NCBI GenBank assembly: GCA_023665475.1
Contig: JAMPEB010000003.1
Location: 62,001-126,000 of the forward strand
Direction of reading: 5' to 3'
From: Lachnoclostridium sp.
Lineage (GTDB): Bacteria > Bacillota > Clostridia > Lachnospirales > Lachnospiraceae
Length of the DNA stretch: 64,000 nucleotides
Shown: piece after piece, positions 1-64,000 of the stretch
How the letters are laid out: each line of letters opens with the position of its first letter
How positions within the stretch are numbered: the first letter of the stretch is position 1
Position numbers and translations under genes: made by a program
Notes under the pieces: model-generated
The model's database searches: none
The model's input: the letters and a program-made list of their open reading frames with translations, nothing else
What the model was told of the DNA's origin: nothing

Positions 1-576
1 CGTAATGGTACCGTTTACATTAATTCCCATCAACTGAGCCGCTCCCTTATCCTCGGAAACAGCCAGCATTGCCTGCCCCGCCTTGGTCTTATTGATAAAG
101 AGCATCAATGCGACAATGATAATGATACAGACGATAATCGTCACTATGGTTTCCCCTGTAATCAAAAGCTGCCCGTCAAACAGACGCAACGGCTTTAATG
201 ATACAACAGAGGTAAAAAATTTTGTGTTGGAGCCAAAAATCAACAGTGCCATATTCTGCAGCAGATAGCTGACGCCGATAGCGGTAATCAGCACCGCAAG
301 GGGTGAGGAAGCCATTCTCAAAGGCTTATAGGCAACCTTCTCAATCAGCATGCCAAGCAGCGTGCACAGAACCACTGCAGCCAATACTCCCACCGGTATG
401 GGCAGATGCATCGTATTACAGATGGTAAAGGTGGTAAATGCTCCCACCATGATAACATCTCCATGTGCAAAGTTTAACATTTTAGCAATGCCGTATACCA
501 TGGTATATCCCAGCGCAATCAAGGCATACACACTGCCAAGACTGATGCCGTTAATAAGATATTGCAGAAAATTCAT
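1..576 (-). CDS. livH: Branched-chain amino acid ABC transporter permease LivH (3' part, cut by window edge)
   Basis: The reading frame starts at the ATG at 576 and runs open to base 1, so the C-terminus lies outside the window. The N-terminus reads MNFLQYLINGISLGSVYALI, followed by a GYTMVYGIAKMLNFAHGD stretch, the typical opening of LivH-type inner-membrane permeases (NFAHGD motif near residue 37). Several hydrophobic segments follow. GGAGGGATTCCTC precedes the ATG at good spacing. It lies downstream of the livK-type gene on the same strand, so together they form part of a Leu/Ile/Val importer; the livM, livG and livF partners would be expected beyond the left edge. Identification is by recognised family sequence. 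Confidence 0.9.
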   Translation of the reverse strand, partial: MNFLQYLINGISLGSVYALIALGYTMVYGIAKMLNFAHGDVIMVGAFTTFTICNTMHLPIPVGVLAAVVLCTLLGMLIEKVAYKPLRMASSPLAVLITAIGVSYLLQNMALLIFGSNTKFFTSVVSLKPLRLFDGQLLITGETIVTIIVCIIIIVALMLFINKTKAGQAMLAVSEDKGAAQLMGINVNGTIT

Positions 577-615
577 GAGGAATCCCTCCATTTCCAAACA
601 TCATAATTGTCTTTA

Positions 616-644
616 AGTATAACAGAATGCAGGCAAGCCCGCAA
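616..644 (-). promoter_or_regulatory. Candidate promoter of livH
   Basis: On the minus strand TTGCGG (639-644) is followed after 17 bases by TATACT (616-621), a good vegetative sigma-factor promoter about 40 bases before the livH ATG. It lies downstream of the livK terminator, so livH can be transcribed separately from livK. Confidence 0.55.
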
Positions 645-702
645 GTTATTTTCGGTTTCATGAAAAAGAATCCTGCCCTGAGGGCTTTTATATCATATGA
701 TA

Positions 703-740
703 AGAAAAGAGGGCTGCCCTGAATGGTAAGGCAACCCCCT
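703..740 (-). terminator. Rho-independent terminator after livK
   Basis: On the minus strand GGGTTGCC (730-737) pairs with GGCAGCCC (711-718 region), including one G-T pair, and is followed by a T-rich tail TCTTTTCTTA. It lies 15 bases after the livK stop codon. Partial read-through would give more binding protein than permease. Confidence 0.7.
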
Positions 741-754
741 TTGGCTACTTTATA

Positions 755-2017
755 TTACATTGCTACATAAGCACCATCCTGAATCTTAACAGCCTTGGGA
801 GCCTTGTTGGGCTCGCCGGAAGCATTCCATGTCATGCCTGCGCCGGTCAATCCGTCCAGAGTGATGGAGGTGATTCCGGTCTTTAAGCCCTCACAGATTT
901 CAGATGTACTCATATCAGGCGTTACACCGCTCTTTTCAATAGCTGCCTTCAATGCATAAACGCCATCATAAGCATCTGCTGCAAACTGATTGGGAATTTC
1001 GCCATACTTCTCCTGATAAGTCTTTACAAACTTCTGGGTCAAATCATCCTTTGCATCTGCTGCGAAAGGAGTCAGCAGCATAACACCCTCTGCCAGCTTC
1101 GTGTCAAAATTCTCTACAGTGAGAATACCATCCATACCGTCACAACTGAAGAACTTAGGTGCATAACCCATCTGGTCTGCCTGCTTTAAGATCAAAGCGG
1201 ATTCCTGATAATAAATAGGCAAAAAGACCAAATCTGCTCCTGCAGACTGTGCTTTCTGAAGCTGTACGGAGAAATCCGTATTGCTGTCCGCCGTAAATGC
1301 TTCCTGAGCAACAATCTCAAAAGACTGATCCTTAGCGCCCTTTACAAAACTCTCATAAATACCTTTAGAATAATCGGTGGAGCTGTCATAAATGATAGCT
1401 ATCTTTTGAGCAAGCTTTTGCTCACCGATGTACTGTGCGCTGGCTGCACCCTGATCCGGATCCGAGAAGCATACACGGAAGCCGTTGTCATACTGTGTGC
1501 ACTTTACTGCGGAACCGGAAGGAGTCAACTGGAACATATTATCCCTATAGGTCTCCTCTGATACAGCAATGGAAGGACCGCTGGTAACTGCACCCAAGAC
1601 CATCTGTGCACCCCAATCCTTTACCGTATTATACGCAGAAATAACCTTTTCTGCATCGTGCTCATCATCCTCAAACCTCAGCTCCAACTGATATGACTTG
1701 CCATTTACGGTGACACCGCCGGCTGCATTGATCTCATCTACCGCAATCTGGGCTGCATTACGAACATTCAGACCGTATATAGCAGCGCCGCCGGTCAGAG
1801 GTCCCATGCCTCCGATCTTGAATACACCGTCAGCAGAAGCGGAAGTGCCCGCTCCGGTATTGGATGCATCCGTACCTGCGGAAGATTCCTGCGTCTGGGA
1901 TTCATTCCCGCCAGCCGCGGAGCTTCCCTGTGAGGCATTGTTGTTACCGCAACCTGCCATGGCAAGCACCATTGCGGAAGCAACTACAACACTTAAAAAC
2001 TTTTTCATTTTTCTCAT
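755..2017 (-). CDS. livK: Branched-chain amino acid ABC transporter substrate-binding lipoprotein LivK
   Basis: This 420-residue protein is an extracytoplasmic solute-binding protein of the Leu/Ile/Val-binding family (periplasmic-binding fold type I). The N-terminus has a lipoprotein signal ending in AMAGC at residues 19-23, followed by a Ser/Gly/Asn/Thr-rich linker to about residue 62. The domain then begins FKIGGMGPLTGGAA and contains the family's AVDEINAAGG and later FAADAYDGVYALKAAI stretches. The start is supported by GGAGGAGACAATT before ATG. It sits upstream of livH on the same strand, separated by a terminator and a second promoter. The exact ligand (Leu, Ile, Val or another amino acid) cannot be told from sequence. 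Confidence 0.93.
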   Translation of the reverse strand: MRKMKKFLSVVVASAMVLAMAGCGNNNASQGSSAAGGNESQTQESSAGTDASNTGAGTSASADGVFKIGGMGPLTGGAAIYGLNVRNAAQIAVDEINAAGGVTVNGKSYQLELRFEDDEHDAEKVISAYNTVKDWGAQMVLGAVTSGPSIAVSEETYRDNMFQLTPSGSAVKCTQYDNGFRVCFSDPDQGAASAQYIGEQKLAQKIAIIYDSSTDYSKGIYESFVKGAKDQSFEIVAQEAFTADSNTDFSVQLQKAQSAGADLVFLPIYYQESALILKQADQMGYAPKFFSCDGMDGILTVENFDTKLAEGVMLLTPFAADAKDDLTQKFVKTYQEKYGEIPNQFAADAYDGVYALKAAIEKSGVTPDMSTSEICEGLKTGITSITLDGLTGAGMTWNASGEPNKAPKAVKIQDGAYVAM

Positions 2018-2036
2018 AATTGTCTCCTCCTTTTAG

Positions 2037-2064
2037 ATTGTATACAAATATTATGATATACAAT
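2037..2064 (-). promoter_or_regulatory. Inverted repeat in the livK leader, candidate operator
   Basis: ATTGTATA (2037-2044) and TATACAAT (2057-2064) form an 8-base inverted repeat with 12 bases between. The left arm sits inside a perfect 10-base palindrome TTGTATACAA (2038-2047), a shape common for GntR-type operators. It lies 20 bases upstream of the livK start and downstream of a weak promoter-like TTACAA/TATATC pair. No regulator is visible nearby. Confidence 0.35.
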
Positions 2065-2123
2065 TATTACTTATGCATTGTAATCACTCTTGCAGGATTT
2101 GTCAATATTTTTATGAAAAGTTT

Positions 2124-2468
2124 TTAGGCATCCGCTTTCTCTACCCGGCTGATAGCTGTTTTTTCCATAGGAATACGGCAGTTTTTGTTATTTCCGAACT
2201 CCACGATAACCGTGTTGTCTTCGTCGGAAATGTCTATCACAATGCCATAAAATCCGGAGGTGGTAAGTACGCAGTCGCCGGGAGCCAAATCCGCCAGCAT
2301 GGTATTGAGCCTCTTCTGCTCCTTTTTCTGAGGCCTGATCATAAGAAAATACATGATTGCAATCCACGCCGCAAACATGACAAACACGCTGACAAGACTG
2401 CCCGTTGCCTGTCCGGCTGCCGCCGCATCCGCCACCGTAGCTTCAGCTTCCGATAACAAAATTCCCAT
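2124..2468 (-). CDS. yajC: Sec translocase accessory subunit YajC
   Basis: A 114-residue small membrane protein of the YajC family, which associates with SecDF-YidC in the cytoplasmic membrane. One transmembrane helix (about residues 25-45) ends in the family hallmark FLMIRPQKKEQKR, followed by the cytoplasmic LAPGDCVLTTSGFYGIV segment. The longer in-frame start at 2519 adds 17 residues not expected for the family; the ATG at 2468 has AGGAAAAAT in front and is preferred. It follows tgt on the same strand, a classic tgt-yajC order, with a promoter of its own between them. No secD/secF is next to it. Confidence 0.93.
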   Translation of the reverse strand: MGILLSEAEATVADAAAAGQATGSLVSVFVMFAAWIAIMYFLMIRPQKKEQKRLNTMLADLAPGDCVLTTSGFYGIVIDISDEDNTVIVEFGNNKNCRIPMEKTAISRVEKADA

Positions 2469-2596
2469 ATTTTTCCTCGTTTCTGCGCAGCAACTGGTTG
2501 TTTGATTATCCATACACATACCGTTCCATCTGTGAATGCCGCGCTGTCACAGATTTACGCATACGGCTGTACAAGTGTATGGTTATACAAGTAAGT

Positions 2597-2625
2597 ATGA
2601 TACACAATTTTTTTCATACGCACAA
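2597..2625 (-). promoter_or_regulatory. Candidate promoter of yajC
   Basis: Minus-strand TTGTGC (2620-2625), a 17-base spacer and TATCAT (2597-2602). It lies between the tgt stop and the yajC start, leaving a leader of about 120 bases. Confidence 0.5.
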
Positions 2626-2662
2626 GCTTTTTATAAAAATTTAATATAAGCTGCCGATAAAA

Positions 2663-3808
2663 TTATCCATTTCCGCTTTCCGTCATTCCTTCCAGCTTTT
2701 CCTTCTTATAGGCGGCAAATCTGCCCTCGTCCAGCGCATCCCGTATTTCCTTCATCATGGTATTGTAAAAATACAGATTGTGAAGCACGCAAAGCCTCAT
2801 TCCCAGCATCTCCTTCGCTTTCAGCAAGTGGCGGATATATGCCTTTGAGTATCTTTGACATGCCGGACACATACAGCCTTCCTCAATAGGGCTGTCATCC
2901 AGTTCATATTTTGCATTAAACAGATTCACCCTGCCATGATTGGTATATAGATGACCATGCCTGCCGTTTCGGGAAGGATATACACAGTCAAAAAAATCAA
3001 TGCCCCGCTCCACGCCCTCTAAAATATTTGCAGGCGTACCCACGCCCATCAGATAGGTGGGTTTTTCCAAAGGAAGGAATGGCACCACTTCCTCCAAAAC
3101 ATGATACATCTCCTCATGGCTCTCTCCTACCGCAAGTCCGCCCACCGCATAGCCGTCCAAATCAAATTCACTGATTCGCTTGGCATGTTCGATACGGATA
3201 TCATCATATACCGCCCCTTGATTAATGCCAAAAAGAAGCTGATTCGGATTTACCGTATCTTCCAGCGCATTCAGGCGATTCATTTCGTCTTTGCATCTTT
3301 TCAGCCATCTGGTAGTGCGCTCTGTGGAAGCCTGCACATATTTTTTATCCGCCTTGCTGGGAGCGCATTCGTCAAAAGCCATTGCAATGGTGGAGCCTAA
3401 ATTGGACTGTATCTGCATGCTTTCTTCCGGACCCATAAATATCTTATGCCCGTCAATATGGGAGTTGAAATACACTCCCTCTTCTTTGATTTTACGAAGC
3501 TTTGCCAAAGAAAATACCTGGAATCCACCGGAATCCGTAAGGATTGGTTTATCCCAGGACATAAATTTATGGAGCCCTCCCAATTGTTTAATCACCCTGT
3601 CGCCGGGGCGCACATGCAGATGGTAAGTGTTGGACAACTCCACCTGTGTCCCTATCTGCTCTAAATCGGCGGAGGACACCGCTCCCTTAATCGCTGCAAC
3701 AGTGCCCACATTCATAAAGACAGGGGTTTGTATCGTGCCATGAACCGTGTGCATCTCGCCTCTCTTGGCTCTTCCCTCCTGCTTTAAGATATGATATATG
3801 GAACTCAT
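2663..3808 (-). CDS. tgt: tRNA-guanine transglycosylase (queuosine biosynthesis)
   Basis: A 381-residue bacterial Tgt, which exchanges guanine-34 of GU(N) anticodon tRNAs for preQ1. Visible are the TDSGGFQVFSL active-site stretch near residue 94, the FDCVYPSRNGRHG segment with the second catalytic Asp, and the C-terminal zinc site (C-x-C-x2-C, then His about 25 residues on, in LCVLHN). Length is normal. The ATG lies one base after the stop of the upstream carboxypeptidase gene, with GGGAGG overlapping that gene's last codons, so the two genes are translationally close. No preQ1 synthesis genes are in the window. Confidence 0.96.
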   Translation of the reverse strand: MSSIYHILKQEGRAKRGEMHTVHGTIQTPVFMNVGTVAAIKGAVSSADLEQIGTQVELSNTYHLHVRPGDRVIKQLGGLHKFMSWDKPILTDSGGFQVFSLAKLRKIKEEGVYFNSHIDGHKIFMGPEESMQIQSNLGSTIAMAFDECAPSKADKKYVQASTERTTRWLKRCKDEMNRLNALEDTVNPNQLLFGINQGAVYDDIRIEHAKRISEFDLDGYAVGGLAVGESHEEMYHVLEEVVPFLPLEKPTYLMGVGTPANILEGVERGIDFFDCVYPSRNGRHGHLYTNHGRVNLFNAKYELDDSPIEEGCMCPACQRYSKAYIRHLLKAKEMLGMRLCVLHNLYFYNTMMKEIRDALDEGRFAAYKKEKLEGMTESGNG

Positions 3809-3809
3809 A

Positions 3810-4874
3810 TCATAATTCCTCCCAGAATTCTTCTAAAGTCATATTATTTTCCGTAATCACCGTAGCTGCCTCTATGCCCACATAGCGGAAATGCCAAGGC
3901 TCATACTTCACTCCTGTTATATATTCCTTCTCCTTTGGATAACGCAGGATAAATCCATATTTATAGCTGTTTTTGGCAAGCCAGATTCCTTCCTTCGTAT
4001 CTTCAAAATCTTCCGTAAGCTCCTGATGTGAGTTGCAGACAATGTCAAGGGCAAGCCCTAACTGATGCTCGCTGGAACCCGGAATCTGAACTCTCCTGCT
4101 GGAAAGCTGGAAGGCTTCCACATATGAAAATCCCATGTTCATGTAAGATACCATGTGCTGGTTAATAAGCCCCTCCTGATATTCCAAATCACGATAGGAA
4201 GAACATGGTTTTAAGTAAAGTTCCTCCTTCGCTGCCGCTTCCAGCATATCGTTATAGTCATCCAAAATGCGGGAATCGCACTGTTTAATGCCTTTCAATG
4301 TCTTGATATTTCCCTTGGGGAAAGTATAGTCGTCGGGAATGGAATGCTGCTTATTCACCAAGATGAGCCGCCAGTCATCCTTGGAAAAATTTTCGGAAAT
4401 CTTTAAATCATCCTCCGGCAAATCCGTTTCCTGTGAAGCATTCTGTCCTTTATTCTGCTCTTTTTCCAAAGCCTTCATCTGTTCTTCACTCAGATAGACA
4501 TGATCCAATTCTTCGGAAGAAAGACTCTCCAAGATGTCCTCATCTTCTATGAATTCCGCCTCCGACATATCAAGCTTCGGTTCGCTTGCCAGAAAGATAT
4601 CGTCATGCATTTCCAAATCCAGAGAGCCGATGCCGTCCCCGTTGTCCGAAGAAATGAACAAAGGAAAAGAAAAACTGCTGTAAACCGTAAACAGGCAGAA
4701 CATCATGGCAAGCATGGCAAAGCGCTTCCCGTTTCCCCTGATATAATAAAGCACATGAAAAAAGAACATACTGACAAACAGTACAGGAATTACCAGATAA
4801 CTGCATATTCTGTTTTTTCTGCCGAATTTAAAAAGCTGTTTTTTAACCCGCTCTTTTAATGTTTTTTCATTCAT
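3810..4874 (-). CDS. D-alanyl-D-alanine carboxypeptidase, VanY / M15B type, membrane-anchored
   Basis: A 354-residue membrane-anchored zinc peptidase predicted to trim the terminal D-Ala of peptidoglycan stem peptides. Two hydrophobic segments near the N-terminus (about 25-44 and 52-72) are followed by a long acidic Glu/Asp-rich linker to about residue 165. The catalytic domain shows the SSYRDLEYQ segment, the zinc motif SSEHQLGLALD (His and Asp ligands) and the C-terminal EPWHFRYVG motif with the third zinc ligand. It is the first gene of a probable vanY-tgt transcript. The presence of M15B peptidases alone does not mean vancomycin resistance; no van ligases or regulators are near. Confidence 0.9.
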   Translation of the reverse strand: MNEKTLKERVKKQLFKFGRKNRICSYLVIPVLFVSMFFFHVLYYIRGNGKRFAMLAMMFCLFTVYSSFSFPLFISSDNGDGIGSLDLEMHDDIFLASEPKLDMSEAEFIEDEDILESLSSEELDHVYLSEEQMKALEKEQNKGQNASQETDLPEDDLKISENFSKDDWRLILVNKQHSIPDDYTFPKGNIKTLKGIKQCDSRILDDYNDMLEAAAKEELYLKPCSSYRDLEYQEGLINQHMVSYMNMGFSYVEAFQLSSRRVQIPGSSEHQLGLALDIVCNSHQELTEDFEDTKEGIWLAKNSYKYGFILRYPKEKEYITGVKYEPWHFRYVGIEAATVITENNMTLEEFWEEL

Positions 4875-4936
4875 CTGACATGCCTCGTTTTATCAACTGC
4901 CAAAGACAGAAAATTTCCCTAATATAAACTATCTCA

Positions 4937-4951
4937 GTGTTATCATAACAC
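4937..4951. promoter_or_regulatory. Perfect 7-1-7 palindrome between divergent genes
   Basis: GTGTTATCATAACAC is a perfect inverted repeat with a one-base centre. It lies in the 189-base gap between the carboxypeptidase gene (minus) and aroC (plus), 62 bases upstream of the former's ATG and 38 bases upstream of the aroC -35. It is a candidate operator; the cognate regulator is not evident. Confidence 0.35.
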
Positions 4952-4988
4952 ATATTTTAATTTTACGCACTATTTTTCTTTAAAAAAG

Positions 4989-5017
4989 TTGCCAATTTCT
5001 TCTTCATTCGTTATAAT
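4989..5017 (+). promoter_or_regulatory. Promoter of aroC
   Basis: TTGCCA (4989-4994), a 17-base spacer and a perfect TATAAT (5012-5017) lie about 47 bases before the preferred aroC start. Confidence 0.75.
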
Positions 5018-5063
5018 TTGAGAATAAATACTTGCATGATACGGTGCGGAAATGAGGTTTGGC

Positions 5064-6161
5064 ATGGCGGGTTCTACATTCGGAACAATTTTTAAAATAA
5101 CCACCTGGGGCGAATCCCACGGCAAAGCGTTGGGCGTTGTCATTGACGGCTGCCCTGCGGGACTTCCCCTTTGTGAGGAAGACATTCAGGTTTATCTGAA
5201 CCGCCGGAAGCCCGGCACAAGCAATATCACCACTCCCAGAAAAGAGGCGGATCTTGTGGAAATCCTCTCCGGCGTCTTTGAAGGGAAAACCACGGGAACG
5301 CCGATTTCCCTTATTGTGAAAAACACTTCCCAAATTTCCGGAGATTACAGCGAAATTGCAGGCTATTACCGTCCCGGTCATGCGGATTATACCTTTGATG
5401 AAAAATACGGATTCCGGGATTACAGAGGCGGCGGCCGCTCGTCCGGCAGGGAAACCATCGGTCGTGTAGCCGCGGGAGCCATTGCCTGCAAAATTCTTGC
5501 GCTGCTGGGCATAGAGGTCTGCGCTTACACCAAAAGCATCGGCCCCGTGGAAATCGACCCGTCAAATTTTGATAAGGATGCCATTCTTGCCACGAAAACT
5601 GCCATGCCGGATTTTCAGGCGGATGAAAAAGCCGTGGCCTATCTGGAGACTGCAAGGCAGAATCTGGATTCCGTAGGCGGCGTGATGGAGTGCGTGGTTA
5701 CGGGCGTTCCCACCGGTATCGGCGAGCCCGTATTTGAAAAGCTGGACGCGAACCTCGCCAAGGCAGTCATGTCCGTCGGCGCCGTAAAAGCCGTGGAAAT
5801 CGGCGGCGGCACACAGGTTTCTACCCGCTTTGGCAGCGAAAACAATGATGCTTTCCGCATGGACGGGGAAAAAGTTGTCAAAAACAGCAATCACGCAGGA
5901 GGCATTTTGGGCGGAATCAGCGACGGAAGCGCCATTGTCCTGCGAGCGCATGTAAAGCCCACTCCGTCTATCTTTAAGCCCCAGCAGACCATAGATAAGT
6001 CCCATACGGAAATAGATGTCCAAATAAAAGGACGGCATGACCCCGTCATTGTTCCCAGAGCCGTGGTAGTCATGGAATGCATGACCGCTATCACCGTTCT
6101 GGATGCCATGATGGTCAACATGTCGTCCCGCATGGATTTTTTAAAAGATTTTTACGCCTGA
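5064..6161 (+). CDS. aroC: Chorismate synthase
   Basis: A 365-residue FMN-dependent enzyme that converts EPSP to chorismate, the last step of the shikimate pathway. The N-terminus is the family signature MAGSTFGTIFKITTWGESHG; later come GRSSGRETIGRVAAGA (FMN/substrate binding, near residue 125) and the C-terminal HDPVIVPRAVVVMECMTA motif. An upstream in-frame ATG at 5052 exists, but GAGG lies six bases before the ATG at 5064 and the family normally begins there. It is monocistronic: its stop is four bases from the stop of the convergent lactonase gene. No other shikimate genes are adjacent. Confidence 0.96.
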   Translation: MAGSTFGTIFKITTWGESHGKALGVVIDGCPAGLPLCEEDIQVYLNRRKPGTSNITTPRKEADLVEILSGVFEGKTTGTPISLIVKNTSQISGDYSEIAGYYRPGHADYTFDEKYGFRDYRGGGRSSGRETIGRVAAGAIACKILALLGIEVCAYTKSIGPVEIDPSNFDKDAILATKTAMPDFQADEKAVAYLETARQNLDSVGGVMECVVTGVPTGIGEPVFEKLDANLAKAVMSVGAVKAVEIGGGTQVSTRFGSENNDAFRMDGEKVVKNSNHAGGILGGISDGSAIVLRAHVKPTPSIFKPQQTIDKSHTEIDVQIKGRHDPVIVPRAVVVMECMTAITVLDAMMVNMSSRMDFLKDFYA

Positions 6162-6165
6162 ACTA

Positions 6166-7233
6166 TCAGGGAGTCAGTTTGTGGAAGGTAATGCAGTTTG
6201 GCACATCCACCTTTAAAGCGGGACCATTCATCATCATGGTTCCGTTTTCCAAATCTATCCGGAAAAATGTCATGGTATTGCTCTCATGGTTTAAGGAAAC
6301 CAGAAATTTGTTGTTGGGGAACAAGTCCACATCTTTGGGATACTCTCCGCTGATAGGAAGCCTTAAGTTGGGGGTCAGGGTTCCGTCTTTTTTGTTGACA
6401 TTATAAATCACCACGGAATTATCCCCGGCAAGGGAGCTTACCAGATAATTATAATCCTTGGAAAAACTCAGGGCGCTGGCGGAATTGATGCTCCCTTTCT
6501 CCGGTTCAATCTCCTGCACCTTCTGGATTTTTTCAAAATAAGGAATATTTTCCCGGTCTTCATAAGAATAAACATCAATATAACATTTCAACTCATGAAC
6601 GATATAAATAAATCTGCCGTCCTCCGATATCTTGATATGTCTGGGAGCGGATTCCAAATCACTTCTGATAACATCCGCAAGGAATACCTTGCCTTTTTCC
6701 AAATCAAGGCGGTACACATTAACATGATCCATTCCCTGATCCGCCACCAAAAGATATTTATTGTCATGGGTCATGCGGGCACAGTTGATATGGGGTCTGA
6801 AATTCCGCTCCGCCATGCTTCCGAGCCCTTTGTGAAAAATCTCATCCGTGATTTCTCCGATGGAGCCGTCCTTGTTTAATCTAAGCACCGTCAGCTTGCC
6901 GTCATGATAACCCGCCACAAACAGATAACTGTCCGTAAAGTCCGTGGATACATAGCATCCTCTCATCCCGTTGATAGAGGCAAAATTAATTAATTCAAGC
7001 CCGCCGTCCTTCTCAATAATGTAGGATTCTACCCCGAAGTCCGTGATGGAGTACAGATACTTCCCGTTATGTGAAATGGTGATATAGGAGGAATTGGTAA
7101 TTTCCACCTTCTCTTTTTCGATAAATCTCCCCTGATCCATATCCACATCATATACCTTGATTCCGTGGCTGTCTCCCTGCGTATAAGTGGAAACATATGC
7201 AACATACTTTTCTTTCGCCATCTTACTAACCAT
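6166..7233 (-). CDS. Lactonase-family beta-propeller protein (6-phosphogluconolactonase-like)
   Basis: A 355-residue protein of the seven-bladed beta-propeller lactonase family (YbhE/Pgl type), whose best-known member hydrolyses 6-phosphogluconolactone in the pentose phosphate pathway. Repeated propeller blades are seen as GKYLYSI, KYLLVADQGMDHVNVYRL, GRFIYIVHEL and KFLVSLNHESNTMTFF segments, and the family opening YVAYVSTYTQG is present. Two starts are possible (ATG at 7233 or 7221); neither has an ideally spaced ribosome site. No oxidative pentose phosphate gene adjoins it, so the substrate is inferred from the family only. Confidence 0.82.
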   Translation of the reverse strand: MVSKMAKEKYVAYVSTYTQGDSHGIKVYDVDMDQGRFIEKEKVEITNSSYITISHNGKYLYSITDFGVESYIIEKDGGLELINFASINGMRGCYVSTDFTDSYLFVAGYHDGKLTVLRLNKDGSIGEITDEIFHKGLGSMAERNFRPHINCARMTHDNKYLLVADQGMDHVNVYRLDLEKGKVFLADVIRSDLESAPRHIKISEDGRFIYIVHELKCYIDVYSYEDRENIPYFEKIQKVQEIEPEKGSINSASALSFSKDYNYLVSSLAGDNSVVIYNVNKKDGTLTPNLRLPISGEYPKDVDLFPNNKFLVSLNHESNTMTFFRIDLENGTMMMNGPALKVDVPNCITFHKLTP

Positions 7234-7396
7234 GCCTTTCCGCAGCCTGCGAATTCCTGATAATATATGCTATCCGCGGGCACAATATTTGCAAAACGAA
7301 CAGTTATGAATATGGTCTTATTATAGCATATATTCCCTCAATTTGAAACACTTTGTCCGCATATTTTTCGGTCTTTGTTTTTTTCTGTATTTTTCG

Positions 7397-7425
7397 TTGA
7401 CATTCCTTATAATAATGTTTATTAT
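7397..7425 (+). promoter_or_regulatory. Promoter of potABCD
   Basis: A perfect -35 TTGACA (7397-7402), a 17-base spacer and TATTAT (7420-7425) lie about 75 bases before the potA start. The flanking DNA is strongly A+T-rich. Confidence 0.8.
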
Positions 7426-7501
7426 TTATATCATATTGGCTAATAATTTTCAGCGATGCAACTGCCAATTACGAAAGAACATCGCAGAAGTGAGGAGGCA
7501 A

Positions 7502-8575
7502 ATGAAAAACGCATTGGTGAATTTGGAAAACATTACAAAATCATTTGACGGACAGATGATTCTGGATGACCTGAATCTCTATATCAGGGAGAATGAATTT
7601 TTGACACTTTTGGGGCCCAGCGGATGTGGTAAGACTACTACGCTGCGCATTCTGGGCGGTTTTGAAAAACCTGACAAGGGTCATGTAATCTTTGAAGGAA
7701 AAGACATTACCAACCTTCCACCAAATAAGCGTAACCTAAACACGGTATTCCAGAAATATGCTCTCTTTACCCATATGAATATTGCGGAAAATATTGCTTT
7801 TGGGTTAAAGATTAAAAATAAAAGCCAGTCCTATATAAACGACAAAATTAAATATGCGTTGAAGCTGGTAAACTTAGACGGCTATGAGAACCGTATGCCC
7901 GACTCCTTAAGCGGCGGTCAGCAGCAGCGTATCGCCATTGCAAGAGCCATCGTAAACGAGCCGAAACTCCTGCTCCTCGACGAACCTTTGGGGGCTTTGG
8001 ATTTAAAGCTCCGTCAGGATATGCAGTATGAACTGATAAGACTTAAGAACGAACTTGGCATTACATTTATTTATGTTACCCACGATCAGGAAGAGGCCCT
8101 GACCATGTCGGATACCATTGTGGTTATGAATCAGGGATATATCCAGCAGATCGGCACGCCGGAAAGCATTTATAACGAACCGGAAAATGCCTTTGTTGCG
8201 GATTTTATCGGTGACAGCAACATTATAAACGCCCTTATGATCAAGGACCGTCTGGTTGAGATTCTGGGCGCCCGATTTGTTTGTGTGGACGAGGGCTTTG
8301 GCGAAAATAAGCCCGTGGATGTAGTGATCCGTCCCGAAGATGTGGAGCTTGTATCTCCCGGCGAAGGCACTATCGAAGGTACGGTCACACACCTGATTTT
8401 CAAAGGGGTTCATTATGAAATGGAAGTCATGGCAGGAGGCTTTGAATGGCTGGTGCATTCCACCAAAATGCAGGAAGTCGGCACCCGTGTAGGCATCAAA
8501 GTTGACCCTTTTAATATCCAGATTATGAACAAACCGGAATCTGAAGACGAGGAGGCGGTAGGTGTCAATGAATAA
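7502..8575 (+). CDS. potA: Spermidine/putrescine ABC transporter ATP-binding protein
   Basis: A 357-residue ATPase that powers polyamine import from the cytoplasmic side. Walker [10 protein letters not shown] is at residues 38-46, followed by a Q-loop (FQKYALF), the LSGGQQQR signature and Walker [13 protein letters not shown] with the D-loop, then the H-loop YVTHDQEEA. The C-terminal about 120 residues form a TOBE-type regulatory domain. The longest frame starts at 7343, but its first 53 residues are hydrophobic, lie over the promoter and are not family-like; the ATG at 7502 has GAGGAGG before it. It overlaps potB by 14 bases, indicating translational coupling. Confidence 0.95.
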
Positions 8576-9380
8576 GAAACTACTCTCCGTTCCCTTTTTA
8601 TTCTGGTCAGCCTTGTTTGTCATCGTTCCGCTATGTATGGTATTTTACTATGGTTTGACGGATAAAAACGGAGCTTTTACTTTAAATAATGTTATGGCGA
8701 TTGCAACCCCCGTCCATGCCAAATCCTTATGGGAAGCCGTTAAGCTGTCCGTGGTCAGCACGGTTATCTGCTTTATATTGGCATATCCCCTTGCCATGAT
8801 TTTGTGTGGATTAAAAGAGAAAAACCACTCATTTATCGTGCTGATTTTTATTCTGCCCATGTGGATGAATTTTCTGCTGCGCACCCTTGCCTGGCAGACT
8901 CTACTGGAAAAAACCGGGGTAATCAATAACATCCTCGGCTTCCTCGGACTGCCTTCGCTTAATATCATCAACACCCCCGGCGCGATTATTTTGGGCATGG
9001 TATACAATTTTCTGCCTTTTATGGTACTGCCCATCTATAATGTGCTGTGCAAGATTGATGTGAATGTGTTAAATGCCGCCAGAGACCTTGGCGCCAATGA
9101 GATACAGGCGTTTCTCAAGGTTACGCTGCCTTTGAGCGTACCCGGTATCATAAGCGGCATCACCATGGTATTTGTGCCGGCGCTGACCACCTTTGTGATT
9201 TCCTCTATTCTGGGCGGCAACAAGATTCTGCTTATCGGCAATGTCATCGAGCAGGAATTTACCCAGACGGGCAACTGGCATCTTGGCAGCGGGCTTTCCA
9301 TCGTTTTGATGCTGTTCATTATCTTTAACATGGTCATCACTGCCGTAACGGATAAAGAGGGGGAGGCGAACGCATTATGA
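8562..9380 (+). CDS. potB: Spermidine/putrescine ABC transporter permease PotB
   Basis: A 272-residue inner-membrane permease of the polyamine importer. It has about six transmembrane segments and the cytoplasmic EAA loop ([25 protein letters not shown]) that contacts the ATPase. Translation probably begins at a GTG (8562), with GGAGG six bases upstream; an ATG at 8568 is the alternative. It overlaps the end of potA and shares a four-base ATGA overlap with potC. Confidence 0.94.
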
Positions 9381-10222
9381 CGGAATATAACGCCGAAAAG
9401 CAGACGAACGGACGCGCTGTCATGCGTAGTGCCGCACAAAAAGTATATATTACCTTGATTTTTATTTTTCTGTATGCCCCCATTCTGACTTTGATGGTCC
9501 TCTCTTTTAATGCCAGCAGGACCAGAGCAAAATGGGGCGGATTTACGTTTGACTGGTACAAAAGCCTTTTTTCCAACAGCATTATCATGCAGGCGCTGGG
9601 AAATACGCTGGCGATTGCATTTCTTTCCGCCGCAGTCTCTACCGTTATCGGCACCATTGCATGCATTGCCATGCAGGGCATGAAAAAAAGAAACCGCGCC
9701 ATATTGATGGGCATTACCAATATTCCCATGTTAAATGCGGAAATTGTGACCGGTATTTCCCTGATGCTCCTTTTTATCAGTCTCGGGATGAAATTCGGCT
9801 TCGGAACCGTGCTGCTTGCGCATATTACCTTCAATATCCCCTATGTGATATTAAGCGTCATGCCCCGCATGAAACAGCTAAATCCTAGCACTTATGAGGC
9901 TGCGCTGGATTTGGGTGCCTCCCACATGCAGGCATTTTTCAAGGTGGTGTTTCCCGATATCCTGCCCGGTATCCTGTCCGGATTTTTAATGGCATTTACC
10001 ATGTCGTTAGATGATTTTATTATCACACATTTCACCAAAGGTCCCGGCGTCGACACCCTGTCCACCAAGATTTACACAGAGGTCAGAAAGGGAATCAAAC
10101 CGGAAATGTACGCCCTTTCCACAATTATTTTCGTGTCGGTTCTGGTGCTGCTTATTTTGGTGAATTATACACCCAAAAAGAATACTGCGCCTAAAGCATC
10201 GCAGATAAACAAAAACATTTGA
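9377..10222 (+). CDS. potC: Spermidine/putrescine ABC transporter permease PotC
   Basis: A 281-residue second permease of the polyamine importer. Around six transmembrane helices and the EAA loop (AALDLGASHMQAFFKVVFPDILPGI) are visible, followed by MSLDDFIITHF, which is characteristic of PotC. Its ATG overlaps the potB stop (ATGA), and the RBS (GAGGGGGAGG) lies inside potB. It is followed after 15 bases by potD. Confidence 0.94.
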   Translation: MTEYNAEKQTNGRAVMRSAAQKVYITLIFIFLYAPILTLMVLSFNASRTRAKWGGFTFDWYKSLFSNSIIMQALGNTLAIAFLSAAVSTVIGTIACIAMQGMKKRNRAILMGITNIPMLNAEIVTGISLMLLFISLGMKFGFGTVLLAHITFNIPYVILSVMPRMKQLNPSTYEAALDLGASHMQAFFKVVFPDILPGILSGFLMAFTMSLDDFIITHFTKGPGVDTLSTKIYTEVRKGIKPEMYALSTIIFVSVLVLLILVNYTPKKNTAPKASQINKNI

Positions 10223-10237
10223 GGAGGAAACAATGTT

Positions 10238-11308
10238 ATGAAAATTATGAAAAAATTGGCTGTACTTTTACTTACCGGAATCCTTTGCGGTTCCATATTT
10301 ACCGGCTGCGGCTCTTCCGCCTCCGGCAAAAACGGAGAGGTCTATGTCTATAACTGGGGGGAATATATAGACCCTAAGGTTCTTACCATGTTTGAAGAAG
10401 AAACAGGCATTAAAGTCATCTATGATGAATTTGACACCAACGAGGATATGTACCCCAAGGTGGCCGCCGGCTCTTCCGCTTATGATGTCATCTGCCCTTC
10501 CGATTATATGATTCAGAAAATGATTCAAAACGATTTGCTGCAGGAAATTAACTTTGATAATGTTCCCAATGCAAAGGCAAATATTGAAGAACAATATTAC
10601 ATACAATCCAGAGATTTTGACCCGGAAAACAAATATTCCGTACCTTACTGCTGGGGAACCGTCGGCATCCTTTACAACAAGACCATGGTAGATGAACCCG
10701 TTGACAGTTGGGCAATTCTGTGGGATGAAAAATATGCGGACAACATTCTGATGCAAAATTCCGTCCGGGACGCCATGATGGTCGCACTGAAGTTAAACGG
10801 TCATTCCATGAATACCCTGAACGAGACGGAACTTGCTGCCGCAAGGGACGCCTTGATTAAACAAAAGCCTTTGGTTCAGGCTTATGTCATCGATCAGGTC
10901 CGCGATAAGATGATAGGCGGTGAAGCGGCTCTGGGCGTTATCTATTCCGGTGAGGCGATTTACACGCAGAGGGAAAATGCCGATTTGGAATATGTGATTC
11001 CCAAAGAAGGCACCAATGTATGGATTGACAGCTGGGTGATTCCCAAGAATGCTCCCAACAAGGAAAATGCGGAGAAATTTATTGACTTTATGTGCCGCGG
11101 GGATATTGCTCTTCTTAATTTTGAATACATTACTTACTCTACTCCCAATGCCGCTGCAAGGGAATTAATCGAAGATGAAGATATCCGCAATTCCAAGATT
11201 GCTTTCCCGGATCTGTCCCAATATAACAATCTGGAAACCTTTATCTATCTGGGTGAGGAAGGCGACGAGCTCTATAATGATATGTGGAAAGAGGCTATGT
11301 CGGAATAA
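10238..11308 (+). CDS. potD: Spermidine/putrescine-binding lipoprotein PotD
   Basis: A 356-residue extracytoplasmic binding protein. A lipoprotein signal ends at IFTGC near residue 24. The mature protein begins with the PotD/PotF-type VYVYNWGEYIDPKVLTMFEEE segment and contains YDVICPSDYMIQKMI, VPYCWGTVGILYNK and IYSGEA, typical of polyamine-binding proteins. GAGGAGG precedes the ATG by ten bases; a nearer ATG at 10232 leads at once to a stop. It is the last gene of potABCD and is followed by a strong terminator. Whether it prefers spermidine or putrescine cannot be told. Confidence 0.94.
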   Translation: MKIMKKLAVLLLTGILCGSIFTGCGSSASGKNGEVYVYNWGEYIDPKVLTMFEEETGIKVIYDEFDTNEDMYPKVAAGSSAYDVICPSDYMIQKMIQNDLLQEINFDNVPNAKANIEEQYYIQSRDFDPENKYSVPYCWGTVGILYNKTMVDEPVDSWAILWDEKYADNILMQNSVRDAMMVALKLNGHSMNTLNETELAAARDALIKQKPLVQAYVIDQVRDKMIGGEAALGVIYSGEAIYTQRENADLEYVIPKEGTNVWIDSWVIPKNAPNKENAEKFIDFMCRGDIALLNFEYITYSTPNAAARELIEDEDIRNSKIAFPDLSQYNNLETFIYLGEEGDELYNDMWKEAMSE

Positions 11309-11339
11309 AAAAACAGAATAAATAAAACAGGCATAAAAA

Positions 11340-11390
11340 GAGACTGTCACATAAAGGGTCATCCTTTCTGTAACAGTCTCCTTTTATTTC
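11340..11390. terminator. Strong bidirectional terminator between potD and the Cys-rich gene
   Basis: GAGACTGTCACATAAAGG (11340-11357) and CCTTTCTGTAACAGTCTC (11363-11380) form an 18-bp stem with two mismatches and a five-base loop. T-rich DNA follows on the plus strand and A-rich DNA precedes it, so it can end both potD and the convergent minus-strand transcript. Confidence 0.9.
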
Positions 11391-11417
11391 AATCGGTTTC
11401 TGATTCTTTCTGCCTGC

Positions 11418-11771
11418 TTAGTTCTGGTCGTTCTCGCAGCCACAGGTGTCACCGCGGCTCAAGCTGGGAAATCCCTGCTGTATGGGACCTATGGGACCGT
11501 TTCCTCTTCCGAAATCGTCATTGCAGCCGCAGTCAGTATCCCATGCTACAGGTCTTGCATCACTTCTATCCCAGCCGCACCCATCGTTTCTACCGTTGTC
11601 ACGGTCACAGCCACAGCCGTCATTTCTGCCACTGTCGCCACCGTTTCCTCTGCCACAGCCGCAGTCGTCACTTCTACCGCCGTTACAGCCGCAGCCGTTG
11701 TTATTATCATTATTACCGATGCCCTGATTACCGCTGCAGGCAAGTAACAATAAAAGGATCCAACAGTTCAT
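11418..11771 (-). CDS. Small Cys/Gly/Asn/Asp-rich protein with repeated CGC motifs
   Basis: A 117-residue protein of unusual composition. A short hydrophobic N-terminus (residues 3-11, WILLLLLA) is followed by low-complexity sequence with five Cys-Gly-Cys clusters plus a GCGW, separated by Asn, Asp, Gly and Arg, and then a more ordinary tail with GPIGPIQQGFPSLSRG. AGGGG eight bases before the ATG supports translation. Small high-cysteine proteins of this type occur in other clostridia, but I know of no established function; surface, spore-coat or metal-binding roles are guesses. It lies 48 bases after the DUF5662 gene, possibly in the same transcript. Confidence 0.7.
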   Translation of the reverse strand: MNCWILLLLLACSGNQGIGNNDNNNGCGCNGGRSDDCGCGRGNGGDSGRNDGCGCDRDNGRNDGCGWDRSDARPVAWDTDCGCNDDFGRGNGPIGPIQQGFPSLSRGDTCGCENDQN

Positions 11772-11819
11772 ATTGTCTACCCCTGTTTTTTCATTTATGT
11801 TATCTTATTCAGGGGACAA

Positions 11820-12389
11820 TTATTGGTTGCCAGTCCTTTTTCTTTTCTTTACCAACTCCTGCTTAATACATCGGAAAGTTTCTTCCTCTCCCTTTTCCGC
11901 AAGCATTTTTAACATACGCTCCAGCTTTTTCTTGGTTTCCGGATGAATGGGAATCCGAGCCGCACCTTTTTCATAATAGGCAAGCGGGTCTGCCGGCGTG
12001 TATTCTTTTCCGCGGTAAACCTTGCTGGCGGCAATTCTGTCCATAATCATCTCTGCAATATATTTGTCCGGCATGGGTACAGGCGCCATAACTCCGGGAA
12101 GGGAGTCTATGCAATAGTCAACCCAGTATTCATAATGATGCTTATTCCTGCCCTGATGGTGAAGCCAGGCACCGGAATATCCCTTTTCTTCCCTCTCGGC
12201 ATTATTGGGGCTTCTGTTCCCCTGATAATAGCGGACACCCGGCAAAAATTCTGCCGGGCTGAATTTGGACAAATCATGACAGATTCCCTGCCAATATAAT
12301 CCTACCTGAAAACAGCCTTTCGCCACCAGATATTTATGATATGAAACTGTCTTAAAATGCTTCCAAAATTTGCCCATATATCCTCTCAT
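11820..12389 (-). CDS. DUF5662 family protein
   Basis: A 189-residue protein matching the DUF5662 family as I recall it. Conserved His/Asp clusters are visible: GICHDLSKFSPAEF (near residues 34-47) and HHQGRNKHHYEYW, which suggest a metal-binding HD-like fold. No reaction is established. The ATG overlaps the stop of the upstream GlgX-like gene by four bases (ATGA), so the two are translationally coupled. An alternative start at 12377 (MGKFWKHF) also has an acceptable RBS. Confidence 0.75.
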   Translation of the reverse strand: MRGYMGKFWKHFKTVSYHKYLVAKGCFQVGLYWQGICHDLSKFSPAEFLPGVRYYQGNRSPNNAEREEKGYSGAWLHHQGRNKHHYEYWVDYCIDSLPGVMAPVPMPDKYIAEMIMDRIAASKVYRGKEYTPADPLAYYEKGAARIPIHPETKKKLERMLKMLAEKGEEETFRCIKQELVKKRKRTGNQ

Positions 12390-14413
12390 GAGTCCTTCTT
12401 TTGCACCTTTGTTTTCCGGACGGACTTTTTCTTTTGCGGCTTCTTTTCCGGCACGGATACACTCATAAAGAGACTGATTGCTCTTGCCGGTATCAGCCTG
12501 ACGGTCTCCGGCGGCATGCTGTCCTGTTCACTATCCGATATCCCTTCCGATACAATGCCGTCTATCATCCATCCGGCGCCGGATGCTTTTGTGACGGCGC
12601 CTTTTACGGAGTCGTCCGAAAACTCTTCCGATTTAGCACTCTCTTCCGTACAAAATACCTTCTTCCACTTCATGCCTTTGGGAAGCTTGGGTAAGGCAAG
12701 TCCCTGAGGCTCCCAATACATATTCATTGCCAGATAAAAGAAATCGTCTTCCTCTCCGGCTTTGGTTTTTGCATATTTGCCGCAATACATAACTCCTGCC
12801 TGTCTGCTATAGCTTTCCGTCTGCACCCTCCATGCATTTTGTCCGTGATAAGACAAATCGGGATAACCGCAGGATAGGGAATCCATGATTTTAAGCTCTC
12901 TCTCACAGTGCAGAATGGGATGTTCCCTGCGCAGACGAATCATCTGCACAAAAAATTCATAAATATCCCTGTTTTTTTCCAAATCCGTCCACTTGAGCCA
13001 TGTGACATCATTGTCCTGACAATAGGGATTATTATTACCCTTCTGGGAATTTCCAAACTCATCCCCCATGAAGAGCAAAGGGGTGGACTGTCCCAGAAAC
13101 AACATACAGACAGCATTTTTTAACTGTTGTCTGCGAAGCTTCCTGATTCGTTTGCGGCGGCTGATTCCCTCTTCCCCGCAATTCCAGCTATAGTCGGAGG
13201 AGGCTCCGTCCCTGTTGTCCTCGCCGTTATCCTCATTATGCTTGCGGTTATAGGATACCATATCCATCATGGTCAATCCGTAATAATTTGACAGATAATG
13301 AATGTATCCCGTTTTCAGAGGGTTTGCGCGCATTTGATAAAGAACGCTCTTTATCATATTTTCGTCACCCTTTAAATATTTCCGCATGACATATAAATAA
13401 TCGTCCCGATACTCCGCAAGATTGCGGTATGCCGGTACCTCATCTTTTTTATAAACCGTATCCGTGTCAAAAGAGTAATACCACAGCTTTGTGTCTGCAA
13501 ACACGGGGTCTTTGGCTAACATGGCAGTAGGAATATTTTCACCCATGAGATGAAAACCGTCCACATGATACTGCAATACCCAGAATTGCAAGATATCCTG
13601 AATATTTCTTCTTTCCACTTCATTCGGGAAATAAAACTGCATTACCACCTCCATGCCGTTTGCATGGAATGCCTTCACCATTTCCTTAAATTCCAGAGAA
13701 GCGTCCTCACCCGCCGCATAGGAAGCCTTGGGCGCATAATAATACCCTTTTTTATAGCCCCAATAGTTTAACTGCTTGGGACAAAGCCTGTCCATATCCG
13801 CATCCGATACCGTACCCACCGTTCCGTAAGGAAATGCCTGTCTTCGCTCCTCCACACTCGGAATCTCCAGAAATTCATAAGCAGGCTGCAGCTCCACAGT
13901 AGTGATTCCCAATTCTTTCAGATAAGGAATCTTTTCCTTGACGCCAAGAAAAGTGCCTCTGTGCGCAACTTTTGAGGAGGGATGCCTTGTAAAGCCCCTC
14001 ACATGCATACAATAACATATACAGTTCTCATAAGGAATTTTGGGTCTTTTATCCCCTTCCCACGCAAAATCTTCTTTCAAAAAACCGGCTTTTAAATCCT
14101 TTACATTTCTCTCCCTGCCATAAGCGCCCTTTGCCACAAACACACGGGCATGCTCATCCGGCAGGATGCAGTCATCTTCATAAAATTGATAAGTAATCGC
14201 TGATGTGTCAAGGCCCTCCAGATATTTACAGTGAACATTTCCGATTCTCTCTTCTGCCGTAAAAGCAATTTTACGCAGCCTTCTCCCAGACTGTCTGTCG
14301 TACAAAATAATCCCGCAATTTCCCTTCTTTGACACAAAAGAAAAACGAACTCTGCCTGCCTCGCAATGAGCCCCCAGAGGATATGGCTTAATCTGTAATC
14401 TGTTTTCTGTCAT
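12386..14413 (-). CDS. GlgX-like GH13 protein lacking catalytic residues (probable pseudoenzyme)
   Basis: A 675-residue protein with the layout of bacterial isoamylase/GlgX-type glycogen debranching enzymes: an N-terminal beta-sandwich (about 1-120), an (alpha/beta)8 domain and a C-terminal domain. GlgX landmarks remain, such as MVSYNRKHNEDNGEDNRDG and MGDEFGNSQKGNNNPYCQDND. All four GH13 catalytic regions are changed: region I DVVFNH reads MQFYFPN, region II GFRFD reads GFHLMGE (no nucleophile Asp), region III EPWD reads YYSFD, and region IV HD reads NY. It is therefore probably non-hydrolytic, perhaps glycogen-binding or scaffolding. GGAGG five bases before the ATG at 14413 decides the start over 14425. 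The C-terminal 20 residues are Lys-rich. Confidence 0.85.
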   Translation of the reverse strand: MTENRLQIKPYPLGAHCEAGRVRFSFVSKKGNCGIILYDRQSGRRLRKIAFTAEERIGNVHCKYLEGLDTSAITYQFYEDDCILPDEHARVFVAKGAYGRERNVKDLKAGFLKEDFAWEGDKRPKIPYENCICYCMHVRGFTRHPSSKVAHRGTFLGVKEKIPYLKELGITTVELQPAYEFLEIPSVEERRQAFPYGTVGTVSDADMDRLCPKQLNYWGYKKGYYYAPKASYAAGEDASLEFKEMVKAFHANGMEVVMQFYFPNEVERRNIQDILQFWVLQYHVDGFHLMGENIPTAMLAKDPVFADTKLWYYSFDTDTVYKKDEVPAYRNLAEYRDDYLYVMRKYLKGDENMIKSVLYQMRANPLKTGYIHYLSNYYGLTMMDMVSYNRKHNEDNGEDNRDGASSDYSWNCGEEGISRRKRIRKLRRQQLKNAVCMLFLGQSTPLLFMGDEFGNSQKGNNNPYCQDNDVTWLKWTDLEKNRDIYEFFVQMIRLRREHPILHCERELKIMDSLSCGYPDLSYHGQNAWRVQTESYSRQAGVMYCGKYAKTKAGEEDDFFYLAMNMYWEPQGLALPKLPKGMKWKKVFCTEESAKSEEFSDDSVKGAVTKASGAGWMIDGIVSEGISDSEQDSMPPETVRLIPARAISLFMSVSVPEKKPQKKKSVRKTKVQKKDS

Positions 14414-14448
14414 CAATACCTCCATCTCCCTATATACAAGCAGTATTT

Positions 14449-15825
14449 TCAGTTACTTACTTTCTTTACAAATTCTTTCCTTAACATGATATAAAAGATT
14501 ACGCAGATAACAGCGGATAGTACGGAGCCAAGCGGCGCTGCAAGCCCCATGGGATAAAGGCTGTCCGGAAACAATTTTGACGCATAGTACGCTCCCGGAA
14601 TACGGACCAATATAATTGCCGCAAGATTGTGTGCAAAAGATATCATTGATTTCTGATAAGCACAAAAGTATCCACTGAAACAAAAATGAATCCCTGCAAA
14701 AATACAGTCCGGCACATAGGCCCTCAGATACTGTCCTCCCATTAAAATGACTGCCGGCTCATCCTTGACAAAAAATCCAATCAGCGTTTCCGCAAAGAAC
14801 TGACAACTTATGGTAAAGACCATTCCTGTCACCACGGTTATCAAAATACCGCAGCCCAAAGCCTTTTTTCCCCTGTCATGAAATCCCGCTCCCGCATTCT
14901 GGGCTGTGACTGCCGAAACTGCGGAAAGCATCGCGGAGGGAACCAGAAACATAAATCCTATCAGCTTTTCGACAATTCCCACTGCCGCAGCCGCTTCTAA
15001 GCCCCGTCTGTTGGCTATAACGGTAATAATCAAAAATGCCACCTGAATGAGTCCATCCTGCAAAGCAATAGGCGCTCCTACCTTAAGAAGCCCTTTTACA
15101 TCCGGCACGGACAGCCGCAAATCGTCCATTTTTACAGAAAAAGCCCTGTTTTTTTTCTGCTGCATCAAAAGAGCCGACAATGCAGCAGCCACACTGAGCG
15201 CCTGCGCCGCAACGGTGGCAAGAGCCGCGCCCAATGCACCCAGACGAAATACGCCGATTAACAGATAATCAAACACTATATTAAAAACGCCTGCAATACC
15301 TATGAAATACAAAGGACTTCTGGAATCGCCCATACCTCTGTAGATACTGCTTAAAACATTATAAGCCGTAATAAACGGAACTCCGATAAAACACACAGTC
15401 AGATAATTTTTCGCCTGAATCCACGACTCCTCCGGAACAGACAAAGCATACAGGATTTTATTATTTGCCGCTAAAAGAATAAGGGTCAGCAGAACGGAAA
15501 ATATGGCAAACAAGGAAATGGTATTTCCTATTACCTTTGAAACCTTTCGTTCATTGTCAGCGCCCACCGCAAGACCAATATTTACCGTAGTCCCCATGGC
15601 AAGCCCTACAATCACCACCGTAAGCATATGAGTCACCTGACTGCCCACAGAAACTGCCGTAATGGCATCTGCGCCGTTAAACTGTCCAGTGATAAACAAG
15701 TCAGCCAGACCGTAAAAGGTCTGTAAGAAACAGGAAAACAGATAGGGAAGTGAAAACTTTATCAGCTTTTCCAAGACATTTCCCTGCGTCAAGTCATTTT
15801 TCACAACAAATACATCTCCTGTCAT
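14449..15825 (-). CDS. MATE family efflux transporter
   Basis: A 458-residue polytopic membrane protein with about 12 transmembrane helices in two homologous halves, typical of multidrug and toxin extrusion exporters, which use Na+ or H+ gradients. The N-terminal LTQGNVLEKLIKFSLPYL and FYGLADLFITGQF segments are family hallmarks, as is RGMGDSRSPLYF. The ATG at 15825 has little ribosome-site sequence; a GTG at 15804 (giving MKNDLTQGNVL) has AGGAG 11 bases before it and fits homologues better. Substrate unknown. It lies 35 bases upstream of the GlgX-like gene. Confidence 0.9.
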   Translation of the reverse strand: MTGDVFVVKNDLTQGNVLEKLIKFSLPYLFSCFLQTFYGLADLFITGQFNGADAITAVSVGSQVTHMLTVVIVGLAMGTTVNIGLAVGADNERKVSKVIGNTISLFAIFSVLLTLILLAANNKILYALSVPEESWIQAKNYLTVCFIGVPFITAYNVLSSIYRGMGDSRSPLYFIGIAGVFNIVFDYLLIGVFRLGALGAALATVAAQALSVAAALSALLMQQKKNRAFSVKMDDLRLSVPDVKGLLKVGAPIALQDGLIQVAFLIITVIANRRGLEAAAAVGIVEKLIGFMFLVPSAMLSAVSAVTAQNAGAGFHDRGKKALGCGILITVVTGMVFTISCQFFAETLIGFFVKDEPAVILMGGQYLRAYVPDCIFAGIHFCFSGYFCAYQKSMISFAHNLAAIILVRIPGAYYASKLFPDSLYPMGLAAPLGSVLSAVICVIFYIMLRKEFVKKVSN

Positions 15826-15864
15826 CGCTCACAAAAAAAGTTTACTCTATTCTATTTTAATGTA

Positions 15865-15893
15865 TTGCAAGAAAAATTACAAGCAGTTATACT
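15865..15893 (+). promoter_or_regulatory. Promoter of the DUF1292 gene
   Basis: TTGCAA (15865-15870), a 17-base spacer and TATACT (15888-15893), followed by AAAGGAG (15901-15907) ten bases before the ATG. Confidence 0.7.
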
Positions 15894-15917
15894 AAAACAA
15901 AAAGGAGTTTTCTAGTT

Positions 15918-16241
15918 ATGGGACAAAATAAGAACGAAAATCCAGAAGATGAAGAAATGACCGTAGAGCTTGAATTTGAGGACGGCACTGTGGTAAACTG
16001 TGCTATTGTCACTATTTTCACGGTGGAGGGCAAAGATTATGCCGCACTTTTGCCATTAAACGAAGAAGGGGGCAATGAAGAGGGTGAGGTGTGGTTGTAT
16101 GCTTACAGCGAAAACCCTGATGACCCGAACGAAGAACCAATTCTGGACTACATCGAGGATGATGACGAGTATGACAAGGTTTCCGATGCATTTGATGAGT
16201 ATTTAGACAAATGCGAATTTGACGAATTAGTGGATGAATGA
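15918..16241 (+). CDS. DUF1292 family protein
   Basis: A 107-residue, strongly acidic cytoplasmic protein of the DUF1292 family, widespread in clostridia and of unknown function. The family pattern is visible: LEFEDGTVVNCAIVTIFTVEGKDYAALLP, then EVWLYAYSE and an acidic C-terminus. It is a single plus-strand gene among minus-strand neighbours, with its own promoter. Its last 94 bases overlap the 3' end of the convergent helicase gene. Confidence 0.9.
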   Translation: MGQNKNENPEDEEMTVELEFEDGTVVNCAIVTIFTVEGKDYAALLPLNEEGGNEEGEVWLYAYSENPDDPNEEPILDYIEDDDEYDKVSDAFDEYLDKCEFDELVDE

Positions 16242-18421
16242 AGCAATGGGTTTAAAAATCGGGAAGGCAGTCTGGGGCGTTCCTTTGTGCCGGTAAGGTA
16301 CAAAAGCTCCAGACTTTTCTTCGCCCTTGTCATAGCTACATAAAAGATACGCCTCTCCTCCTCGCAGGAGACGGCATCCGGCATATTCCCATGAGGAAAA
16401 ACCTTCTCGTTACAGTCGGGAATCCAGACATGGTCAAATTCCAAGCCCTTGGATGCATGGACGGTCATGAGATGGATTTTTATTTGTTCTGAAGACGGCT
16501 GCTCCGGCATTTTCCTTAATGATTTTTCGTAAGTTTCCTTTGCATCCAGCCACTCAGAAAGCGTTGTGCACTCCTTGGATTCCGCGCCGAGCCATTCCAG
16601 AATTTCTTGATATTCCTGCCATTTTTCCGTATTTGCCCCTGCGCTGTCCTTCAAATATTTTTCATAACCAATTCCCTTTAAGATATACTGTACTTTGAGA
16701 TAAAGAGGGCGTTTTTCCATGATGATCAGGTCTCTTTTAAGCTTTTCGATGGCGGAAAGACGCTCCTTGCGGTAGGGAATATTTTGGGCATTCCTGTAAT
16801 AATTTAACATTCTTTCCAGCAAATCTTCCTGCACGGTTCCCCTGAATGCCATATTTACCCGTTGTCCACAGCCCAATTTTTCCGAAATCTGCTCCCCCAG
16901 AGATTCCCTGCTTAAATACCTCACAGGCTTATTCAAAATCCGAAGCAGATGCTCTCTTTCGCCCTCCCTTTCCGCAAGCCGTAGATATGCCATAATATCT
17001 TTTACGATAAAATGGTCATAAATATTCGTTATCTTTTCTTTCATATCATAGGGAATGCCCATCCGGCTTAACTTTGCCGCAAATCCCTGCATGTAAGAAT
17101 TCGTGCGGAACAGAATCCCAACAGATTCCTGCGGTTTAATAAAGCTGCCCAGCTTCTGCGCCAGATAGTCATACTGTTCCTCTCTTTCCTCAAAGGATTT
17201 TAAGCTTACACCTCCGTTTTCGCTTTTTTCATCTGTATTCTCACTTATGCTTGTTTTCCACATTTTCCCCGGATTTCCACATACCTTTAATTTTACTTCA
17301 CCCTCTTTTTCATATGTATTTTTGAATCCCTCCGCACTCATTTTTTCATCCAAACTGTCCGATTTCTCAGGAATATGACTGATTCTCTGTGCAGAAATTA
17401 ACTTTTTGTCAAATCTTTTCTCGTTTTTTGATATTACCTGTAATGATGCATTCACAATCTCCGGCGTGCTCCGGTAATTAATGGATAAATAAACATCTTC
17501 CGCCTTAAATTCCTCTTGAAACTGCTTTAAACAGGCCGGTTTCGAGCCTCTGAAACCATAAATGGATTGATCGTCGTCCCCCACTGCAAAAAGCTGTGTT
17601 TTTGCGCCTGCCAGTAATTTCACTACTTCATACTGCATGGGATTGATGTCCTGAAATTCATCCATAAGGATGTGGGAAAAGCGGTTCTGCCAATAGCTTC
17701 TTAAGCTATCATCCTCCGTAAGCAGCTTATGGCACTGATAAACCATATCATCAAAATCAAGCAGACGCCTGCGCTTTCTCTCCTGTTCATATGCCTGAAA
17801 TACAGACTGAAAGGCTTCCTGATATTCCATGGGCAGTTTTTTCTTTGCACCCTGCTCGTCATAGGTGTTTTTATAAAAGCTGAATGCCTGCAGGAATTGG
17901 GCTGCGACTTCTGTACTTTTATACTCTGTAGTTTCGTTTTTTGTAGTCCCACGATTTGAACTCTCACACCCGGAAAATGTATTTACCTTGTTGTGTCCGT
18001 AAATTGTTTCACAAGTATTATTATCAGCTTTCTCTGGGTTTAATGTTGGATTTGAGGTTAAAACAGGCAGCTTGCTTACAATGCTTCTCTTCTCTGCTTC
18101 CGTTACTATCTTATAATTGTCTAAAACATGGGATTCTCGCAAGATATGATAAAAACAAGAATGAAAGGTTCCGAAATTGACGGGATAAATCTGATCTGAC
18201 TGCTCCCTGAAACGATTCTGCATGGACAGGGCAGCCGCTTTGGTGAAGGTGATGACTAAGATTTCTTCCGGCGGAATATGGAGTTTTTGCAAGAGGTAAA
18301 AGATTCTCTGGGTGATGACAAAGGTTTTTCCGGAGCCGGGTCCCGCAAGCACTAACAGGGGACCCTCTCCGTGGGTCACAGCATCTTGCTGCGCCTCATT
18401 CATTGCCGGTAAATCAAGCAT
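16148..18421 (-). CDS. UvrD/PcrA-like superfamily 1 DNA helicase
   Basis: A 757-residue ATP-dependent 3'-5' DNA helicase of the UvrD/Rep family. Motifs in order: Q-motif and Walker A (GPGSGKT near residue 28), DDMVYQC, Walker [13 protein letters not shown], motif [39 protein letters not shown] and the motif VI stretch [13 protein letters not shown]. It lacks the Tudor-like C-terminus of full PcrA and ends in a Ser-rich tail that is encoded opposite the DUF1292 gene. The start overlaps the gltX end by eight bases. A separate role in repair or recombination is inferred from the family. Confidence 0.9.
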
Positions 18422-19871
18422 TCTCTAATAATTCGATTCCTTTGCGGATTCTCTTTAAGGCCTCTTCTTTCCCCAGAATCTCCATAATTTCCGTTGCGCC
18501 GGCAGGAGTCATCTGCTTGCCGGACACCGCCGTGCGGATGGGCCACATCACATAGCCGTTCTTACAGCCCTTTTCCTCCACATATTTAAGCAGGGTTTGA
18601 TACAGCCCGTCATTACTGTAATCCTCCTGCGCTTCCAAAAGGGGAAGCACCTCCTTTAATACTTCCAGCGAACTCTCCGCCGAGGTCTTCATTTTCTTGT
18701 GGGTATACATTTCCACATCATATTCCGGCAGCGTTTCAAAGAAGTCAACCTGCCCCGCAATATCAGGCAATACCTCTATGCGGGTCTTTACCATGGCTGC
18801 AATCTTTTTTAAATCAAAATCCCCCCTCAGCGCAGCCTTAAGGTGAGGCTCTGCCATCTCATAAAAGACATCAAAATCCATGGCTTTTAAGTATTCGCCG
18901 TTCATCCAGCGAAGCTTTACGATATCAAACACTGCCGGGGATTTGCTGATTCTGTGGTAATCAAACTCTTTAATCAATTCATCCAAGGTGAAAATCTCCC
19001 TGTTTTCCTCAGGGCTCCAGCCTAAAAGCGCCACATAATTCACGATGGCTTCCGTGATAAATCCCTGCTCTATCAAATCCTCAAAGGAAGAGTGACCGCT
19101 TCTCTTGGAAAGCTTCTTATGATTTTCATCCGTAATCAAGGGAAGGTGGATATATACCGGAACCTCCCAGCCGAACGCCTCATAGAGCCTCACATATTTG
19201 GGCGAGGAAGATAAATATTCATTTCCCCTCACCACATGGGTGATATTCATGGTATGGTCGTCAATTACATTTGCAAAATTGTAGGTGGGATAACCGTCTG
19301 ATTTAATCAAAATCATATCATCCATCTCCGAGTTGCTGACGGTAATGTCCCCATACAGCTCATCATGGAAGGTGGTACTTCCTTCATTCGGAATGTTCTG
19401 CCGGATAACAAAGGGCTTCCCGGCTGCAAGATTTGCTTCCACTTCCTCCTTGGATAAGGACAGGCAGTGCTTGTCGTAAATCGTGATTTCCTTGCCGTCA
19501 ACAACTTCCGACTTTAAGGATGCAAGCCTCTCCTTATCGCAGAAGCAATAATATGCCTCTCCTTTTTCGATTAATTCCTTGGCATATTTCATGTAAATAC
19601 CTGTTTTCATGCGCTCGCTCTGCACATATGGCCCATAGCCGCCGTCCTTGTCGGGTCCCTCGTCGTGGCGGATTCCCGTTTTTGCCAGCGTGCGGTAAAT
19701 AATTTCCGTTGCGCCCTCCACGAAACGCTCCTGGTCCGTATCTTCAATGCGGAGCATGAAATCGCCGCCATCATGCTTTGCAATCAAAAATTCATATAAT
19801 GCAGAACGCAGATTGCCCACATGCATCTTACCTGTGGGGCTTGGTGCGTACCTTGTCCGAATCTTGGTCAT
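18414..19871 (-). CDS. gltX: Glutamyl-tRNA synthetase
   Basis: A 485-residue class I aminoacyl-tRNA synthetase that charges tRNA-Glu. The HIGH-type motif is in [17 protein letters not shown] (residues 8-24) and the KMSKS-type motif is KKLSKRSG near residue 254. Length is normal for bacterial GluRS. AAGGAGG lies seven bases before the ATG. Upstream is a compound promoter region with three TATAAT boxes 39 bases apart. It may be discriminating or non-discriminating; sequence alone does not decide. The next gene downstream, the helicase, overlaps it. Confidence 0.96.
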
Positions 19872-19900
19872 TTTAATGCCTCCTTTTTGGCTGCCTATTC

Positions 19901-19998
19901 GAGTATCGATTTTATTATAGCCCTTTTGATAATAAAATCGAGCATCAGTTTTATTATAGCCCTTCTGATAATAAAATCGAGCATCGATTTTATTATAG
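19901..19998 (-). repeat. 39-bp tandem repeat (2.5 copies), each carrying a TATAAT box
   Basis: Units at 19901-19939, 19940-19978 and a partial one at 19979-19998 are nearly identical. Each full unit is an imperfect hairpin (GATTTTATTAT and ATAATAAAATC arms). On the minus strand each has CTATAAT, at 19914-19919, 19953-19958 and 19992-19997. They lie directly upstream of gltX, in a 333-base gap between gltX and the ribbon-helix-helix gene. Confidence 0.9.
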
Positions 19999-20020
19999 CT
20001 TTAACCGAAAGATTCTGCAA
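19992..20020 (-). promoter_or_regulatory. Main promoter of gltX
   Basis: Minus-strand TTGCAG (20015-20020), a 17-base spacer and TATAAT (19992-19997). This is the only one of the three -10 boxes with a good -35; the copies nearer gltX lack one. Confidence 0.7.
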
Positions 20021-20021
20021 C

Positions 20022-20052
20022 AATAGAATTCATGCTTTGCGAAAATTCTATT
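20022..20052. repeat. Inverted repeat just upstream of the gltX promoter
   Basis: AATAGAATT (20022-20030) and AATTCTATT (20044-20052) form a perfect 9-bp inverted repeat around a 13-base loop, immediately before the gltX -35. It could be an operator or a transcript hairpin; I found no T-box features here. Confidence 0.5.
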
Positions 20053-20061
20053 AGCAGGAGG

Positions 20062-20130
20062 GAAAAAGCTGATAAACCGCTTCAGTCCATAGGGGCATAG
20101 TGCCCCAAGGAGGAAGGATTTATCAGCTTC
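20062..20130 (-). terminator. Branched terminator after the SPFH/ribbon-helix-helix pair
   Basis: On the minus strand AAGCTGATAAA with CC after a bulge pairs with GGTTTATCAGCTT (20066-20078 and 20116-20129) and is followed by TTTTTCC. A second, nested hairpin GGGGCA-CTA-TGCCCC (20092-20106) sits in the loop. The arms also carry TTCCTCCTT, complementary to a ribosome site. Confidence 0.7.
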
Positions 20131-20204
20131 GATAAAATATAGCACTTTCCGCCAAAAAGGTCAAGCATCCAAGCATTTAAATGCCAAGCTTCAAAGGTCA
20201 AGCA

Positions 20205-20405
20205 TTAAATATCCAGCTTGGGCGGCACATCCAGCTCGTCGGACACATATTTTCCGTTTTTCTTGCGCTGGCGCACGCACTCCGTCAAAAGATATTCTAT
20301 CTGCCCGTTGACGGACCTGAAATCGTCTTCCGCCCAGGCTGCAATGGCATCATACAGCTTAGGAGAGAGCCTGAGCGGAACCTGTTTTTTTGTATTATCC
20401 GTCAT
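20205..20405 (-). CDS. Arc-like ribbon-helix-helix DNA-binding protein
   Basis: A 66-residue protein whose first 45 residues fit an Arc/MetJ ribbon-helix-helix: [22 protein letters not shown] (beta strand and helix A), then [20 protein letters not shown] (helix B). Such proteins bind DNA as dimers and often repress their own operon. It lies three bases downstream of the SPFH gene and a 19-base palindrome overlaps that operon's promoter. Homologues next to SPFH genes are common in clostridia and are sometimes mislabelled as PTS components in databases. It ends with a Pro-rich tail. Confidence 0.85.
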
Positions 20406-20408
20406 AGC

Positions 20409-21413
20409 TTAATACAGGCTGCCCGAATTTACGATGGGCTGCGCATCGCGGCTTCCGCAGAGAACTACCAGAAGATTGGACACCATTGCCGCTTTGCGCT
20501 CCTCATCCAATTTCACGATTTCGTTCTCATTTAAGCGTTCCAATGCCAATTCTACCATGCCCACGGCGCCATCCACAATCATCTTCTTTGCATCGATAAC
20601 GGCGGATGCCTGCTGTCTTTGCAGCATGACTGCGGCAATCTCCGGCGCATAGGCAAGATAGGTGATGCGTGCTTCCACGATTTCAATGCCGGCTTCATTG
20701 ACCCTGCTCTGTATTTCCTCTTTGATTCTGGATGCGACTACCTCGCTGGACCCCCTAAGGCTTCCTTCGTCCGCCACGCCATCCCCCGTGGTATCCACAT
20801 TGGGAGCCGTATCATAAGGATAAATGCGCACAATGTTTCTCAGAGCGCTGTCGCACTGCAGGGAAAGAAATTCCTTGTAATTGTCCACATTAAACACAGC
20901 CTTTGCCGTGTCCGTAATCCGCCATGTAACGGCAATGCCGATTTCCACGGGATTGCCCAGACAGTCATTGATTTTCTGGCGGTTATTGTTTAAGGTCATA
21001 ATCTTTAAGGAAATCTTTTTGGATGCACCAACCTCTACCACCTGTGTCTGCATCCCCTGCACCTGCATTGGCGTCTGTATACCCTGCACATCTCCGCTTT
21101 GGCTTAAGCGGGTCTTTGCCGCCGGATTTACCCCGGAGCAGAAGGGATTTACAAAATAAAATCCCGGCTCCTTCAGGGTTCCCACATATTTGCCAAACAA
21201 AGTAAGCACCAAAGCCTCCTGAGGGCCAATCACCTTAAGCCCCGGCCAGAGCAGCCATGCCGTACACAGTACGATAATGCAGAGAACCACAATCACGGGA
21301 TTGCCCATGTTTGCCCCGATTACCAGACAGGCGATAGCCGCCGCATAAATCGCAAAGGAAAGTAACAGAACCAGCATACCATTCTTTTTTCCTTTTAAAA
21401 TTTTTTCTTCCAT
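20409..21413 (-). CDS. SPFH (stomatin/prohibitin/flotillin) domain membrane protein
   Basis: A 334-residue protein with two hydrophobic segments near the N-terminus (about 13-34 and 38-58), then an SPFH domain beginning GLKVIGPQEALVLTLFGKYVGTLKEPGFYFVNPF. The coiled region VASRIKEEIQSRVNEAGIEIVEARITYLAYAPEIA is typical. Members assemble on membranes and organise proteases or lipid microdomains. The first TM segments suggest that the SPFH domain faces the cytoplasm. It heads a two-gene operon with the ribbon-helix-helix gene. The start lies after CAGAGGAGGAAAAGAT. Confidence 0.88.
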   Translation of the reverse strand: MEEKILKGKKNGMLVLLLSFAIYAAAIACLVIGANMGNPVIVVLCIIVLCTAWLLWPGLKVIGPQEALVLTLFGKYVGTLKEPGFYFVNPFCSGVNPAAKTRLSQSGDVQGIQTPMQVQGMQTQVVEVGASKKISLKIMTLNNNRQKINDCLGNPVEIGIAVTWRITDTAKAVFNVDNYKEFLSLQCDSALRNIVRIYPYDTAPNVDTTGDGVADEGSLRGSSEVVASRIKEEIQSRVNEAGIEIVEARITYLAYAPEIAAVMLQRQQASAVIDAKKMIVDGAVGMVELALERLNENEIVKLDEERKAAMVSNLLVVLCGSRDAQPIVNSGSLY

Positions 21414-21457
21414 ATCTTTTCCTCCTCTGAATGTGTGAAAGTGTTTTGAATTACTTT

Positions 21458-21476
21458 TGATATCATTATGATATCA
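21458..21476 (-). promoter_or_regulatory. Perfect 9-1-9 palindrome over the -10 of the SPFH operon
   Basis: TGATATCAT-T-ATGATATCA is a perfect inverted repeat. It covers the TATCAT -10 box (21468-21473) that lies 17 bases from a TTGCAT -35 (21491-21496) on the minus strand. The position suggests repression, and the downstream ribbon-helix-helix protein is the natural candidate. Confidence 0.7.
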
Positions 21477-21496
21477 CATAAATATGCAGAATGCAA
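21468..21496 (-). promoter_or_regulatory. Promoter of the SPFH operon
   Basis: TTGCAT, a 17-base spacer and TATCAT on the minus strand, about 55 bases before the SPFH start. Confidence 0.65.
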
Positions 21497-21550
21497 TAGT
21501 GAATAAGAAAAATTTTTTGACTGCCGCCTGCCATCAGAGCTGCCAAATTT

Positions 21551-21578
21551 AAAAGAGGCAGATTTGCGTTTCTGCCCC
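21551..21578 (-). terminator. Terminator after the beta-lactamase-fold gene
   Basis: On the minus strand GGGGCAGA (21571-21578) pairs with TCTGCCTC (21555-21562) around an eight-base loop, followed by TTTTAAATTT. Confidence 0.8.
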
Positions 21579-21631
21579 TTAGGATATACGGAAATACTAC
21601 AGAACCTACCCTGCAAGGTTCTGACAACAAA

Positions 21632-23137
21632 TTAACACCCTTCTCTTTTCGCGGATGCAAATCCTTGGAAAGAATCATGCAGCGCATTGAAGAACGGCTC
21701 GTTTGTGCTTACGATATGTACGCTTAAGCGGTTGTCCTTCCACGCAAAATCCATGCGCACATTACCCTGCTCTTCATCAATAATATAGCACTCTAACAGA
21801 AAGTGCCCCATCTTCCATATGCCGCGGCACTCGCTATTGTATTTTGTGTTTAAAAACTTCTGCTGTTTCCACTCCGTGTTCGAAAAAGCAAGGGTAAAAT
21901 CTCCTGCCGGGATGCCAAAATGCATGATGCCCTTATCCCAATCAAAAGTAACCTGTGTCCAGCCCATGGCATTGGGATAAAACTGATAGGTACATCCCCC
22001 TGTTTCGGCGAGGATGGTATTTTTCTGCTTCTCTGCCATATCCTTTAAGGAATCTGCAGAAGATGCTGTGCCGGCGGATGCTTCATTCAGCGTTGGTGTT
22101 TTCTGCAGGGAATTTCCGCTGCCTGCATTGTCTTTATTGGAACTTACGCTTTGCATATTTTGCTTTTCTACCATCTTTTCAAAATACGGATATATGTTAT
22201 CATAAAAGCAATCATGCAGTATCTGCAACCCCGCAGGGCTTCCAATGGTGTCGCTCATCGTCATGAAGCATACATCATACTGCGGAAAGCAGAGGGCAAG
22301 CTGTCCCCCCAATCCGTAAAATTCAAAGCCTTCCTCCCTGCTTCTCCAGATAAAATACCCATATCCGCACTGTTCATCATACTTTTGCTGAATATCCGTG
22401 GGCACCTGATTTGCCGTGGCATCCCTCATAAACTGCTCCGGCAGAAATTCCTTTCCGTCCACAGTGCCATAGTGATTGCATAAATAGGCAACCCTCGCCA
22501 CATCCTCCAAAGTACACATAATGCCGCTTCCGCCCTGAGATACGCCCACCGGGTCGGGAATTACATAGGCTTCCTTGGAAAAGCCTAATTCATCCAGCAT
22601 TTCTTTTCGCATATAGTCTAACATCTTCATGCCTGTAAGCTTTTCCACCAAAGCGCAGAGCACATGGGCGGAGGAAGTATCGTAATTGAAAACGGTTCCC
22701 GGCACATGGTCCGGCTCCACCTTGAAAAAGGATTCCGCCCAATCGTCCCAATCGTAATTTTTGTAGGTGGTGCTTGCAAAACAGGTGCGCATGGTGAGCA
22801 TATCCCGTATGGTCATTTCCGCGCACCAAGGATGGGCGCCGCCCTCGGGCAGCTTTTCCGGAAAATACCCACAGATTTTATCATCCAGAGAAATCATCCC
22901 GTTTTTCTCAAGAAGCCCCACAGCAAGAGCTACCATGCTCTTTGTGATAGAATACATACGGTGCAAATCATTCTTATGATATGGCGCAAAATATTTTTCG
23001 GCAAGAATTTCCTTTCCTTTTAACAGCATATATCCATGGATGCGAACCTGTCTTTTTAACAAAAGCTCCTCCATTTTGTCGATAGCAGCCTGAGGGATTC
23101 CCCACTCGTCAGAATTTCCATTTTGAAATGTAAGCAT
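21632..23137 (-). CDS. Beta-lactamase-fold serine hydrolase (class C / esterase-like)
   Basis: A 501-residue protein of the beta-lactamase/PBP-like family (pfam Beta-lactamase). The SxxK active site is SITK in HRMYSITKSMVALAVG (about residue 62), the second motif is YDTSSAH (Tyr general base) and the third is GLGGQ. No signal peptide is visible, so it is probably cytoplasmic. The C-terminal about 170 residues form a beta-rich domain after a Ser/Ala-rich linker. The longest frame begins at a TTG (23161), but the ATG at 23137 has AAGGAG before it. Natural substrate unknown; such proteins are mostly esterases or peptidases rather than antibiotic-resistance enzymes. Confidence 0.85.
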   Translation of the reverse strand: MLTFQNGNSDEWGIPQAAIDKMEELLLKRQVRIHGYMLLKGKEILAEKYFAPYHKNDLHRMYSITKSMVALAVGLLEKNGMISLDDKICGYFPEKLPEGGAHPWCAEMTIRDMLTMRTCFASTTYKNYDWDDWAESFFKVEPDHVPGTVFNYDTSSAHVLCALVEKLTGMKMLDYMRKEMLDELGFSKEAYVIPDPVGVSQGGSGIMCTLEDVARVAYLCNHYGTVDGKEFLPEQFMRDATANQVPTDIQQKYDEQCGYGYFIWRSREEGFEFYGLGGQLALCFPQYDVCFMTMSDTIGSPAGLQILHDCFYDNIYPYFEKMVEKQNMQSVSSNKDNAGSGNSLQKTPTLNEASAGTASSADSLKDMAEKQKNTILAETGGCTYQFYPNAMGWTQVTFDWDKGIMHFGIPAGDFTLAFSNTEWKQQKFLNTKYNSECRGIWKMGHFLLECYIIDEEQGNVRMDFAWKDNRLSVHIVSTNEPFFNALHDSFQGFASAKREGC

Positions 23138-23170
23138 TGCACCATATCTCCTTCTTATCAATTAATTTAT

Positions 23171-23204
23171 TTAAGCATTTACGAAACTCCATTTTTCGTA
23201 ATCG
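23171..23204. mobile_element. Likely remnant of the MITE-like element seen at 25827
   Basis: CATTTACGAAACTCCA followed by TTTTTCGTAATCG matches the left end of the 25.8-kb element (CATTTGCGAAACTCCA, then ATTTCGTAAGCC) and keeps its small hairpin. Only this end is found, in the gap between the beta-lactamase-fold gene and the serpin fragment. Confidence 0.5.
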
Positions 23205-23219
23205 CCTAAATTTAATTTA

Positions 23220-23579
23220 TTATAAATCCTTCGGATTGCCCAGCGGATTATCCATAATTCCCATAAACAAGGGCACCTCCGTTTCCTTTTCCATAATCAG
23301 ATACAAAAAAGGCTCGTCAAAAAACACATCCTTGGGCGGCTCCACCATCATTACTGCGCCACCCGTCATTGCAGCCTCTGTTACCGCTGCCGCTTCCGTG
23401 CCTTCCTCATCCACCTTGATAACCGCCTTCTGCCGTACTAAATCAATATACAGGTTATGTCCCTCCGGTATATTGCCTATGCCGGAAAAATCCGCATTTT
23501 CAGAATCAAATGCCCGCTTTAACCCCATATTTTCCAGAGAATCATTCAACTTCTGTTCAAAAGTAATCTCAAATTTCCA
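23220..23579 (-). pseudogene. Serpin (serine protease inhibitor), C-terminal fragment
   Basis: About 120 codons matching the last third of a serpin: FEITFEQKLNDSLENMG, then KAVIKVDEEGTEAAAVTEA (the conserved hinge before the reactive-centre loop) and the ending FFDEPFLYLIMEKETEVPLFMGIMDNP. A whole serpin has about 370-400 residues, so two thirds are missing. Upstream, the frame runs out at 23573-23584, where sequence of another gene begins in a different frame. An internal ATG at 23549 could only give a nonfunctional 109-residue piece. It is the product of a deletion. Confidence 0.8.
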
Positions 23580-23740
23580 ATATCCAAATAGCTGAATAAA
23601 AGAGGTAACTTGTTGCTTGCCGCAGTATCTAAAAATTTAGAAAAGGTTCCCAAAGCAACCCCTAAAAGTAATACTGCAATCGTATCTATCACCTGTCTGC
23701 TGACAGATATAGTTTTTTCTTTATCTCTTATAAGCATCAT
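23546..23740 (-). pseudogene. N-terminal fragment of a polytopic membrane protein gene
   Basis: The frame gives 64 residues starting [16 protein letters not shown], a hydrophobic helix IDTIAVLLLGVALGTFSKFLD and KLPLLFSYLDIGN, after which homology to the multi-TM family (I believe DUF6518-like, from memory) stops and 8 unrelated residues lead to a stop. The ATG overlaps the proA stop (ATGA), so it once followed proA in the operon. The rest of the gene was lost in the same deletion that truncated the serpin. Confidence 0.65.
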
Positions 23741-24987
23741 GGTCTTACCTGGCCATTTCCGTATATGGTATATTTATAGGATGTTAATTCCTTTAAGCCC
23801 ATGGGTCCCCTTGCATGGAGCTTCTGGGTGCTGATTCCGATTTCCGCCCCGAAGCCGAACTCATAGCCGTCCGTAAAACGGGTGGATGCATTCACATACA
23901 CGCAGGCAGCATCCACTTCTTTTAAGAACTGTCTGGCGGCATCCTGATTTGCCGTCACAATGCATTCCGAATGCTTGGTGTTGTATTTGTTGATATGGGC
24001 AATGGCTTCCTCCACACAGTCCACCGTTTTGATGGACAAAATATAATCCAGATACTCCGTTCCATAGTCTTCCTCCGTTGCCGGAATACAGCCTTCCGTA
24101 AGAACTTCCCTGACTCTTTCATCGCCTCGAAGCTCCACATTTTTCGGTGACAAAGCCTTTGCTAACTTAGGCAGGAACTGCTCTTTTACCGCGCTGTGTA
24201 CCACAATGGATTCACAGGCATTGCACACCCCGATTCGCTGGGTCTTTGCATTATAAATAATGTTTACCGCCATGTCTAAATCCGCATCCTTATCCACATA
24301 TACATGGCAGTTTCCGGTTCCGGTTTCGATGACGGGAATGGTGCTGTCCGCCACCACGCGCTTTATCAGCCCTGCGCCCCCTCTGGGAATCAGCACATCC
24401 ACATATTGGTTTAACTTCATAAAGGCAGCCGTTATGCTTCGGTCCGTATCTTCAATCAACTGAAGGGCATCCTTCGGCATTCCTGCCCCCTCCAAGGCTT
24501 CCTGCAGCGCTTTTACAATGGCAATGTTGGAAGACAGGGCATCGCTTCCGCCCTTTAAAATAACCGCATTTCCGGTCTTAAAGCACAGTCCGAAGGCATC
24601 CGCAGTCACATTGGGGCGGGATTCGTAAATAATGCCGATTACCCCTAGGGGAACCCTGCATTTTTCGATAATAAGACCGTTGGGGCGCTCAAACCGCTCC
24701 ATCACCTCTCCTATGCAGTCCGGAAGCTCCATAATCTGCAAAAGCCCCTCCGCCATGGCTTTTATCCGCTCCGGGGTCAGTCTTAGGCGGTCAATCATGC
24801 CGGGGTGCATACCGTTTTTCTCTCCTCTTTCCACATCCTGCCCATTGGCAGCAAGGATATCTTCCGTCTTTTTAAGCAAAGCATCCGCCGCCAGCTTCAG
24901 CGCATAATTTTTTTCCTCCGCATCCGCCTTCTGCAATAAATATTTGGCAGCTACCGCACGCTGCCCCATCTCTTCCAAATTCGTCAT
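23737..24987 (-). CDS. proA: Gamma-glutamyl phosphate reductase (proline biosynthesis)
   Basis: A 416-residue NADPH-dependent enzyme that reduces glutamyl-5-phosphate to the semialdehyde, the second step of proline synthesis. The aldehyde-dehydrogenase-like fold is seen with [18 protein letters not shown] and the catalytic Cys in [12 protein letters not shown]. Length is normal. AAAGGAGAAGG lies before the ATG, which overlaps by four bases the stop of a 40-codon ORF. proB lies 1.7 kb upstream in the same orientation, separated by a folate gene, a MITE, a SUFU gene and the small ORF. Confidence 0.96.
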
Positions 24988-25106
24988 ATTCCTTCTCCTT
25001 TACGGATTTCCGCTACTGTCATGTCTTTTGTGCGTTCATAATTCCGCTCTCTAATCTTATGAATATCTTCAATCGTAAAATCCGGACTAATAACGAATAC
25101 TTCCAT
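24984..25106 (-). CDS. Small ORF (40 residues) coupled to proA
   Basis: ATG at 25106 with GAGGG seven bases before it, two bases after the SUFU stop, and a TGA that overlaps the proA ATG. The product starts [20 protein letters not shown] and ends [12 protein letters not shown]. It resembles short conserved clostridial proteins of the 'IHKIRE-x-NYE-x-TKDMT' type, which I cannot name with confidence; some lie next to toxin-like genes. The tight spacing on both sides and the good RBS argue that it is translated. Confidence 0.6.
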
Positions 25107-25108
25107 AA

Positions 25109-25804
25109 TCATCCCTCATTACAGTAATTTTTCCTTTTTATATTTATGACAGGCAGAATATCTTCCTCATCAAATAACTGAAGCAGCGTTTCCGCATCCT
25201 TATTTTGTTTATATTCCAGCTCTTCCTGATACAAGGGGAGCATCTGATAAAAATTGATTTTTCCTTTTCCCTTAATCCTTAAATTATCCAGTCTTTCATA
25301 ATGATCATTTATGGCATATAACAGCATAATGCTGCAGAATTTTGTGTTATCGGCATAGGGCGAATTATATTCGTCCGTGGAAACCGTATGCCCGAAACCA
25401 AGCCATGTATCACATTGTAGAGGCAGCCTTGCCAATACCTTTAACTGCCGAATCGGCCAATAATCTTCCTCTTTGCCGGAGCGAATGTCCCAATCCGGCG
25501 GCAGAAACACTACCATTTCAGCCCTTTCCAGCTCATATTGCTTCAACTCCTTAGGAACATTCATCTCATATGCGCCCATTCCCATGGTAAACAATTTATA
25601 ATAAGGAGCCTCCTCCGTCGGCGGCACCATAAGAATGTCACAATGAATATCCGGCGATACGATTTCATGGAGAACATTCTCAATCTTTCCGAAATTATCC
25701 TCTATGTATGCCTCAAACTGCGCCATCTCATTTTCCGTATAAACATACAGCGGTCCCTCCGATGATGCAGCCTTCTTTTTCTTAAATCTGTCAAATATAC
25801 CCAT
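25109..25804 (-). CDS. Suppressor-of-fused (SUFU) domain protein
   Basis: A 231-residue cytoplasmic protein. The first 15 residues are basic, followed by the bacterial SUFU domain with LFTMGMGAYEMNVPKE, ERAEMVVFLPPDWDI, YWPIRQLKVLARLP and FGHTVS. In bacteria this fold is best known among immunity proteins of polymorphic toxin systems, but many members have no assigned role. No toxin gene is adjacent; it sits in the proline cluster directly upstream of a 40-residue ORF and proA. Confidence 0.85.
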   Translation of the reverse strand: MGIFDRFKKKKAASSEGPLYVYTENEMAQFEAYIEDNFGKIENVLHEIVSPDIHCDILMVPPTEEAPYYKLFTMGMGAYEMNVPKELKQYELERAEMVVFLPPDWDIRSGKEEDYWPIRQLKVLARLPLQCDTWLGFGHTVSTDEYNSPYADNTKFCSIMLLYAINDHYERLDNLRIKGKGKINFYQMLPLYQEELEYKQNKDAETLLQLFDEEDILPVINIKRKNYCNEG

Positions 25805-25826
25805 ACTTTCCTCCCTATATTATCAT

Positions 25827-26042
25827 TAAATAGACATTTGCGAAACTCCAATTTCGTAAGCCGAGTTGGGCAGATTGCATATTCCACAAGCAGACCCTTG
25901 AAAAACGCTGGCACTTAGATGCCGTATTATGGCATCTTATGTGCCACTGCGTTTTTCAAGGAGCTAGAGCGTGTCTGCGGTGGAATGTGCAATTTGCACA
26001 ACGACACTTTGCATAAACCTAAGTTTCGCAAATGCCTATTTA
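25827..26042. mobile_element. 216-bp MITE-like palindromic element
   Basis: The ends TAAATAGACATTTGCGAAACT (25827-25847) and its complement at 26022-26042 agree at 20 of 21 bases and are bounded by TA, as for Tc1/mariner-type insertions. The inside is itself largely palindromic, with arms around CTTGAAAAACGC, TGGCAC and GATGCC meeting near 25925. There is no ORF. It lies in the 241-base gap between the SUFU gene and the cyclo-ligase gene and could fold into a long RNA hairpin. Confidence 0.8.
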
Positions 26043-26045
26043 TCC

Positions 26046-26639
26046 CTAAACGCAAATTATCTGATAAGGCTTCACATCATGCTCTTCCACGGGAATCTGC
26101 TCCACCATCTGACACTTAAAGCCCACTGCGATGCTGCAAAGCCTTAAATCCTCTTTGTCCGCTAAAAACCTGTCATAAAATCCCCCGCCGTACCCTATGC
26201 GGTTTCCAAAAGGGTCAAACGCCGCTCCCGGCATCAAAAGCAGGGTCCGAATATCCTTTTCCATCTGATAAACATAAGCTTCCGAATCCCCCTTGGGTTC
26301 CGGTATCCCCTTATATCCGGGAACCAATTCATCCATAGAGAAAATCCGATAAAATATCATTTCCAATTCCCCGGATGCATCCAGCGCCTGATTCTTTTCC
26401 GACACCTTGGGCACATACACTTTTTTCTTCTGCCTGAGAGCTTCTTTTAAGATTTCCAAGGTGCTGATTTCTGTCCCATAGCTTACAAACCCCAGAAGTA
26501 TATCCGAGCGGTAAAACCATTGATGCCCTATGATGCGCTCGGTCAGAAGGATTTCCGCTTTTTTCCGCTCTTTTTGGGAGATATTTGCCCTTAAGGCAAG
26601 AACCTGCCTGCGCAGGCTGCTTTTTTCGCTGGTTTCCAT
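26046..26639 (-). CDS. 5-formyltetrahydrofolate cyclo-ligase
   Basis: A 197-residue enzyme of the YgfA/MTHFS family that converts 5-formyl-THF to 5,10-methenyl-THF using ATP. The N-terminal basic motif SSLRRQVLALRANIS and the C-terminal nucleotide/metal-binding MPGAAFDPFGNRIGYGGGFYDRFL are clear. It lies 20 bases downstream of proB on the same strand. With folD and fhs at 56-59 kb, it belongs to the one-carbon folate network, though it is not physically linked to them. The stop lies four bases from the end of the MITE. Confidence 0.93.
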   Translation of the reverse strand: METSEKSSLRRQVLALRANISQKERKKAEILLTERIIGHQWFYRSDILLGFVSYGTEISTLEILKEALRQKKKVYVPKVSEKNQALDASGELEMIFYRIFSMDELVPGYKGIPEPKGDSEAYVYQMEKDIRTLLLMPGAAFDPFGNRIGYGGGFYDRFLADKEDLRLCSIAVGFKCQMVEQIPVEEHDVKPYQIICV

Positions 26640-26659
26640 AATCTACACTCCGTATACCC

Positions 26660-27529
26660 TCACTGATTATGCAGATTCGCCACAAATTCCGGCAAGTCAA
26701 AGTTCTCATCCTTGTGCGCCACAAAAAGCGTGCCCTCTTCCTCGCCTGCAAGAATCCTGTGCAGAATTCCGATATCCGCACTGTTTGCAATTATCATGTC
26801 GGCGCCGGAGCCGGTGGCAATCTTTGCTGCTACAAGCTTCGTATTCATGCCGCCTGTTCCTACATTGCTCCCAGTGCTTTCCTTCCCCATATCCATAAAT
26901 TCATCGGTAAGCTCTTCCACCAGACTGATAAATTTGGCATCGGGATTTTTTCTGGGGTCATCCGTAAAAAGCCCGTCGATATCAGAAAGAAGAATCAATA
27001 AATCCGCCCCCACCAAGGCTGCCACAATGGCGGAAAGGGTGTCATTGTCGCCAATTTCAATCTCGTAAGTTGCCACGGTATCATTCTCATTTACCACGGG
27101 AATGACCCCCATATGTAAAAGCTCCGTAAAGGTATTATGGGCGTTATAGCGGTTTAAATTGTCCACAATCGTGTTTTTCGTCATTAAGATTTGTGCGGTT
27201 ACTTGATTATATTCGGCAAAAAGCTTCTGGTAAGTCATCATCAGCCGCGCCTGTCCGATTGCGGAGCAAGCCTGCTTCACCGCCATAGCTTCCGCCTGTG
27301 TTCCTCTGTCTAATTCCTGTAAATTGACAGCTTTTTTGCCCGCTGCAATGGCGCCGGAGGTCACTAGCACCACTTCCTTACCCTGATTGCGGATATCGCA
27401 AAGCTCCCTCACCAGCTTTTCTAACCGGATATAATCCATATCCCCCGTTTCCTTGTGCTGTAGGGAGGAGGACCCTATTTTCACTACAATACGCTTTTTA
27501 TCCTTGATTGCTTCCCTAAACTGACTCAC
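26660..27529 (-). CDS. proB: Glutamate 5-kinase (proline biosynthesis)
   Basis: A 289-residue kinase that phosphorylates glutamate in the first step of proline synthesis. The amino-acid-kinase fold is visible: RIVVKIGSSSLQ, VTSGAIAAGKKAV, VNENDTVAT, GDNDTLSAIVA and GTGGMNTKLVAAKIA. It lacks the C-terminal PUA domain found in the E. coli form, which is usual for many Gram-positive versions. It heads the proline cluster, with a clear promoter and a near-perfect inverted repeat 60-100 bases upstream. Confidence 0.95.
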   Translation of the reverse strand: MSQFREAIKDKKRIVVKIGSSSLQHKETGDMDYIRLEKLVRELCDIRNQGKEVVLVTSGAIAAGKKAVNLQELDRGTQAEAMAVKQACSAIGQARLMMTYQKLFAEYNQVTAQILMTKNTIVDNLNRYNAHNTFTELLHMGVIPVVNENDTVATYEIEIGDNDTLSAIVAALVGADLLILLSDIDGLFTDDPRKNPDAKFISLVEELTDEFMDMGKESTGSNVGTGGMNTKLVAAKIATGSGADMIIANSADIGILHRILAGEEEGTLFVAHKDENFDLPEFVANLHNQ

Positions 27530-27606
27530 TTAACTGCCGTCCTCTGCGCTGCGTGCGCATCTTTCCTTCGCCAATAGCGGAACCGCGTTTTTATCCGCCT
27601 GTATCT

Positions 27607-27624
27607 ATCCAACTGGTTGGATAC
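27607..27624 (-). promoter_or_regulatory. Inverted repeat operator candidate upstream of proB
   Basis: TATCCAAC (27607-27614) and GTTGGATA (27617-27624) form an 8-bp inverted repeat with a two-base centre, located just downstream of the proB -10 box where a repressor would block transcription. The regulator is unknown. Confidence 0.55.
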
Positions 27625-27633
27625 AATTATTTA

Positions 27634-27662
27634 TTTTACTGCACTTTGGGTGGCTCGTCAAT
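27634..27662 (-). promoter_or_regulatory. Promoter of proB
   Basis: Minus-strand TTGACG (27657-27662), a 17-base spacer and TAAAAT (27634-27639), about 105 bases before the proB ATG. Confidence 0.65.
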
Positions 27663-27689
27663 TCTTATCTGAAAACTGCTTTTCCTTCA

Positions 27690-29444
27690 TCACGCATCTT
27701 TGTTCTCATCACAATTCATATCCCTTGCAATGGCTTCCGCCACCCGTATGCCGTCCATTGCCGCGGAGGTGATGCCCCCTGCATAACCCGCACCCTCCCC
27801 GCAGGGGTACAGCCCTGCAATATCGGATTGAAGGTTTTCGTTGCGATTTATGCGCACCGGAGAAGATGTCCTGCTCTCCACTCCGAGAAGCACCGCATCG
27901 GGGCGGTTAAAGCCCGCTATCTGTCTTCCAAAGGCTTCCATTCCCTCCACAAACGCCTGATTGCACTCCTTCGGAAGAATAGGGGTTAAATCCGCCCATG
28001 TAAAATCTCCCTTGCACTGCGGCTGCAGGAAAGCTTCTCCTTCTGCTGCATGGCTGTCCCATTCCTTGTTATCCGAATTATGAGATGCCTTTTCGGGTGA
28101 AGCTGCATCCGGATTTTCGCCCAAAATCTCAGCAGGGCGTGCCTGCCCTTCCGCACAACGCTTAAAATCCCCGTACCTCTGGGCGGGAATCCTGCCTCCG
28201 CCCAGCTCATACGCCTTTTTTTCCAATTTTCTCTGAAAAGCAATGCCGGCCAGAGGATGCTCCGAACCGTAATCTTTCGGCGTAACCGACACGATAATGG
28301 CACTGTTGGCATTTTTTCCGTCCCTGCTGCTGTAACTCATGCCGTTTACCGCCAGATATCCCTCTTCCGAAGAAGCGTTCACCACATATCCGCCGGGGCA
28401 CATACAGAAAGAATACACTCCCCTGCCCGTGCTTGTTTTGGCGGTTACCTTATAAGCGGCCGCTCCCAAGTCTCCGGCTTCCTCCCTGCCGTACTGACTG
28501 AAATTAATCATACTCTGGGGATGTTCCACACGAAAGCCCACCGCAAAAGCCTTTGCCTCCATGGGTATCTTTTTGTCATGCAGCATGAAAAAAGTGTCCC
28601 TTGCACTGTGCCCGATTGCCAATACTAGCTGTTCACAGGGAATTTTTTCCTGCCCATTTACCATGATACTCGTTATTTTATTCTCTTCTATACAAATATC
28701 CGTCATTCGGCTTTCAAAGCGCACCGTGCCGCCCAGATGTATGATTTCTTCCCGCATTCCCTTTACGATTCCCGCAAGCACATCCGTTCCGATATGGGGT
28801 TTTGCTTCGTATAAAACAGATTCCTTTGCTCCAAACTTTACAAAAGTCTCAAGCACTGCCCTGTTTCTGCCATCCTTGTCTTTCACTAATGTGTTGAGCT
28901 TGCCGTCGGAAAAGGTTCCTGCGCCGCCCTCTCCAAACTGCACATTGGAAGAAGCATCCAACCTTCCCGTCCGCCAAAAGGTTTCCACATCCTTCATCCG
29001 CGTCTCCACATCCCTTCCCCGTTCCAAAAGGATGGGTCGGTATCCGGCAAGCGCCAGAAAATATCCGCAGAAAAGCCCCGCAGGACCCATACCTATGATC
29101 ACGGGAGGGTGGGATAATTTGCGGGCTTTGGCTTCGCATTGGGGAAAGGCATATTTTACAGGCTCCACCTTTTCCACCTGTAAATTCTGCCTACGCCGTA
29201 AATTTCCCTGATTCTTACCGCCATTTCCTTTAAGCTCCTGCAGGACCTTATCTTCCTTTTTTATCCGCACATCCAAGGTATAACAAAAAAACAGCTCCGG
29301 CTTTTTTCTGGCATCCAAAGACCTGCGCAGAATATCCATGCCGATAATATCCGTCTCCGGAATATGTAAAGCCTTTGCCGCCTTTTTTTGAAGCTGCTCC
29401 TCTGTATGGTCCGTCCGTATTTTTAACTGATGAATCCGCAGCAT
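27690..29444 (-). CDS. FAD-dependent oxidoreductase of the COG2509 type
   Basis: A 584-residue flavoprotein with the uncharacterised FAD-dependent dehydrogenase layout: an N-terminal about 90-residue ferredoxin-like domain (LRIHQLKIRTDHTEEQLQKKAAKAL), then a Rossmann FAD site IGMGPAGLFCGYFLALAG with ERG, and the C-terminal GEGAGYAGGITSAAMDGIRVAEAIA. The frame extends to 29654, but those extra residues overlap the preceding gene and are not family-like; the ATG at 29444 has AGAGG before it. An Asp/Ser-rich insertion near residue 455 is unusual. It is likely co-transcribed with the BaiN-like gene 28 bases upstream. Substrate unknown. Confidence 0.85.
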   Translation of the reverse strand: MLRIHQLKIRTDHTEEQLQKKAAKALHIPETDIIGMDILRRSLDARKKPELFFCYTLDVRIKKEDKVLQELKGNGGKNQGNLRRRQNLQVEKVEPVKYAFPQCEAKARKLSHPPVIIGMGPAGLFCGYFLALAGYRPILLERGRDVETRMKDVETFWRTGRLDASSNVQFGEGGAGTFSDGKLNTLVKDKDGRNRAVLETFVKFGAKESVLYEAKPHIGTDVLAGIVKGMREEIIHLGGTVRFESRMTDICIEENKITSIMVNGQEKIPCEQLVLAIGHSARDTFFMLHDKKIPMEAKAFAVGFRVEHPQSMINFSQYGREEAGDLGAAAYKVTAKTSTGRGVYSFCMCPGGYVVNASSEEGYLAVNGMSYSSRDGKNANSAIIVSVTPKDYGSEHPLAGIAFQRKLEKKAYELGGGRIPAQRYGDFKRCAEGQARPAEILGENPDAASPEKASHNSDNKEWDSHAAEGEAFLQPQCKGDFTWADLTPILPKECNQAFVEGMEAFGRQIAGFNRPDAVLLGVESRTSSPVRINRNENLQSDIAGLYPCGEGAGYAGGITSAAMDGIRVAEAIARDMNCDENKDA

Positions 29445-29472
29445 AACGCTTTCCTCTCTGTTTTTATATCCT

Positions 29473-30693
29473 CTACTCCGCCGCTGCCCTGCCTGCCAGA
29501 TACCCGCTGCACCATGCCCACTGCAAATTATATCCGCCGCATTTTCCGTCGACATCCAGCACTTCTCCGGCAAAATACACCCCCGGAATCTTTCTGGATT
29601 CCAGTTTTTCCGTAACTTCGCCGGTGGGAACGCCCCCCGCGCAGACCTGTGCATTTTCGTAAGGATTACTTGACACTACTGTCACTTTCCAATCTTTGCA
29701 TAGGGAAAATACCTTCCAAATCTTATCTTTTGCGGCTTCCTTCACGGGCGTCCCCGCTTTCAGCCCCGCAAGTCTTACAAAAAGCAGCATGATTTTTTTA
29801 TGCAGCATTCCCGTAAAAAATTCTTCCACGGTTTTGTCCCCTGCCAAAAGAATCCTTGTTTCGTATAAGCGTTTTAAGTCCTCCCCTGTATAATCCGGCA
29901 ATAAATCAATATGTACCGTCACTTCCTTTTGCCGCATCAGATGTCTGCCCGCAATACGGCTCAACTGAAAGATGGGAATACCGGAAATACCGTAATCCGT
30001 AAGCTGAAGCTCCCCTCTTTCCTTTACGGGTTCTCCGCTTTCCTGCTCTAATGTGATATTGGCGTCCGCTCTCACTCCCGCTACGGATTTGAAATAATCC
30101 TCCTTACAACGAAGCGCTACAAGCGCCGGCACTGTAGGAATCAGGCTGTGCCCCAATTGCTCTGCCAGTAAATATCCGCTTCCGTCAGAGCCGGTATTTT
30201 TCGCGGCTTTCCCTCCGCAGGCAATGATAACTCTGTCAAAAACATACTCTTCCCTGCCGTCCGATACTAGGATTCCATTATCTTTTTGAGCGATCCTGCA
30301 AATCTTACACTCCGTTTTAACCGTTATGCCCAGTTCTTTTATCTTTATGCGAAGCACATCCAGCACTGCGGACGCCTGCTCACAGGCAGGATAGAGATAA
30401 TTGTTTTTACTTTTTATCATAAGCCCGAGTTCCCGAAAAAAAGAAACTGTATCCTGCGTATTAAACCCGGCAAGCCTGTCCGCCACAAAAGCAATATCTT
30501 CTCCAAAATAACAGTCTGCGGACAGTTCCAGATTTCCCAGATTACATCTGCCGTTTCCCGTGGCAAGCAGCTTTTTGCCCATGCGGTCATTTCCTTCTAA
30601 AATCGTTACATTAGCGCCCTGCCCGGCTGCCGTGACTGCCGCCGCCATGCCGGACGCCCCTCCTCCGATAATACCTATCTTTCTCTGTCCCAT
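29473..30693 (-). CDS. NAD(P)/FAD-dependent oxidoreductase, BaiN/HI0933 family
   Basis: A 406-residue flavoprotein. The FAD dinucleotide fold IGIIGGGASGMAAAVTAAGQG with LEG is at the N-terminus, followed by the family motif GKKLLATGNGRCNLGN, and the C-terminus ends GVYFAGEVLDVDGKCGGYNLQWAWCSGYLAG, diagnostic for the HI0933/YhiN/BaiN family. A member in Clostridium scindens (BaiN) acts in bile-acid dehydroxylation, but most members have no known substrate and no bai genes are present here. It is upstream of the COG2509 gene in the same orientation. Confidence 0.88.
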   Translation of the reverse strand: MGQRKIGIIGGGASGMAAAVTAAGQGANVTILEGNDRMGKKLLATGNGRCNLGNLELSADCYFGEDIAFVADRLAGFNTQDTVSFFRELGLMIKSKNNYLYPACEQASAVLDVLRIKIKELGITVKTECKICRIAQKDNGILVSDGREEYVFDRVIIACGGKAAKNTGSDGSGYLLAEQLGHSLIPTVPALVALRCKEDYFKSVAGVRADANITLEQESGEPVKERGELQLTDYGISGIPIFQLSRIAGRHLMRQKEVTVHIDLLPDYTGEDLKRLYETRILLAGDKTVEEFFTGMLHKKIMLLFVRLAGLKAGTPVKEAAKDKIWKVFSLCKDWKVTVVSSNPYENAQVCAGGVPTGEVTEKLESRKIPGVYFAGEVLDVDGKCGGYNLQWAWCSGYLAGRAAAE

Positions 30694-30720
30694 ACAGCCT
30701 CTCGCTTTCTCACATCTCCA

Positions 30721-31521
30721 CTATGAAGTATATGCCTCCAAAAGATTATACAAACTTGCCTCGTCTTCCACAAATAACATCTGGATTACCTGTCTTTGTA
30801 CTTCTTCCGGCAGCTCCTCCAGCAAAATCCCCGTATTGATATAGACCGTTTCTTTGTCCTCCAGATAAACCACCAGCTCATTATTCTGCACTGCCAGATA
30901 GAAGCTGCTCCCCGGCTGCAGATAACGATAATTCATCTGTATTACGACTCTCTCTCTGGAAAAGGACAAAACCTCAAGCCCTATAAATCCCCGCTCCTTC
31001 TCGCTCAAAGGCGGATAAGCCGCATAGGATTCCATTGCGCTCAAAAACTGTTGTCTGTCCATTCCTATATATTTGGGAGGCAGTTTCCCCACGGTTTCCA
31101 CGATGGCATGGGTAATGGTATCCGTCTCCTCCAATACATACTTTGTGTCTACGGAAAGCTTTTCCGAGAGCGCTGCCGCTTCAAAAACTTCTCCGGAACC
31201 CTCCGCCAAATCACCGGAAGACACCGTACCGGATACCACATTCCTATCTGCATACGGAATATATTCCGTCGGAAAATCTTCCGGCGGAAATTGTTCCGGC
31301 GGAAATTGTTCCGTTTTATCCGAATCGGTTTTTACCGGACTGTCATCTATGACTTTTGCAAGCTCCTGCATAGATATGGGTGAATTTTCCTTCCCTTCCA
31401 TCCGCCCATAGCTTTCTCCCGGATAAAAGAAACGATCTGCCTCTATCCCCGCAACAAACCCGGTTCCCAGCATAAGAAGCGGAAATATAACATACAAACT
31501 GATACCTTTGACAAATTTCAT
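30721..31521 (-). CDS. Membrane-anchored protein with BofC-like C-terminal domain
   Basis: A 266-residue protein with one N-terminal transmembrane helix (about 9-26). A linker near residues 69-85 holds a short repeat (EQFPPEQFPPEDFPTE). The last 110 residues have a pattern I associate with BofC-type C-terminal domains: FYLAVQNNELVVYLEDKETVYINTGI, LPEEVQ and ending LYNLLEAYTS. BofC controls SpoIVB proteolysis in Bacillus sporulation, but the relation here is only by domain resemblance. It lies between a flavoprotein gene and a flippase-like gene, all on the minus strand. Confidence 0.6.
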   Translation of the reverse strand: MKFVKGISLYVIFPLLMLGTGFVAGIEADRFFYPGESYGRMEGKENSPISMQELAKVIDDSPVKTDSDKTEQFPPEQFPPEDFPTEYIPYADRNVVSGTVSSGDLAEGSGEVFEAAALSEKLSVDTKYVLEETDTITHAIVETVGKLPPKYIGMDRQQFLSAMESYAAYPPLSEKERGFIGLEVLSFSRERVVIQMNYRYLQPGSSFYLAVQNNELVVYLEDKETVYINTGILLEELPEEVQRQVIQMLFVEDEASLYNLLEAYTS

Positions 31522-31593
31522 AAGCCCTCACATAACATGCTCTTTTTACTTGCTATCAGTATCAGCTTTTTTTCAAAATTTATACAATTCCTG

Positions 31594-33210
31594 TCAGTAT
31601 ATCTGCAAAATCTTTCCAAATGATTTGATTAAATTTCCGCCGGGAATCATTTTTAACTCCTGTTCCCTGAAATTACGCAGGAAAATCAACAGTATCCAAT
31701 ATAATAAATAAGATAATGCGAAACAAATAAGGATTGCGGTTATATTGCCCAGATGGGGGGTCAGCGCTTTACCCAAAAACATGCTGATCAGCCCGCAAAC
31801 GCATGCCCCACCTGCCGGCAACACAAAAGTCTGAATCCAGTCAATCCCCATACCAAGCTGCTTACAGGCAAAGAATCCCAAAACCGCACAAAGAGCTGCC
31901 GAAGCAATCAGTCCCGCATACACTAAAGAAAGCGCTCCCATATTTCCGCCGTTTAAGAAAAGTACCATAGAAATAATAAAAAGGACATTCATAATGCCAA
32001 GACCCGCCACCACCAGATGCTGACTCTTTCCAAGGATTAAAAGTCTGGCAAAATAATTCGCAACGATCAGAAAACATACCGTAAACGCTCCGTTTCCTAT
32101 CATTGTTGCCAGATTCTGCGTTGCTTCGCCCACAGTACTTCCGCTCAAAAAACCGGCCAATTGACTGCTCACCGCCATCAAAAACGCTCCAAAATACAGT
32201 CCCTGCACCGCTGCCAGATGCAGACCTCCCTGAAAACCTGTCTTTGCATAATTCCATTCATCCCGTTTCAGACAGACATATACTTTTGATGCCGCCGATA
32301 TGAGAAGAATATCCGTAAAAAGCACAACAACCGCTCCCGCTGCCAGATATTTCCCATAATATTCCCCATAAGAGGAAATAACTGTCAAATCCGCAGCCGC
32401 TTTCTTTTGCAGGAATATGATTCCCAGCCATATGGGAAGCCTTGCAAAAATCTGTACCAAAATGCCCCACAACATATTTCCGTACAAAATGCTTACCAGC
32501 CTGCCAAAAGAATCCGTGATTCTCATTCCCTCCGCAGTATCGTTTTTTGCCTTCCGGCGGCTTATGCGGCAGGCAATCATAAGAAACAGCCCTGTCAAAA
32601 GTTCCGCAATTCCTATGGCAACGGCAACGCCCATAGCGGCATACATGGCGGCAAAATCCTCCTGTCCCAAGAGGGCGCTGACCTTGACCCCATGACTTTT
32701 TAGCAGATTTCCAAACAGAAATCCCAGACTTACAAATAAAATCTGTCTGAGCAGACAGGCTCCCGCAGCCGGAAGCTCATCCCCCTCGCCCTGCAGATAT
32801 CCCTGCAGCACGGCGCTCACCATCCGCAGAAAAAACGCCGGAACCAACACCGCCGGCAAAAAAGATGCCCGTGGCATAAAAAACAGTTTTCTTATCACAA
32901 AATTTCCCAATAATGCCAAAAAAACGCTTCCCACAATCCCGAGAAAGACTTGAAACAACATCACATATCTGCGCACCCTTGCCGCATTCCGATACTGCCC
33001 TTTCGCGCTGCGTCCTTTGAGCATCCTGCCCAGCGCATCCGCCACATTGCTTCCCAAAAGAATAAAGAAAAGGGAATAACACTCATAGCCCGCTGCCAGA
33101 TAAGCAATACCGCTGTTTCCCAACAGCTTGCCCAAAAGCAGAATGCCAATGCATCCTATTATGTATGAAAAACTTTTTATCTGCCGTTTTTTCACTTCTA
33201 CCTGATTCAT
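31594..33210 (-). CDS. MOP-superfamily flippase (SpoVB/MurJ-like)
   Basis: A 538-residue polytopic membrane protein with about 14 hydrophobic segments. It resembles the oligosaccharidyl-lipid flippases of the MVF/SpoVB branch, with features such as a basic cytoplasmic loop (GRMLKGRSAKGQYRNAARVRRY) and the LQGYLQGEG segment. The substrate could be lipid II or another lipid-linked sugar. It is 17 bases downstream of ybeY, at the end of the sporulation-linked block, which favours a cell-wall or spore role. Assignment to the exact subfamily is uncertain. Confidence 0.72.
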   Translation of the reverse strand: MNQVEVKKRQIKSFSYIIGCIGILLLGKLLGNSGIAYLAAGYECYSLFFILLGSNVADALGRMLKGRSAKGQYRNAARVRRYVMLFQVFLGIVGSVFLALLGNFVIRKLFFMPRASFLPAVLVPAFFLRMVSAVLQGYLQGEGDELPAAGACLLRQILFVSLGFLFGNLLKSHGVKVSALLGQEDFAAMYAAMGVAVAIGIAELLTGLFLMIACRISRRKAKNDTAEGMRITDSFGRLVSILYGNMLWGILVQIFARLPIWLGIIFLQKKAAADLTVISSYGEYYGKYLAAGAVVVLFTDILLISAASKVYVCLKRDEWNYAKTGFQGGLHLAAVQGLYFGAFLMAVSSQLAGFLSGSTVGEATQNLATMIGNGAFTVCFLIVANYFARLLILGKSQHLVVAGLGIMNVLFIISMVLFLNGGNMGALSLVYAGLIASAALCAVLGFFACKQLGMGIDWIQTFVLPAGGACVCGLISMFLGKALTPHLGNITAILICFALSYLLYWILLIFLRNFREQELKMIPGGNLIKSFGKILQIY

Positions 33211-33227
33211 CTGTACTTATCCCTTCG

Positions 33228-33728
33228 TTAATCTCTTGTAATCCCAAGCTGTGTCAGCACAGCTTCCTGTTTTTCTTCCATTACTTTGGCTTCTTCATCC
33301 GTCATATGGTCATATCCGCACAGATGAAACATACTATGGGCAATCAAAAACGCCAATTCCCTTCTCAGGCTGTGTCCAAAATCCGCGGCCTGCTCCTTTA
33401 CCTTGTCCACCGATAAAACAATATCCCCCAAAATCAATTCCCCCGTATCCGGGTCAAAACAGCCCGCTTCCTTCTCCTGAGGGATAGAAAAATCAGACAC
33501 TCTCTCAAAATCAAGATTGGGAAAAGAAAGCACATCCGTCTCTTTGTCAATCCCCCTGTATTCCTTGTTAAAACCCCGGATTCCTTCGTTATCTGTAAGA
33601 AGCACATTTATCTGGGTTTCATAAGGACAATTCTCGCCTAACAGCACTGCAAGCGCTACTTCTTCCACCGTATCCTCCACGGAAAAAGGAAACTTTGTAT
33701 CCGTATCGTTCTCAACGCAGAAAGTCAT
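33228..33728 (-). CDS. ybeY: Endoribonuclease YbeY (rRNA maturation)
   Basis: A 166-residue zinc-dependent endoribonuclease involved in 16S rRNA 3'-end maturation and ribosome quality control. The H3 metal motif HSMFHLCGYDHM is at about residues 131-142, and NVLLTDNEGIRGFNKEYRGIDKETDVLSFP is the usual central segment. It overlaps the upstream HD-like gene by 17 bases, in the conserved phoH-HD-ybeY order. Confidence 0.95.
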   Translation of the reverse strand: MTFCVENDTDTKFPFSVEDTVEEVALAVLLGENCPYETQINVLLTDNEGIRGFNKEYRGIDKETDVLSFPNLDFERVSDFSIPQEKEAGCFDPDTGELILGDIVLSVDKVKEQAADFGHSLRRELAFLIAHSMFHLCGYDHMTDEEAKVMEEKQEAVLTQLGITRD

Positions 33729-34899
33729 AATAGAGCTTTTCCTCCTTGTATATGTTTTGCAGTATCCACAGCTCTCTTAAGGTAATATCGCAGTCATCAA
33801 ACATTCCCCTATCATGAAAATCCCGAAAAAGGGAATCTATGATTTCATCATAATCCGGTTTTCCTCCTCCCGTAGCCAGAGGATACACCGTCTCTATTAC
33901 AACATTGGAGCAGTAAATCACGGCTATTTCCTTATGCCTTAAGGGGGTCTTGCTTACATCCCGCACATAAGTAAAATATTCCGTCAGAAGCTCCTTTGCC
34001 CGGGGCGGAAACTCCTTTTCCTCCATAATCGTCAGGATTTCTTCTCCCAGAACATGATAATAGCTCGCACATTTTACCGCATTCACATCCAGGGAAAGTC
34101 TGGCGGCAAGCCGCTCACAAAAATAGGTTATATGGATTGCTTTCATGTAAGTTGCTTTATCCGATTCCCGCAATTCCACCAAAATGGGATTTTCCGTGTC
34201 ATTCAATTCCAGATATTTCTCACGGAACCAATAAACTACCTGAGAGGAAAATAATTTCAAAATGCCGGTCAAAAGCACGGCAGAAATAATCATATTTACC
34301 GCGGGGACCACAAACATTTCCAGCTTCGGTCTGGCGTTTGCCATTAAAATAATATTTGCCGTCTCGCACAAAAGCAGGCACAGTATGGAAAGAATCAACG
34401 GCGGTACAACCTTGACATCCGCTTCCAACGGACATAACAGACATACCGCAAACATCCCGCTGAGCAGATACAGAAAGTAAATATCTATGGATGCTCCGCT
34501 AAGCATTGCCGGTATCATCAAAAGCACGGCGGAAGCCGTTATTCCCACTGTCGGGGTGCTGTAAAGGGAGAGCATGACAAAGACTGCCAGAAAAGGCCAC
34601 CCTTCCTTTGGCAGAAATACACAGGCAAACGCCAATACCAGAGAAATCAGCATTCCCAGCCAGAATCTGTCAATATGCACCCTGTTTAAGTAAGGAATAT
34701 CTTCCCTTACAGATTCCCTGCGGACCCTGAATCCGATGACCGCCGTTCCCAACACTGCCATCACTATAAATTTCAGGGTATGCTCCGGTGCCGTCTGTCT
34801 GAAAAAACATATTATGCCGATTCCTGCCGCGGCAAGAAGCCCAAAAAGCAGCTCCGGCAGCAATAGTTTACTAAAAAACTTTATTTTATCCTTTGCCAT
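33712..34899 (-). CDS. PgpH-like 7TM-HD protein, shortened and with a degenerate HD motif
   Basis: A 395-residue membrane protein in the place normally held by the c-di-AMP phosphodiesterase PgpH. About eight hydrophobic segments (residues 10-225) are followed by an HD-type domain. The catalytic pair is altered: AIHITYFCERLAARL keeps the first His, but YYHVLG has Val where PgpH has Asp (YHDIGK). Downstream HD-domain ligands are also not evident, and the extracellular 7TMR-HDED domain is missing (PgpH is usually about 700 residues). It is probably not an active phosphodiesterase. The ATG at 34899 has GGAG before it and overlaps phoH by 14 bases; the frame reaches to 34944. Confidence 0.78.
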   Translation of the reverse strand: MAKDKIKFFSKLLLPELLFGLLAAAGIGIICFFRQTAPEHTLKFIVMAVLGTAVIGFRVRRESVREDIPYLNRVHIDRFWLGMLISLVLAFACVFLPKEGWPFLAVFVMLSLYSTPTVGITASAVLLMIPAMLSGASIDIYFLYLLSGMFAVCLLCPLEADVKVVPPLILSILCLLLCETANIILMANARPKLEMFVVPAVNMIISAVLLTGILKLFSSQVVYWFREKYLELNDTENPILVELRESDKATYMKAIHITYFCERLAARLSLDVNAVKCASYYHVLGEEILTIMEEKEFPPRAKELLTEYFTYVRDVSKTPLRHKEIAVIYCSNVVIETVYPLATGGGKPDYDEIIDSLFRDFHDRGMFDDCDITLRELWILQNIYKEEKLYYDFLR

Positions 34900-35878
34900 G
34901 TCCGCTCCGTTTTCGATTCCTTTCCTTTGCCTCATAATCATCATAGGCTTTTACTATTTTCTGTACCAGCGGATGGCGTACCACATCCTTGCTGGATAAA
35001 CTGCAAAACGCTATATCATCTATCTTTGCAAGCACTTTCATCGCCATGTCAAGACCCGAATATGCTCCGGCGGGCAAATCCTTCTGGGATGCGTCCCCTG
35101 TCACCACAACCTTGGAACCGAAACCTATTCTGGTCAGAAACATTTTCATCTGCGCCGGCGTGGTATTCTGCGCCTCATCCAGAATAATATAGGCATTATC
35201 CAGAGTGCGCCCCCTCATATAGGCTAAAGGAGCTACCTCAATCAATCCCTTTTCCATATTTTTGGCAAAACTCTCCGCTCCCATAATCTGATACAGCGCA
35301 TCATACAGCGGTCTCAAATAAGGGTCCACCTTACTCTGCAGATCCCCCGGCAAAAATCCCAGCTTTTCTCCCGCCTCAATGGCAGGGCGGGTCAATATAA
35401 TGCGCTCTACCTCCTCGTTTTTGAAAGCGGTAATCGCCATTGCCATGGCAAGATAGGTCTTGCCGGTTCCCGCAGGACCGACGCCGAATACAATCATTTT
35501 TTTGCGGATAGCATCCACATACATTTTCTGTCCCAAAGTTTTGGGCTTGATGGGCTTGCCGTGAATCGTATGACAGATACAATCCTCATCAATTTTGGTA
35601 ATGACATCTTCCTGTGCTTCCATACCCATTGTAATAGCGTAATCCACGCTCTGCTCCTCTATCTCATTTCCCCGTCCGGAAATTACATTCAACTGTTTCA
35701 GCACATTGCCTGCCTTTTTGGCGTTTTCCGCTTCTCCCAAAACATAGACGGCGTCGTTTCTGTTCACCACCGCCACCCCAAATTCCTTCTCCAGCTTCTT
35801 TAGGTAAGCATCCTGCATTCCGAAAATCTTCTGCATATGCTCTGCAGACATATCAATCCTGACGGAAATTTCACTCAT
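34886..35878 (-). CDS. phoH: PhoH-family ATPase
   Basis: A 330-residue cytoplasmic P-loop protein. A KH-like N-terminal domain of about 110 residues is followed by Walker A GPAGTGKTYLA and Walker B YIILDEAQNTTPAQMKMFLTR, with GSKVVVTGD. The frame extends to 35908, but the ATG at 35878 (MSEISVRID) fits the family and overlaps the yqfD stop by eight bases. The yqfC-yqfD-phoH-HD-ybeY order is conserved in Firmicutes. Its role is not fully established; related proteins have helicase or RNase activity. Confidence 0.93.
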   Translation of the reverse strand: MSEISVRIDMSAEHMQKIFGMQDAYLKKLEKEFGVAVVNRNDAVYVLGEAENAKKAGNVLKQLNVISGRGNEIEEQSVDYAITMGMEAQEDVITKIDEDCICHTIHGKPIKPKTLGQKMYVDAIRKKMIVFGVGPAGTGKTYLAMAMAITAFKNEEVERIILTRPAIEAGEKLGFLPGDLQSKVDPYLRPLYDALYQIMGAESFAKNMEKGLIEVAPLAYMRGRTLDNAYIILDEAQNTTPAQMKMFLTRIGFGSKVVVTGDASQKDLPAGAYSGLDMAMKVLAKIDDIAFCSLSSKDVVRHPLVQKIVKAYDDYEAKERNRKRSGHGKG

Positions 35879-37100
35879 TGCGCTGCATCTCTCCCATATC
35901 CTGTGCATTTTGGCTGATATCTACACTTTTTCCTGTCTGTTCATGAATCAGCAGACTGCCGGAAATTGTCCACATACTACCACTAGTATCTATTTTAACA
36001 TCTTTTTCAATAATTTGTACCCCCTTTTCCTCTAAAGTTGCAATAAATGCCATTAATTTTTCATTAAGCAGCGTTTCTGCCTCCTGCGGCGAGTATACAA
36101 ACTCTACATTTTGATATTCCCGATAGGTGTAACTGCCAAAATAGACAGGAACGGAAAACATATCAAACAAAAAGGGACGGCTCTTTTTCATTACGCTGTC
36201 ATACACCAGATAAGGTCTTTCCGCGGGTATTTTCAACTCCCTTTCCCCGAAGTGAAGGAAATGCCGGCTTTTTGTCCTTCCCGTATACGCCTTTTCAATA
36301 TGTATATACGGAAGTTCCGCGTAAAAGTCTTCCGTTCGTTCAATCACAATATCCGCATCGGAATGCACATATTGATACTCCCTTACGGTGGCGTCGTCAT
36401 TATAAACGGGAACACTTCCCTCCACCAATACCGCTCCCGCTTCCACCGTATCGCCTGCCGCCACCTTGGGCACCCCGTTTCTCACTATGATGGACACAAT
36501 CACCCCTCCGCATTCCGCTACAAGGTCGCTTCCTCCCTCCTTTTTTTCTATTGAGGGCACAATGGGGGCGTCGTTTTCCTTAAGCTGTATCTGCAGTTTC
36601 GTGCCGGAAAGCTTGGCAGAGGTCCATGTGACCTGCGTAAAGGTTCTGCGGATTTCCTTTTCCAAAGTCCCGATATCAAGGCGGCTGATACGCATTCCTA
36701 CATGCACGCCCTCCGCCTCCAGAAAATCCGAAAAAACATCTTCCGTAATCTGATAATTCCCCTCAATCTCAATATCCCAGATATAAAAGGAAGTCCAAAA
36801 CCAGAATCCCACAGCCAGAACGAGCCCCATCACAAAAATTTTCCGTTTCCACAGACCGGGTATAAAGAAGGGTAGCCCATATCTCTGTAATATGACTACC
36901 CTTGTTCCTGTTTTTTTCACGATGGGACGAAGCTTGTAAAAGCTTCTTAAGCCGATGTTCATGTAATAAACATCCCCATCCCGCTTAATCTCCCAAAGAA
37001 GGATATCTTTGTTGCCGCACAGATTCATAAAACGCTCTGCCGAAAATCCCCACACCTTAATGCGCAGATATCCCCTCAGATACCTGAAAATCGCTATCAT
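35871..37100 (-). CDS. yqfD: Sporulation protein YqfD
   Basis: A 409-residue YqfD-family protein needed for sporulation in Bacillus, where it is made in the mother cell. The N-terminal cytoplasmic part (about 90 residues) is followed by one transmembrane helix (FVMGLVLAVGFWFWTSFYIW) and an extracytoplasmic region with POTRA-like and YqfD repeats (GVHVGMRISRLDIGTLEKEI, GVIVSIIVRNGVPKVAAGDTV). The ATG at 37100 has GGAGG six bases before it and is preferred over 37115. It lies 46 bases after yqfC. Confidence 0.92.
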   Translation of the reverse strand: MIAIFRYLRGYLRIKVWGFSAERFMNLCGNKDILLWEIKRDGDVYYMNIGLRSFYKLRPIVKKTGTRVVILQRYGLPFFIPGLWKRKIFVMGLVLAVGFWFWTSFYIWDIEIEGNYQITEDVFSDFLEAEGVHVGMRISRLDIGTLEKEIRRTFTQVTWTSAKLSGTKLQIQLKENDAPIVPSIEKKEGGSDLVAECGGVIVSIIVRNGVPKVAAGDTVEAGAVLVEGSVPVYNDDATVREYQYVHSDADIVIERTEDFYAELPYIHIEKAYTGRTKSRHFLHFGERELKIPAERPYLVYDSVMKKSRPFLFDMFSVPVYFGSYTYREYQNVEFVYSPQEAETLLNEKLMAFIATLEEKGVQIIEKDVKIDTSGSMWTISGSLLIHEQTGKSVDISQNAQDMGEMQRNE

Positions 37101-37146
37101 GCCATACCTCCGCATAACTTAAGTTCTATCAAAGCATTCAGCCTGC

Positions 37147-37425
37147 CTACAGATAGCGGACGCATTGAATACAGCCCTTAATCTTCATATCCTCATTTGT
37201 GTAATAGTCGATGCAGAGCCTGTTTCCTTCAAAACACACCTGACAGCTTTTTGTCTGAAGCAGAATCATCTGTTCCGTATATTCCAAAATTCCTTTATAG
37301 TTTTCTATCCAGGCTTCCCCATTGCCTGTAAGCGTGACTCTGACGGCTCCTGTGCAGATATCCCTCGGCAGTTGCAGGGAATCTATCAAGAACTCCTTTT
37401 TGGGGATATGATTTTTCTTTTTCAT
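37147..37425 (-). CDS. yqfC: Sporulation protein YqfC (YabP family)
   Basis: A 92-residue YabP/YqfC-family protein of sporulation. The family pattern is LQLPRDI, VRVTLTGNGEAWIENYKGIL and a C-terminal beta-rich half. It is first in the yqfC-yqfD-phoH operon. The region just upstream has a sigma-E-like promoter whose predicted start site falls at or near the ATG, so the transcript may be leaderless; no ribosome site is seen before the ATG. Confidence 0.88.
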   Translation of the reverse strand: MKKKNHIPKKEFLIDSLQLPRDICTGAVRVTLTGNGEAWIENYKGILEYTEQMILLQTKSCQVCFEGNRLCIDYYTNEDMKIKGCIQCVRYL

Positions 37426-37429
37426 GATA

Positions 37430-37460
37430 ACAGTATATTATCATGGGCAGCAATATATGA
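37430..37460 (-). promoter_or_regulatory. Candidate sigma-E promoter of the yqfC operon
   Basis: Minus-strand TCATATATT (37452-37460) fits the Bacillus sigma-E -35 consensus KCATATNTT exactly, and TATACTGT (37430-37437) shares the ATAC core of the -10 consensus CATACAMT, 14 bases away. An inverted repeat CATGATAA-N7-TTATCATG (37423-37445) overlaps the -10 and the start codon. Confidence 0.5.
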
Positions 37461-37486
37461 GAAATCCGACCCGTATAATTTTTCAT

Positions 37487-38791
37487 TCAATCGACAATCC
37501 CCTTAATCAAGGCTGCCTTTATGGGCGCTTCGCCGGAGAAAGCGTATGCTTTGAGAAAACGCTCTTTTGCAGCCTGCGCCTTCCCTTCGTCATTGGCATA
37601 AAGATAAGCCAGTGGCTCCCCTGCTTTCACATAGTCCCCGGTTTTCTTCTTCAGGACAAGCCCCACGGACAAATCGATCCGGCTGTCCTTAGTCTCCCTA
37701 CCCCCGCCTAACATAAGGGAACAAATGCCGATTTCTCCGCATTCTATATGGCTCACATAGCCATCCACGGGCGAGGGGACCGGAATTTCAAGTTCTGCCT
37801 TGGGCAAAAGTCCCGTATCATAGACAGCTTTCTCGTCTCCTCCCTGCGCTTTTACAAGCTCCGCAAGTTTATGAAGAGCGCTTCCGTCCGAAATCACCTT
37901 TTGTAATCTTTCCTTTGCAGCGGCTTCCTCCGTTTCCAAGCCCCCCGCAATCAGCATCCGGCTGCCGAGGGTCAGGCATAGTTCCCGAAAATCTTCAGGA
38001 CCTCTGCCCTGCAGGGTCTCTATGGCCTCCTTTACCTCAAGGGCATTTCCCACGGCATACCCCAAAGGCTGGTCCATGTCGGAGACAACGGCTGTCGTCC
38101 GCCTTCCTGCATTTTTTCCGATTTGCACCATCTCTTTTGCCAGAGCAAAGGCGTCCGCCTCCTCCTTCATAAACGCCCCGCTTCCCGTCTTTACATCCAA
38201 TACAATGGCGTCCGCTCCCGCCGCCAGCTTCTTGCTCATAATGGAGCTTGCAATCAAAGACATATTGTCCACGGTTGCGGTTACATCCCTGAGGGCATAC
38301 AGCTTTTTGTCGGCAGGCGCTAAATCTGCGGTCTGCCCCATCAGGGCAATGCCGATTCGGTTCACATTGGAGATAAACTGCTCCCCGGTAAGCGCCGTGG
38401 AAAATCCCGGAAAACTCTCTAATTTATCAATGGTGCCTCCGGTATGTCCAAGCCCCCTGCCGCTCATCTTCGCAACGGGAATCCCGCACACTGCCACCAT
38501 GGGAGTCAGCGCCAGAGAGGTTTTATCCCCCACGCCTCCCGTGCTGTGCTTATCCACCTTGATTCCCTTAATTGCGGACAAATCCAACATTTCTCCGCTT
38601 TCGGCCATCGCCATGGTAAGAAAAAGGGTCTCGTCTGCCGTCATCTTCCGAAAATAAACCGCCATCATCAGAGCAGACGCCTGATAATCGGGAATCTCGC
38701 CCTTTGTATAACCCTGCACGAAAAAGTCAATTTCCTCTTTTGACAATTCGCCGCCGTTTCTCTTTTTCATGATGATGTCATACATTCTCAT
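37487..38791 (-). CDS. pdp: Pyrimidine-nucleoside phosphorylase
   Basis: A 434-residue enzyme that splits uridine, thymidine or deoxyuridine with phosphate in nucleoside salvage. The family signature is SGRGLGHTGGTIDKLESFPG near residue 110, with KVDKHSTGGVGDKTSLALTP before it and a C-terminal biotin-lipoyl-like pyrimidine phosphorylase domain (DYVKAGEPLAYLYAN). The ATG at 38791 has GGAG before it and gives the usual length; the frame extends to 38854. No other nucleoside catabolic genes are next to it. Confidence 0.94.
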   Translation of the reverse strand: MRMYDIIMKKRNGGELSKEEIDFFVQGYTKGEIPDYQASALMMAVYFRKMTADETLFLTMAMAESGEMLDLSAIKGIKVDKHSTGGVGDKTSLALTPMVAVCGIPVAKMSGRGLGHTGGTIDKLESFPGFSTALTGEQFISNVNRIGIALMGQTADLAPADKKLYALRDVTATVDNMSLIASSIMSKKLAAGADAIVLDVKTGSGAFMKEEADAFALAKEMVQIGKNAGRRTTAVVSDMDQPLGYAVGNALEVKEAIETLQGRGPEDFRELCLTLGSRMLIAGGLETEEAAAKERLQKVISDGSALHKLAELVKAQGGDEKAVYDTGLLPKAELEIPVPSPVDGYVSHIECGEIGICSLMLGGGRETKDSRIDLSVGLVLKKKTGDYVKAGEPLAYLYANDEGKAQAAKERFLKAYAFSGEAPIKAALIKGIVD

Positions 38792-38922
38792 AATAAATTC
38801 TCCGTTCTTATACCCCCGCATACAACGGGAACTGCTTTGCAACCCTGTTGTCATGTATCATTGGCTTCTGCCTGCGATACTTCTGCCAATACCGCAACCC
38901 GAAAATTTCATGCATGCACAAA

Positions 38923-40690
38923 TTATAACACTCCCAACTGCAGTTCCTTCAGTTCTTCTTTCACTGCAAGATGCTTTCCGATCAAATGATAGAATAACAA
39001 TATCATAAAGATTGCACCGATTGCCAGATAGCGTACAAAACGGTTTTTGTGTTTCGCCCGTTTTACTATCCATGAAATCACTCTATTTTTCTGTTCTTCC
39101 GTCATACCCAGACTGATGGGTGCTTTCTCAACAAATAAATCCAACAGATAGGTAAATCCGGCTATCATTCCCATAGTTGCCCAAGGGACGGCGTTTTGGG
39201 AAACTCCCGTCTTGGGCTCGGAAGCTTTCGGCGTCACAATCTGGCTGTGTACAAATACCTCGTCATCATCGTCCTCCACTTTTGGAGGTTCCTCCTTAGG
39301 AGGCTCTACTTTGGGCGGCTCTTCCTTTGGAGGTTCTACTTTGGGAGGCTCCTCCTTGGGCGGTTCCGCCTTGGGCAGCGTATAGCCGATGGCATAAGTG
39401 GAGAACTTCATGGCATGAATCAAAACGCTGTCTTCCGAAAATTCTATGTATTCCCCGTTTTCATTAGGCGTTTCGGTAAGCTGCTCCGCTTCGCCTTTCT
39501 GTCTTGCTTTATTCTCATGGTAACGGTAAACTGCAAGATTCTCCTTGTCGGCGTTTTCAAAAGGCACAATGACGGGAAGCAGCTTTGTATTTTCATCGCC
39601 GATATCTGCCGCAGGGTCATTATTTACCTGCCTTGTAAGCTTAAAATCCAGATATTCCAGAATCCTGTCCTGAGAAATACGCTTAATCTGCTCCGCTCCG
39701 TCTGCCGTCTGTTCGGTTCTCTCATCCACGGTAAACACCACATTTACCGTGTCCTCTTCCGCTCCCGAGGCGTCCGCTATATTATCCAGTTCGCCTACAA
39801 GGACTGTTCTGGCGCTTCCCACCAGAACTACCCTTGAATTCTTCTCTCCCATGGGAAGGACGATATCCTTGTCCGTTATGTCTTCCGTAAGCTCCACCAG
39901 CGATGTTATGGTAAGCTCCGTCCCATCCTTTTTTCTGGCATTCACTACCAGATTGTATTCGTCCGCCGGAGCGGACGCCCGGTAATGGTAAGGAGAACTG
40001 TTTCCCGTAACATCGGCGGGATATTCCCTGCCTTTCATGCCGTCAATACCCACCAATTTCGCCGTAACGGATTCATAGATATCTTCTCCGATAATGTCTC
40101 CTTCAATAACTACTTCTTCCTCCGGAATCAATCTGGTTCCCGGCCTTATCCGGGTATCCTTACATCCTCTGACACAGGTAGCGGTCTCCGTTCCGTCATG
40201 TTCATAGGTGGCGTCGTTATTGTACACATAGTCCCCAAACTCATGACCGAGAGCGGGAGAATAGGCTGCCTCCTGTCCGTTACAAATACTGCAGCGTTTG
40301 ATAACATGCCCCTCCTCTATACAGGTAGGCTCTTTCTCCTCAACAATCTCATATTCGTGAGTGTGGTCATTTATTTGAATCTTCCCCGTCTCGTCCACCT
40401 CAATCCATTTTTCCACCGCCTCGGACACGGCGCCTTTGGAGTTGGTGATCCAAAGCAGGATTTTATGCCTTGTATTGGGGTTAAGATCCGGCAGATGGAT
40501 GACTCCCCTGACGGTCTGGTCTTCCCCCGTTGCCACCGAATCCAGAAGTTTGTTTTCCGAACCGTCGTCCACGGTATAATAAATGGAATCAATGACTCCC
40601 GCCTGATCCTTAATATTTGCTTCCACATTGACGGTATGTCTGTCCGGAAGCTCCGCATCCAGTGACAGCCTGATGGTCGGGGTTTCTTCG
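38923..40690 (-). CDS. 3' part of a large cell-surface protein (out of frame with the 5' part by one base)
   Basis: The frame is open from the G-run (40694-40701) to 38923 and would continue the protein encoded upstream if that run were one G shorter. Downstream of the run come an EETPTIRLSLDAELPD segment, an Ig-like stretch, a Cys/His motif region (HTHEYEIVEEKEPTCIEEGH, then C-x2-C sites), further beta-rich domains and a Pro-rich cell-wall-spanning repeat of KEEPPKVEPP units (about 39285-39370). The C-terminus has two hydrophobic segments, around 39130-39180 and 38985-39030. On its own this part has only a GTG at 40626 and no signal peptide, so it needs the upstream half to be exported. Confidence 0.7.
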
Positions 40691-42019
40691 TCACCCCCCC
40701 CATTTCGGCGGCTCCGCCGCCTCTCCTACGCCTACGATAATGGAGTAGGTTTTGGATTCGCCGGGTTCCAGCTCTATACCTTGCCAGCTCACGGCAAGAG
40801 CACTGTCATTCTCACCAAAAGATTCTATATCAGCTTGATCATAACACATCGTATCTTCATTAGGAAACCATCCAAACCAATAAGTGCTGACATCCGTCAC
40901 CCCATTGGTGCCCCTGAAATACAGATTGTACTGTGCACCTTTACCCTGAACAGCTGTATCGCTATGTGAATTCACCATAGAAAGCCCTATGACCCGGCTT
41001 CCTGAACTATCTTTTATAACTTTAATAGTAGCCTTATCGTCCCATCCAATCATAACATCCGCAAAAACCGCTAATTTTCCATCCGTAACAATGCTGCTAC
41101 CCGCCGTTATTGTATAACTTAATTTCACATACCGCCCACTATTTACAAAACTTGCATTGCGTGTCACCACGGCATCTGTCGGCATTGTATGTTTAATCCG
41201 ATATCCTTTAAACCCGAATGTCGTTGCAATCCACTGTCCATTATAGTTTCCTACGACATCAATATCCATCGGAAGCTCGCCATCAGCTACCTGTTTCTTG
41301 TTTGTTGTATTGAGATATTTATACGCCATAATCTGATCCGCATTGGTGGTATATGTGGCATTATTGACACTCACTTCCACCGGCTCCAGTCCCCCGCAGG
41401 ACGCATTATGTACATGGCGGCAGGGTAATGCCGTCACCTCAGCCACATACCCGCATTCGTCGTCATGCTCCGTATGGGGCACAAACCCACAGGGATGTCC
41501 CTCTACCGCTTCCCTGTAACCGCATTCGTCATTATGTGCCGTATGATTCTCATATTCGCAGGGATGCCCCTCTATCGCTTCCCTGTATTCACAATCTTCG
41601 GCATGGGTGATTTCCGCATTTCCGTCCGTTACATCCGAAGCGGCTCCGCATGTGCACTCCTGCCCTGCCTCCGCCTCTATGTAACCGCAGCTTCCATCAT
41701 GGTCATGTACGGCAACCGCGTCTCCTCCGGAAATTGAAATCGTCACGCCCCATTTACAAGGCTGTGCTTCCACGGCTTTCTTGTATCCACAGCTTTCATC
41801 ATGCTCATGTCCCGTATCTCCTCCGGAAACCGTCAGACCACCCTTGCTACAGGGTTGTCCTGCCACGGCCTCCCTGTAGCCGCAATTTTCATCATGCACA
41901 TGGTTACAGCCCGTCCCTGCCGCAAGCACGGTGAAATCCATACTGCTTGCCAACAGACAGATACTTAAGGCAACCGCAAGCGCTCTTTGACGAAACAATC
42001 TCTTTTTCCTTTTTTTCAT
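40691..42019 (-). CDS. 5' part of the large His/Cys-repeat surface protein
   Basis: A 442-codon frame from the ATG at 42019 (AGGGA before it) that ends at a TGA immediately after a run of eight G. A signal peptide (residues 1-33, KKRKKRLFRQRALAVALSIC and so on) is followed by about 6.5 repeats of the form H-x-HD-x2-CGY-x-EA-x2-G-x-PC (residues 40-210), a potential metal-binding array, then a beta-rich segment. Joined to the downstream frame with one G fewer, the protein would be 1,031 residues. As it stands the product would be truncated and lack an anchor. The frame up to 42100 is possible but unlikely. Confidence 0.75.
   Translation of the reverse strand: MKKRKKRLFRQRALAVALSICLLASSMDFTVLAAGTGCNHVHDENCGYREAVAGQPCSKGGLTVSGGDTGHEHDESCGYKKAVEAQPCKWGVTISISGGDAVAVHDHDGSCGYIEAEAGQECTCGAASDVTDGNAEITHAEDCEYREAIEGHPCEYENHTAHNDECGYREAVEGHPCGFVPHTEHDDECGYVAEVTALPCRHVHNASCGGLEPVEVSVNNATYTTNADQIMAYKYLNTTNKKQVADGELPMDIDVVGNYNGQWIATTFGFKGYRIKHTMPTDAVVTRNASFVNSGRYVKLSYTITAGSSIVTDGKLAVFADVMIGWDDKATIKVIKDSSGSRVIGLSMVNSHSDTAVQGKGAQYNLYFRGTNGVTDVSTYWFGWFPNEDTMCYDQADIESFGENDSALAVSWQGIELEPGESKTYSIIVGVGEAAEPPKWGG
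40694..40701 (-). repeat. Run of eight G inside a surface-protein gene (candidate phase-variation tract)
   Basis: Eight G on the minus strand (8 C on the plus strand) lie at the exact point where the upstream frame ends and the downstream frame begins. Removing one G joins them: (42019 to 38923 is 3,097 bases; 3,096 is divisible by three). Confidence 0.85.
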
Positions 42020-42118
42020 AGCTATCCCTGCTCTTTCGATATTCTTTCCATGAATTACAAAAAGTATATCATTTTTCCCTATTTCTGTAAAGAAAAACAC
42101 TTAGGAAACAAAAACCGC

Positions 42119-43306
42119 TCAGAAAAGATTCCTCCCGATTCGGAAATTGTGGGAAAGAAGCAGCCAGTTTGCCCGGAACCACTTCATGATCTGCCAATAT
42201 CCGCAGCCCTTTAAACCGAATTCTTTCATCAGGTCAAACTTTGCCTGCAGGCTGCGCACATCTTCAAACCACACTTCATGCGCCCTTCCCGTATCAGCCT
42301 CCGTATAGGTAAAAAAGGGACTTTGGGCGATTTCGTCAAATTCTATCACTGCCCCCTGCTCTATGGCAATCCGTACAGCCTGCACATTTCCGATGGTGAC
42401 AGCCTGCGTGGTGCCCCTCTCATAAGGCAGGGGCCAGTCATAACCGTAATTGGGGATTCCCAAATCTATCTTGGATGCCGGAATTTCCGTCAATGCATAC
42501 TCCACCACCCGCCTTACCTGATTCAGGGGGGCAACTGCCATAGGCGGTCCATAGGTATAGCCCCACTCATAAGTCATTAACAGCACATGGTCCACAGCCT
42601 GCCCCAAGGCTGCGTAGTCCTTCCCTTCATACAGAAGCCCTTTCTGGTCCGCAGAGGTCTTGGGAGCAAGCGCTACGGATGTATGATAACCGTTAATCCT
42701 CATGATGTCCGCAACCTTTTGCACAAAAGCGGTAAAAGCATCCCTGTCCTCCGCCAGAATATATTCAAAATCAATATCCACTCCCCGATAGCCCTTTGCT
42801 CCCATAGTCTCCAACAATTCGGCAATCAGATTATCCGTATAATCAGGATTGTTGACCACCGAATGGATGAGACGGTTATTAAAATTTCCGTCCGTCCCAA
42901 AGGGCGTCAAAGTAAGAATGGGAAATACCCCATAAGAAACCGCAAGATTTATCATCCATACATCATCCAGAGGCGGGGCTATCAGACTGCCCGTCGAAGT
43001 AAAACCATAGGAAAAAACCGAAAGTTCCGACAGATAGGGCAGGGTCTGCTCCAATACCCATCTGCTGATGAAGGGATAGGCATATCCGTTTACAAATGCC
43101 TCCCGCCGAATATCCGCCGAATCCGTATCAGCAATAAAATTCCGCTCTGTGGAAATGCTGTTGTCATCAATCAAAAGAGCCTGCCCGACAGCAAGCTCAT
43201 AAGGATATACTAACTGATTATCATAAATAAGGGTCTGAACCGGTATTTCATAAGAGGCGGCGATATCGTCTACATTATCCCCCTGTTTTACCACATAAAT
43301 TTCCAT
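42119..43306 (-). CDS. LysM domain GH18 glycosidase (YaaH/SleL-type)
   Basis: A 395-residue protein with one N-terminal LysM domain (YVVKQGDNVDDIAASYEIP, residues 4-47) that binds peptidoglycan, and a GH18 catalytic domain (about 65-395). The GH18 active-site motif is GVDIDFEY (DxxDxE, Glu acid), with the later MTYEWGY and CGYWQIM segments. SleL/YaaH-type enzymes are N-acetylglucosaminidases acting on spore cortex fragments during germination, or spore-surface proteins. No signal peptide is visible, which is usual for spore-associated YaaH homologues. Confidence 0.88.
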   Translation of the reverse strand: MEIYVVKQGDNVDDIAASYEIPVQTLIYDNQLVYPYELAVGQALLIDDNSISTERNFIADTDSADIRREAFVNGYAYPFISRWVLEQTLPYLSELSVFSYGFTSTGSLIAPPLDDVWMINLAVSYGVFPILTLTPFGTDGNFNNRLIHSVVNNPDYTDNLIAELLETMGAKGYRGVDIDFEYILAEDRDAFTAFVQKVADIMRINGYHTSVALAPKTSADQKGLLYEGKDYAALGQAVDHVLLMTYEWGYTYGPPMAVAPLNQVRRVVEYALTEIPASKIDLGIPNYGYDWPLPYERGTTQAVTIGNVQAVRIAIEQGAVIEFDEIAQSPFFTYTEADTGRAHEVWFEDVRSLQAKFDLMKEFGLKGCGYWQIMKWFRANWLLLSHNFRIGRNLF

Positions 43307-43364
43307 CTACAGCCACTCCTGCCTAATAAACTTTCTTGTCTATTCTATGTGGCTGACTCCTCTA

Positions 43365-44000
43365 TCATGACAACTGTTTTTTGCAGACATCCTGCAGACA
43401 GCATCTGTCACAATGGGGATGGGTTCTTGCCGTACAAATATCCCTTCCGTGCAGTACCATACGATGGCACAAGTCATTGCCCTCCTCGGGAGGTACGATT
43501 TTCCACAATTCCTTTTCCACTTTTGCAGGCTCTTTGATTCCCTTTACCAACCCGATACGGTTGGAAAGCCTGATACAATGGGTATCTGTGACGATGGCAG
43601 GCTTGCCGAACACATCTCCCATAATGAGATTTGCGCTCTTTCGTCCCACGCCGGGAAGCTTTAACAGCGTATCAAAATCATCCGGCACTTTTCCGTCAAA
43701 TTCATCCCGAAGCATCTTCATGCAGGCGCTGATATCTCTTGCTTTGCTGTTGCCTAAACCGCAGGGATGCACGATTTTTTCTATCTCTTCTACGGGCGCC
43801 TTGGCAAGGGCATTGACATCGGGATATTTCTCATACAGCTTCTCCACTACAATATTGACTCTGGCGTCCGTGCATTGGGCAGCCAGCCTCACACTCACCA
43901 AAAGCTTCCACGCCTGATCGTACTCCAGCGTACAACCCGCATCCGGATATTCTTTTTTTAATCTTTCTATTACTGCCAACGCCAACTGTTTTTTCGTCAA
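43365..44000 (-). CDS. nth: Endonuclease III (DNA glycosylase/AP lyase)
   Basis: A 211-residue base-excision repair enzyme removing oxidised pyrimidines. The helix-hairpin-helix and catalytic segments are GLGNSKARDI (Lys) and LPGVGRKSANLIMGDVFG with TDTHCIRL (Asp). The C-terminal [4Fe-4S] cluster has C-x7-C-x2-C-x5-C spacing, one residue longer than the usual C-x6-C. The frame continues upstream to 44150 without homology; a TTG at 44000 with AAAGGAG 10 bases before it gives the normal MTKKQLALAV start and length. Confidence 0.93.
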   Translation of the reverse strand: MTKKQLALAVIERLKKEYPDAGCTLEYDQAWKLLVSVRLAAQCTDARVNIVVEKLYEKYPDVNALAKAPVEEIEKIVHPCGLGNSKARDISACMKMLRDEFDGKVPDDFDTLLKLPGVGRKSANLIMGDVFGKPAIVTDTHCIRLSNRIGLVKGIKEPAKVEKELWKIVPPEEGNDLCHRMVLHGRDICTARTHPHCDRCCLQDVCKKQLS

Positions 44001-44185
44001 ATCAACCAAACTCCTTTGAACCGAATATTTTAAAAGAACAGTCCTATTATAACAAATTCCGCAAAATTTGTCATCCCGGAGATTTGTCCGGGAGTTCCCC
44101 GGGCGTATTTTCCCGAGGGTTTTCCGCATCTCTCCCCCGCAACGGAACAAAAACGCTACGAAACCGTCCCAAAATCTAAAAATGA

Positions 44186-44214
44186 TTGCAGAATCAGGCT
44201 TTTTGTGTTACCAT
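44186..44214 (+). promoter_or_regulatory. Candidate promoter of the TrpB-like gene
   Basis: TTGCAG (44186-44191), a 17-base spacer and TACCAT (44209-44214), about 65 bases before the preferred ATG. Confidence 0.5.
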
Positions 44215-44280
44215 AAATAAGGTCTTATTTTACCATAATTTTCAAACATGCAATCTTTATCAAGGAAAGGAAAAAGAAAA

Positions 44281-45669
44281 ATGAGTGAAAACAAAAAAAT
44301 TCCCTATAAAATTTATCTTGAGGAAAATGAAATTCCCACTGCCTGGTACAATCTTCGGGCCGATATGAAAAATAAACCCGCACCCCTTTTAAATCCGGGC
44401 ACTTTAAAGCCCATGACCGCGGAGGAATTACAGGGTGTGTTCTGCGACGAACTGGTGGCGCAGGAGCTGAATGATACCGATGCGTATATTCCCATTCCTC
44501 AGGAAATCCAGAACTTTTATAAAATGTACCGTCCCTCTCCTTTAGTAAGGGCTTATTGTCTGGAAGAAAAATTGCAGACTCCGGCGAAGATTTATTACAA
44601 ATTTGAAGGAAACAATACCAGCGGAAGCCATAAATTGAACTCCGCCATTGCTCAGGCATATTACGCAAAGAAACAGGGACTTAAGGGTGTTACCACGGAA
44701 ACCGGCGCGGGTCAGTGGGGTACGGCGCTGTCCATGGCATGCTCCTATTTTGATTTGGACTGCCTTGTGTATATGGTAAAGGTTTCTTATGAACAGAAGC
44801 CTTTCCGCCGTGAAGTAATGAGGACTTACGGCGCAACCGTTACACCTTCCCCCAGCACCACTACCGAAGTAGGCAGAAAGATTCTCGCGGAGCATCCCGG
44901 CACCACGGGAAGCCTCGGCTGTGCCATTTCCGAAGCCGTTGAAGCAGAAATCACCAGAGAAGGTTACCGCTATGTGTTGGGCAGCGTTTTGAATCAGGTG
45001 CTGCTCCACCAGACCATTATTGGTTTGGAAACAAAAACAGCTCTTGATAAATATGATATTACCCCCGACCTTATCATCGGATGCGCCGGCGGCGGTTCCA
45101 ACCTTGGAGGACTCATTTCCCCCTTTGCGGGAGAAATCCTCCGGGGCGAAAAAAATTACAGGATTATCGCGGTAGAGCCCGCTTCCTGCCCCAGCTTTAC
45201 AAGAGGCGTATTCGCGTATGATTTCTGCGATACCGGAAAGGTCTGCCCTCTGGCCAAAATGTATACCTTGGGAAGCAGCTTCATTCCTTCCGCAAACCAC
45301 GCAGGAGGACTGCGCTATCACGGCATGAGCCCCATCCTTTCACAGCTTTATCATGACGGCATTATGGAAGCTGTCAGCGTGGAGCAGACAGCCGTATTTG
45401 AAGCAGCTACCCAATTTGCAAGAGTGGAAGGCATCCTTCCCGCCCCCGAAAGCAGCCACGCTATCCGCGTAGCTATAGATGAAGCCTTGAAATGCAAAGA
45501 AACCGGCGAAGAAAAGACCATTGTATTCGGTCTCACCGGCACGGGATATTTCGATATGGTTGCTTACGAGAAATTTAACAATGGAGAAATGTCCGATTAT
45601 ATCCCTACTGACGAGGATTTGAAGCCCGGTTTTGACGGCATCCCCAAATTCCCCGGAAATGAATTTTAG
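44281..45669 (+). CDS. trpB: TrpB2-type tryptophan synthase beta-like protein
   Basis: A 462-residue PLP enzyme of the TrpB2 branch (longer than the about 400 residues of TrpB1). The PLP lysine is in GNNTSGSHKLNSA, the phosphate-binding loop is GCAGGGSNLGG and the catalytic region is TETGAGQWGTALS. TrpB2 proteins often act on free indole or other substrates and lack the TrpA contact surface. No trpA or other trp genes are adjacent. The ATG at 44281 with AGGAAAGG before it is preferred over 44248. It is convergent with azlD, two bases apart. Confidence 0.9.
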   Translation: MSENKKIPYKIYLEENEIPTAWYNLRADMKNKPAPLLNPGTLKPMTAEELQGVFCDELVAQELNDTDAYIPIPQEIQNFYKMYRPSPLVRAYCLEEKLQTPAKIYYKFEGNNTSGSHKLNSAIAQAYYAKKQGLKGVTTETGAGQWGTALSMACSYFDLDCLVYMVKVSYEQKPFRREVMRTYGATVTPSPSTTTEVGRKILAEHPGTTGSLGCAISEAVEAEITREGYRYVLGSVLNQVLLHQTIIGLETKTALDKYDITPDLIIGCAGGGSNLGGLISPFAGEILRGEKNYRIIAVEPASCPSFTRGVFAYDFCDTGKVCPLAKMYTLGSSFIPSANHAGGLRYHGMSPILSQLYHDGIMEAVSVEQTAVFEAATQFARVEGILPAPESSHAIRVAIDEALKCKETGEEKTIVFGLTGTGYFDMVAYEKFNNGEMSDYIPTDEDLKPGFDGIPKFPGNEF

Positions 45670-45670
45670 G

Positions 45671-46003
45671 TTAGAACACCAACTGTATTAACAGCATATA
45701 GCTAACGGTTCCTGCCGCAATGGATAAAAGCATCTGCCTTTTCCACGCGTGAAGCGCTGCCACAACACAGATGGCAATTAACTCCGGAAGTCCGTGGCTT
45801 CCCGTAAGAATATTGACATCCTTTAAGCAATATATAACAAGCAGCCCGAATACCGCAGGGGGCAGCGCCTTTCCCAGATATTGCAGATATTTGGGCGTGG
45901 GCTTCCCCGAGGGAAAGACAACAAACGGCAGGAACCGGGTAATAACCGTTCCCAGAAAAATCATAAATATGGTAATCATCAATTGCGAAAAAGTCATATT
46001 CAT
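45671..46003 (-). CDS. azlD: AzlD-type branched-chain amino acid exporter subunit
   Basis: A 110-residue membrane protein with about four hydrophobic segments, typical of Azl[44 protein letters not shown]. With AzlC it exports branched-chain amino acids. It overlaps the azlC stop by four bases (ATGA). Its own stop is two bases from the stop of the convergent TrpB-like gene. Confidence 0.9.
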
Positions 46004-46725
46004 TCCGTTTCACCGCCCTTCTCAATAGGTTTCCTCAAAATAGTGAGCATTCCGATAATTGCTATCATGGTTGGAATAATAAAATAATCCGCCCCGAATA
46101 TAATCAGGCACAGCAGCGACAATCCCAGCCCCAGTAATGCGCTGGAATGATTTTTCTCCTTCATCCACTGCTCCATGAAAATCACCACAAACATGGCAGT
46201 CATAACAAACTCAATGCCTTCTGTGTTAAAATGAATAAAAGAACCGAAAATGCCTCCCAATGCGGAACCCATAACCCAATAAAACTGGTCTAACAGGGTC
46301 ACAAAAATCATAAACCATCCCTTATCCACATCTTCCGGGACCTCTGCCGTACAGTTGACGGAAAAAGTCTCATCACACATGCCGAAAATCAGATAAAGGG
46401 ATTTCCAACCCCTGCCCCTGTATTTATCCAACATGGAAATTCCGTAAAAGAGATGTCTGGCATTGACCATAAGAGTCATCGCCAGCGCCTGAAAGGGATT
46501 AAAAATGCCTGCCAGCATATTCACGGCAACAAACTGCATGGAACCGGCAAATACCATAACACTCATCAACAGGGTATACCAGACGGAAAATCCTGACACA
46601 TTCATATATATGCCATAAGAAATCCCCAAAAACGAGAATCCTGCAAGGATTGGCAGCGTATGGGGAAATGCCGCTATCAACGCTTTTTTCATTTGTGCTT
46701 TACGGGAAACTGCTTTCTCTTCCAT
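46000..46725 (-). CDS. azlC: AzlC-type branched-chain amino acid exporter subunit
   Basis: A 241-residue membrane protein with about six to eight hydrophobic segments. AzlC hallmarks are [35 protein letters not shown] and [15 protein letters not shown]. The frame extends to 46776, but the ATG at 46725 ([11 protein letters not shown]) gives the family's usual length; ribosome-site support is weak (AGGACA), so the start is uncertain. It is followed by azlD with a four-base overlap. It functions opposite to the livK/livH importer at the left edge of the window. Confidence 0.88.
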
Positions 46726-46815
46726 TGTCCTGTACACTTTCTTTTTGACCGTTTTGATTCCTCTGCCATTATACACCGCCTTCCGTAAAATGACAAGGAG
46801 CCTTAAAAATAATTC

Positions 46816-48336
46816 TTAAGCAGGCACCTGCCCTATCTTTCGCACATTGCTTCCGTCGATATTCATACGGTAATAAGGATGCGGTCCATCTGTGTATATA
46901 TGCAATATAATTTCTCCCCCGCTTACCTCATAGATAAAGGCAAGATACGGGGGTCTTTCCTCTAAAACCTCCTGTCCTTCTGCCACATATCTGTACTCAA
47001 ATACCTCTTCCTTCTCACTTCCGTCCTCGTTCATCCGATGAAGGATAAGCCCCACCGTATCTTCCTCCTGTATCAAGGTTTCCTTTCCATCCCGCAATGC
47101 CTTATAAGTAATATTTTCCACAATCTCCGTAGTATAATAAATTTTTCCCTGATACCACTCCAAATCATCTATGGCAGTGTCTGACTCCGCAAGGACAGAT
47201 ACCCTCTTATCCTCCCAGCTATACATCAACAGATATTCTTTTGAATTGTCCGAATCCGAATACGGATTCAGCAGTATACCATTTTCATCATTATAGTCAC
47301 TGGATGACCCCTGCTGTCTTTCCGCATACGCCTTTATAGCTTCGGAAAGCCGCAGCTTCTCTGTTTCCTCCATGCCAGCTACATCCTCTGCGAATGTAAC
47401 CGCATTTACTGTCCAATCCGTCACACGGTCCGGCGCAAGCCACCAGCGCTTCCCTGCCTGATAAAGAGTGGGCATTTCATCTAAGGAAACCTCGTAAACC
47501 AAATCAAACACCGGTTCTTCCTCCCAATGCTCTTCCATATAGTCGGACTCATCGTTCCGTACCTTGCGAATCCCTGTTCCCCTCTCCCAATCATTTGCCG
47601 CATAAGAAGTAATATAGCTATAATAGCCGGAAGCCTCCTCAAATTTTGTAAAATACCATGTGCCGTCAATATAGCGATAAGTATAATCCTCCGACCATCT
47701 CCATGCACTGCCCCCATAAGCATGGGTTGTAAAGGCGTCTCCTTCTGCCGTCAGCGGAAGATAGGGATCTCCGTATATACCGCCCTCGTCACGGTTTCGT
47801 ATCAGATTTTCATCCTGAAAGGATAAACGATAGGAGCCGTCCTCACAGCTTTCCACTGCAAATAAAATACGCGGACAGTTCCAATACTCCAATAAAAATC
47901 CTTCATCCTCATTCCAGATAATAGTGACACTCAGCACTCCCACATAATCCGTGATTTTATCTTCGTTAAAATCCAGTTCCACGCTGTCCGCCAGCTCCCA
48001 CCCTTCGGGCACAAAATCCGAAAGCTTCCGTCCTTTTTCCGGAAGCTTGGGCGTCTCTACAAAAACCGGTTCCTTCTGCACAGCATTTTCCGTCTCTCCC
48101 TGTGCATCTTCCACCTTCTCCTGCACCTTTTTCTCTTCCGCAGCCCGCACCGATAAAGTCTCGGATGCTTCCTTAAAACCCTGTCCTGTGGTCAGGCAGA
48201 ATGCGCCTGCCGCCTCTGCCTGCTGTCTATTTTCCTCTCCGCATCCCGCAAGCATTGCGGAAAATGCGAAAAGCAGCATGACAACAGACAGAATTCTTTT
48301 TGTCCGATTGCTATTCCCTATACTGATATTTCCCAT
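46816..48336 (-). CDS. Predicted lipoprotein of unknown function
   Basis: A 506-residue exported protein. A lipoprotein signal ends in AMLAGC at about residue 30, followed by a Glu-rich linker. The rest is beta-rich with many Tyr/Trp and acidic residues; the C-terminal third shows DGSEKEEV and a closing YRMNIDGSNVRKIGQV, a pattern seen in TolB/DUF5050-like propeller blades, but I cannot assign a family. The ATG at 48336 has AAAGG five bases before it; the frame to 48396 is not needed. A similar-sized lipoprotein gene lies just upstream on the same strand. Confidence 0.75.
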   Translation of the reverse strand: MGNISIGNSNRTKRILSVVMLLFAFSAMLAGCGEENRQQAEAAGAFCLTTGQGFKEASETLSVRAAEEKKVQEKVEDAQGETENAVQKEPVFVETPKLPEKGRKLSDFVPEGWELADSVELDFNEDKITDYVGVLSVTIIWNEDEGFLLEYWNCPRILFAVESCEDGSYRLSFQDENLIRNRDEGGIYGDPYLPLTAEGDAFTTHAYGGSAWRWSEDYTYRYIDGTWYFTKFEEASGYYSYITSYAANDWERGTGIRKVRNDESDYMEEHWEEEPVFDLVYEVSLDEMPTLYQAGKRWWLAPDRVTDWTVNAVTFAEDVAGMEETEKLRLSEAIKAYAERQQGSSSDYNDENGILLNPYSDSDNSKEYLLMYSWEDKRVSVLAESDTAIDDLEWYQGKIYYTTEIVENITYKALRDGKETLIQEEDTVGLILHRMNEDGSEKEEVFEYRYVAEGQEVLEERPPYLAFIYEVSGGEIILHIYTDGPHPYYRMNIDGSNVRKIGQVPA

Positions 48337-48514
48337 AGATACCTTTCTCCATGTGTATTCCGTAACCGGTAATTGCGAAACTCCTGACGCTGACATAAAC
48401 CGCGCCCCTGCATATCCTTACTTGTAGAATATAGCAGGGGGCGGCATCATAACGGCATATTTTTTGCATCTGTTTTGCATCATCTCTATTAATTATCACA
48501 TTATTGTACTTATT

Positions 48515-49981
48515 TCACGGCACAAACTCAAACAAGGTGATTCCGTTATGAGTCCCTCTCCTCACATTTAAGCAGTATGCCGGCGTATCATTATCATCCT
48601 CATAAATATAAAATCTCTCGGTATCCGAGCCCGTACCATACATCCAGATATACATCAGCCTGTCCTTGTCATATTTGCATTCATAGCTACTGCTTTCCCA
48701 TTGAAACATATCCTCCAAAGGTATAAACGAAATATCCGGTTTCCCCTCCGTGTAGTAAGGGGCTAATACGCTATAAGGGTCCTCCGTCTCCGAAAGCTTA
48801 ATCTTCTCGCACCCTTGAAACATAAATCCGCTCATATCCGTAAAATCCTCCTTGGGATATGCAAAATATCCACAGCCAATTTCTTTTTCCTTGTCATAAT
48901 AAAGCGTAAGGCAAACCTCCTCATGGGACCAGACAACTCCATCACCGGATTCATTCTGCCACCGATACTCATGCAAAATATTTTCTTTCGCCAAGCCTGC
49001 CTGACGAAGAAAGGCTTCCTCCCCGCCCTTCGGAACATCCATAAAGCTATAGTCCTCTTTGGCCAAACGGTTAAAACTGCAGAACCGGGGATACACCTCC
49101 AGAAAAGCATAAGGCACCATGGAGGCCTCCATAGAGTCTTCCATGGAGGTTTCCTCATAGCAGAAATAGTATTCTCCCTCCCCCGGCAAATCCGCATATA
49201 TCAGGCGTTCCCATTCATCATAAGCATAATACTGCTCTTGGCAGACCCTATAGACAAGGTCCCCGCCCACACATTTTTTCGCAACATAGGGATTAAACAG
49301 ACAGGTTTTCTCACGCAGACATGCTTTTTTCTGCAAATTCCCATCCTCCCCATAGGAAAAGCTAACCTGAAAAATCTCCTCCTTCTCCCGATTTCCAAAA
49401 CCCCTGTCCACAACTCCCATAACCTTATAGGAGCAGAGCCTGTCCTCAGAATCATACTCATAAGACTCCTCATAATCCGTAACATGCTTTATCCAATAAG
49501 CGGGAAGCCTGTCACTCTTTGTATAGGATTCATCACCATAGGCTACCTTTGTGGAATAGGGATTGGGATAATTCCAGCTCCAAAAACCATCAGTATCATA
49601 TCCTGAAATCTCAAAGCCCAGTAGCTCCATGCCGGCTTCGGTTTCCTCATATTTGATTCCGCAGCCCTTCCCCGTCTCCTTATCAAAATATAGCTCCGCT
49701 CCGATTGTTCCTCCCTGTCCCGGAAAACAAAGCGGAGAAATATCCGCTGCGCCATGGCGCTTTAGATATTCCTCCTTATCTGCCTCACAAATCAGCTCAT
49801 ATTGTGTATTTACATAGTTTCCCCTTCGCAGGAGCACATACAAAGCATCCGCCGGTCCATGATTTTCATTTGCATACCTTAAGTCCGCCTTGGGAACCTC
49901 CTTATTCGCACATCCCGCCAAAACGATCAGGCACATAAACATTATGATAATATGTCTCCGTCTCTTTCTTCTTTGTATCAT
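48515..49981 (-). CDS. Predicted lipoprotein with YD-repeat-like segments
   Basis: A 488-residue exported protein. The signal peptide is basic (MIQRRKRRRH) and ends in a lipobox LIVLAGC at about residue 23. The sequence is Tyr/Glu-rich with segments such as ESYEYDSEDRLCSY and YYAYDEWERLIY that resemble YD repeats, though not in a clear array. A short SMEDSMEASM repeat is present. The frame starts at a TTG (50014); the ATG at 49981, with GGGGGA before it, is preferred. No family recognised. It follows the 138-residue hypothetical gene by 16 bases. Confidence 0.75.
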   Translation of the reverse strand: MIQRRKRRRHIIIMFMCLIVLAGCANKEVPKADLRYANENHGPADALYVLLRRGNYVNTQYELICEADKEEYLKRHGAADISPLCFPGQGGTIGAELYFDKETGKGCGIKYEETEAGMELLGFEISGYDTDGFWSWNYPNPYSTKVAYGDESYTKSDRLPAYWIKHVTDYEESYEYDSEDRLCSYKVMGVVDRGFGNREKEEIFQVSFSYGEDGNLQKKACLREKTCLFNPYVAKKCVGGDLVYRVCQEQYYAYDEWERLIYADLPGEGEYYFCYEETSMEDSMEASMVPYAFLEVYPRFCSFNRLAKEDYSFMDVPKGGEEAFLRQAGLAKENILHEYRWQNESGDGVVWSHEEVCLTLYYDKEKEIGCGYFAYPKEDFTDMSGFMFQGCEKIKLSETEDPYSVLAPYYTEGKPDISFIPLEDMFQWESSSYECKYDKDRLMYIWMYGTGSDTERFYIYEDDNDTPAYCLNVRRGTHNGITLFEFVP

Positions 49982-49997
49982 GCCGAAAATTCCCCCG

Positions 49998-50414
49998 TTA
50001 CGCCTTTTTATCAAAGGTGGATGTATTTCCGCCGTCCGCCATATTCATAAAGGTAGCTTTATCATTATGGGGAAACAGCATCTCCATATATAAATTGCCC
50101 AGCAGATTTTTAACCACTTCATCATCCACATTGATATTGGGAAAAGCATTCATTTCCAAGCGTCTTAATCTTTCCAGAATTTCCTCTATGCTCTGCTGAA
50201 TGGGAGGGTTCTGCTCCGGCTCGGGGCATGGGGATTTTTTATCCGGCGATTCCATAATCGGTTTAGCTTCCGGAATGTTATATACCACATTTTTACAGGT
50301 TTTCGCAAAGCATTCCGGGTCGTACTCGGCCAGATAAGCCAAATCATCCATGGTCAGCATTTTTTTGTTATGTATTTTCAAATAGATATTGACAAGGCGA
50401 GTATCTTTTCCCAT
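49998..50414 (-). CDS. Conserved hypothetical protein
   Basis: A 138-residue cytoplasmic protein. An N-terminal helical part (LVNIYLKIHNKKMLTMDDLAYLAEYDPECF) is followed by a Pro/Glu-rich linker around residues 70-90 and a C-terminal helical part with LEMNAFPNINVDDEVVKNLLG. I do not recognise a named family, though proteins with this start occur in Lachnospiraceae. The ATG at 50414 has AAGGGGGG six bases before it and is preferred over 50468. Confidence 0.7.
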   Translation of the reverse strand: MGKDTRLVNIYLKIHNKKMLTMDDLAYLAEYDPECFAKTCKNVVYNIPEAKPIMESPDKKSPCPEPEQNPPIQQSIEEILERLRRLEMNAFPNINVDDEVVKNLLGNLYMEMLFPHNDKATFMNMADGGNTSTFDKKA

Positions 50415-50495
50415 GGCTGTCCCCCCTTCCCTAATTCTATTATACACATTCCTCCCAACCTTTTCCACTGCTTTTTTAAAGACTTATATTGCTGT

Positions 50496-50975
50496 TCACT
50501 TATGGTACGGCTCCCCGTTTATAATGCGGAATGCACGGTAAATCTGCTCGCTTAAAATCACCCGCATCAACTGGTGGGGAAATGTCATATCCGAAAAACT
50601 GAGAGCAAAGTCGGAACGCTCCGTCACTGTACGGTGAAGTCCCAGAGACCCTCCAATCACAAAAACAAGGCTGCTCTTTCCTTCAAGAGCAGCCTTATCA
50701 AGCCACTGTGAGAATTCTATGGAAGAAAGCTTATTGCCTGCGATTTCCAAAGTACATACAAAGGTATCTTCTTTGATTTTAGAAAGGATGCGCTTTGCCT
50801 CCTTTTCCTTAATCTGCTCTTCCTGCGCCGGTTTTGCATTGTCCGGCGTCATTTCATCCGCTACTTCCACCACTTCAAATTTACAGTACCTACCCAGCCT
50901 TTTGGCATATTCCTCCAGAGCGTCCCTGTAAAATTTCTCTTTGATTTTGCCCACGCATATCATTGTAATCTTCAT
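50496..50975 (-). CDS. rlmH: 23S rRNA pseudouridine-1915 N3-methyltransferase RlmH
   Basis: A 159-residue SPOUT-fold methyltransferase acting on 23S rRNA helix 69. The knotted SAM-binding C-terminus FVIGGSLGLHRTVTERSDFALSFSDMTFPHQLMRVILSEQIYRA is intact, and the length matches the family. It is usually near the origin or in an operon end; here it lies between small genes on the minus strand. Confidence 0.95.
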   Translation of the reverse strand: MKITMICVGKIKEKFYRDALEEYAKRLGRYCKFEVVEVADEMTPDNAKPAQEEQIKEKEAKRILSKIKEDTFVCTLEIAGNKLSSIEFSQWLDKAALEGKSSLVFVIGGSLGLHRTVTERSDFALSFSDMTFPHQLMRVILSEQIYRAFRIINGEPYHK

Positions 50976-50993
50976 GTCTGTGTATTCTGTTTT

Positions 50994-51968
50994 TTAGTTC
51001 GTATGCTTTGCTTCCTCAGGAACCGAAAAATCTGTTGCGGTACCAAAATCAGAACAGGTCATGCTCATGGTCATCTTGGGGATGCTCATGCTGATTCCTG
51101 CCGCCTGCTCTCCCATGGCGCCCACCATATTGGACATCAACTTATCCATAATCTCTGTCATATCCATTTCGTATTTTACAGGATATAAAGTTTCCTCATC
51201 AACCCATACATAAGTAACCAGCTCGCCCAAACCGTCCATCATACCTTCCATCTGGCTTTCGCTAAGACCGAGAGAGGCAAGGGAATCCAGAGAGCCGGAG
51301 TTCAATATCGTTTCTTTCATTTCATCACCGGTCATGGCATAAGAATACTTATAGGCATTGGCGCCGTTTACTTCTTCCATGCCCTCCAATGTATAAAGGG
51401 AACTTTCCTGAATATAGGAACTCATGCTTCTGCGGGCATCATATGCCTCCAAATCCATTGCTCCTGCTACTTGGGACTGCCATGTCTGCCCGTCATAAAT
51501 ATAGGTCATGATACTTCCGTCTTCTGCGGTTTCCGCATACATTTCCATTTTCTGGGAGCCCAGTTCCTTCATGTCCATGTCCATTTCCATCTTAATCTTC
51601 AAAGTAGGCTCATAAAAACAGGTCATGTGCATCTCGGTAACAGACTCTATGGTCTGTGTCTCCCCGCCTGCTGACATTTTCATGTCCATCTCCATAATCA
51701 TCTCCGCTTCCATGTTGGATGCGGAATTCATATTTTTCAGCGCTTCCCCCATGGGGTCTTCCACGGACTTCACATCTTTGACATCTTTTACATCATCTTT
51801 GACACCATCTTTTACATCATCTTTTCCGTCTTTCCCGGACAGTTCCGCTCCCGCCTCAACCGAAGAACCTCTGCCTCCGGCAACATCTTCGCTGTCCTTC
51901 TCTCCGCATGCCGCTAAAGAGAAAGTCATTACGGCTGCAAGAAGTAATGTTAAAACCTTCTTTTTCAT
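50994..51968 (-). CDS. DUF6612-like lipoprotein
   Basis: A 324-residue exported protein. The lipoprotein signal ends in FSLAAC near residue 22. A low-complexity linker of D/K/V repeats (KDDVKDGVKDDVKDVKDVK, residues 49-70) precedes a Met-rich domain with EMIMEMDMKMSAGGETQTIES and QKMEMYAETAEDGSIMTYIYDGQTW, similar to the DUF6612 group of Gram-positive lipoproteins, whose role is unknown. The ATG at 51968 has GAGGGAGATT before it and is preferred over 51980. Confidence 0.8.
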   Translation of the reverse strand: MKKKVLTLLLAAVMTFSLAACGEKDSEDVAGGRGSSVEAGAELSGKDGKDDVKDGVKDDVKDVKDVKSVEDPMGEALKNMNSASNMEAEMIMEMDMKMSAGGETQTIESVTEMHMTCFYEPTLKIKMEMDMDMKELGSQKMEMYAETAEDGSIMTYIYDGQTWQSQVAGAMDLEAYDARRSMSSYIQESSLYTLEGMEEVNGANAYKYSYAMTGDEMKETILNSGSLDSLASLGLSESQMEGMMDGLGELVTYVWVDEETLYPVKYEMDMTEIMDKLMSNMVGAMGEQAAGISMSIPKMTMSMTCSDFGTATDFSVPEEAKHTN

Positions 51969-52030
51969 AATCTCCCTCATTTCCGTGCATTCCGCACATC
52001 ATCTTTAAATTTGTAAACAGTAACATTACT

Positions 52031-52058
52031 ATAATATCATATATTTTTACTTTGTAAA
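52031..52058 (-). promoter_or_regulatory. Candidate promoter of the DUF6612-like gene
   Basis: Minus-strand TTTACA (52053-52058), a 16-base spacer and TATTAT (52031-52036). TTTGTAAAC occurs twice in the flanking A/T-rich DNA (near 52012 and 52052). The -35 overlaps the end of the upstream membrane-protein gene. Confidence 0.45.
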
Positions 52059-52556
52059 CACCTTTTCATAAACTTTTTCATCAATAAAATGCTCCAAAAA
52101 AGCCTGATCCAGATTCACAAACTGATGATTCAGCATTTTTTTCATCTGCTCACAACGCTTAAAATACAAAGTTTCTTCCGTATCTTCTCCTGTTTTTTCA
52201 ATTTCTCCGTCAATCATATCCTCACGGAAATTCTTATTGCACCATTCCAGCAGGATTTCCTGCAGATGATTCTCCGACTCCGCTTTTTTCGCAAAAATTC
52301 TGGCGTTTTTCATGGAGATTGCTCCCATGACGATAAACAGCAAAAAGATTGCGCTCATCACGCCATAAGTCAGATACGAGCTTCCTAACCGGAACGGAAT
52401 CATGCCCATGATTCCCAGTATGACGACAAGAATGCCGACTACTCCCATGAGCAAAAGAACCCACCCGAAAGAGCGGTTTTCCTCCGCCCTTTCGGCGCTG
52501 TTCTGATAGAGCCGGGACTCTTCGATTGTATCATCGTATTGTGGACTCAAGGGCAT
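52047..52556 (-). CDS. Small membrane protein, unknown function
   Basis: A 169-residue protein with a polar N-terminus (about 30 residues), two transmembrane helices (WVLLLMGVVGILVVILGIMG and the following GVMSAIFLLFIVMGAIS), and a charged helical C-terminal domain ending VYEKVFTK. It follows the nfnB gene by 11 bases on the same strand and may be part of its transcript. No family recognised. Confidence 0.75.
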   Translation of the reverse strand: MPLSPQYDDTIEESRLYQNSAERAEENRSFGWVLLLMGVVGILVVILGIMGMIPFRLGSSYLTYGVMSAIFLLFIVMGAISMKNARIFAKKAESENHLQEILLEWCNKNFREDMIDGEIEKTGEDTEETLYFKRCEQMKKMLNHQFVNLDQAFLEHFIDEKVYEKVFTK

Positions 52557-52567
52557 ATACCTCCGCT

Positions 52568-53953
52568 TTATCTTCCGCTCAGATATTCATCGATTCCTTT
52601 CGCTGCCGCCTTTCCCGCACCCATGGCAAGAATTACGGTTGCCGCTCCTGTCACGGCGTCGCCGCCGGCATAAACGCCCTCCTTGGTTGTCTTTCCGTTT
52701 GCTTCGTCCGCAATGATACATTTCCACTTGTTGGTCTCCAAGCCTTCCGTAGTAGAAGAAATCAAAGGATTGGGCGAAGTTCCCAGAGACATAATAACGG
52801 TATCAAGCTCCATCGTAAACTCGGAATCGGGAACCTCCACCGGTCTGCGTCTGCCGGATTCGTCCGGCTCACCCAACTCCATGCGAATGCATTTCATGCC
52901 TGTCACCCAGCCTTTTTCATCGGAAAGAATCTCTGTAGGATTGGTCAGAAGGTCAAAGATAATTCCCTCTTCTTTTGCATGATGTACTTCTTCCACTCTG
53001 GCGGGAAGTTCCTCTTCGCTTCTTCTGTATACAATATGTACCTCCGCACCCAGCCGAAGCGCCGTTCTTGCCGCATCCATCGCCACATTTCCGCCGCCTA
53101 CCACGGCAACCTTTTTGCCGCGCATGATGGGCGTGTTAGAGGTCTCATCAAACGCTTTCATCAAATTACTTCTGGTAAGATATTCGTTTGCGGAAAATAC
53201 GCCGTTTGCGTTCTCTCCGGGAATTCCCATGAATTTGGGAAGTCCTGCGCCGGAGCCGATAAACACGGCGTTGAAACCTTCTTCTTCCAGCAATTCATCT
53301 ATGGTAACGGATTTGCCGATTACCACATTGGTTTCAATGGTAACGCCCAAAGCCTTTACATTATCGATTTCTTTCTGTACCACATCCTCTTTGGGCAGAC
53401 GGAATTCCGGTATGCCGTATACCAATACGCCGCCCGCTTCATGGAGCGCCTCAAAAATCGTCACATCATAGCCCATTTTGGCAAGGTCGCCCGCACAGGT
53501 CAGTCCCGCGGGACCGGAACCGATGACAGCCACTTTCTTACCCTTTTTCTCTGTTGCCCCATTGGGTTTTATACCGTGCTCCCTTGCCCAATCCGCCGTG
53601 AAACGCTCCAATTTTCCGATGGAAATCGGCTCTCCCTTGATGCCTCTGATACATTTGCCCTCGCACTGGCTTTCCTGAGGGCACACGCGCCCACAGACAG
53701 CCGGAAGCGCACTGGATTCGCTGATAATCTGATAAGCGGCTTCCACATCTCCCTCTTTCACCTTTTCAATAAATCCGGGAATGTCAATCGCCACCGGGCA
53801 GCCTTTGATACACTGCGCGTTTTTGCAGTTAATACATCTGGAAGCCTCTTCCATGGCCTCTTCCTTGTTATATCCTAAACATACCTCTTTAAAATTAGCA
53901 GCACGCTCTTTTGCGTCCTGTTCCCTTACAGGCACTTTCTTTAATACATCCAT
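52568..53953 (-). CDS. nfnB: NfnB-type subunit (GltA family) of NADH-dependent ferredoxin:NADP+ oxidoreductase
   Basis: A 461-residue FeS flavoprotein. The N-terminal domain has two [4Fe-4S]-type Cys clusters (C-x2-C-x4-C-x3-C around residue 37, then C-x3-C-x5-C-x3-C around residue 88), followed by FAD-binding GSGPAGLTCAGDLAKMG and NAD(P)-binding VVGGGNVAMDAARTALRLG. Such proteins are often labelled glutamate synthase small chain, but no large glutamate synthase subunit is near. The gene instead lies directly downstream of an NfnA-type gene, as in clostridial electron-bifurcating NfnAB. It would balance NADH, NADPH and reduced ferredoxin. Confidence 0.85.
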   Translation of the reverse strand: MDVLKKVPVREQDAKERAANFKEVCLGYNKEEAMEEASRCINCKNAQCIKGCPVAIDIPGFIEKVKEGDVEAAYQIISESSALPAVCGRVCPQESQCEGKCIRGIKGEPISIGKLERFTADWAREHGIKPNGATEKKGKKVAVIGSGPAGLTCAGDLAKMGYDVTIFEALHEAGGVLVYGIPEFRLPKEDVVQKEIDNVKALGVTIETNVVIGKSVTIDELLEEEGFNAVFIGSGAGLPKFMGIPGENANGVFSANEYLTRSNLMKAFDETSNTPIMRGKKVAVVGGGNVAMDAARTALRLGAEVHIVYRRSEEELPARVEEVHHAKEEGIIFDLLTNPTEILSDEKGWVTGMKCIRMELGEPDESGRRRPVEVPDSEFTMELDTVIMSLGTSPNPLISSTTEGLETNKWKCIIADEANGKTTKEGVYAGGDAVTGAATVILAMGAGKAAAKGIDEYLSGR

Positions 53954-54021
53954 ATTTTTTCCTCATTTCTGCGCTGCTTTTATGGCCCAGCGCCGCCACA
54001 AATCTGCTTTATACTTGTTCT

Positions 54022-54900
54022 TTACCGGCAGTTTCCGCATCCGCCGTGATGGGTATCTCCCTCTTCCAGCCGAAGCATTGCCCTGCCTTCTGCAGTCTTG
54101 TATATCTGCTGTCTTCTCATTGCCTCGTCAAAATTCACCTCATGTCCGTCAAATTCCGGTCCGTCCACACAGGCAAACTTTACCTTTCCGCCTACGGTAA
54201 CACGGCAGGCGCCGCACATTCCCGTGCCGTCCACCATAATGGGATTCAGACTGACAATGGTAGGAATATTTAACTCTTTGGTGAGGAGGCATACAAACTT
54301 CATCATAATCATAGGACCGATGGCAATACAAACATCATATTTTTTGCCTTCCGCAACCAAATCCTTTATGGTCTGCGTTACCATGCCGCTTCTGCCATAG
54401 GAACCGTCGTCCGTGGTCACATAGAGATTGCCTGCCACTGCCTCCATCTCTTTTTCCAGAATCAACAAATCCTTCGTCTTGCTGCCCACAATCACATCCG
54501 CCAGAATACCATGCTCCTTCAGCCATTTTACCTGTGGATAAACAGGTGCGGCGCCTACGCCTCCTGCCACAAACAGAATCTTTTTATTTTTCAGGCTCTC
54601 CTCCTCTTCGGAAACCAGTTCGGAAGCACATCCCAAAGGTCCCGCAAAATCATGAAAAGCCTCTCCCTCCGCAAGTTCCGCCATCATCTTAGTGCCCGCT
54701 CCCACTGTCTGAAATACAATGGTAACGGTCCCTTTTTCTCTGTCATAATCGCAGATAGTCAAGGGGATTCTCTCTCCCTCGCTATCCATGCGAACAATGA
54801 CAAACTGACCGGGTTCACATGATTTTGCTACCCTTTTTGCCTCTACCTCCATGAGATAAATATTGGCGGCAAGCTCCTTCTTTTTTAATATTTTATACAT
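54022..54900 (-). CDS. nfnA: NfnA-type subunit (sulfide/dihydroorotate dehydrogenase-like FAD/NAD protein)
   Basis: A 292-residue flavoprotein with an FAD-binding barrel (residues 1-100), an NAD-binding half (FVAGGVGAAPVYPQVKWL) and a C-terminal [2Fe-2S] site. The cluster ligands Asp and three Cys have the D-x4-C-x2-C-x11-C spacing (DGTGMCGACRVTVGGKVKFAC) known from NfnA, which distinguishes it from PyrK. It precedes nfnB by 68 bases. Together they would reversibly couple ferredoxin and NADH to NADP+ reduction. The C-terminal tail is His/Gly/Cys-rich (THHGGCGNC). Confidence 0.85.
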   Translation of the reverse strand: MYKILKKKELAANIYLMEVEAKRVAKSCEPGQFVIVRMDSEGERIPLTICDYDREKGTVTIVFQTVGAGTKMMAELAEGEAFHDFAGPLGCASELVSEEEESLKNKKILFVAGGVGAAPVYPQVKWLKEHGILADVIVGSKTKDLLILEKEMEAVAGNLYVTTDDGSYGRSGMVTQTIKDLVAEGKKYDVCIAIGPMIMMKFVCLLTKELNIPTIVSLNPIMVDGTGMCGACRVTVGGKVKFACVDGPEFDGHEVNFDEAMRRQQIYKTAEGRAMLRLEEGDTHHGGCGNCR

Positions 54901-54929
54901 ACTCCACCTCTCTCTCCCTGCTTGGGGAA

Positions 54930-56348
54930 TTATTTTTCTATCTCAACTAAAGTATAGTTGGTATCTTCTATCAACAGTTTATACAATTCTCCCGTATATA
55001 CATTTACCGCAAAAACAGTTCCTGTTTTGGTCTGGGCGCCGCCCTGTTGCTGCCAGATTTCCGTCACCACATAAAAGTCGCTGACCTGATTGATATTGGC
55101 CACATAATCATATTTATACAGGTATCGGTTGCCCTCTTCATCGTAATATCCCGATTCATCATATATCTTCCCGATCTTTACACTGTAAGCGGTAACAATA
55201 TTGACTGCCTGCTGAGGAGTCAATTCTGTATTCAAAGTAAGATTATAGGTTCTCTCCTCCACCCGGCTGGTCCTTCCGTCTCCGATGCGTACAAACTTAA
55301 AATGGGACCTGCCTATGGGCATGGGAATCGGCGCCGTATACAAGGTGGACTGCATGGTGGGCGTGCTTCCGTCCGTGGTATAATAAACCTCTTCTCCCTC
55401 GTCCAGAATCTCGATACTCACAGAAGTGCTGTATTCTCCGTCCGCAGCGCTGATCTCCGGCGCCGGCAGCTCGTCAATCTGAACATGAAATGTCCTTTCC
55501 ACTATATTGCTGTGAATCCCGTTTTCATTGACATAATAAGCCTTTACATGATAATCGCCATCCTCCAGAAGAATGGGGGTCGTATATAAAAAACTGTTCT
55601 CGTCAGGGTCGCTTCCGTCCAATGTATAATAGATATTTCCGGCGCCGAAAGAACTTAATTTCAAAGGCTGGATACTGGTATAATATCCTTCCAATACGCT
55701 GAATTCCGGCTCTTTGGCAATATAACCCTGATACATGGCAAGCACTTTTTCGTTATTGCTCGCCTGCAGAAAATCATTGATTTCCTGATAATCTCCCCTG
55801 CTTTTATAAATGGCAATCAGCTTTCCGTAAGCGCTTTCCACCTGTTCCTCCGTAGCATTTTGATTCTTCACAATGCTTCTGAGCAGATACTCATATTCCA
55901 TTTTGTTATTTTTGTGAAAATAGGCCTCCGACAGCTCCACCATTAAATCCACATTGCCTGCATCAAGTTCCAAAGCCCTGACATAATGGCTGATTGCTCT
56001 ATTGTACTGTTCCCTTTTCATGCATTTTTTTGCCGCCGTGGTCTGATATTCCAGCGAGTAAAACTGATATAGCATGATTCCTGCCGTGGCTGCCAGAATA
56101 CAAAACATGACAATCAAAATAACCGGCAGAATTTTCCGTATTTTTGTAAAGCGTTTCTTGCTCCCGTTCCTGCCGTCATCTTCTATGCTTTTATCCTCAC
56201 GGATGTCCTCTGCAATATTTTGTATGGTCTTTTGTATATTGCTATCCAATTCCGGTTCATAATCGGGCACAATATGAATGTCTTCCCCGCATTTTTCACA
56301 ATACAGGGAATTTTCCTCCATCTGCGCCCCACAATTTGGACATTTCAT
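54930..56348 (-). CDS. Zinc-ribbon / TPR membrane protein with chitobiase-type C-terminal repeats
   Basis: A 472-residue protein with an N-terminal zinc ribbon (CPNCGAQM, then CEKCG, residues 3-22), one transmembrane helix (about 73-97), a TPR-like helical region (residues 105-190) and two beta-sandwich repeats of the CHB_HEX_C type (IYYTLDGSDPDENSFLYTTPI and VYYTTDGSTPTMQSTLYTAPI). A C-terminal domain of about 100 residues follows. The design suggests an anchored protein with an extracellular ligand- or wall-binding part; function unknown. The ATG at 56348 is better placed relative to GGGGG than the one at 56354. Confidence 0.8.
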   Translation of the reverse strand: MKCPNCGAQMEENSLYCEKCGEDIHIVPDYEPELDSNIQKTIQNIAEDIREDKSIEDDGRNGSKKRFTKIRKILPVILIVMFCILAATAGIMLYQFYSLEYQTTAAKKCMKREQYNRAISHYVRALELDAGNVDLMVELSEAYFHKNNKMEYEYLLRSIVKNQNATEEQVESAYGKLIAIYKSRGDYQEINDFLQASNNEKVLAMYQGYIAKEPEFSVLEGYYTSIQPLKLSSFGAGNIYYTLDGSDPDENSFLYTTPILLEDGDYHVKAYYVNENGIHSNIVERTFHVQIDELPAPEISAADGEYSTSVSIEILDEGEEVYYTTDGSTPTMQSTLYTAPIPMPIGRSHFKFVRIGDGRTSRVEERTYNLTLNTELTPQQAVNIVTAYSVKIGKIYDESGYYDEEGNRYLYKYDYVANINQVSDFYVVTEIWQQQGGAQTKTGTVFAVNVYTGELYKLLIEDTNYTLVEIEK

Positions 56349-56408
56349 AAACATACCCCCGCATATCGCGGAAAAATCCGCGATACCGCTTCAAGGCTGC
56401 GCATTCCG

Positions 56409-57254
56409 CTATACCTGTAACGCAACGGATTCCACGCAGTTATTCATCAACATCGCTATAGTCATAGGACCCACTCCGCCCGGCACCGGTGTTATGGCGC
56501 TGCACTTGGGCGCAACCTCCTCATAATCCACATCTCCGCAAAGCTTGTTCTGTTCATTTCTATGTATTCCGACATCAATGACCACAGCGCCTTCTTTCAC
56601 ATAGTCCGCTGTAATCATCCTTGGCTTTCCTACTGCCACTACCAGAATGTCCGCCCTGCTTGTCACTGCCTTCAAATCCTTGGTGCGGCTGTGAGCCACG
56701 GTAACGGTTCCGTTCTCTCGAAGCAGCAAAAGCGCCATCGGCTTCCCTACAATATTGCTCCTGCCGATTACCACACATTCCTTACCTGCAATTTCAATAC
56801 CGGAACGCTTTAACAACTGGATAATGCCTGCGGGAGTGCAGGATACAAAACCGGGCTTTCCGATACAAAGGGCCCCCACATTCTGAGGATGAAATCCGTC
56901 CACATCTTTTTTGGGGTCAATGGCATTTAACACCTTTTCCTCCCCGATATGTCCCGGCAGGGGAAGCTGCACCAAAATGCCGTTTACATCCGCTCTTTCA
57001 TTTAATTCCGCAATCAGACTAAGAAGCTTTTCTTCCGTGGTGTCCTCGGGAAGCTCATAGGCAAGGGAACGGATTCCCACATAAGCACAGGCTTTCTTTT
57101 TATTGCCCACATACACGGTGGACGCCGGGTCCTGTCCCACCTGAATCACGGCAAGAGTGACTTCCGTCCCCTGCGCCTTTAACTGTGCCGTTTTTTCTTT
57201 TAACTCATCCTTAATCTGTGCGGAAATTGCTTTTCCATCAATAATTTGTGCCAT
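56409..57254 (-). CDS. folD: Bifunctional 5,10-methylene-THF dehydrogenase / methenyl-THF cyclohydrolase
   Basis: A 281-residue folate enzyme interconverting methylene-, methenyl- and formyl-THF with NADP+. The substrate-site signature is VGNKKKACAYVG, with GILVQLPLPGHI and the NADP-binding VIGRSNIVGKPMALLL and the ending PVPGGVGPMTIAML. The frame extends to 57305, but MAQIIDGKAIS at 57254 is the normal start. It lies downstream of fhs on the same strand, so both steps from formate to methylene-THF are together. Confidence 0.95.
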   Translation of the reverse strand: MAQIIDGKAISAQIKDELKEKTAQLKAQGTEVTLAVIQVGQDPASTVYVGNKKKACAYVGIRSLAYELPEDTTEEKLLSLIAELNERADVNGILVQLPLPGHIGEEKVLNAIDPKKDVDGFHPQNVGALCIGKPGFVSCTPAGIIQLLKRSGIEIAGKECVVIGRSNIVGKPMALLLLRENGTVTVAHSRTKDLKAVTSRADILVVAVGKPRMITADYVKEGAVVIDVGIHRNEQNKLCGDVDYEEVAPKCSAITPVPGGVGPMTIAMLMNNCVESVALQV

Positions 57255-57327
57255 AAATCCGTTAAACCATACCTTTCCCATTTTAGTGTCCGACCTTAAT
57301 TTCAATGTGTGTCCTCTTGGCCGCCGT

Positions 57328-58998
57328 TTAAAATAAGCCCGTAATCACGCCGTTTTCATCCACATCAATACCGTATGCAGCAGGATGTTTGGAAAGTCCC
57401 GGCATGGTCATTACATCACCCGTAATCACTACCACAAACCCGGCTCCTGCAGATACATACGCCTCTCTCACACTTAACTCAAAGCCTTCCGGTCTGCCTA
57501 ACAGTGCAGGGTCATCGGAAAGAGAATATTGATTCTTTGCCATACACACGGGAAATCTGCCAAATCCCGCTCTTTCCAATTCTGTGAGCTGTCTGGACGC
57601 AAGGGAGGAGAACTTAACGCTTCCCGCACCGTATATCTCTTTTGCGACCCGCTCTATTTTCTCTTTCAGACCTAAATCATCCTCATATAATACCCTAAAA
57701 CGGCTTTCTTCCCTGTCAAGAGTATCTATCAGTTTATTTGCAAGGACAATGCCGCCTTCGCCGCCTTTTTCCCACACTTCGGACAAGGCAAACTCACAGC
57801 CCCTTTCCTCGCAGAACTGTCTGACATAATCCAATTCCGCCTGTGTGTCCGTCACAAAAAAGTTCAGTGTGACAATAACGGGAACGCCATATTTCTTTAG
57901 ATTTTCAATATGTTTTTCCAGATTCACAATTCCTTTTTGCAACGCTTCCAGATTTTCCGTTCCCAAATCTGCCTTTGCCATACCACCATTATACTTCAAA
58001 GCGCGGATTGTGGCAACCAAAACTACAGCATCCGGCTTGAGCCCTGCCATCCGGCACTTAATGTCAAAGAATTTCTCGGCTCCCAAATCCGCCCCGAAAC
58101 CTGCCTCCGTAATGCAATAATCCGCCATTTTCAATGCCGCCTTGGTAGCCCGCACGGAGTTGCAGCCATGGGCAATATTGGCAAAAGGACCACCGTGCAC
58201 CAGAGCGGGAGTATGCTCCAGTGTCTGTATCAGATTGGGCTTGATGGCATCCTTTAACAGCGCCGCCATTGCTCCCACTGCCTGCAAATCCTTTGCCGTC
58301 ACGGGCTCGCCGTCATAATTATACGCTGCCACAATACGGGACAGCCTCTCCTTCAAATCCTGCATATTCTCAGCCAGACACAAAATCGCCATAATTTCGC
58401 TTGCCACGGTAATCACAAAATGCTCTTCCCGCGCAAAGCCGTCCGTCTTATTTCCCAATCCCACAACAATATTTCGCAAAACCCTGTCATTCATATCCAC
58501 ACAGCGCTTCCATGCTATCTGCCTTGTGTCAATCCTAAGTTCGTTCCCCTGCTGGATATGATTATCCAAAAGCGCCGCCAGCAGATTGTTGGCGGAAGTA
58601 ATGGCATGAAAATCTCCCGTAAAATGAAGATTTAAATCCTCCATGGGAACCACCTGGGCATATCCGCCTCCTGCCGCTCCTCCTTTTATGCCGAAGCAGG
58701 GACCGAGGGAAGGCTCCCTAAGGGCAATCACGGCTTTTTTTCCCAGCTTTCCGAAGGCTTCTCCCAATCCCACTGTGGTGGTAGTCTTTCCCTCTCCGGC
58801 AGGCGTGGGATTGATGGCAGTCACCAACACTAGTTTCCCGTCCGGCTTCTCTTCCAGTTTCTCCAGATATTCCTCACTTAATTTTGCCTTATATTTTCCG
58901 TAAAGCTCCAAATCATCCTGTTCAATACCCAATTCCCGCGCTATCTCCGCAATAGGCTTCATAACCGCTTCCTGTGCAATCTGAATATCCGTTTTCAT
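57328..58998 (-). CDS. fhs: Formate-tetrahydrofolate ligase
   Basis: A 556-residue enzyme making 10-formyl-THF from formate and THF with ATP. The P-loop-like site is [19 protein letters not shown] (about residues 66-84), followed by [36 protein letters not shown]. Length is normal. It is the first gene of the fhs-folD pair; GGAGG precedes the ATG. It indicates acetogen-type or purine/one-carbon metabolism but does not by itself prove a complete Wood-Ljungdahl pathway, as no other genes of it are here. Confidence 0.96.
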
Positions 58999-59035
58999 AA
59001 TAATCCTCCATGCTGCCTTTCAGCAGCTCAAATAA

Positions 59036-59129
59036 ACCTGAAAAACGCTGTTTTTGCGTTTTTCGGTGTGAAGCTTTAGAATTTCTTATGTCTGCGTATT
59101 TTGCAGACTTAGAAATTCTCTTCACACTA
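59036..59129 (-). terminator. Double hairpin between ftsK and fhs
   Basis: On the minus strand, from the ftsK stop codon: a long stem (GTGTGAAG ... CTTCACAC with inner AGAATTTCT and GTCTGC arms, 59063-59129), then GAAAAACGC-N7-GCGTTTTTC (59039-59063), whose arm ends in a T-run. The second hairpin is a likely rho-independent terminator. The ftsK stop TGA is inside the first stem. Confidence 0.7.
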
Positions 59130-61998
59130 TTTCCTCAAGCATCTGTTCAAACTGCTCCATGCTCATCAGCACTTTTCTGGGTTTCGTCCCTTCCTCTTCG
59201 CCCACCACGCCGTAGTCGCACAGTTGATCCATGATTCTCGCCGCCCTGTTAAAGCCTATCTTAAGAACCCTCTGGAGCATGCCTATGGACGCCTTATCCT
59301 TATCAATGATAAATCTTCCGGCTTCCGCAAAATACTCATCTCTGGAATCTCCGTCTCCGCCCGCTCCGGGAGCACCCGATGAAACGGAAATATTTTTCAG
59401 TTTCTCCTCCACATCTTCCGCGTAAGTGTTGCCCAGACTCTGATTTTTCAAAAAGTCCACCACACTGGATACTTCTCCGTCGGACACAAAAGCGCCCTGA
59501 ACCCTTGCGGGCTTGGTATAGCCCTGAGGGTAAAAGAGCATATCGCCCTTTCCCAGCAGCTTTTCTGCCCCGTTCATATCCAGAATGGTGCGGGAATCCA
59601 CGCCGCTGGATACGGAAAACGCTACACGGCTGGGCATATTCGCCTTGATAAGTCCCGTGATGACATCCACGCTGGGACGCTGGGTAGCGATAATCAGGTG
59701 AATGCCTGCCGCTCTGGCAAGCTGTGCCAGACGGCAGATGGATTCCTCCACCTCTCCGGGACAGACCATCATCAAGTCCGCCAACTCGTCCACAATAATC
59801 ACTATCTGCGGCAGCTTTGCAGGCGCTGTCTCATCACCGCCCTGCCGCATATTTTCTACCTTTTCATTGTAACCCTTTAAATCCCTTACATTAAAATCGG
59901 CAAACTTCCGATAACGGTCCTCCATCTCGGTAACACCCCAATGAAGCGCCGCCGAAGCCTTTTTGGGATCCGTCACCACAGGAATCAAAAGATGGGGAAT
60001 GCCATTGTATACGCTGAGTTCCACCACTTTGGGATCCACCATGATCAGCTTTACATCATCCGGATGCGCTTTATATAAAATACTCATAATCAGTGTATTG
60101 ATGCATACGGATTTGCCGGAACCGGTAGCTCCCGCAATCAGCATATGGGGCATCTTGGCAATATCCGCCACCACAATTTTCCCCGCAATATCCTTCCCCA
60201 CCGCAAAAGCTATTTTGGAAGGAAATTCTTGAAATTCTTTGCTTTCCAATAAATCCCTTAAAGCCACCATCATGTTTTCCTTGTTGGGAACCTCAATGCC
60301 AACAGCGGCCTTGCCGGGAATAGGCGCTTCGATACGAATATCCGTAGCAGCCAGATTCAGCTTGATATCATCGGAAAGTCCCACGATTTTGGAAACCTTC
60401 ACTCCCTGCTCCGGCTGTAGCTCATAGCGGGTAACACTGGGTCCCTGACTGATATCCGTGACAGTAACCTTTACGCCAAAATTGTTTAAAGTCTGCTGTA
60501 AGCGCATTGCCGTTTCCTTTAATTCTTTAGCGGAATCCCCCGCAGCAGCTTTACCCTTATTAAGTCTTGACAAGGGGGGAAACATGTATTTTGCGGGAAC
60601 TTTTTTCTCTTTGTTTGTGGGTTCAGCATTTTGACTCTTAGTCCCACTATTTTGAAGATTTTCATTCCGGGAATTTGTATGCTCCTCCCTGTAATCAGAC
60701 AGGTTCACCACACCCCGCTTAGTATTTTGAGGCGGCTTTTCTTCCTCATTATCGGACACCAAAGAGGCAGCTTCCTCAGGGACTTTATAAGGCTCTAATT
60801 CACTGTCATCTAAGATAAAATTCTTCTGCTCCGGGATATCCTCTCTATGTATGCGGATTTCACTGATATCTCCGGATTTATCTTCTTTGTATGCGCTCCC
60901 ACCCGCAAACTGCGCGCCTGCAATTTGTGGGTTCCCATTTTGCGTATCCTGCGCCTCTTCCTCGGACAGTGTCACCTGATGGGCGCTGCGAATCTGAATC
61001 TTCTCAAAATCAAACACCGGCTGCTGCCTGAAGCTTTCCGGCGTCTGTGTTTCAAGGAAAGAAATATTTCCTCCGCCGTCTTCCTCTCCGTTATATGTAA
61101 TTTCATGGATATCTTCCGTATGCCTGTCCTCTTGGTTCTTTAAGGAGGTATCCATCATCACTCCCGTTACTTTCTTTTCAATCCGGAGAATTTTTTCGTT
61201 CTCTTTTTCTTCTATGCGAAGTCTTTTTTCCTCTTCTCTGCGCCTGCGTTCTTCCGCCCTGCGCATACGCTCCTCTTCTCTGCGTATACGCTCTTCTTCC
61301 TGCTCCTGCCTGCGTATGTCGGCATATTCCTTTCGTTTTTCGGCATCCAACGCTTTGCGCTCCCGCCAAAGAGTCTTTCCGCTCTGCATACTGCCAAGCA
61401 GGGATTTCTCCGTCAATAAAATAATGCTGACCACCGAACAAAGAAGCACCACCAGAATGGTTCCGAATACTTCCAGATAGGATTTTAACAGATAGGCAAG
61501 ACTGCCCGCAATCACTCCGCCGCCCTTTTTACCTTCACTGCATAATGCATAAACACTGCCCGCATCATACTCGTCCAGACTGACCGCTCCCTTGGCCAGC
61601 AGATCACAGACAACGCCAAACATTACAAATAAGGCAATTCCCGCCGCCAGTTTTCGCACCGCCGTAGGACTGCCCTCATTCGCAAACCAGAATGCCACCG
61701 ACAAAAAAAGTAAAGGCGGCACAATATAGGCGCTAAAGCCAAATAAGCCAAAGAGCACTCCGCTGATTGCATCCCCGGCACCGCCGATAATTCCAAAATT
61801 GCAGCAAAATAAGAATACTGCCGCTATAAACAGGACAATAAGACTGATTTCACGAAACATTTCACTGTCCCGCTCTGCCTGATATTCATCTATTTCTCTT
61901 GTATTATTTTTTGCGGAAGTTCTTTTTCTGCCGCTTGTTTTGTTTGACGCCGTACTCTTCTTGGAAGATGATGTTTTCCTGCCAGATGATGATGCCAT
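59122..61998 (-). CDS. ftsK: DNA translocase FtsK/SpoIIIE
   Basis: A 958-residue membrane-anchored DNA pump moving chromosomes across the division or sporulation septum. About four transmembrane segments (residues 50-200) are followed by a charged Arg/Glu coiled region (about 215-300), a long linker, the motor domain with Walker A GATGSGKSVCINTLI and Walker B IVIIVDELADLMM, and the C-terminal gamma DNA-recognition domain (ASIGMLQRVLKIGFNRAARIMDQL). The ATG at 61998 lies 9 bases after GAGAGG; 62004 and a TTG at 62007 are alternatives. Whether it serves in division, sporulation or both is not decided by sequence. Confidence 0.95.
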   Translation of the reverse strand: MASSSGRKTSSSKKSTASNKTSGRKRTSAKNNTREIDEYQAERDSEMFREISLIVLFIAAVFLFCCNFGIIGGAGDAISGVLFGLFGFSAYIVPPLLFLSVAFWFANEGSPTAVRKLAAGIALFVMFGVVCDLLAKGAVSLDEYDAGSVYALCSEGKKGGGVIAGSLAYLLKSYLEVFGTILVVLLCSVVSIILLTEKSLLGSMQSGKTLWRERKALDAEKRKEYADIRRQEQEEERIRREEERMRRAEERRRREEEKRLRIEEKENEKILRIEKKVTGVMMDTSLKNQEDRHTEDIHEITYNGEEDGGGNISFLETQTPESFRQQPVFDFEKIQIRSAHQVTLSEEEAQDTQNGNPQIAGAQFAGGSAYKEDKSGDISEIRIHREDIPEQKNFILDDSELEPYKVPEEAASLVSDNEEEKPPQNTKRGVVNLSDYREEHTNSRNENLQNSGTKSQNAEPTNKEKKVPAKYMFPPLSRLNKGKAAAGDSAKELKETAMRLQQTLNNFGVKVTVTDISQGPSVTRYELQPEQGVKVSKIVGLSDDIKLNLAATDIRIEAPIPGKAAVGIEVPNKENMMVALRDLLESKEFQEFPSKIAFAVGKDIAGKIVVADIAKMPHMLIAGATGSGKSVCINTLIMSILYKAHPDDVKLIMVDPKVVELSVYNGIPHLLIPVVTDPKKASAALHWGVTEMEDRYRKFADFNVRDLKGYNEKVENMRQGGDETAPAKLPQIVIIVDELADLMMVCPGEVEESICRLAQLARAAGIHLIIATQRPSVDVITGLIKANMPSRVAFSVSSGVDSRTILDMNGAEKLLGKGDMLFYPQGYTKPARVQGAFVSDGEVSSVVDFLKNQSLGNTYAEDVEEKLKNISVSSGAPGAGGDGDSRDEYFAEAGRFIIDKDKASIGMLQRVLKIGFNRAARIMDQLCDYGVVGEEEGTKPRKVLMSMEQFEQMLEEIV

Positions 61999-62070
61999 CT
62001 TCATCAACCTCTCTTCTTAACATTATCTATTAAGTATATCATTTTTTACCTTATTTGTCACTATCAAAAC

Positions 62071-62095
62071 AGGAATTCCGAGGAATGAAATTCCT
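62071..62095 (-). terminator. Weak terminator-like hairpin after the ClpP-like gene
   Basis: Minus-strand AGGAATT (62089-62095) and AATTCCT (62071-62077) pair around 11 bases, followed by GTTTTG. It lies just past the stop of the ClpP-like gene. Confidence 0.4.
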
Positions 62096-62100
62096 TGCGG

Positions 62101-62922
62101 TTATTCTGAGGAATTTTGCGAAGCTTGGGCATCAATCATCTCATGCAGTTTTTTAATGGCCTTGTCCACTCCGCCCACTTCATCAATGATTCCCTTTTTT
62201 ACGGTTTCTTCTCCCACGAGAATGGTTCCCACATCCTTCGTTAAAACGCCGGTCTCCATCATCAGCTCTTCAAACTTTTTTTGTTCAATCCGGCAGTGCT
62301 GGCATACAAATCCGGTAATGCGGTCCTGTATGGATTTAAAATAATCAAAGGTCTGCGGTACGCCGATAACGGTTCCGTTCATGCGCACCGGGTGAATCAC
62401 CATGGTTCCTGTAGGCACAATGAAAGAATAATCCGTGCTTACCGCAATGGGAACTCCTATGGAGTGGCTTCCACCGAGCACCAAGGATACCGTCGGCTTG
62501 CTTAAGGACGCCACCATCTCCGCAATGGCAAGCCCTGCCTCCACATCTCCGCCCATGGTGTTTAACAGTACCAACACTCCCTTGATTTCCTTACTGTCCT
62601 CAATTGCCGCAAGCTGTGGTAAGATATGTTCATATTTTGTCGTTTTAGAATTACTAGAAAGGTTATCGTGTCCTTCTACTTCTCCAATAATCGTGAGTAA
62701 GTGAATTTCCTGATGCTCTTTGTTTTCGTTTAAAGTCACCTGTCCCGTCTGCTCAATGCGTTCATCCCTGTGCTTTTCTGCCTCAATCTGCTTATCTTTA
62801 TCCCGTTCCCCGTCCTGACTTCCCTTCTCCTGTGTCCTCACTGCCCGGATTTCTTTTCCGGGCGTTCGGACTTCCTTTTCGGGCGTCCGTTTTTCCTTCT
62901 CTGCTTCCTGTTGTTTCTGCAT
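62101..62922 (-). CDS. ClpP-like serine protease (TepA/YmfB type)
   Basis: A 273-residue protein of the ClpP-like protease family related to the translocation-enhancing protein TepA. A highly charged N-terminal region (about 70 residues, with EKE/RTP repeats) precedes the protease domain, in which the Ser is in [11 protein letters not shown], the His in MVIHPVRM and the Asp in VLTKDVG. The [19 protein letters not shown] segment is also typical. It lacks an ATPase partner nearby. It is upstream of ftsK in the usual clostridial order. The ATG at 62922 is a reasonable start; a TTG at 62952 is an alternative. Confidence 0.88.
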
Positions 62923-62968
62923 ATTGCTTATCCGCCTCCTTGTTTGCTTCAAAAAATAGGTGCCTTAG

Positions 62969-63005
62969 AAAAAGACGGTATAGAAAAGCCTATACCGTCC
63001 TTTTT
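62969..63005 (-). terminator. Terminator after the edge membrane-protein gene
   Basis: GACGGTATAG (62974-62983) and CTATACCGTC (62990-62999) form a perfect 10-bp stem; TTTTTC follows on the minus strand and a T-run also on the plus strand. Confidence 0.85.
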
Positions 63006-63039
63006 AGTATTTCTCATATTTGATCAACTATGCAAAATC

Positions 63040-64000
63040 TTAAATATCAAAATCATCGTCGTCCTTCACTTCATAATCAAAATCCATCGCCCTATGCGCT
63101 TTCTTCTTCGGCAAAGGAAGCGGATTGTCCAAAAGCTTCACTTCTCTGGTTTTCCCCTCAAATTCTACCGTCACGACTCCGCCTTCCCTATTTTCTTCGA
63201 TTCCCATCACTTCTTTCCCTTCCGCTTTGTTCTTCTGACTTTTTTGCGCCGTCTCCGGCTTTTCCGCGACAGTATCCGTTTTGCGGCTTCGCTTTTCCTC
63301 TTCGGTTTCCGCTATCTGCCTGATTTTAAAGATATTGGAAATACCCACTCCTGCCATTCCTGCCATAAACAGATAGCACCAGCGCAAACCTTTTACCTCC
63401 TGCGTTGGTATTTGAAAAAGAACCAGCGCAAGAGTTACCAAAGTCACAGGCACCCAGATTTCCAATTCGTCAGACCAATGGTTGCACCAAAAACTGAAAA
63501 TGCCAAAGGTCATAAGGCACAATAAAATAATAATATCAAACCCTACATTTTCTATGGATGCAAAGAAAGAAGCATCATAAATGCCCGGCTTATAAAGGTT
63601 TCCAAGAGCTGCCAGAATATCCCCGGGACGGTTCCCGCCCAAAAAGGAATCCGCAAAAAGAGCTGCCCCGAATCCGCACAAGACTCCCGAAAATGCCGTC
63701 AGGAACAGAATGATTTTGTCCTTTAAACGCCTTTCTTCTTCTTTTTTTCCTGTCAGAAAAATGCCGACGGCAAAAAATAACAGAGTAATTCCCATCACAT
63801 CCAGATAGCTTATCAGCCCTGTAAGCATTCCGATAAACAGCCACTTTACCGCTGTTTGACGGTCTGACTTTAAGCTAAATGCCAAAAACAACAGCACCGT
63901 GCTATACAGAAACAAAAAAAGGATTTCCGGGGACAGATTCAATGCCTGAATACGCACGGACGGCGAAAATACGCCAAATAAGAGCATTATAAACGCCGAA
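63040..64000 (-). CDS. Polytopic membrane protein with charged C-terminal tail (5' part beyond window)
   Basis: The frame runs off the right edge (open through base 64000). The visible 319 residues hold about seven hydrophobic segments, then a cytoplasmic tail rich in Lys/Glu with KSQKNKAEGKEV and an acidic end DDDDFDI. The layout of loops and short helices with NLYKPGIYDASFFASIENVG recalls the C-terminal half of PMT/GT39-type glycosyltransferases, but this is a weak resemblance and the catalytic N-terminal part is outside. A terminator follows it. Confidence 0.6.
   Translation of the reverse strand, partial: SAFIMLLFGVFSPSVRIQALNLSPEILFLFLYSTVLLFLAFSLKSDRQTAVKWLFIGMLTGLISYLDVMGITLLFFAVGIFLTGKKEEERRLKDKIILFLTAFSGVLCGFGAALFADSFLGGNRPGDILAALGNLYKPGIYDASFFASIENVGFDIIILLCLMTFGIFSFWCNHWSDELEIWVPVTLVTLALVLFQIPTQEVKGLRWCYLFMAGMAGVGISNIFKIRQIAETEEEKRSRKTDTVAEKPETAQKSQKNKAEGKEVMGIEENREGGVVTVEFEGKTREVKLLDNPLPLPKKKAHRAMDFDYEVKDDDDFDI

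Follow-up and report, generated by a model that had tools for sequence, protein, structure and literature searches.

A gene of a Lachnospiraceae bacterium that appears to encode a surface protein is interrupted at a run of eight G, and the question raised by this locus is what the interruption represents: a site at which the gene is switched by slippage of the run, a gene that has recently been lost, an error in the assembly, or a place where the break is overcome by recoding. The locus was analysed within a window of 64,000 nucleotides, i.e., the whole stretch of DNA under study, and was compared with the copy of the gene in a sister species, with other G tracts of the same genome, and with genomes of the same genus.

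A gene divided at a run of eight G

Positions 40694-40701 of the window carry C8 on the plus strand, that is G8 on the coding (minus) strand, and a TGA follows directly at 40693-40691. The 5' frame runs from an ATG at 42019 to the tract through 442 codons, and past the tract the 3' frame stays open until a stop at 38923; the registers of the two frames differ, and the change of frame sits at the G8 tract itself, about 43% along the gene, i.e., mid-gene. The sequence-only reading had already described eight G followed by TGA, with the 3' frame in a shifted register, and its coordinates and codon arithmetic are correct; to that description we add a beta-type domain located in the 5' part, between the His/Cys repeats and the tract. 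The features of the split gene, with domain limits set by eye, are the following:

40691..42019, minus strand: 5' frame read from the sequence, 442 aa, with signal peptide, His/Cys repeats and beta-type domain, terminated by TGA
41918..42019, minus strand: signal peptide region, approximate, predicted by eye from the hydrophobic pattern
41390..41914, minus strand: His/Cys repeats, about six or seven, of the HxHDxxCGYxEAVxGxPC type, dN/dS 0.45 against the sister species
40745..41377, minus strand: mosaic beta-type domain of about 225 residues
40707..40721, minus strand: G+C stem, perfect over 6 bp with a 3-nt loop, 5 nt upstream of the tract and present in the sister species too
40694..40701, minus strand: eight-G run, the frame-change point
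38923..40695, minus strand: 3' frame, with beta domain, Cys repeat, stalk domains, Pro/Glu/Lys spacer and anchor
38959..39231, minus strand: C-terminal anchor, with a PKTG-like motif and membrane segments, common to many surface proteins of the genus

Judged from this predicted layout, the gene product is a surface protein of mosaic make-up that is secreted and anchored; as a member of the Lachnospiraceae, the bacterium is probably a gut inhabitant. The signal-peptide frame and the frame carrying the PKTG-like anchor motif are separated by the G tract. In Pfam no domain scored above the cut-off in either half of the gene, and in Pfam and NCBIfam no curated domain scored above the cut-off in the intact relative of the sister species, in which no LPXTG model was matched either. 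The sole PDB sequence match (E 0.003) is to the Pro-rich spacer, and the predicted structure of the whole intact sister-species protein has a mean pLDDT of 34.2, which is too low for a fold search. Relatives of the 3' half are present in 27 of the 138 genus genomes, the bacterium's own included, nearly all of them matched in just the anchor or the Cys repeat; this Cys repeat recurs in many proteins of the genus. For the 5' half no relative was found among 60 other genomes searched, a set to which the sister-species genome (G109) does not belong. Next to the gene lie those for a pyrimidine nucleoside phosphorylase and for a LysM/GH18 protein; the remaining scanned neighbours are an HhH-GPD endonuclease-type protein, YqfD, AzlC, AzlD and two unmatched proteins, and neither a pilin cluster nor an adjoining sortase was found among the scanned neighbours in the window.

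The sister species carries the gene unbroken, with 1,086 codons in a single open frame (1,040 aa counted from the Met), and the gene is identical in G109 and L002. Its tract is one G shorter than G8, so that the check on the tract in relatives, as proposed in the sequence-only reading, gave a difference of one G together with an open gene; this contrast of open and broken states is one comparison, between the bacterium's own genome and G109. The earlier view that the two halves belong to one gene is borne out by the single open frame of the sister species and by purifying selection on the 3' half, which is strong (dS 0.165, dN 0.020, ratio 0.12 against the sister species). The marks of pseudogene decay were absent from this half, i.e., relative to the sister species there are no further stops, frameshifts or other lesions and no relaxed selection. 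Since the 3' half has a dN/dS of 0.12 and lacks a second lesion, the break is recent. The same follows from the alignment with G109, which covers window positions 27727-28032, 28143-38809 and 38911-40807, outside a divergent block: in these approximately 13 kb the tract is the sole uncompensated coding indel, which also argues that the assembly is not generally poor. The remaining indels are multiples of three, sum to such a multiple (29162-29194), or are compensated within about 20 bases; the one at 37123 is intergenic, and the one at 28029 is a single base bordering an unaligned block, and the difference in length of this block brings it to a multiple of three.

Another aspect of the gene is the divergence of the domain that precedes the tract. 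Against the sister species, the nucleotide identity of this mosaic domain is 53-82% per 20-codon step (one step, of three aligned codons, is lower), compared with 87-100% in the preceding His/Cys repeats and 98% in the step adjoining the tract; likewise, dS is about 1.05 in the domain versus about 0.17 in the rest of the gene. On these values the domain looks like the product of an exchange of domain allele rather than of point divergence. Relatives of the mosaic domain were found in 6 of the 138 genomes, the bacterium's own and G109 included, and in the stretches examined of the four further homologues no long G run stands at that place before the next domain.

G tracts elsewhere in the genome and the genus

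The genome holds 65 tracts of exactly G7, five of G8 and none of G9 or longer; the counts drop steeply with length, so there is no excess of long tracts. A Markov expectation of run lengths was given no weight because it ignores codon use. The 70 G7/G8 tracts were scanned for coding-like frames in different register on the two sides of the tract, a heuristic rule that may miss cases, and three of them were found to split a gene: two anchored-protein genes at G8-TGA, including the one described above, and one gene at a G7. All three are envelope-type genes, which is not a random set. As for the five G8 tracts, two lie well inside long genes, and both of these break secreted anchored proteins at G8-TGA; a third is placed near a gene end, at a distance of 16 codons, and the last two lie where no gene could be called. 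The two additional split genes are the following:

L035, 15807-19578 (contig C31): second split gene, secreted, with transglutaminase-like and Big_2 domains, split at G8-TGA
L148, about 2041-3620 (contig C18): third split gene, membrane glycosyltransferase-like, with the frame change at a G7

In the second gene the LPXTG-type anchor match is below the cut-off, and beyond the G8-TGA a frame in the other register runs for 582 aa. Its counterpart in the sister species is an open frame of 1,161 codons in which the tract-bearing repeat unit is missing; the dN/dS values of the two parts against that species are 0.38 and 0.27. In the third gene the 3' part matches PMT_2 from profile position 61, with a GtrII match below the cut-off, and the 5' part (204 codons) gave no significant profile match. 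This third case helps the slippage and sequencing-error explanations alike.

Secreted-type genes hold 22 of the 52 in-gene G7/G8 tracts, three of the 22 being antisense and both tracts of the second split gene being counted, against 23.4% of the sampled codons (p 0.002); with the sense tracts alone the figure is 19 of 46 (p 0.005). The codon background for these comparisons, 464 kb made up of 20 hand-picked, non-random stretches plus the window, contains no G7, and the rule for secreted genes is rough, with false positives such as a family 2 glycosyltransferase-like protein in L127. The excess therefore depends on the rule and is weak evidence. A separate observation is that in this genome G7 tracts recur at the signal-peptide end of large secreted proteins (L131, L142, L159, L176, L177 and L035), where they code for Gly-Gly-Val, or Gly-Gly-Ala in L035.

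In the genus, the pattern GGGGGGGGTGA has 17 occurrences, spread over 14 of 138 genomes, versus approximately 37, by a hand count, for the reversed control pattern; it is therefore not in excess. By reading frames assigned by eye, long frames in different register flank five of the 17 places (both of those in the bacterium's own genome, L068, L080 and, less clearly, L082), six are in frame (L071, L073, L074, L075, L079 and L081), and six belong to neither class. Tracts of G9 or longer are present in 79 of the 138 genomes and absent from the bacterium's own genome and from G109. The tract loci that were read comprised one from each of 30 genomes with G9 or longer, plus 30 of the 128 places in ten chosen tract-bearing genomes; many of them are not in clear genes. 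Five apparently broken cases (L068, L097, L080, L185 and L204), in which tracts of 8-12 G interrupt GtrII, Acyl_transf_3, MBOAT, DNA methylase and PMT_2 genes, were scanned piecewise; having been chosen, they give no rate. The GtrII gene split by a G8 has its halves at profile positions 19-177 and 185-313, the second at 26.6 bits, below the cut-off of 30; the Acyl_transf_3 gene split by a G9 has its halves at 2-59 (below cut-off) and 69-316; the DNA methylase (N6_N4_Mtase) has a shifted 78-codon tail after a G12; and the PMT_2 gene (G9) and the MBOAT gene (G12) have a profile match on one side of the tract only. Single tracts of this kind may be errors, since many genomes of the genus are drafts. 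Contingency loci usually hold envelope and methylase genes. Genes of these two kinds are also given as typical of such loci in the literature (excerpt of PMC3711429). Viral contigs were scanned for the tract, with its length left variable, and none was found.

Regarding mismatch repair, the G8 tract resides in a host with MutS1 and MutL: MutS1 is intact in 14 of 14 genomes and MutL in seven of seven, the bacterium's own genome being in both sets. Loss of mismatch repair as the cause of the break was rejected, given that mutS and mutL are intact.

Causes of the break

The sequence-only reading had presented the locus as a candidate for phase variation, and the analysis bears this out in part. 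What favours this idea is a surface gene interrupted at the tract, with an intact relative of another tract length and an undecayed 3' half. It also gains from two further genes of this genome that are split at G tracts, one coding for an anchored protein and one glycosyltransferase-like, and from split envelope genes elsewhere in the genus. From these data, slippage appears to be the best cause of the break, and phase variation is plausible. Slipped-strand mispairing during replication would alter the short G run by one base; at one tract length translation would proceed through to the anchor and yield the full anchored protein, and at the length found in the assembly, G8, it would stop at the tract and yield the N-terminal part without stalk and anchor. 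A population would then be expected to contain a mixture of lengths, and the change to be reversible. In view of the undecayed 3' half and of the further envelope genes of this genome interrupted at G tracts, we give about an even chance to the proposal that the tract is a low-rate, reversible contingency site, produced by slippage, in an anchored surface-protein gene. A high-rate switch is disfavoured by the short G8, its position at about 43% of the gene, the intact mutS and mutL, and the absence of G9 or longer; these same points, and the lack of a G8-TGA excess in the genus, stand against a dedicated switch. Also counting against a switch, the capsule promoters of Mediterraneibacter gnavus, a member of the Lachnospiraceae, are not bimodal (excerpt of PMC13121745).

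The arguments against a dedicated switch would equally suit a plain recent loss, that is, an ordinary loss-of-function frameshift in which a dispensable gene suffers a single slip in a strain or species that is losing it, with no switch involved. The short mid-gene tract, the intact mismatch repair and the lack of a G8 excess all agree with this; moreover, dispensable envelope genes tolerate breaks, so several broken genes need no switch, and the share of broken tracts is not significantly higher in secreted-type genes than in the others (2/22 versus 1/30; the Fisher p of 0.17 is for 2/22 versus 0/30, and the contrast with 1/30 is weaker still). Nevertheless, there is no second lesion, the dN/dS of the 3' half is 0.12, and two anchored-protein genes are broken at the same kind of site, and on balance we regard simple loss as rather unlikely. 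A sequencing or assembly error, with the true gene being whole, is graded less likely and seems improbable. Homopolymers are error-prone and annotated G-tract lengths may be wrong (excerpt of PMC9187656), the genome is a draft of 48 contigs, and L148 also has a G7 at a frame change, so that G-tract errors could have hit more than once; on the other hand, no other uncompensated coding indel occurs in the approximately 13 kb aligned, and only 3 of the 70 G7/G8 tracts lie at a frame change under the heuristic rule, all of them in envelope-type genes. Recoding, by which the ribosome or the RNA polymerase would slip at the G run before the TGA and give both a short and a full product, accords with the stop directly after the run and with the G+C hairpin 5 nt upstream. 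However, such slippage is unneeded in the sister species, the RNA folding around the tract is not exceptional (z -1.84), and transcriptional slippage is usual at adenine or thymine runs (excerpt of PMC3711429); recoding is thus a very improbable explanation.

If the tract is indeed a contingency site produced by slippage, it could be asked what would be switched. In both anchored-protein genes the run of G separates the N-terminal domains (the mosaic beta domain in the first gene, the transglutaminase-like domain in the second) from the C-terminal repeats with the wall anchor. As translation of the short form would end only beyond these N-terminal domains, its product could be shed from the cell as a complete secreted ligand or enzyme, and the long form would keep the same domains at the wall. 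The generalisation that such tracts switch anchoring, not expression, in several Lachnospiraceae surface proteins is doubtful.

Most of what is known of phase variation in gut bacteria concerns DNA inversions, and a search of the open-access literature found no report of switching by G-tract slippage in Lachnospiraceae. If surface proteins, glycan enzymes and DNA methylases of this family were switched in this manner, annotation would be miscalling such genes as pseudogenes, and surveys could score their on and off states directly from reads.

Comparison with known systems

Among clostridial wall proteins, CwpV of C. difficile resembles the protein described here in its location and is described as phase-variable in expression. 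CwpV is switched via an upstream DNA inversion, whereas the tract in the present gene is intragenic. To our knowledge, the genus Campylobacter lacks MutSL, in contrast with the mismatch repair present here. In Campylobacter jejuni, tracts of at least 7 G or C are treated as phase-variable, with G8 among the lengths scored (excerpt of PMC4965091), and in both organisms surface determinants are concerned; however, the C. jejuni strain has 29 poly-G loci with rates of about 1e-3 per division, versus five G8 tracts here. The inlA gene of Listeria offers another likeness, being a Firmicute surface-protein gene that is inactivated reversibly at a homopolymer; nevertheless, this homopolymer is a poly-A near the 5' end, and poly-A/T tracts are reported with 5' placement (excerpt of PMC2831843), whereas the present tract is a poly-G in mid-gene.

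Closer to the present case are the sortase-dependent pilin genes bbr_0113 and bbr_1889 of Bifidobacterium breve UCC2003, in which G tracts part the signal-peptide and LPXTG frames and the lengths in the population were measured (excerpt of PMC9187656). As in that Gram-positive gut commensal, frames for a signal peptide and for an anchor are parted here by a G tract, and there are two such loci per genome. The two systems differ in that the upstream frame in B. breve is short (65 aa in bbr_1889a) and is followed by a sortase and other pilins, according to the same excerpt, whereas the present gene is broken mid-gene, its scanned neighbours are non-pilus genes, and slippage is the proposed cause. 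Even with these differences, the pilins of B. breve are the nearest precedent, and by analogy the split gene may work like that system.
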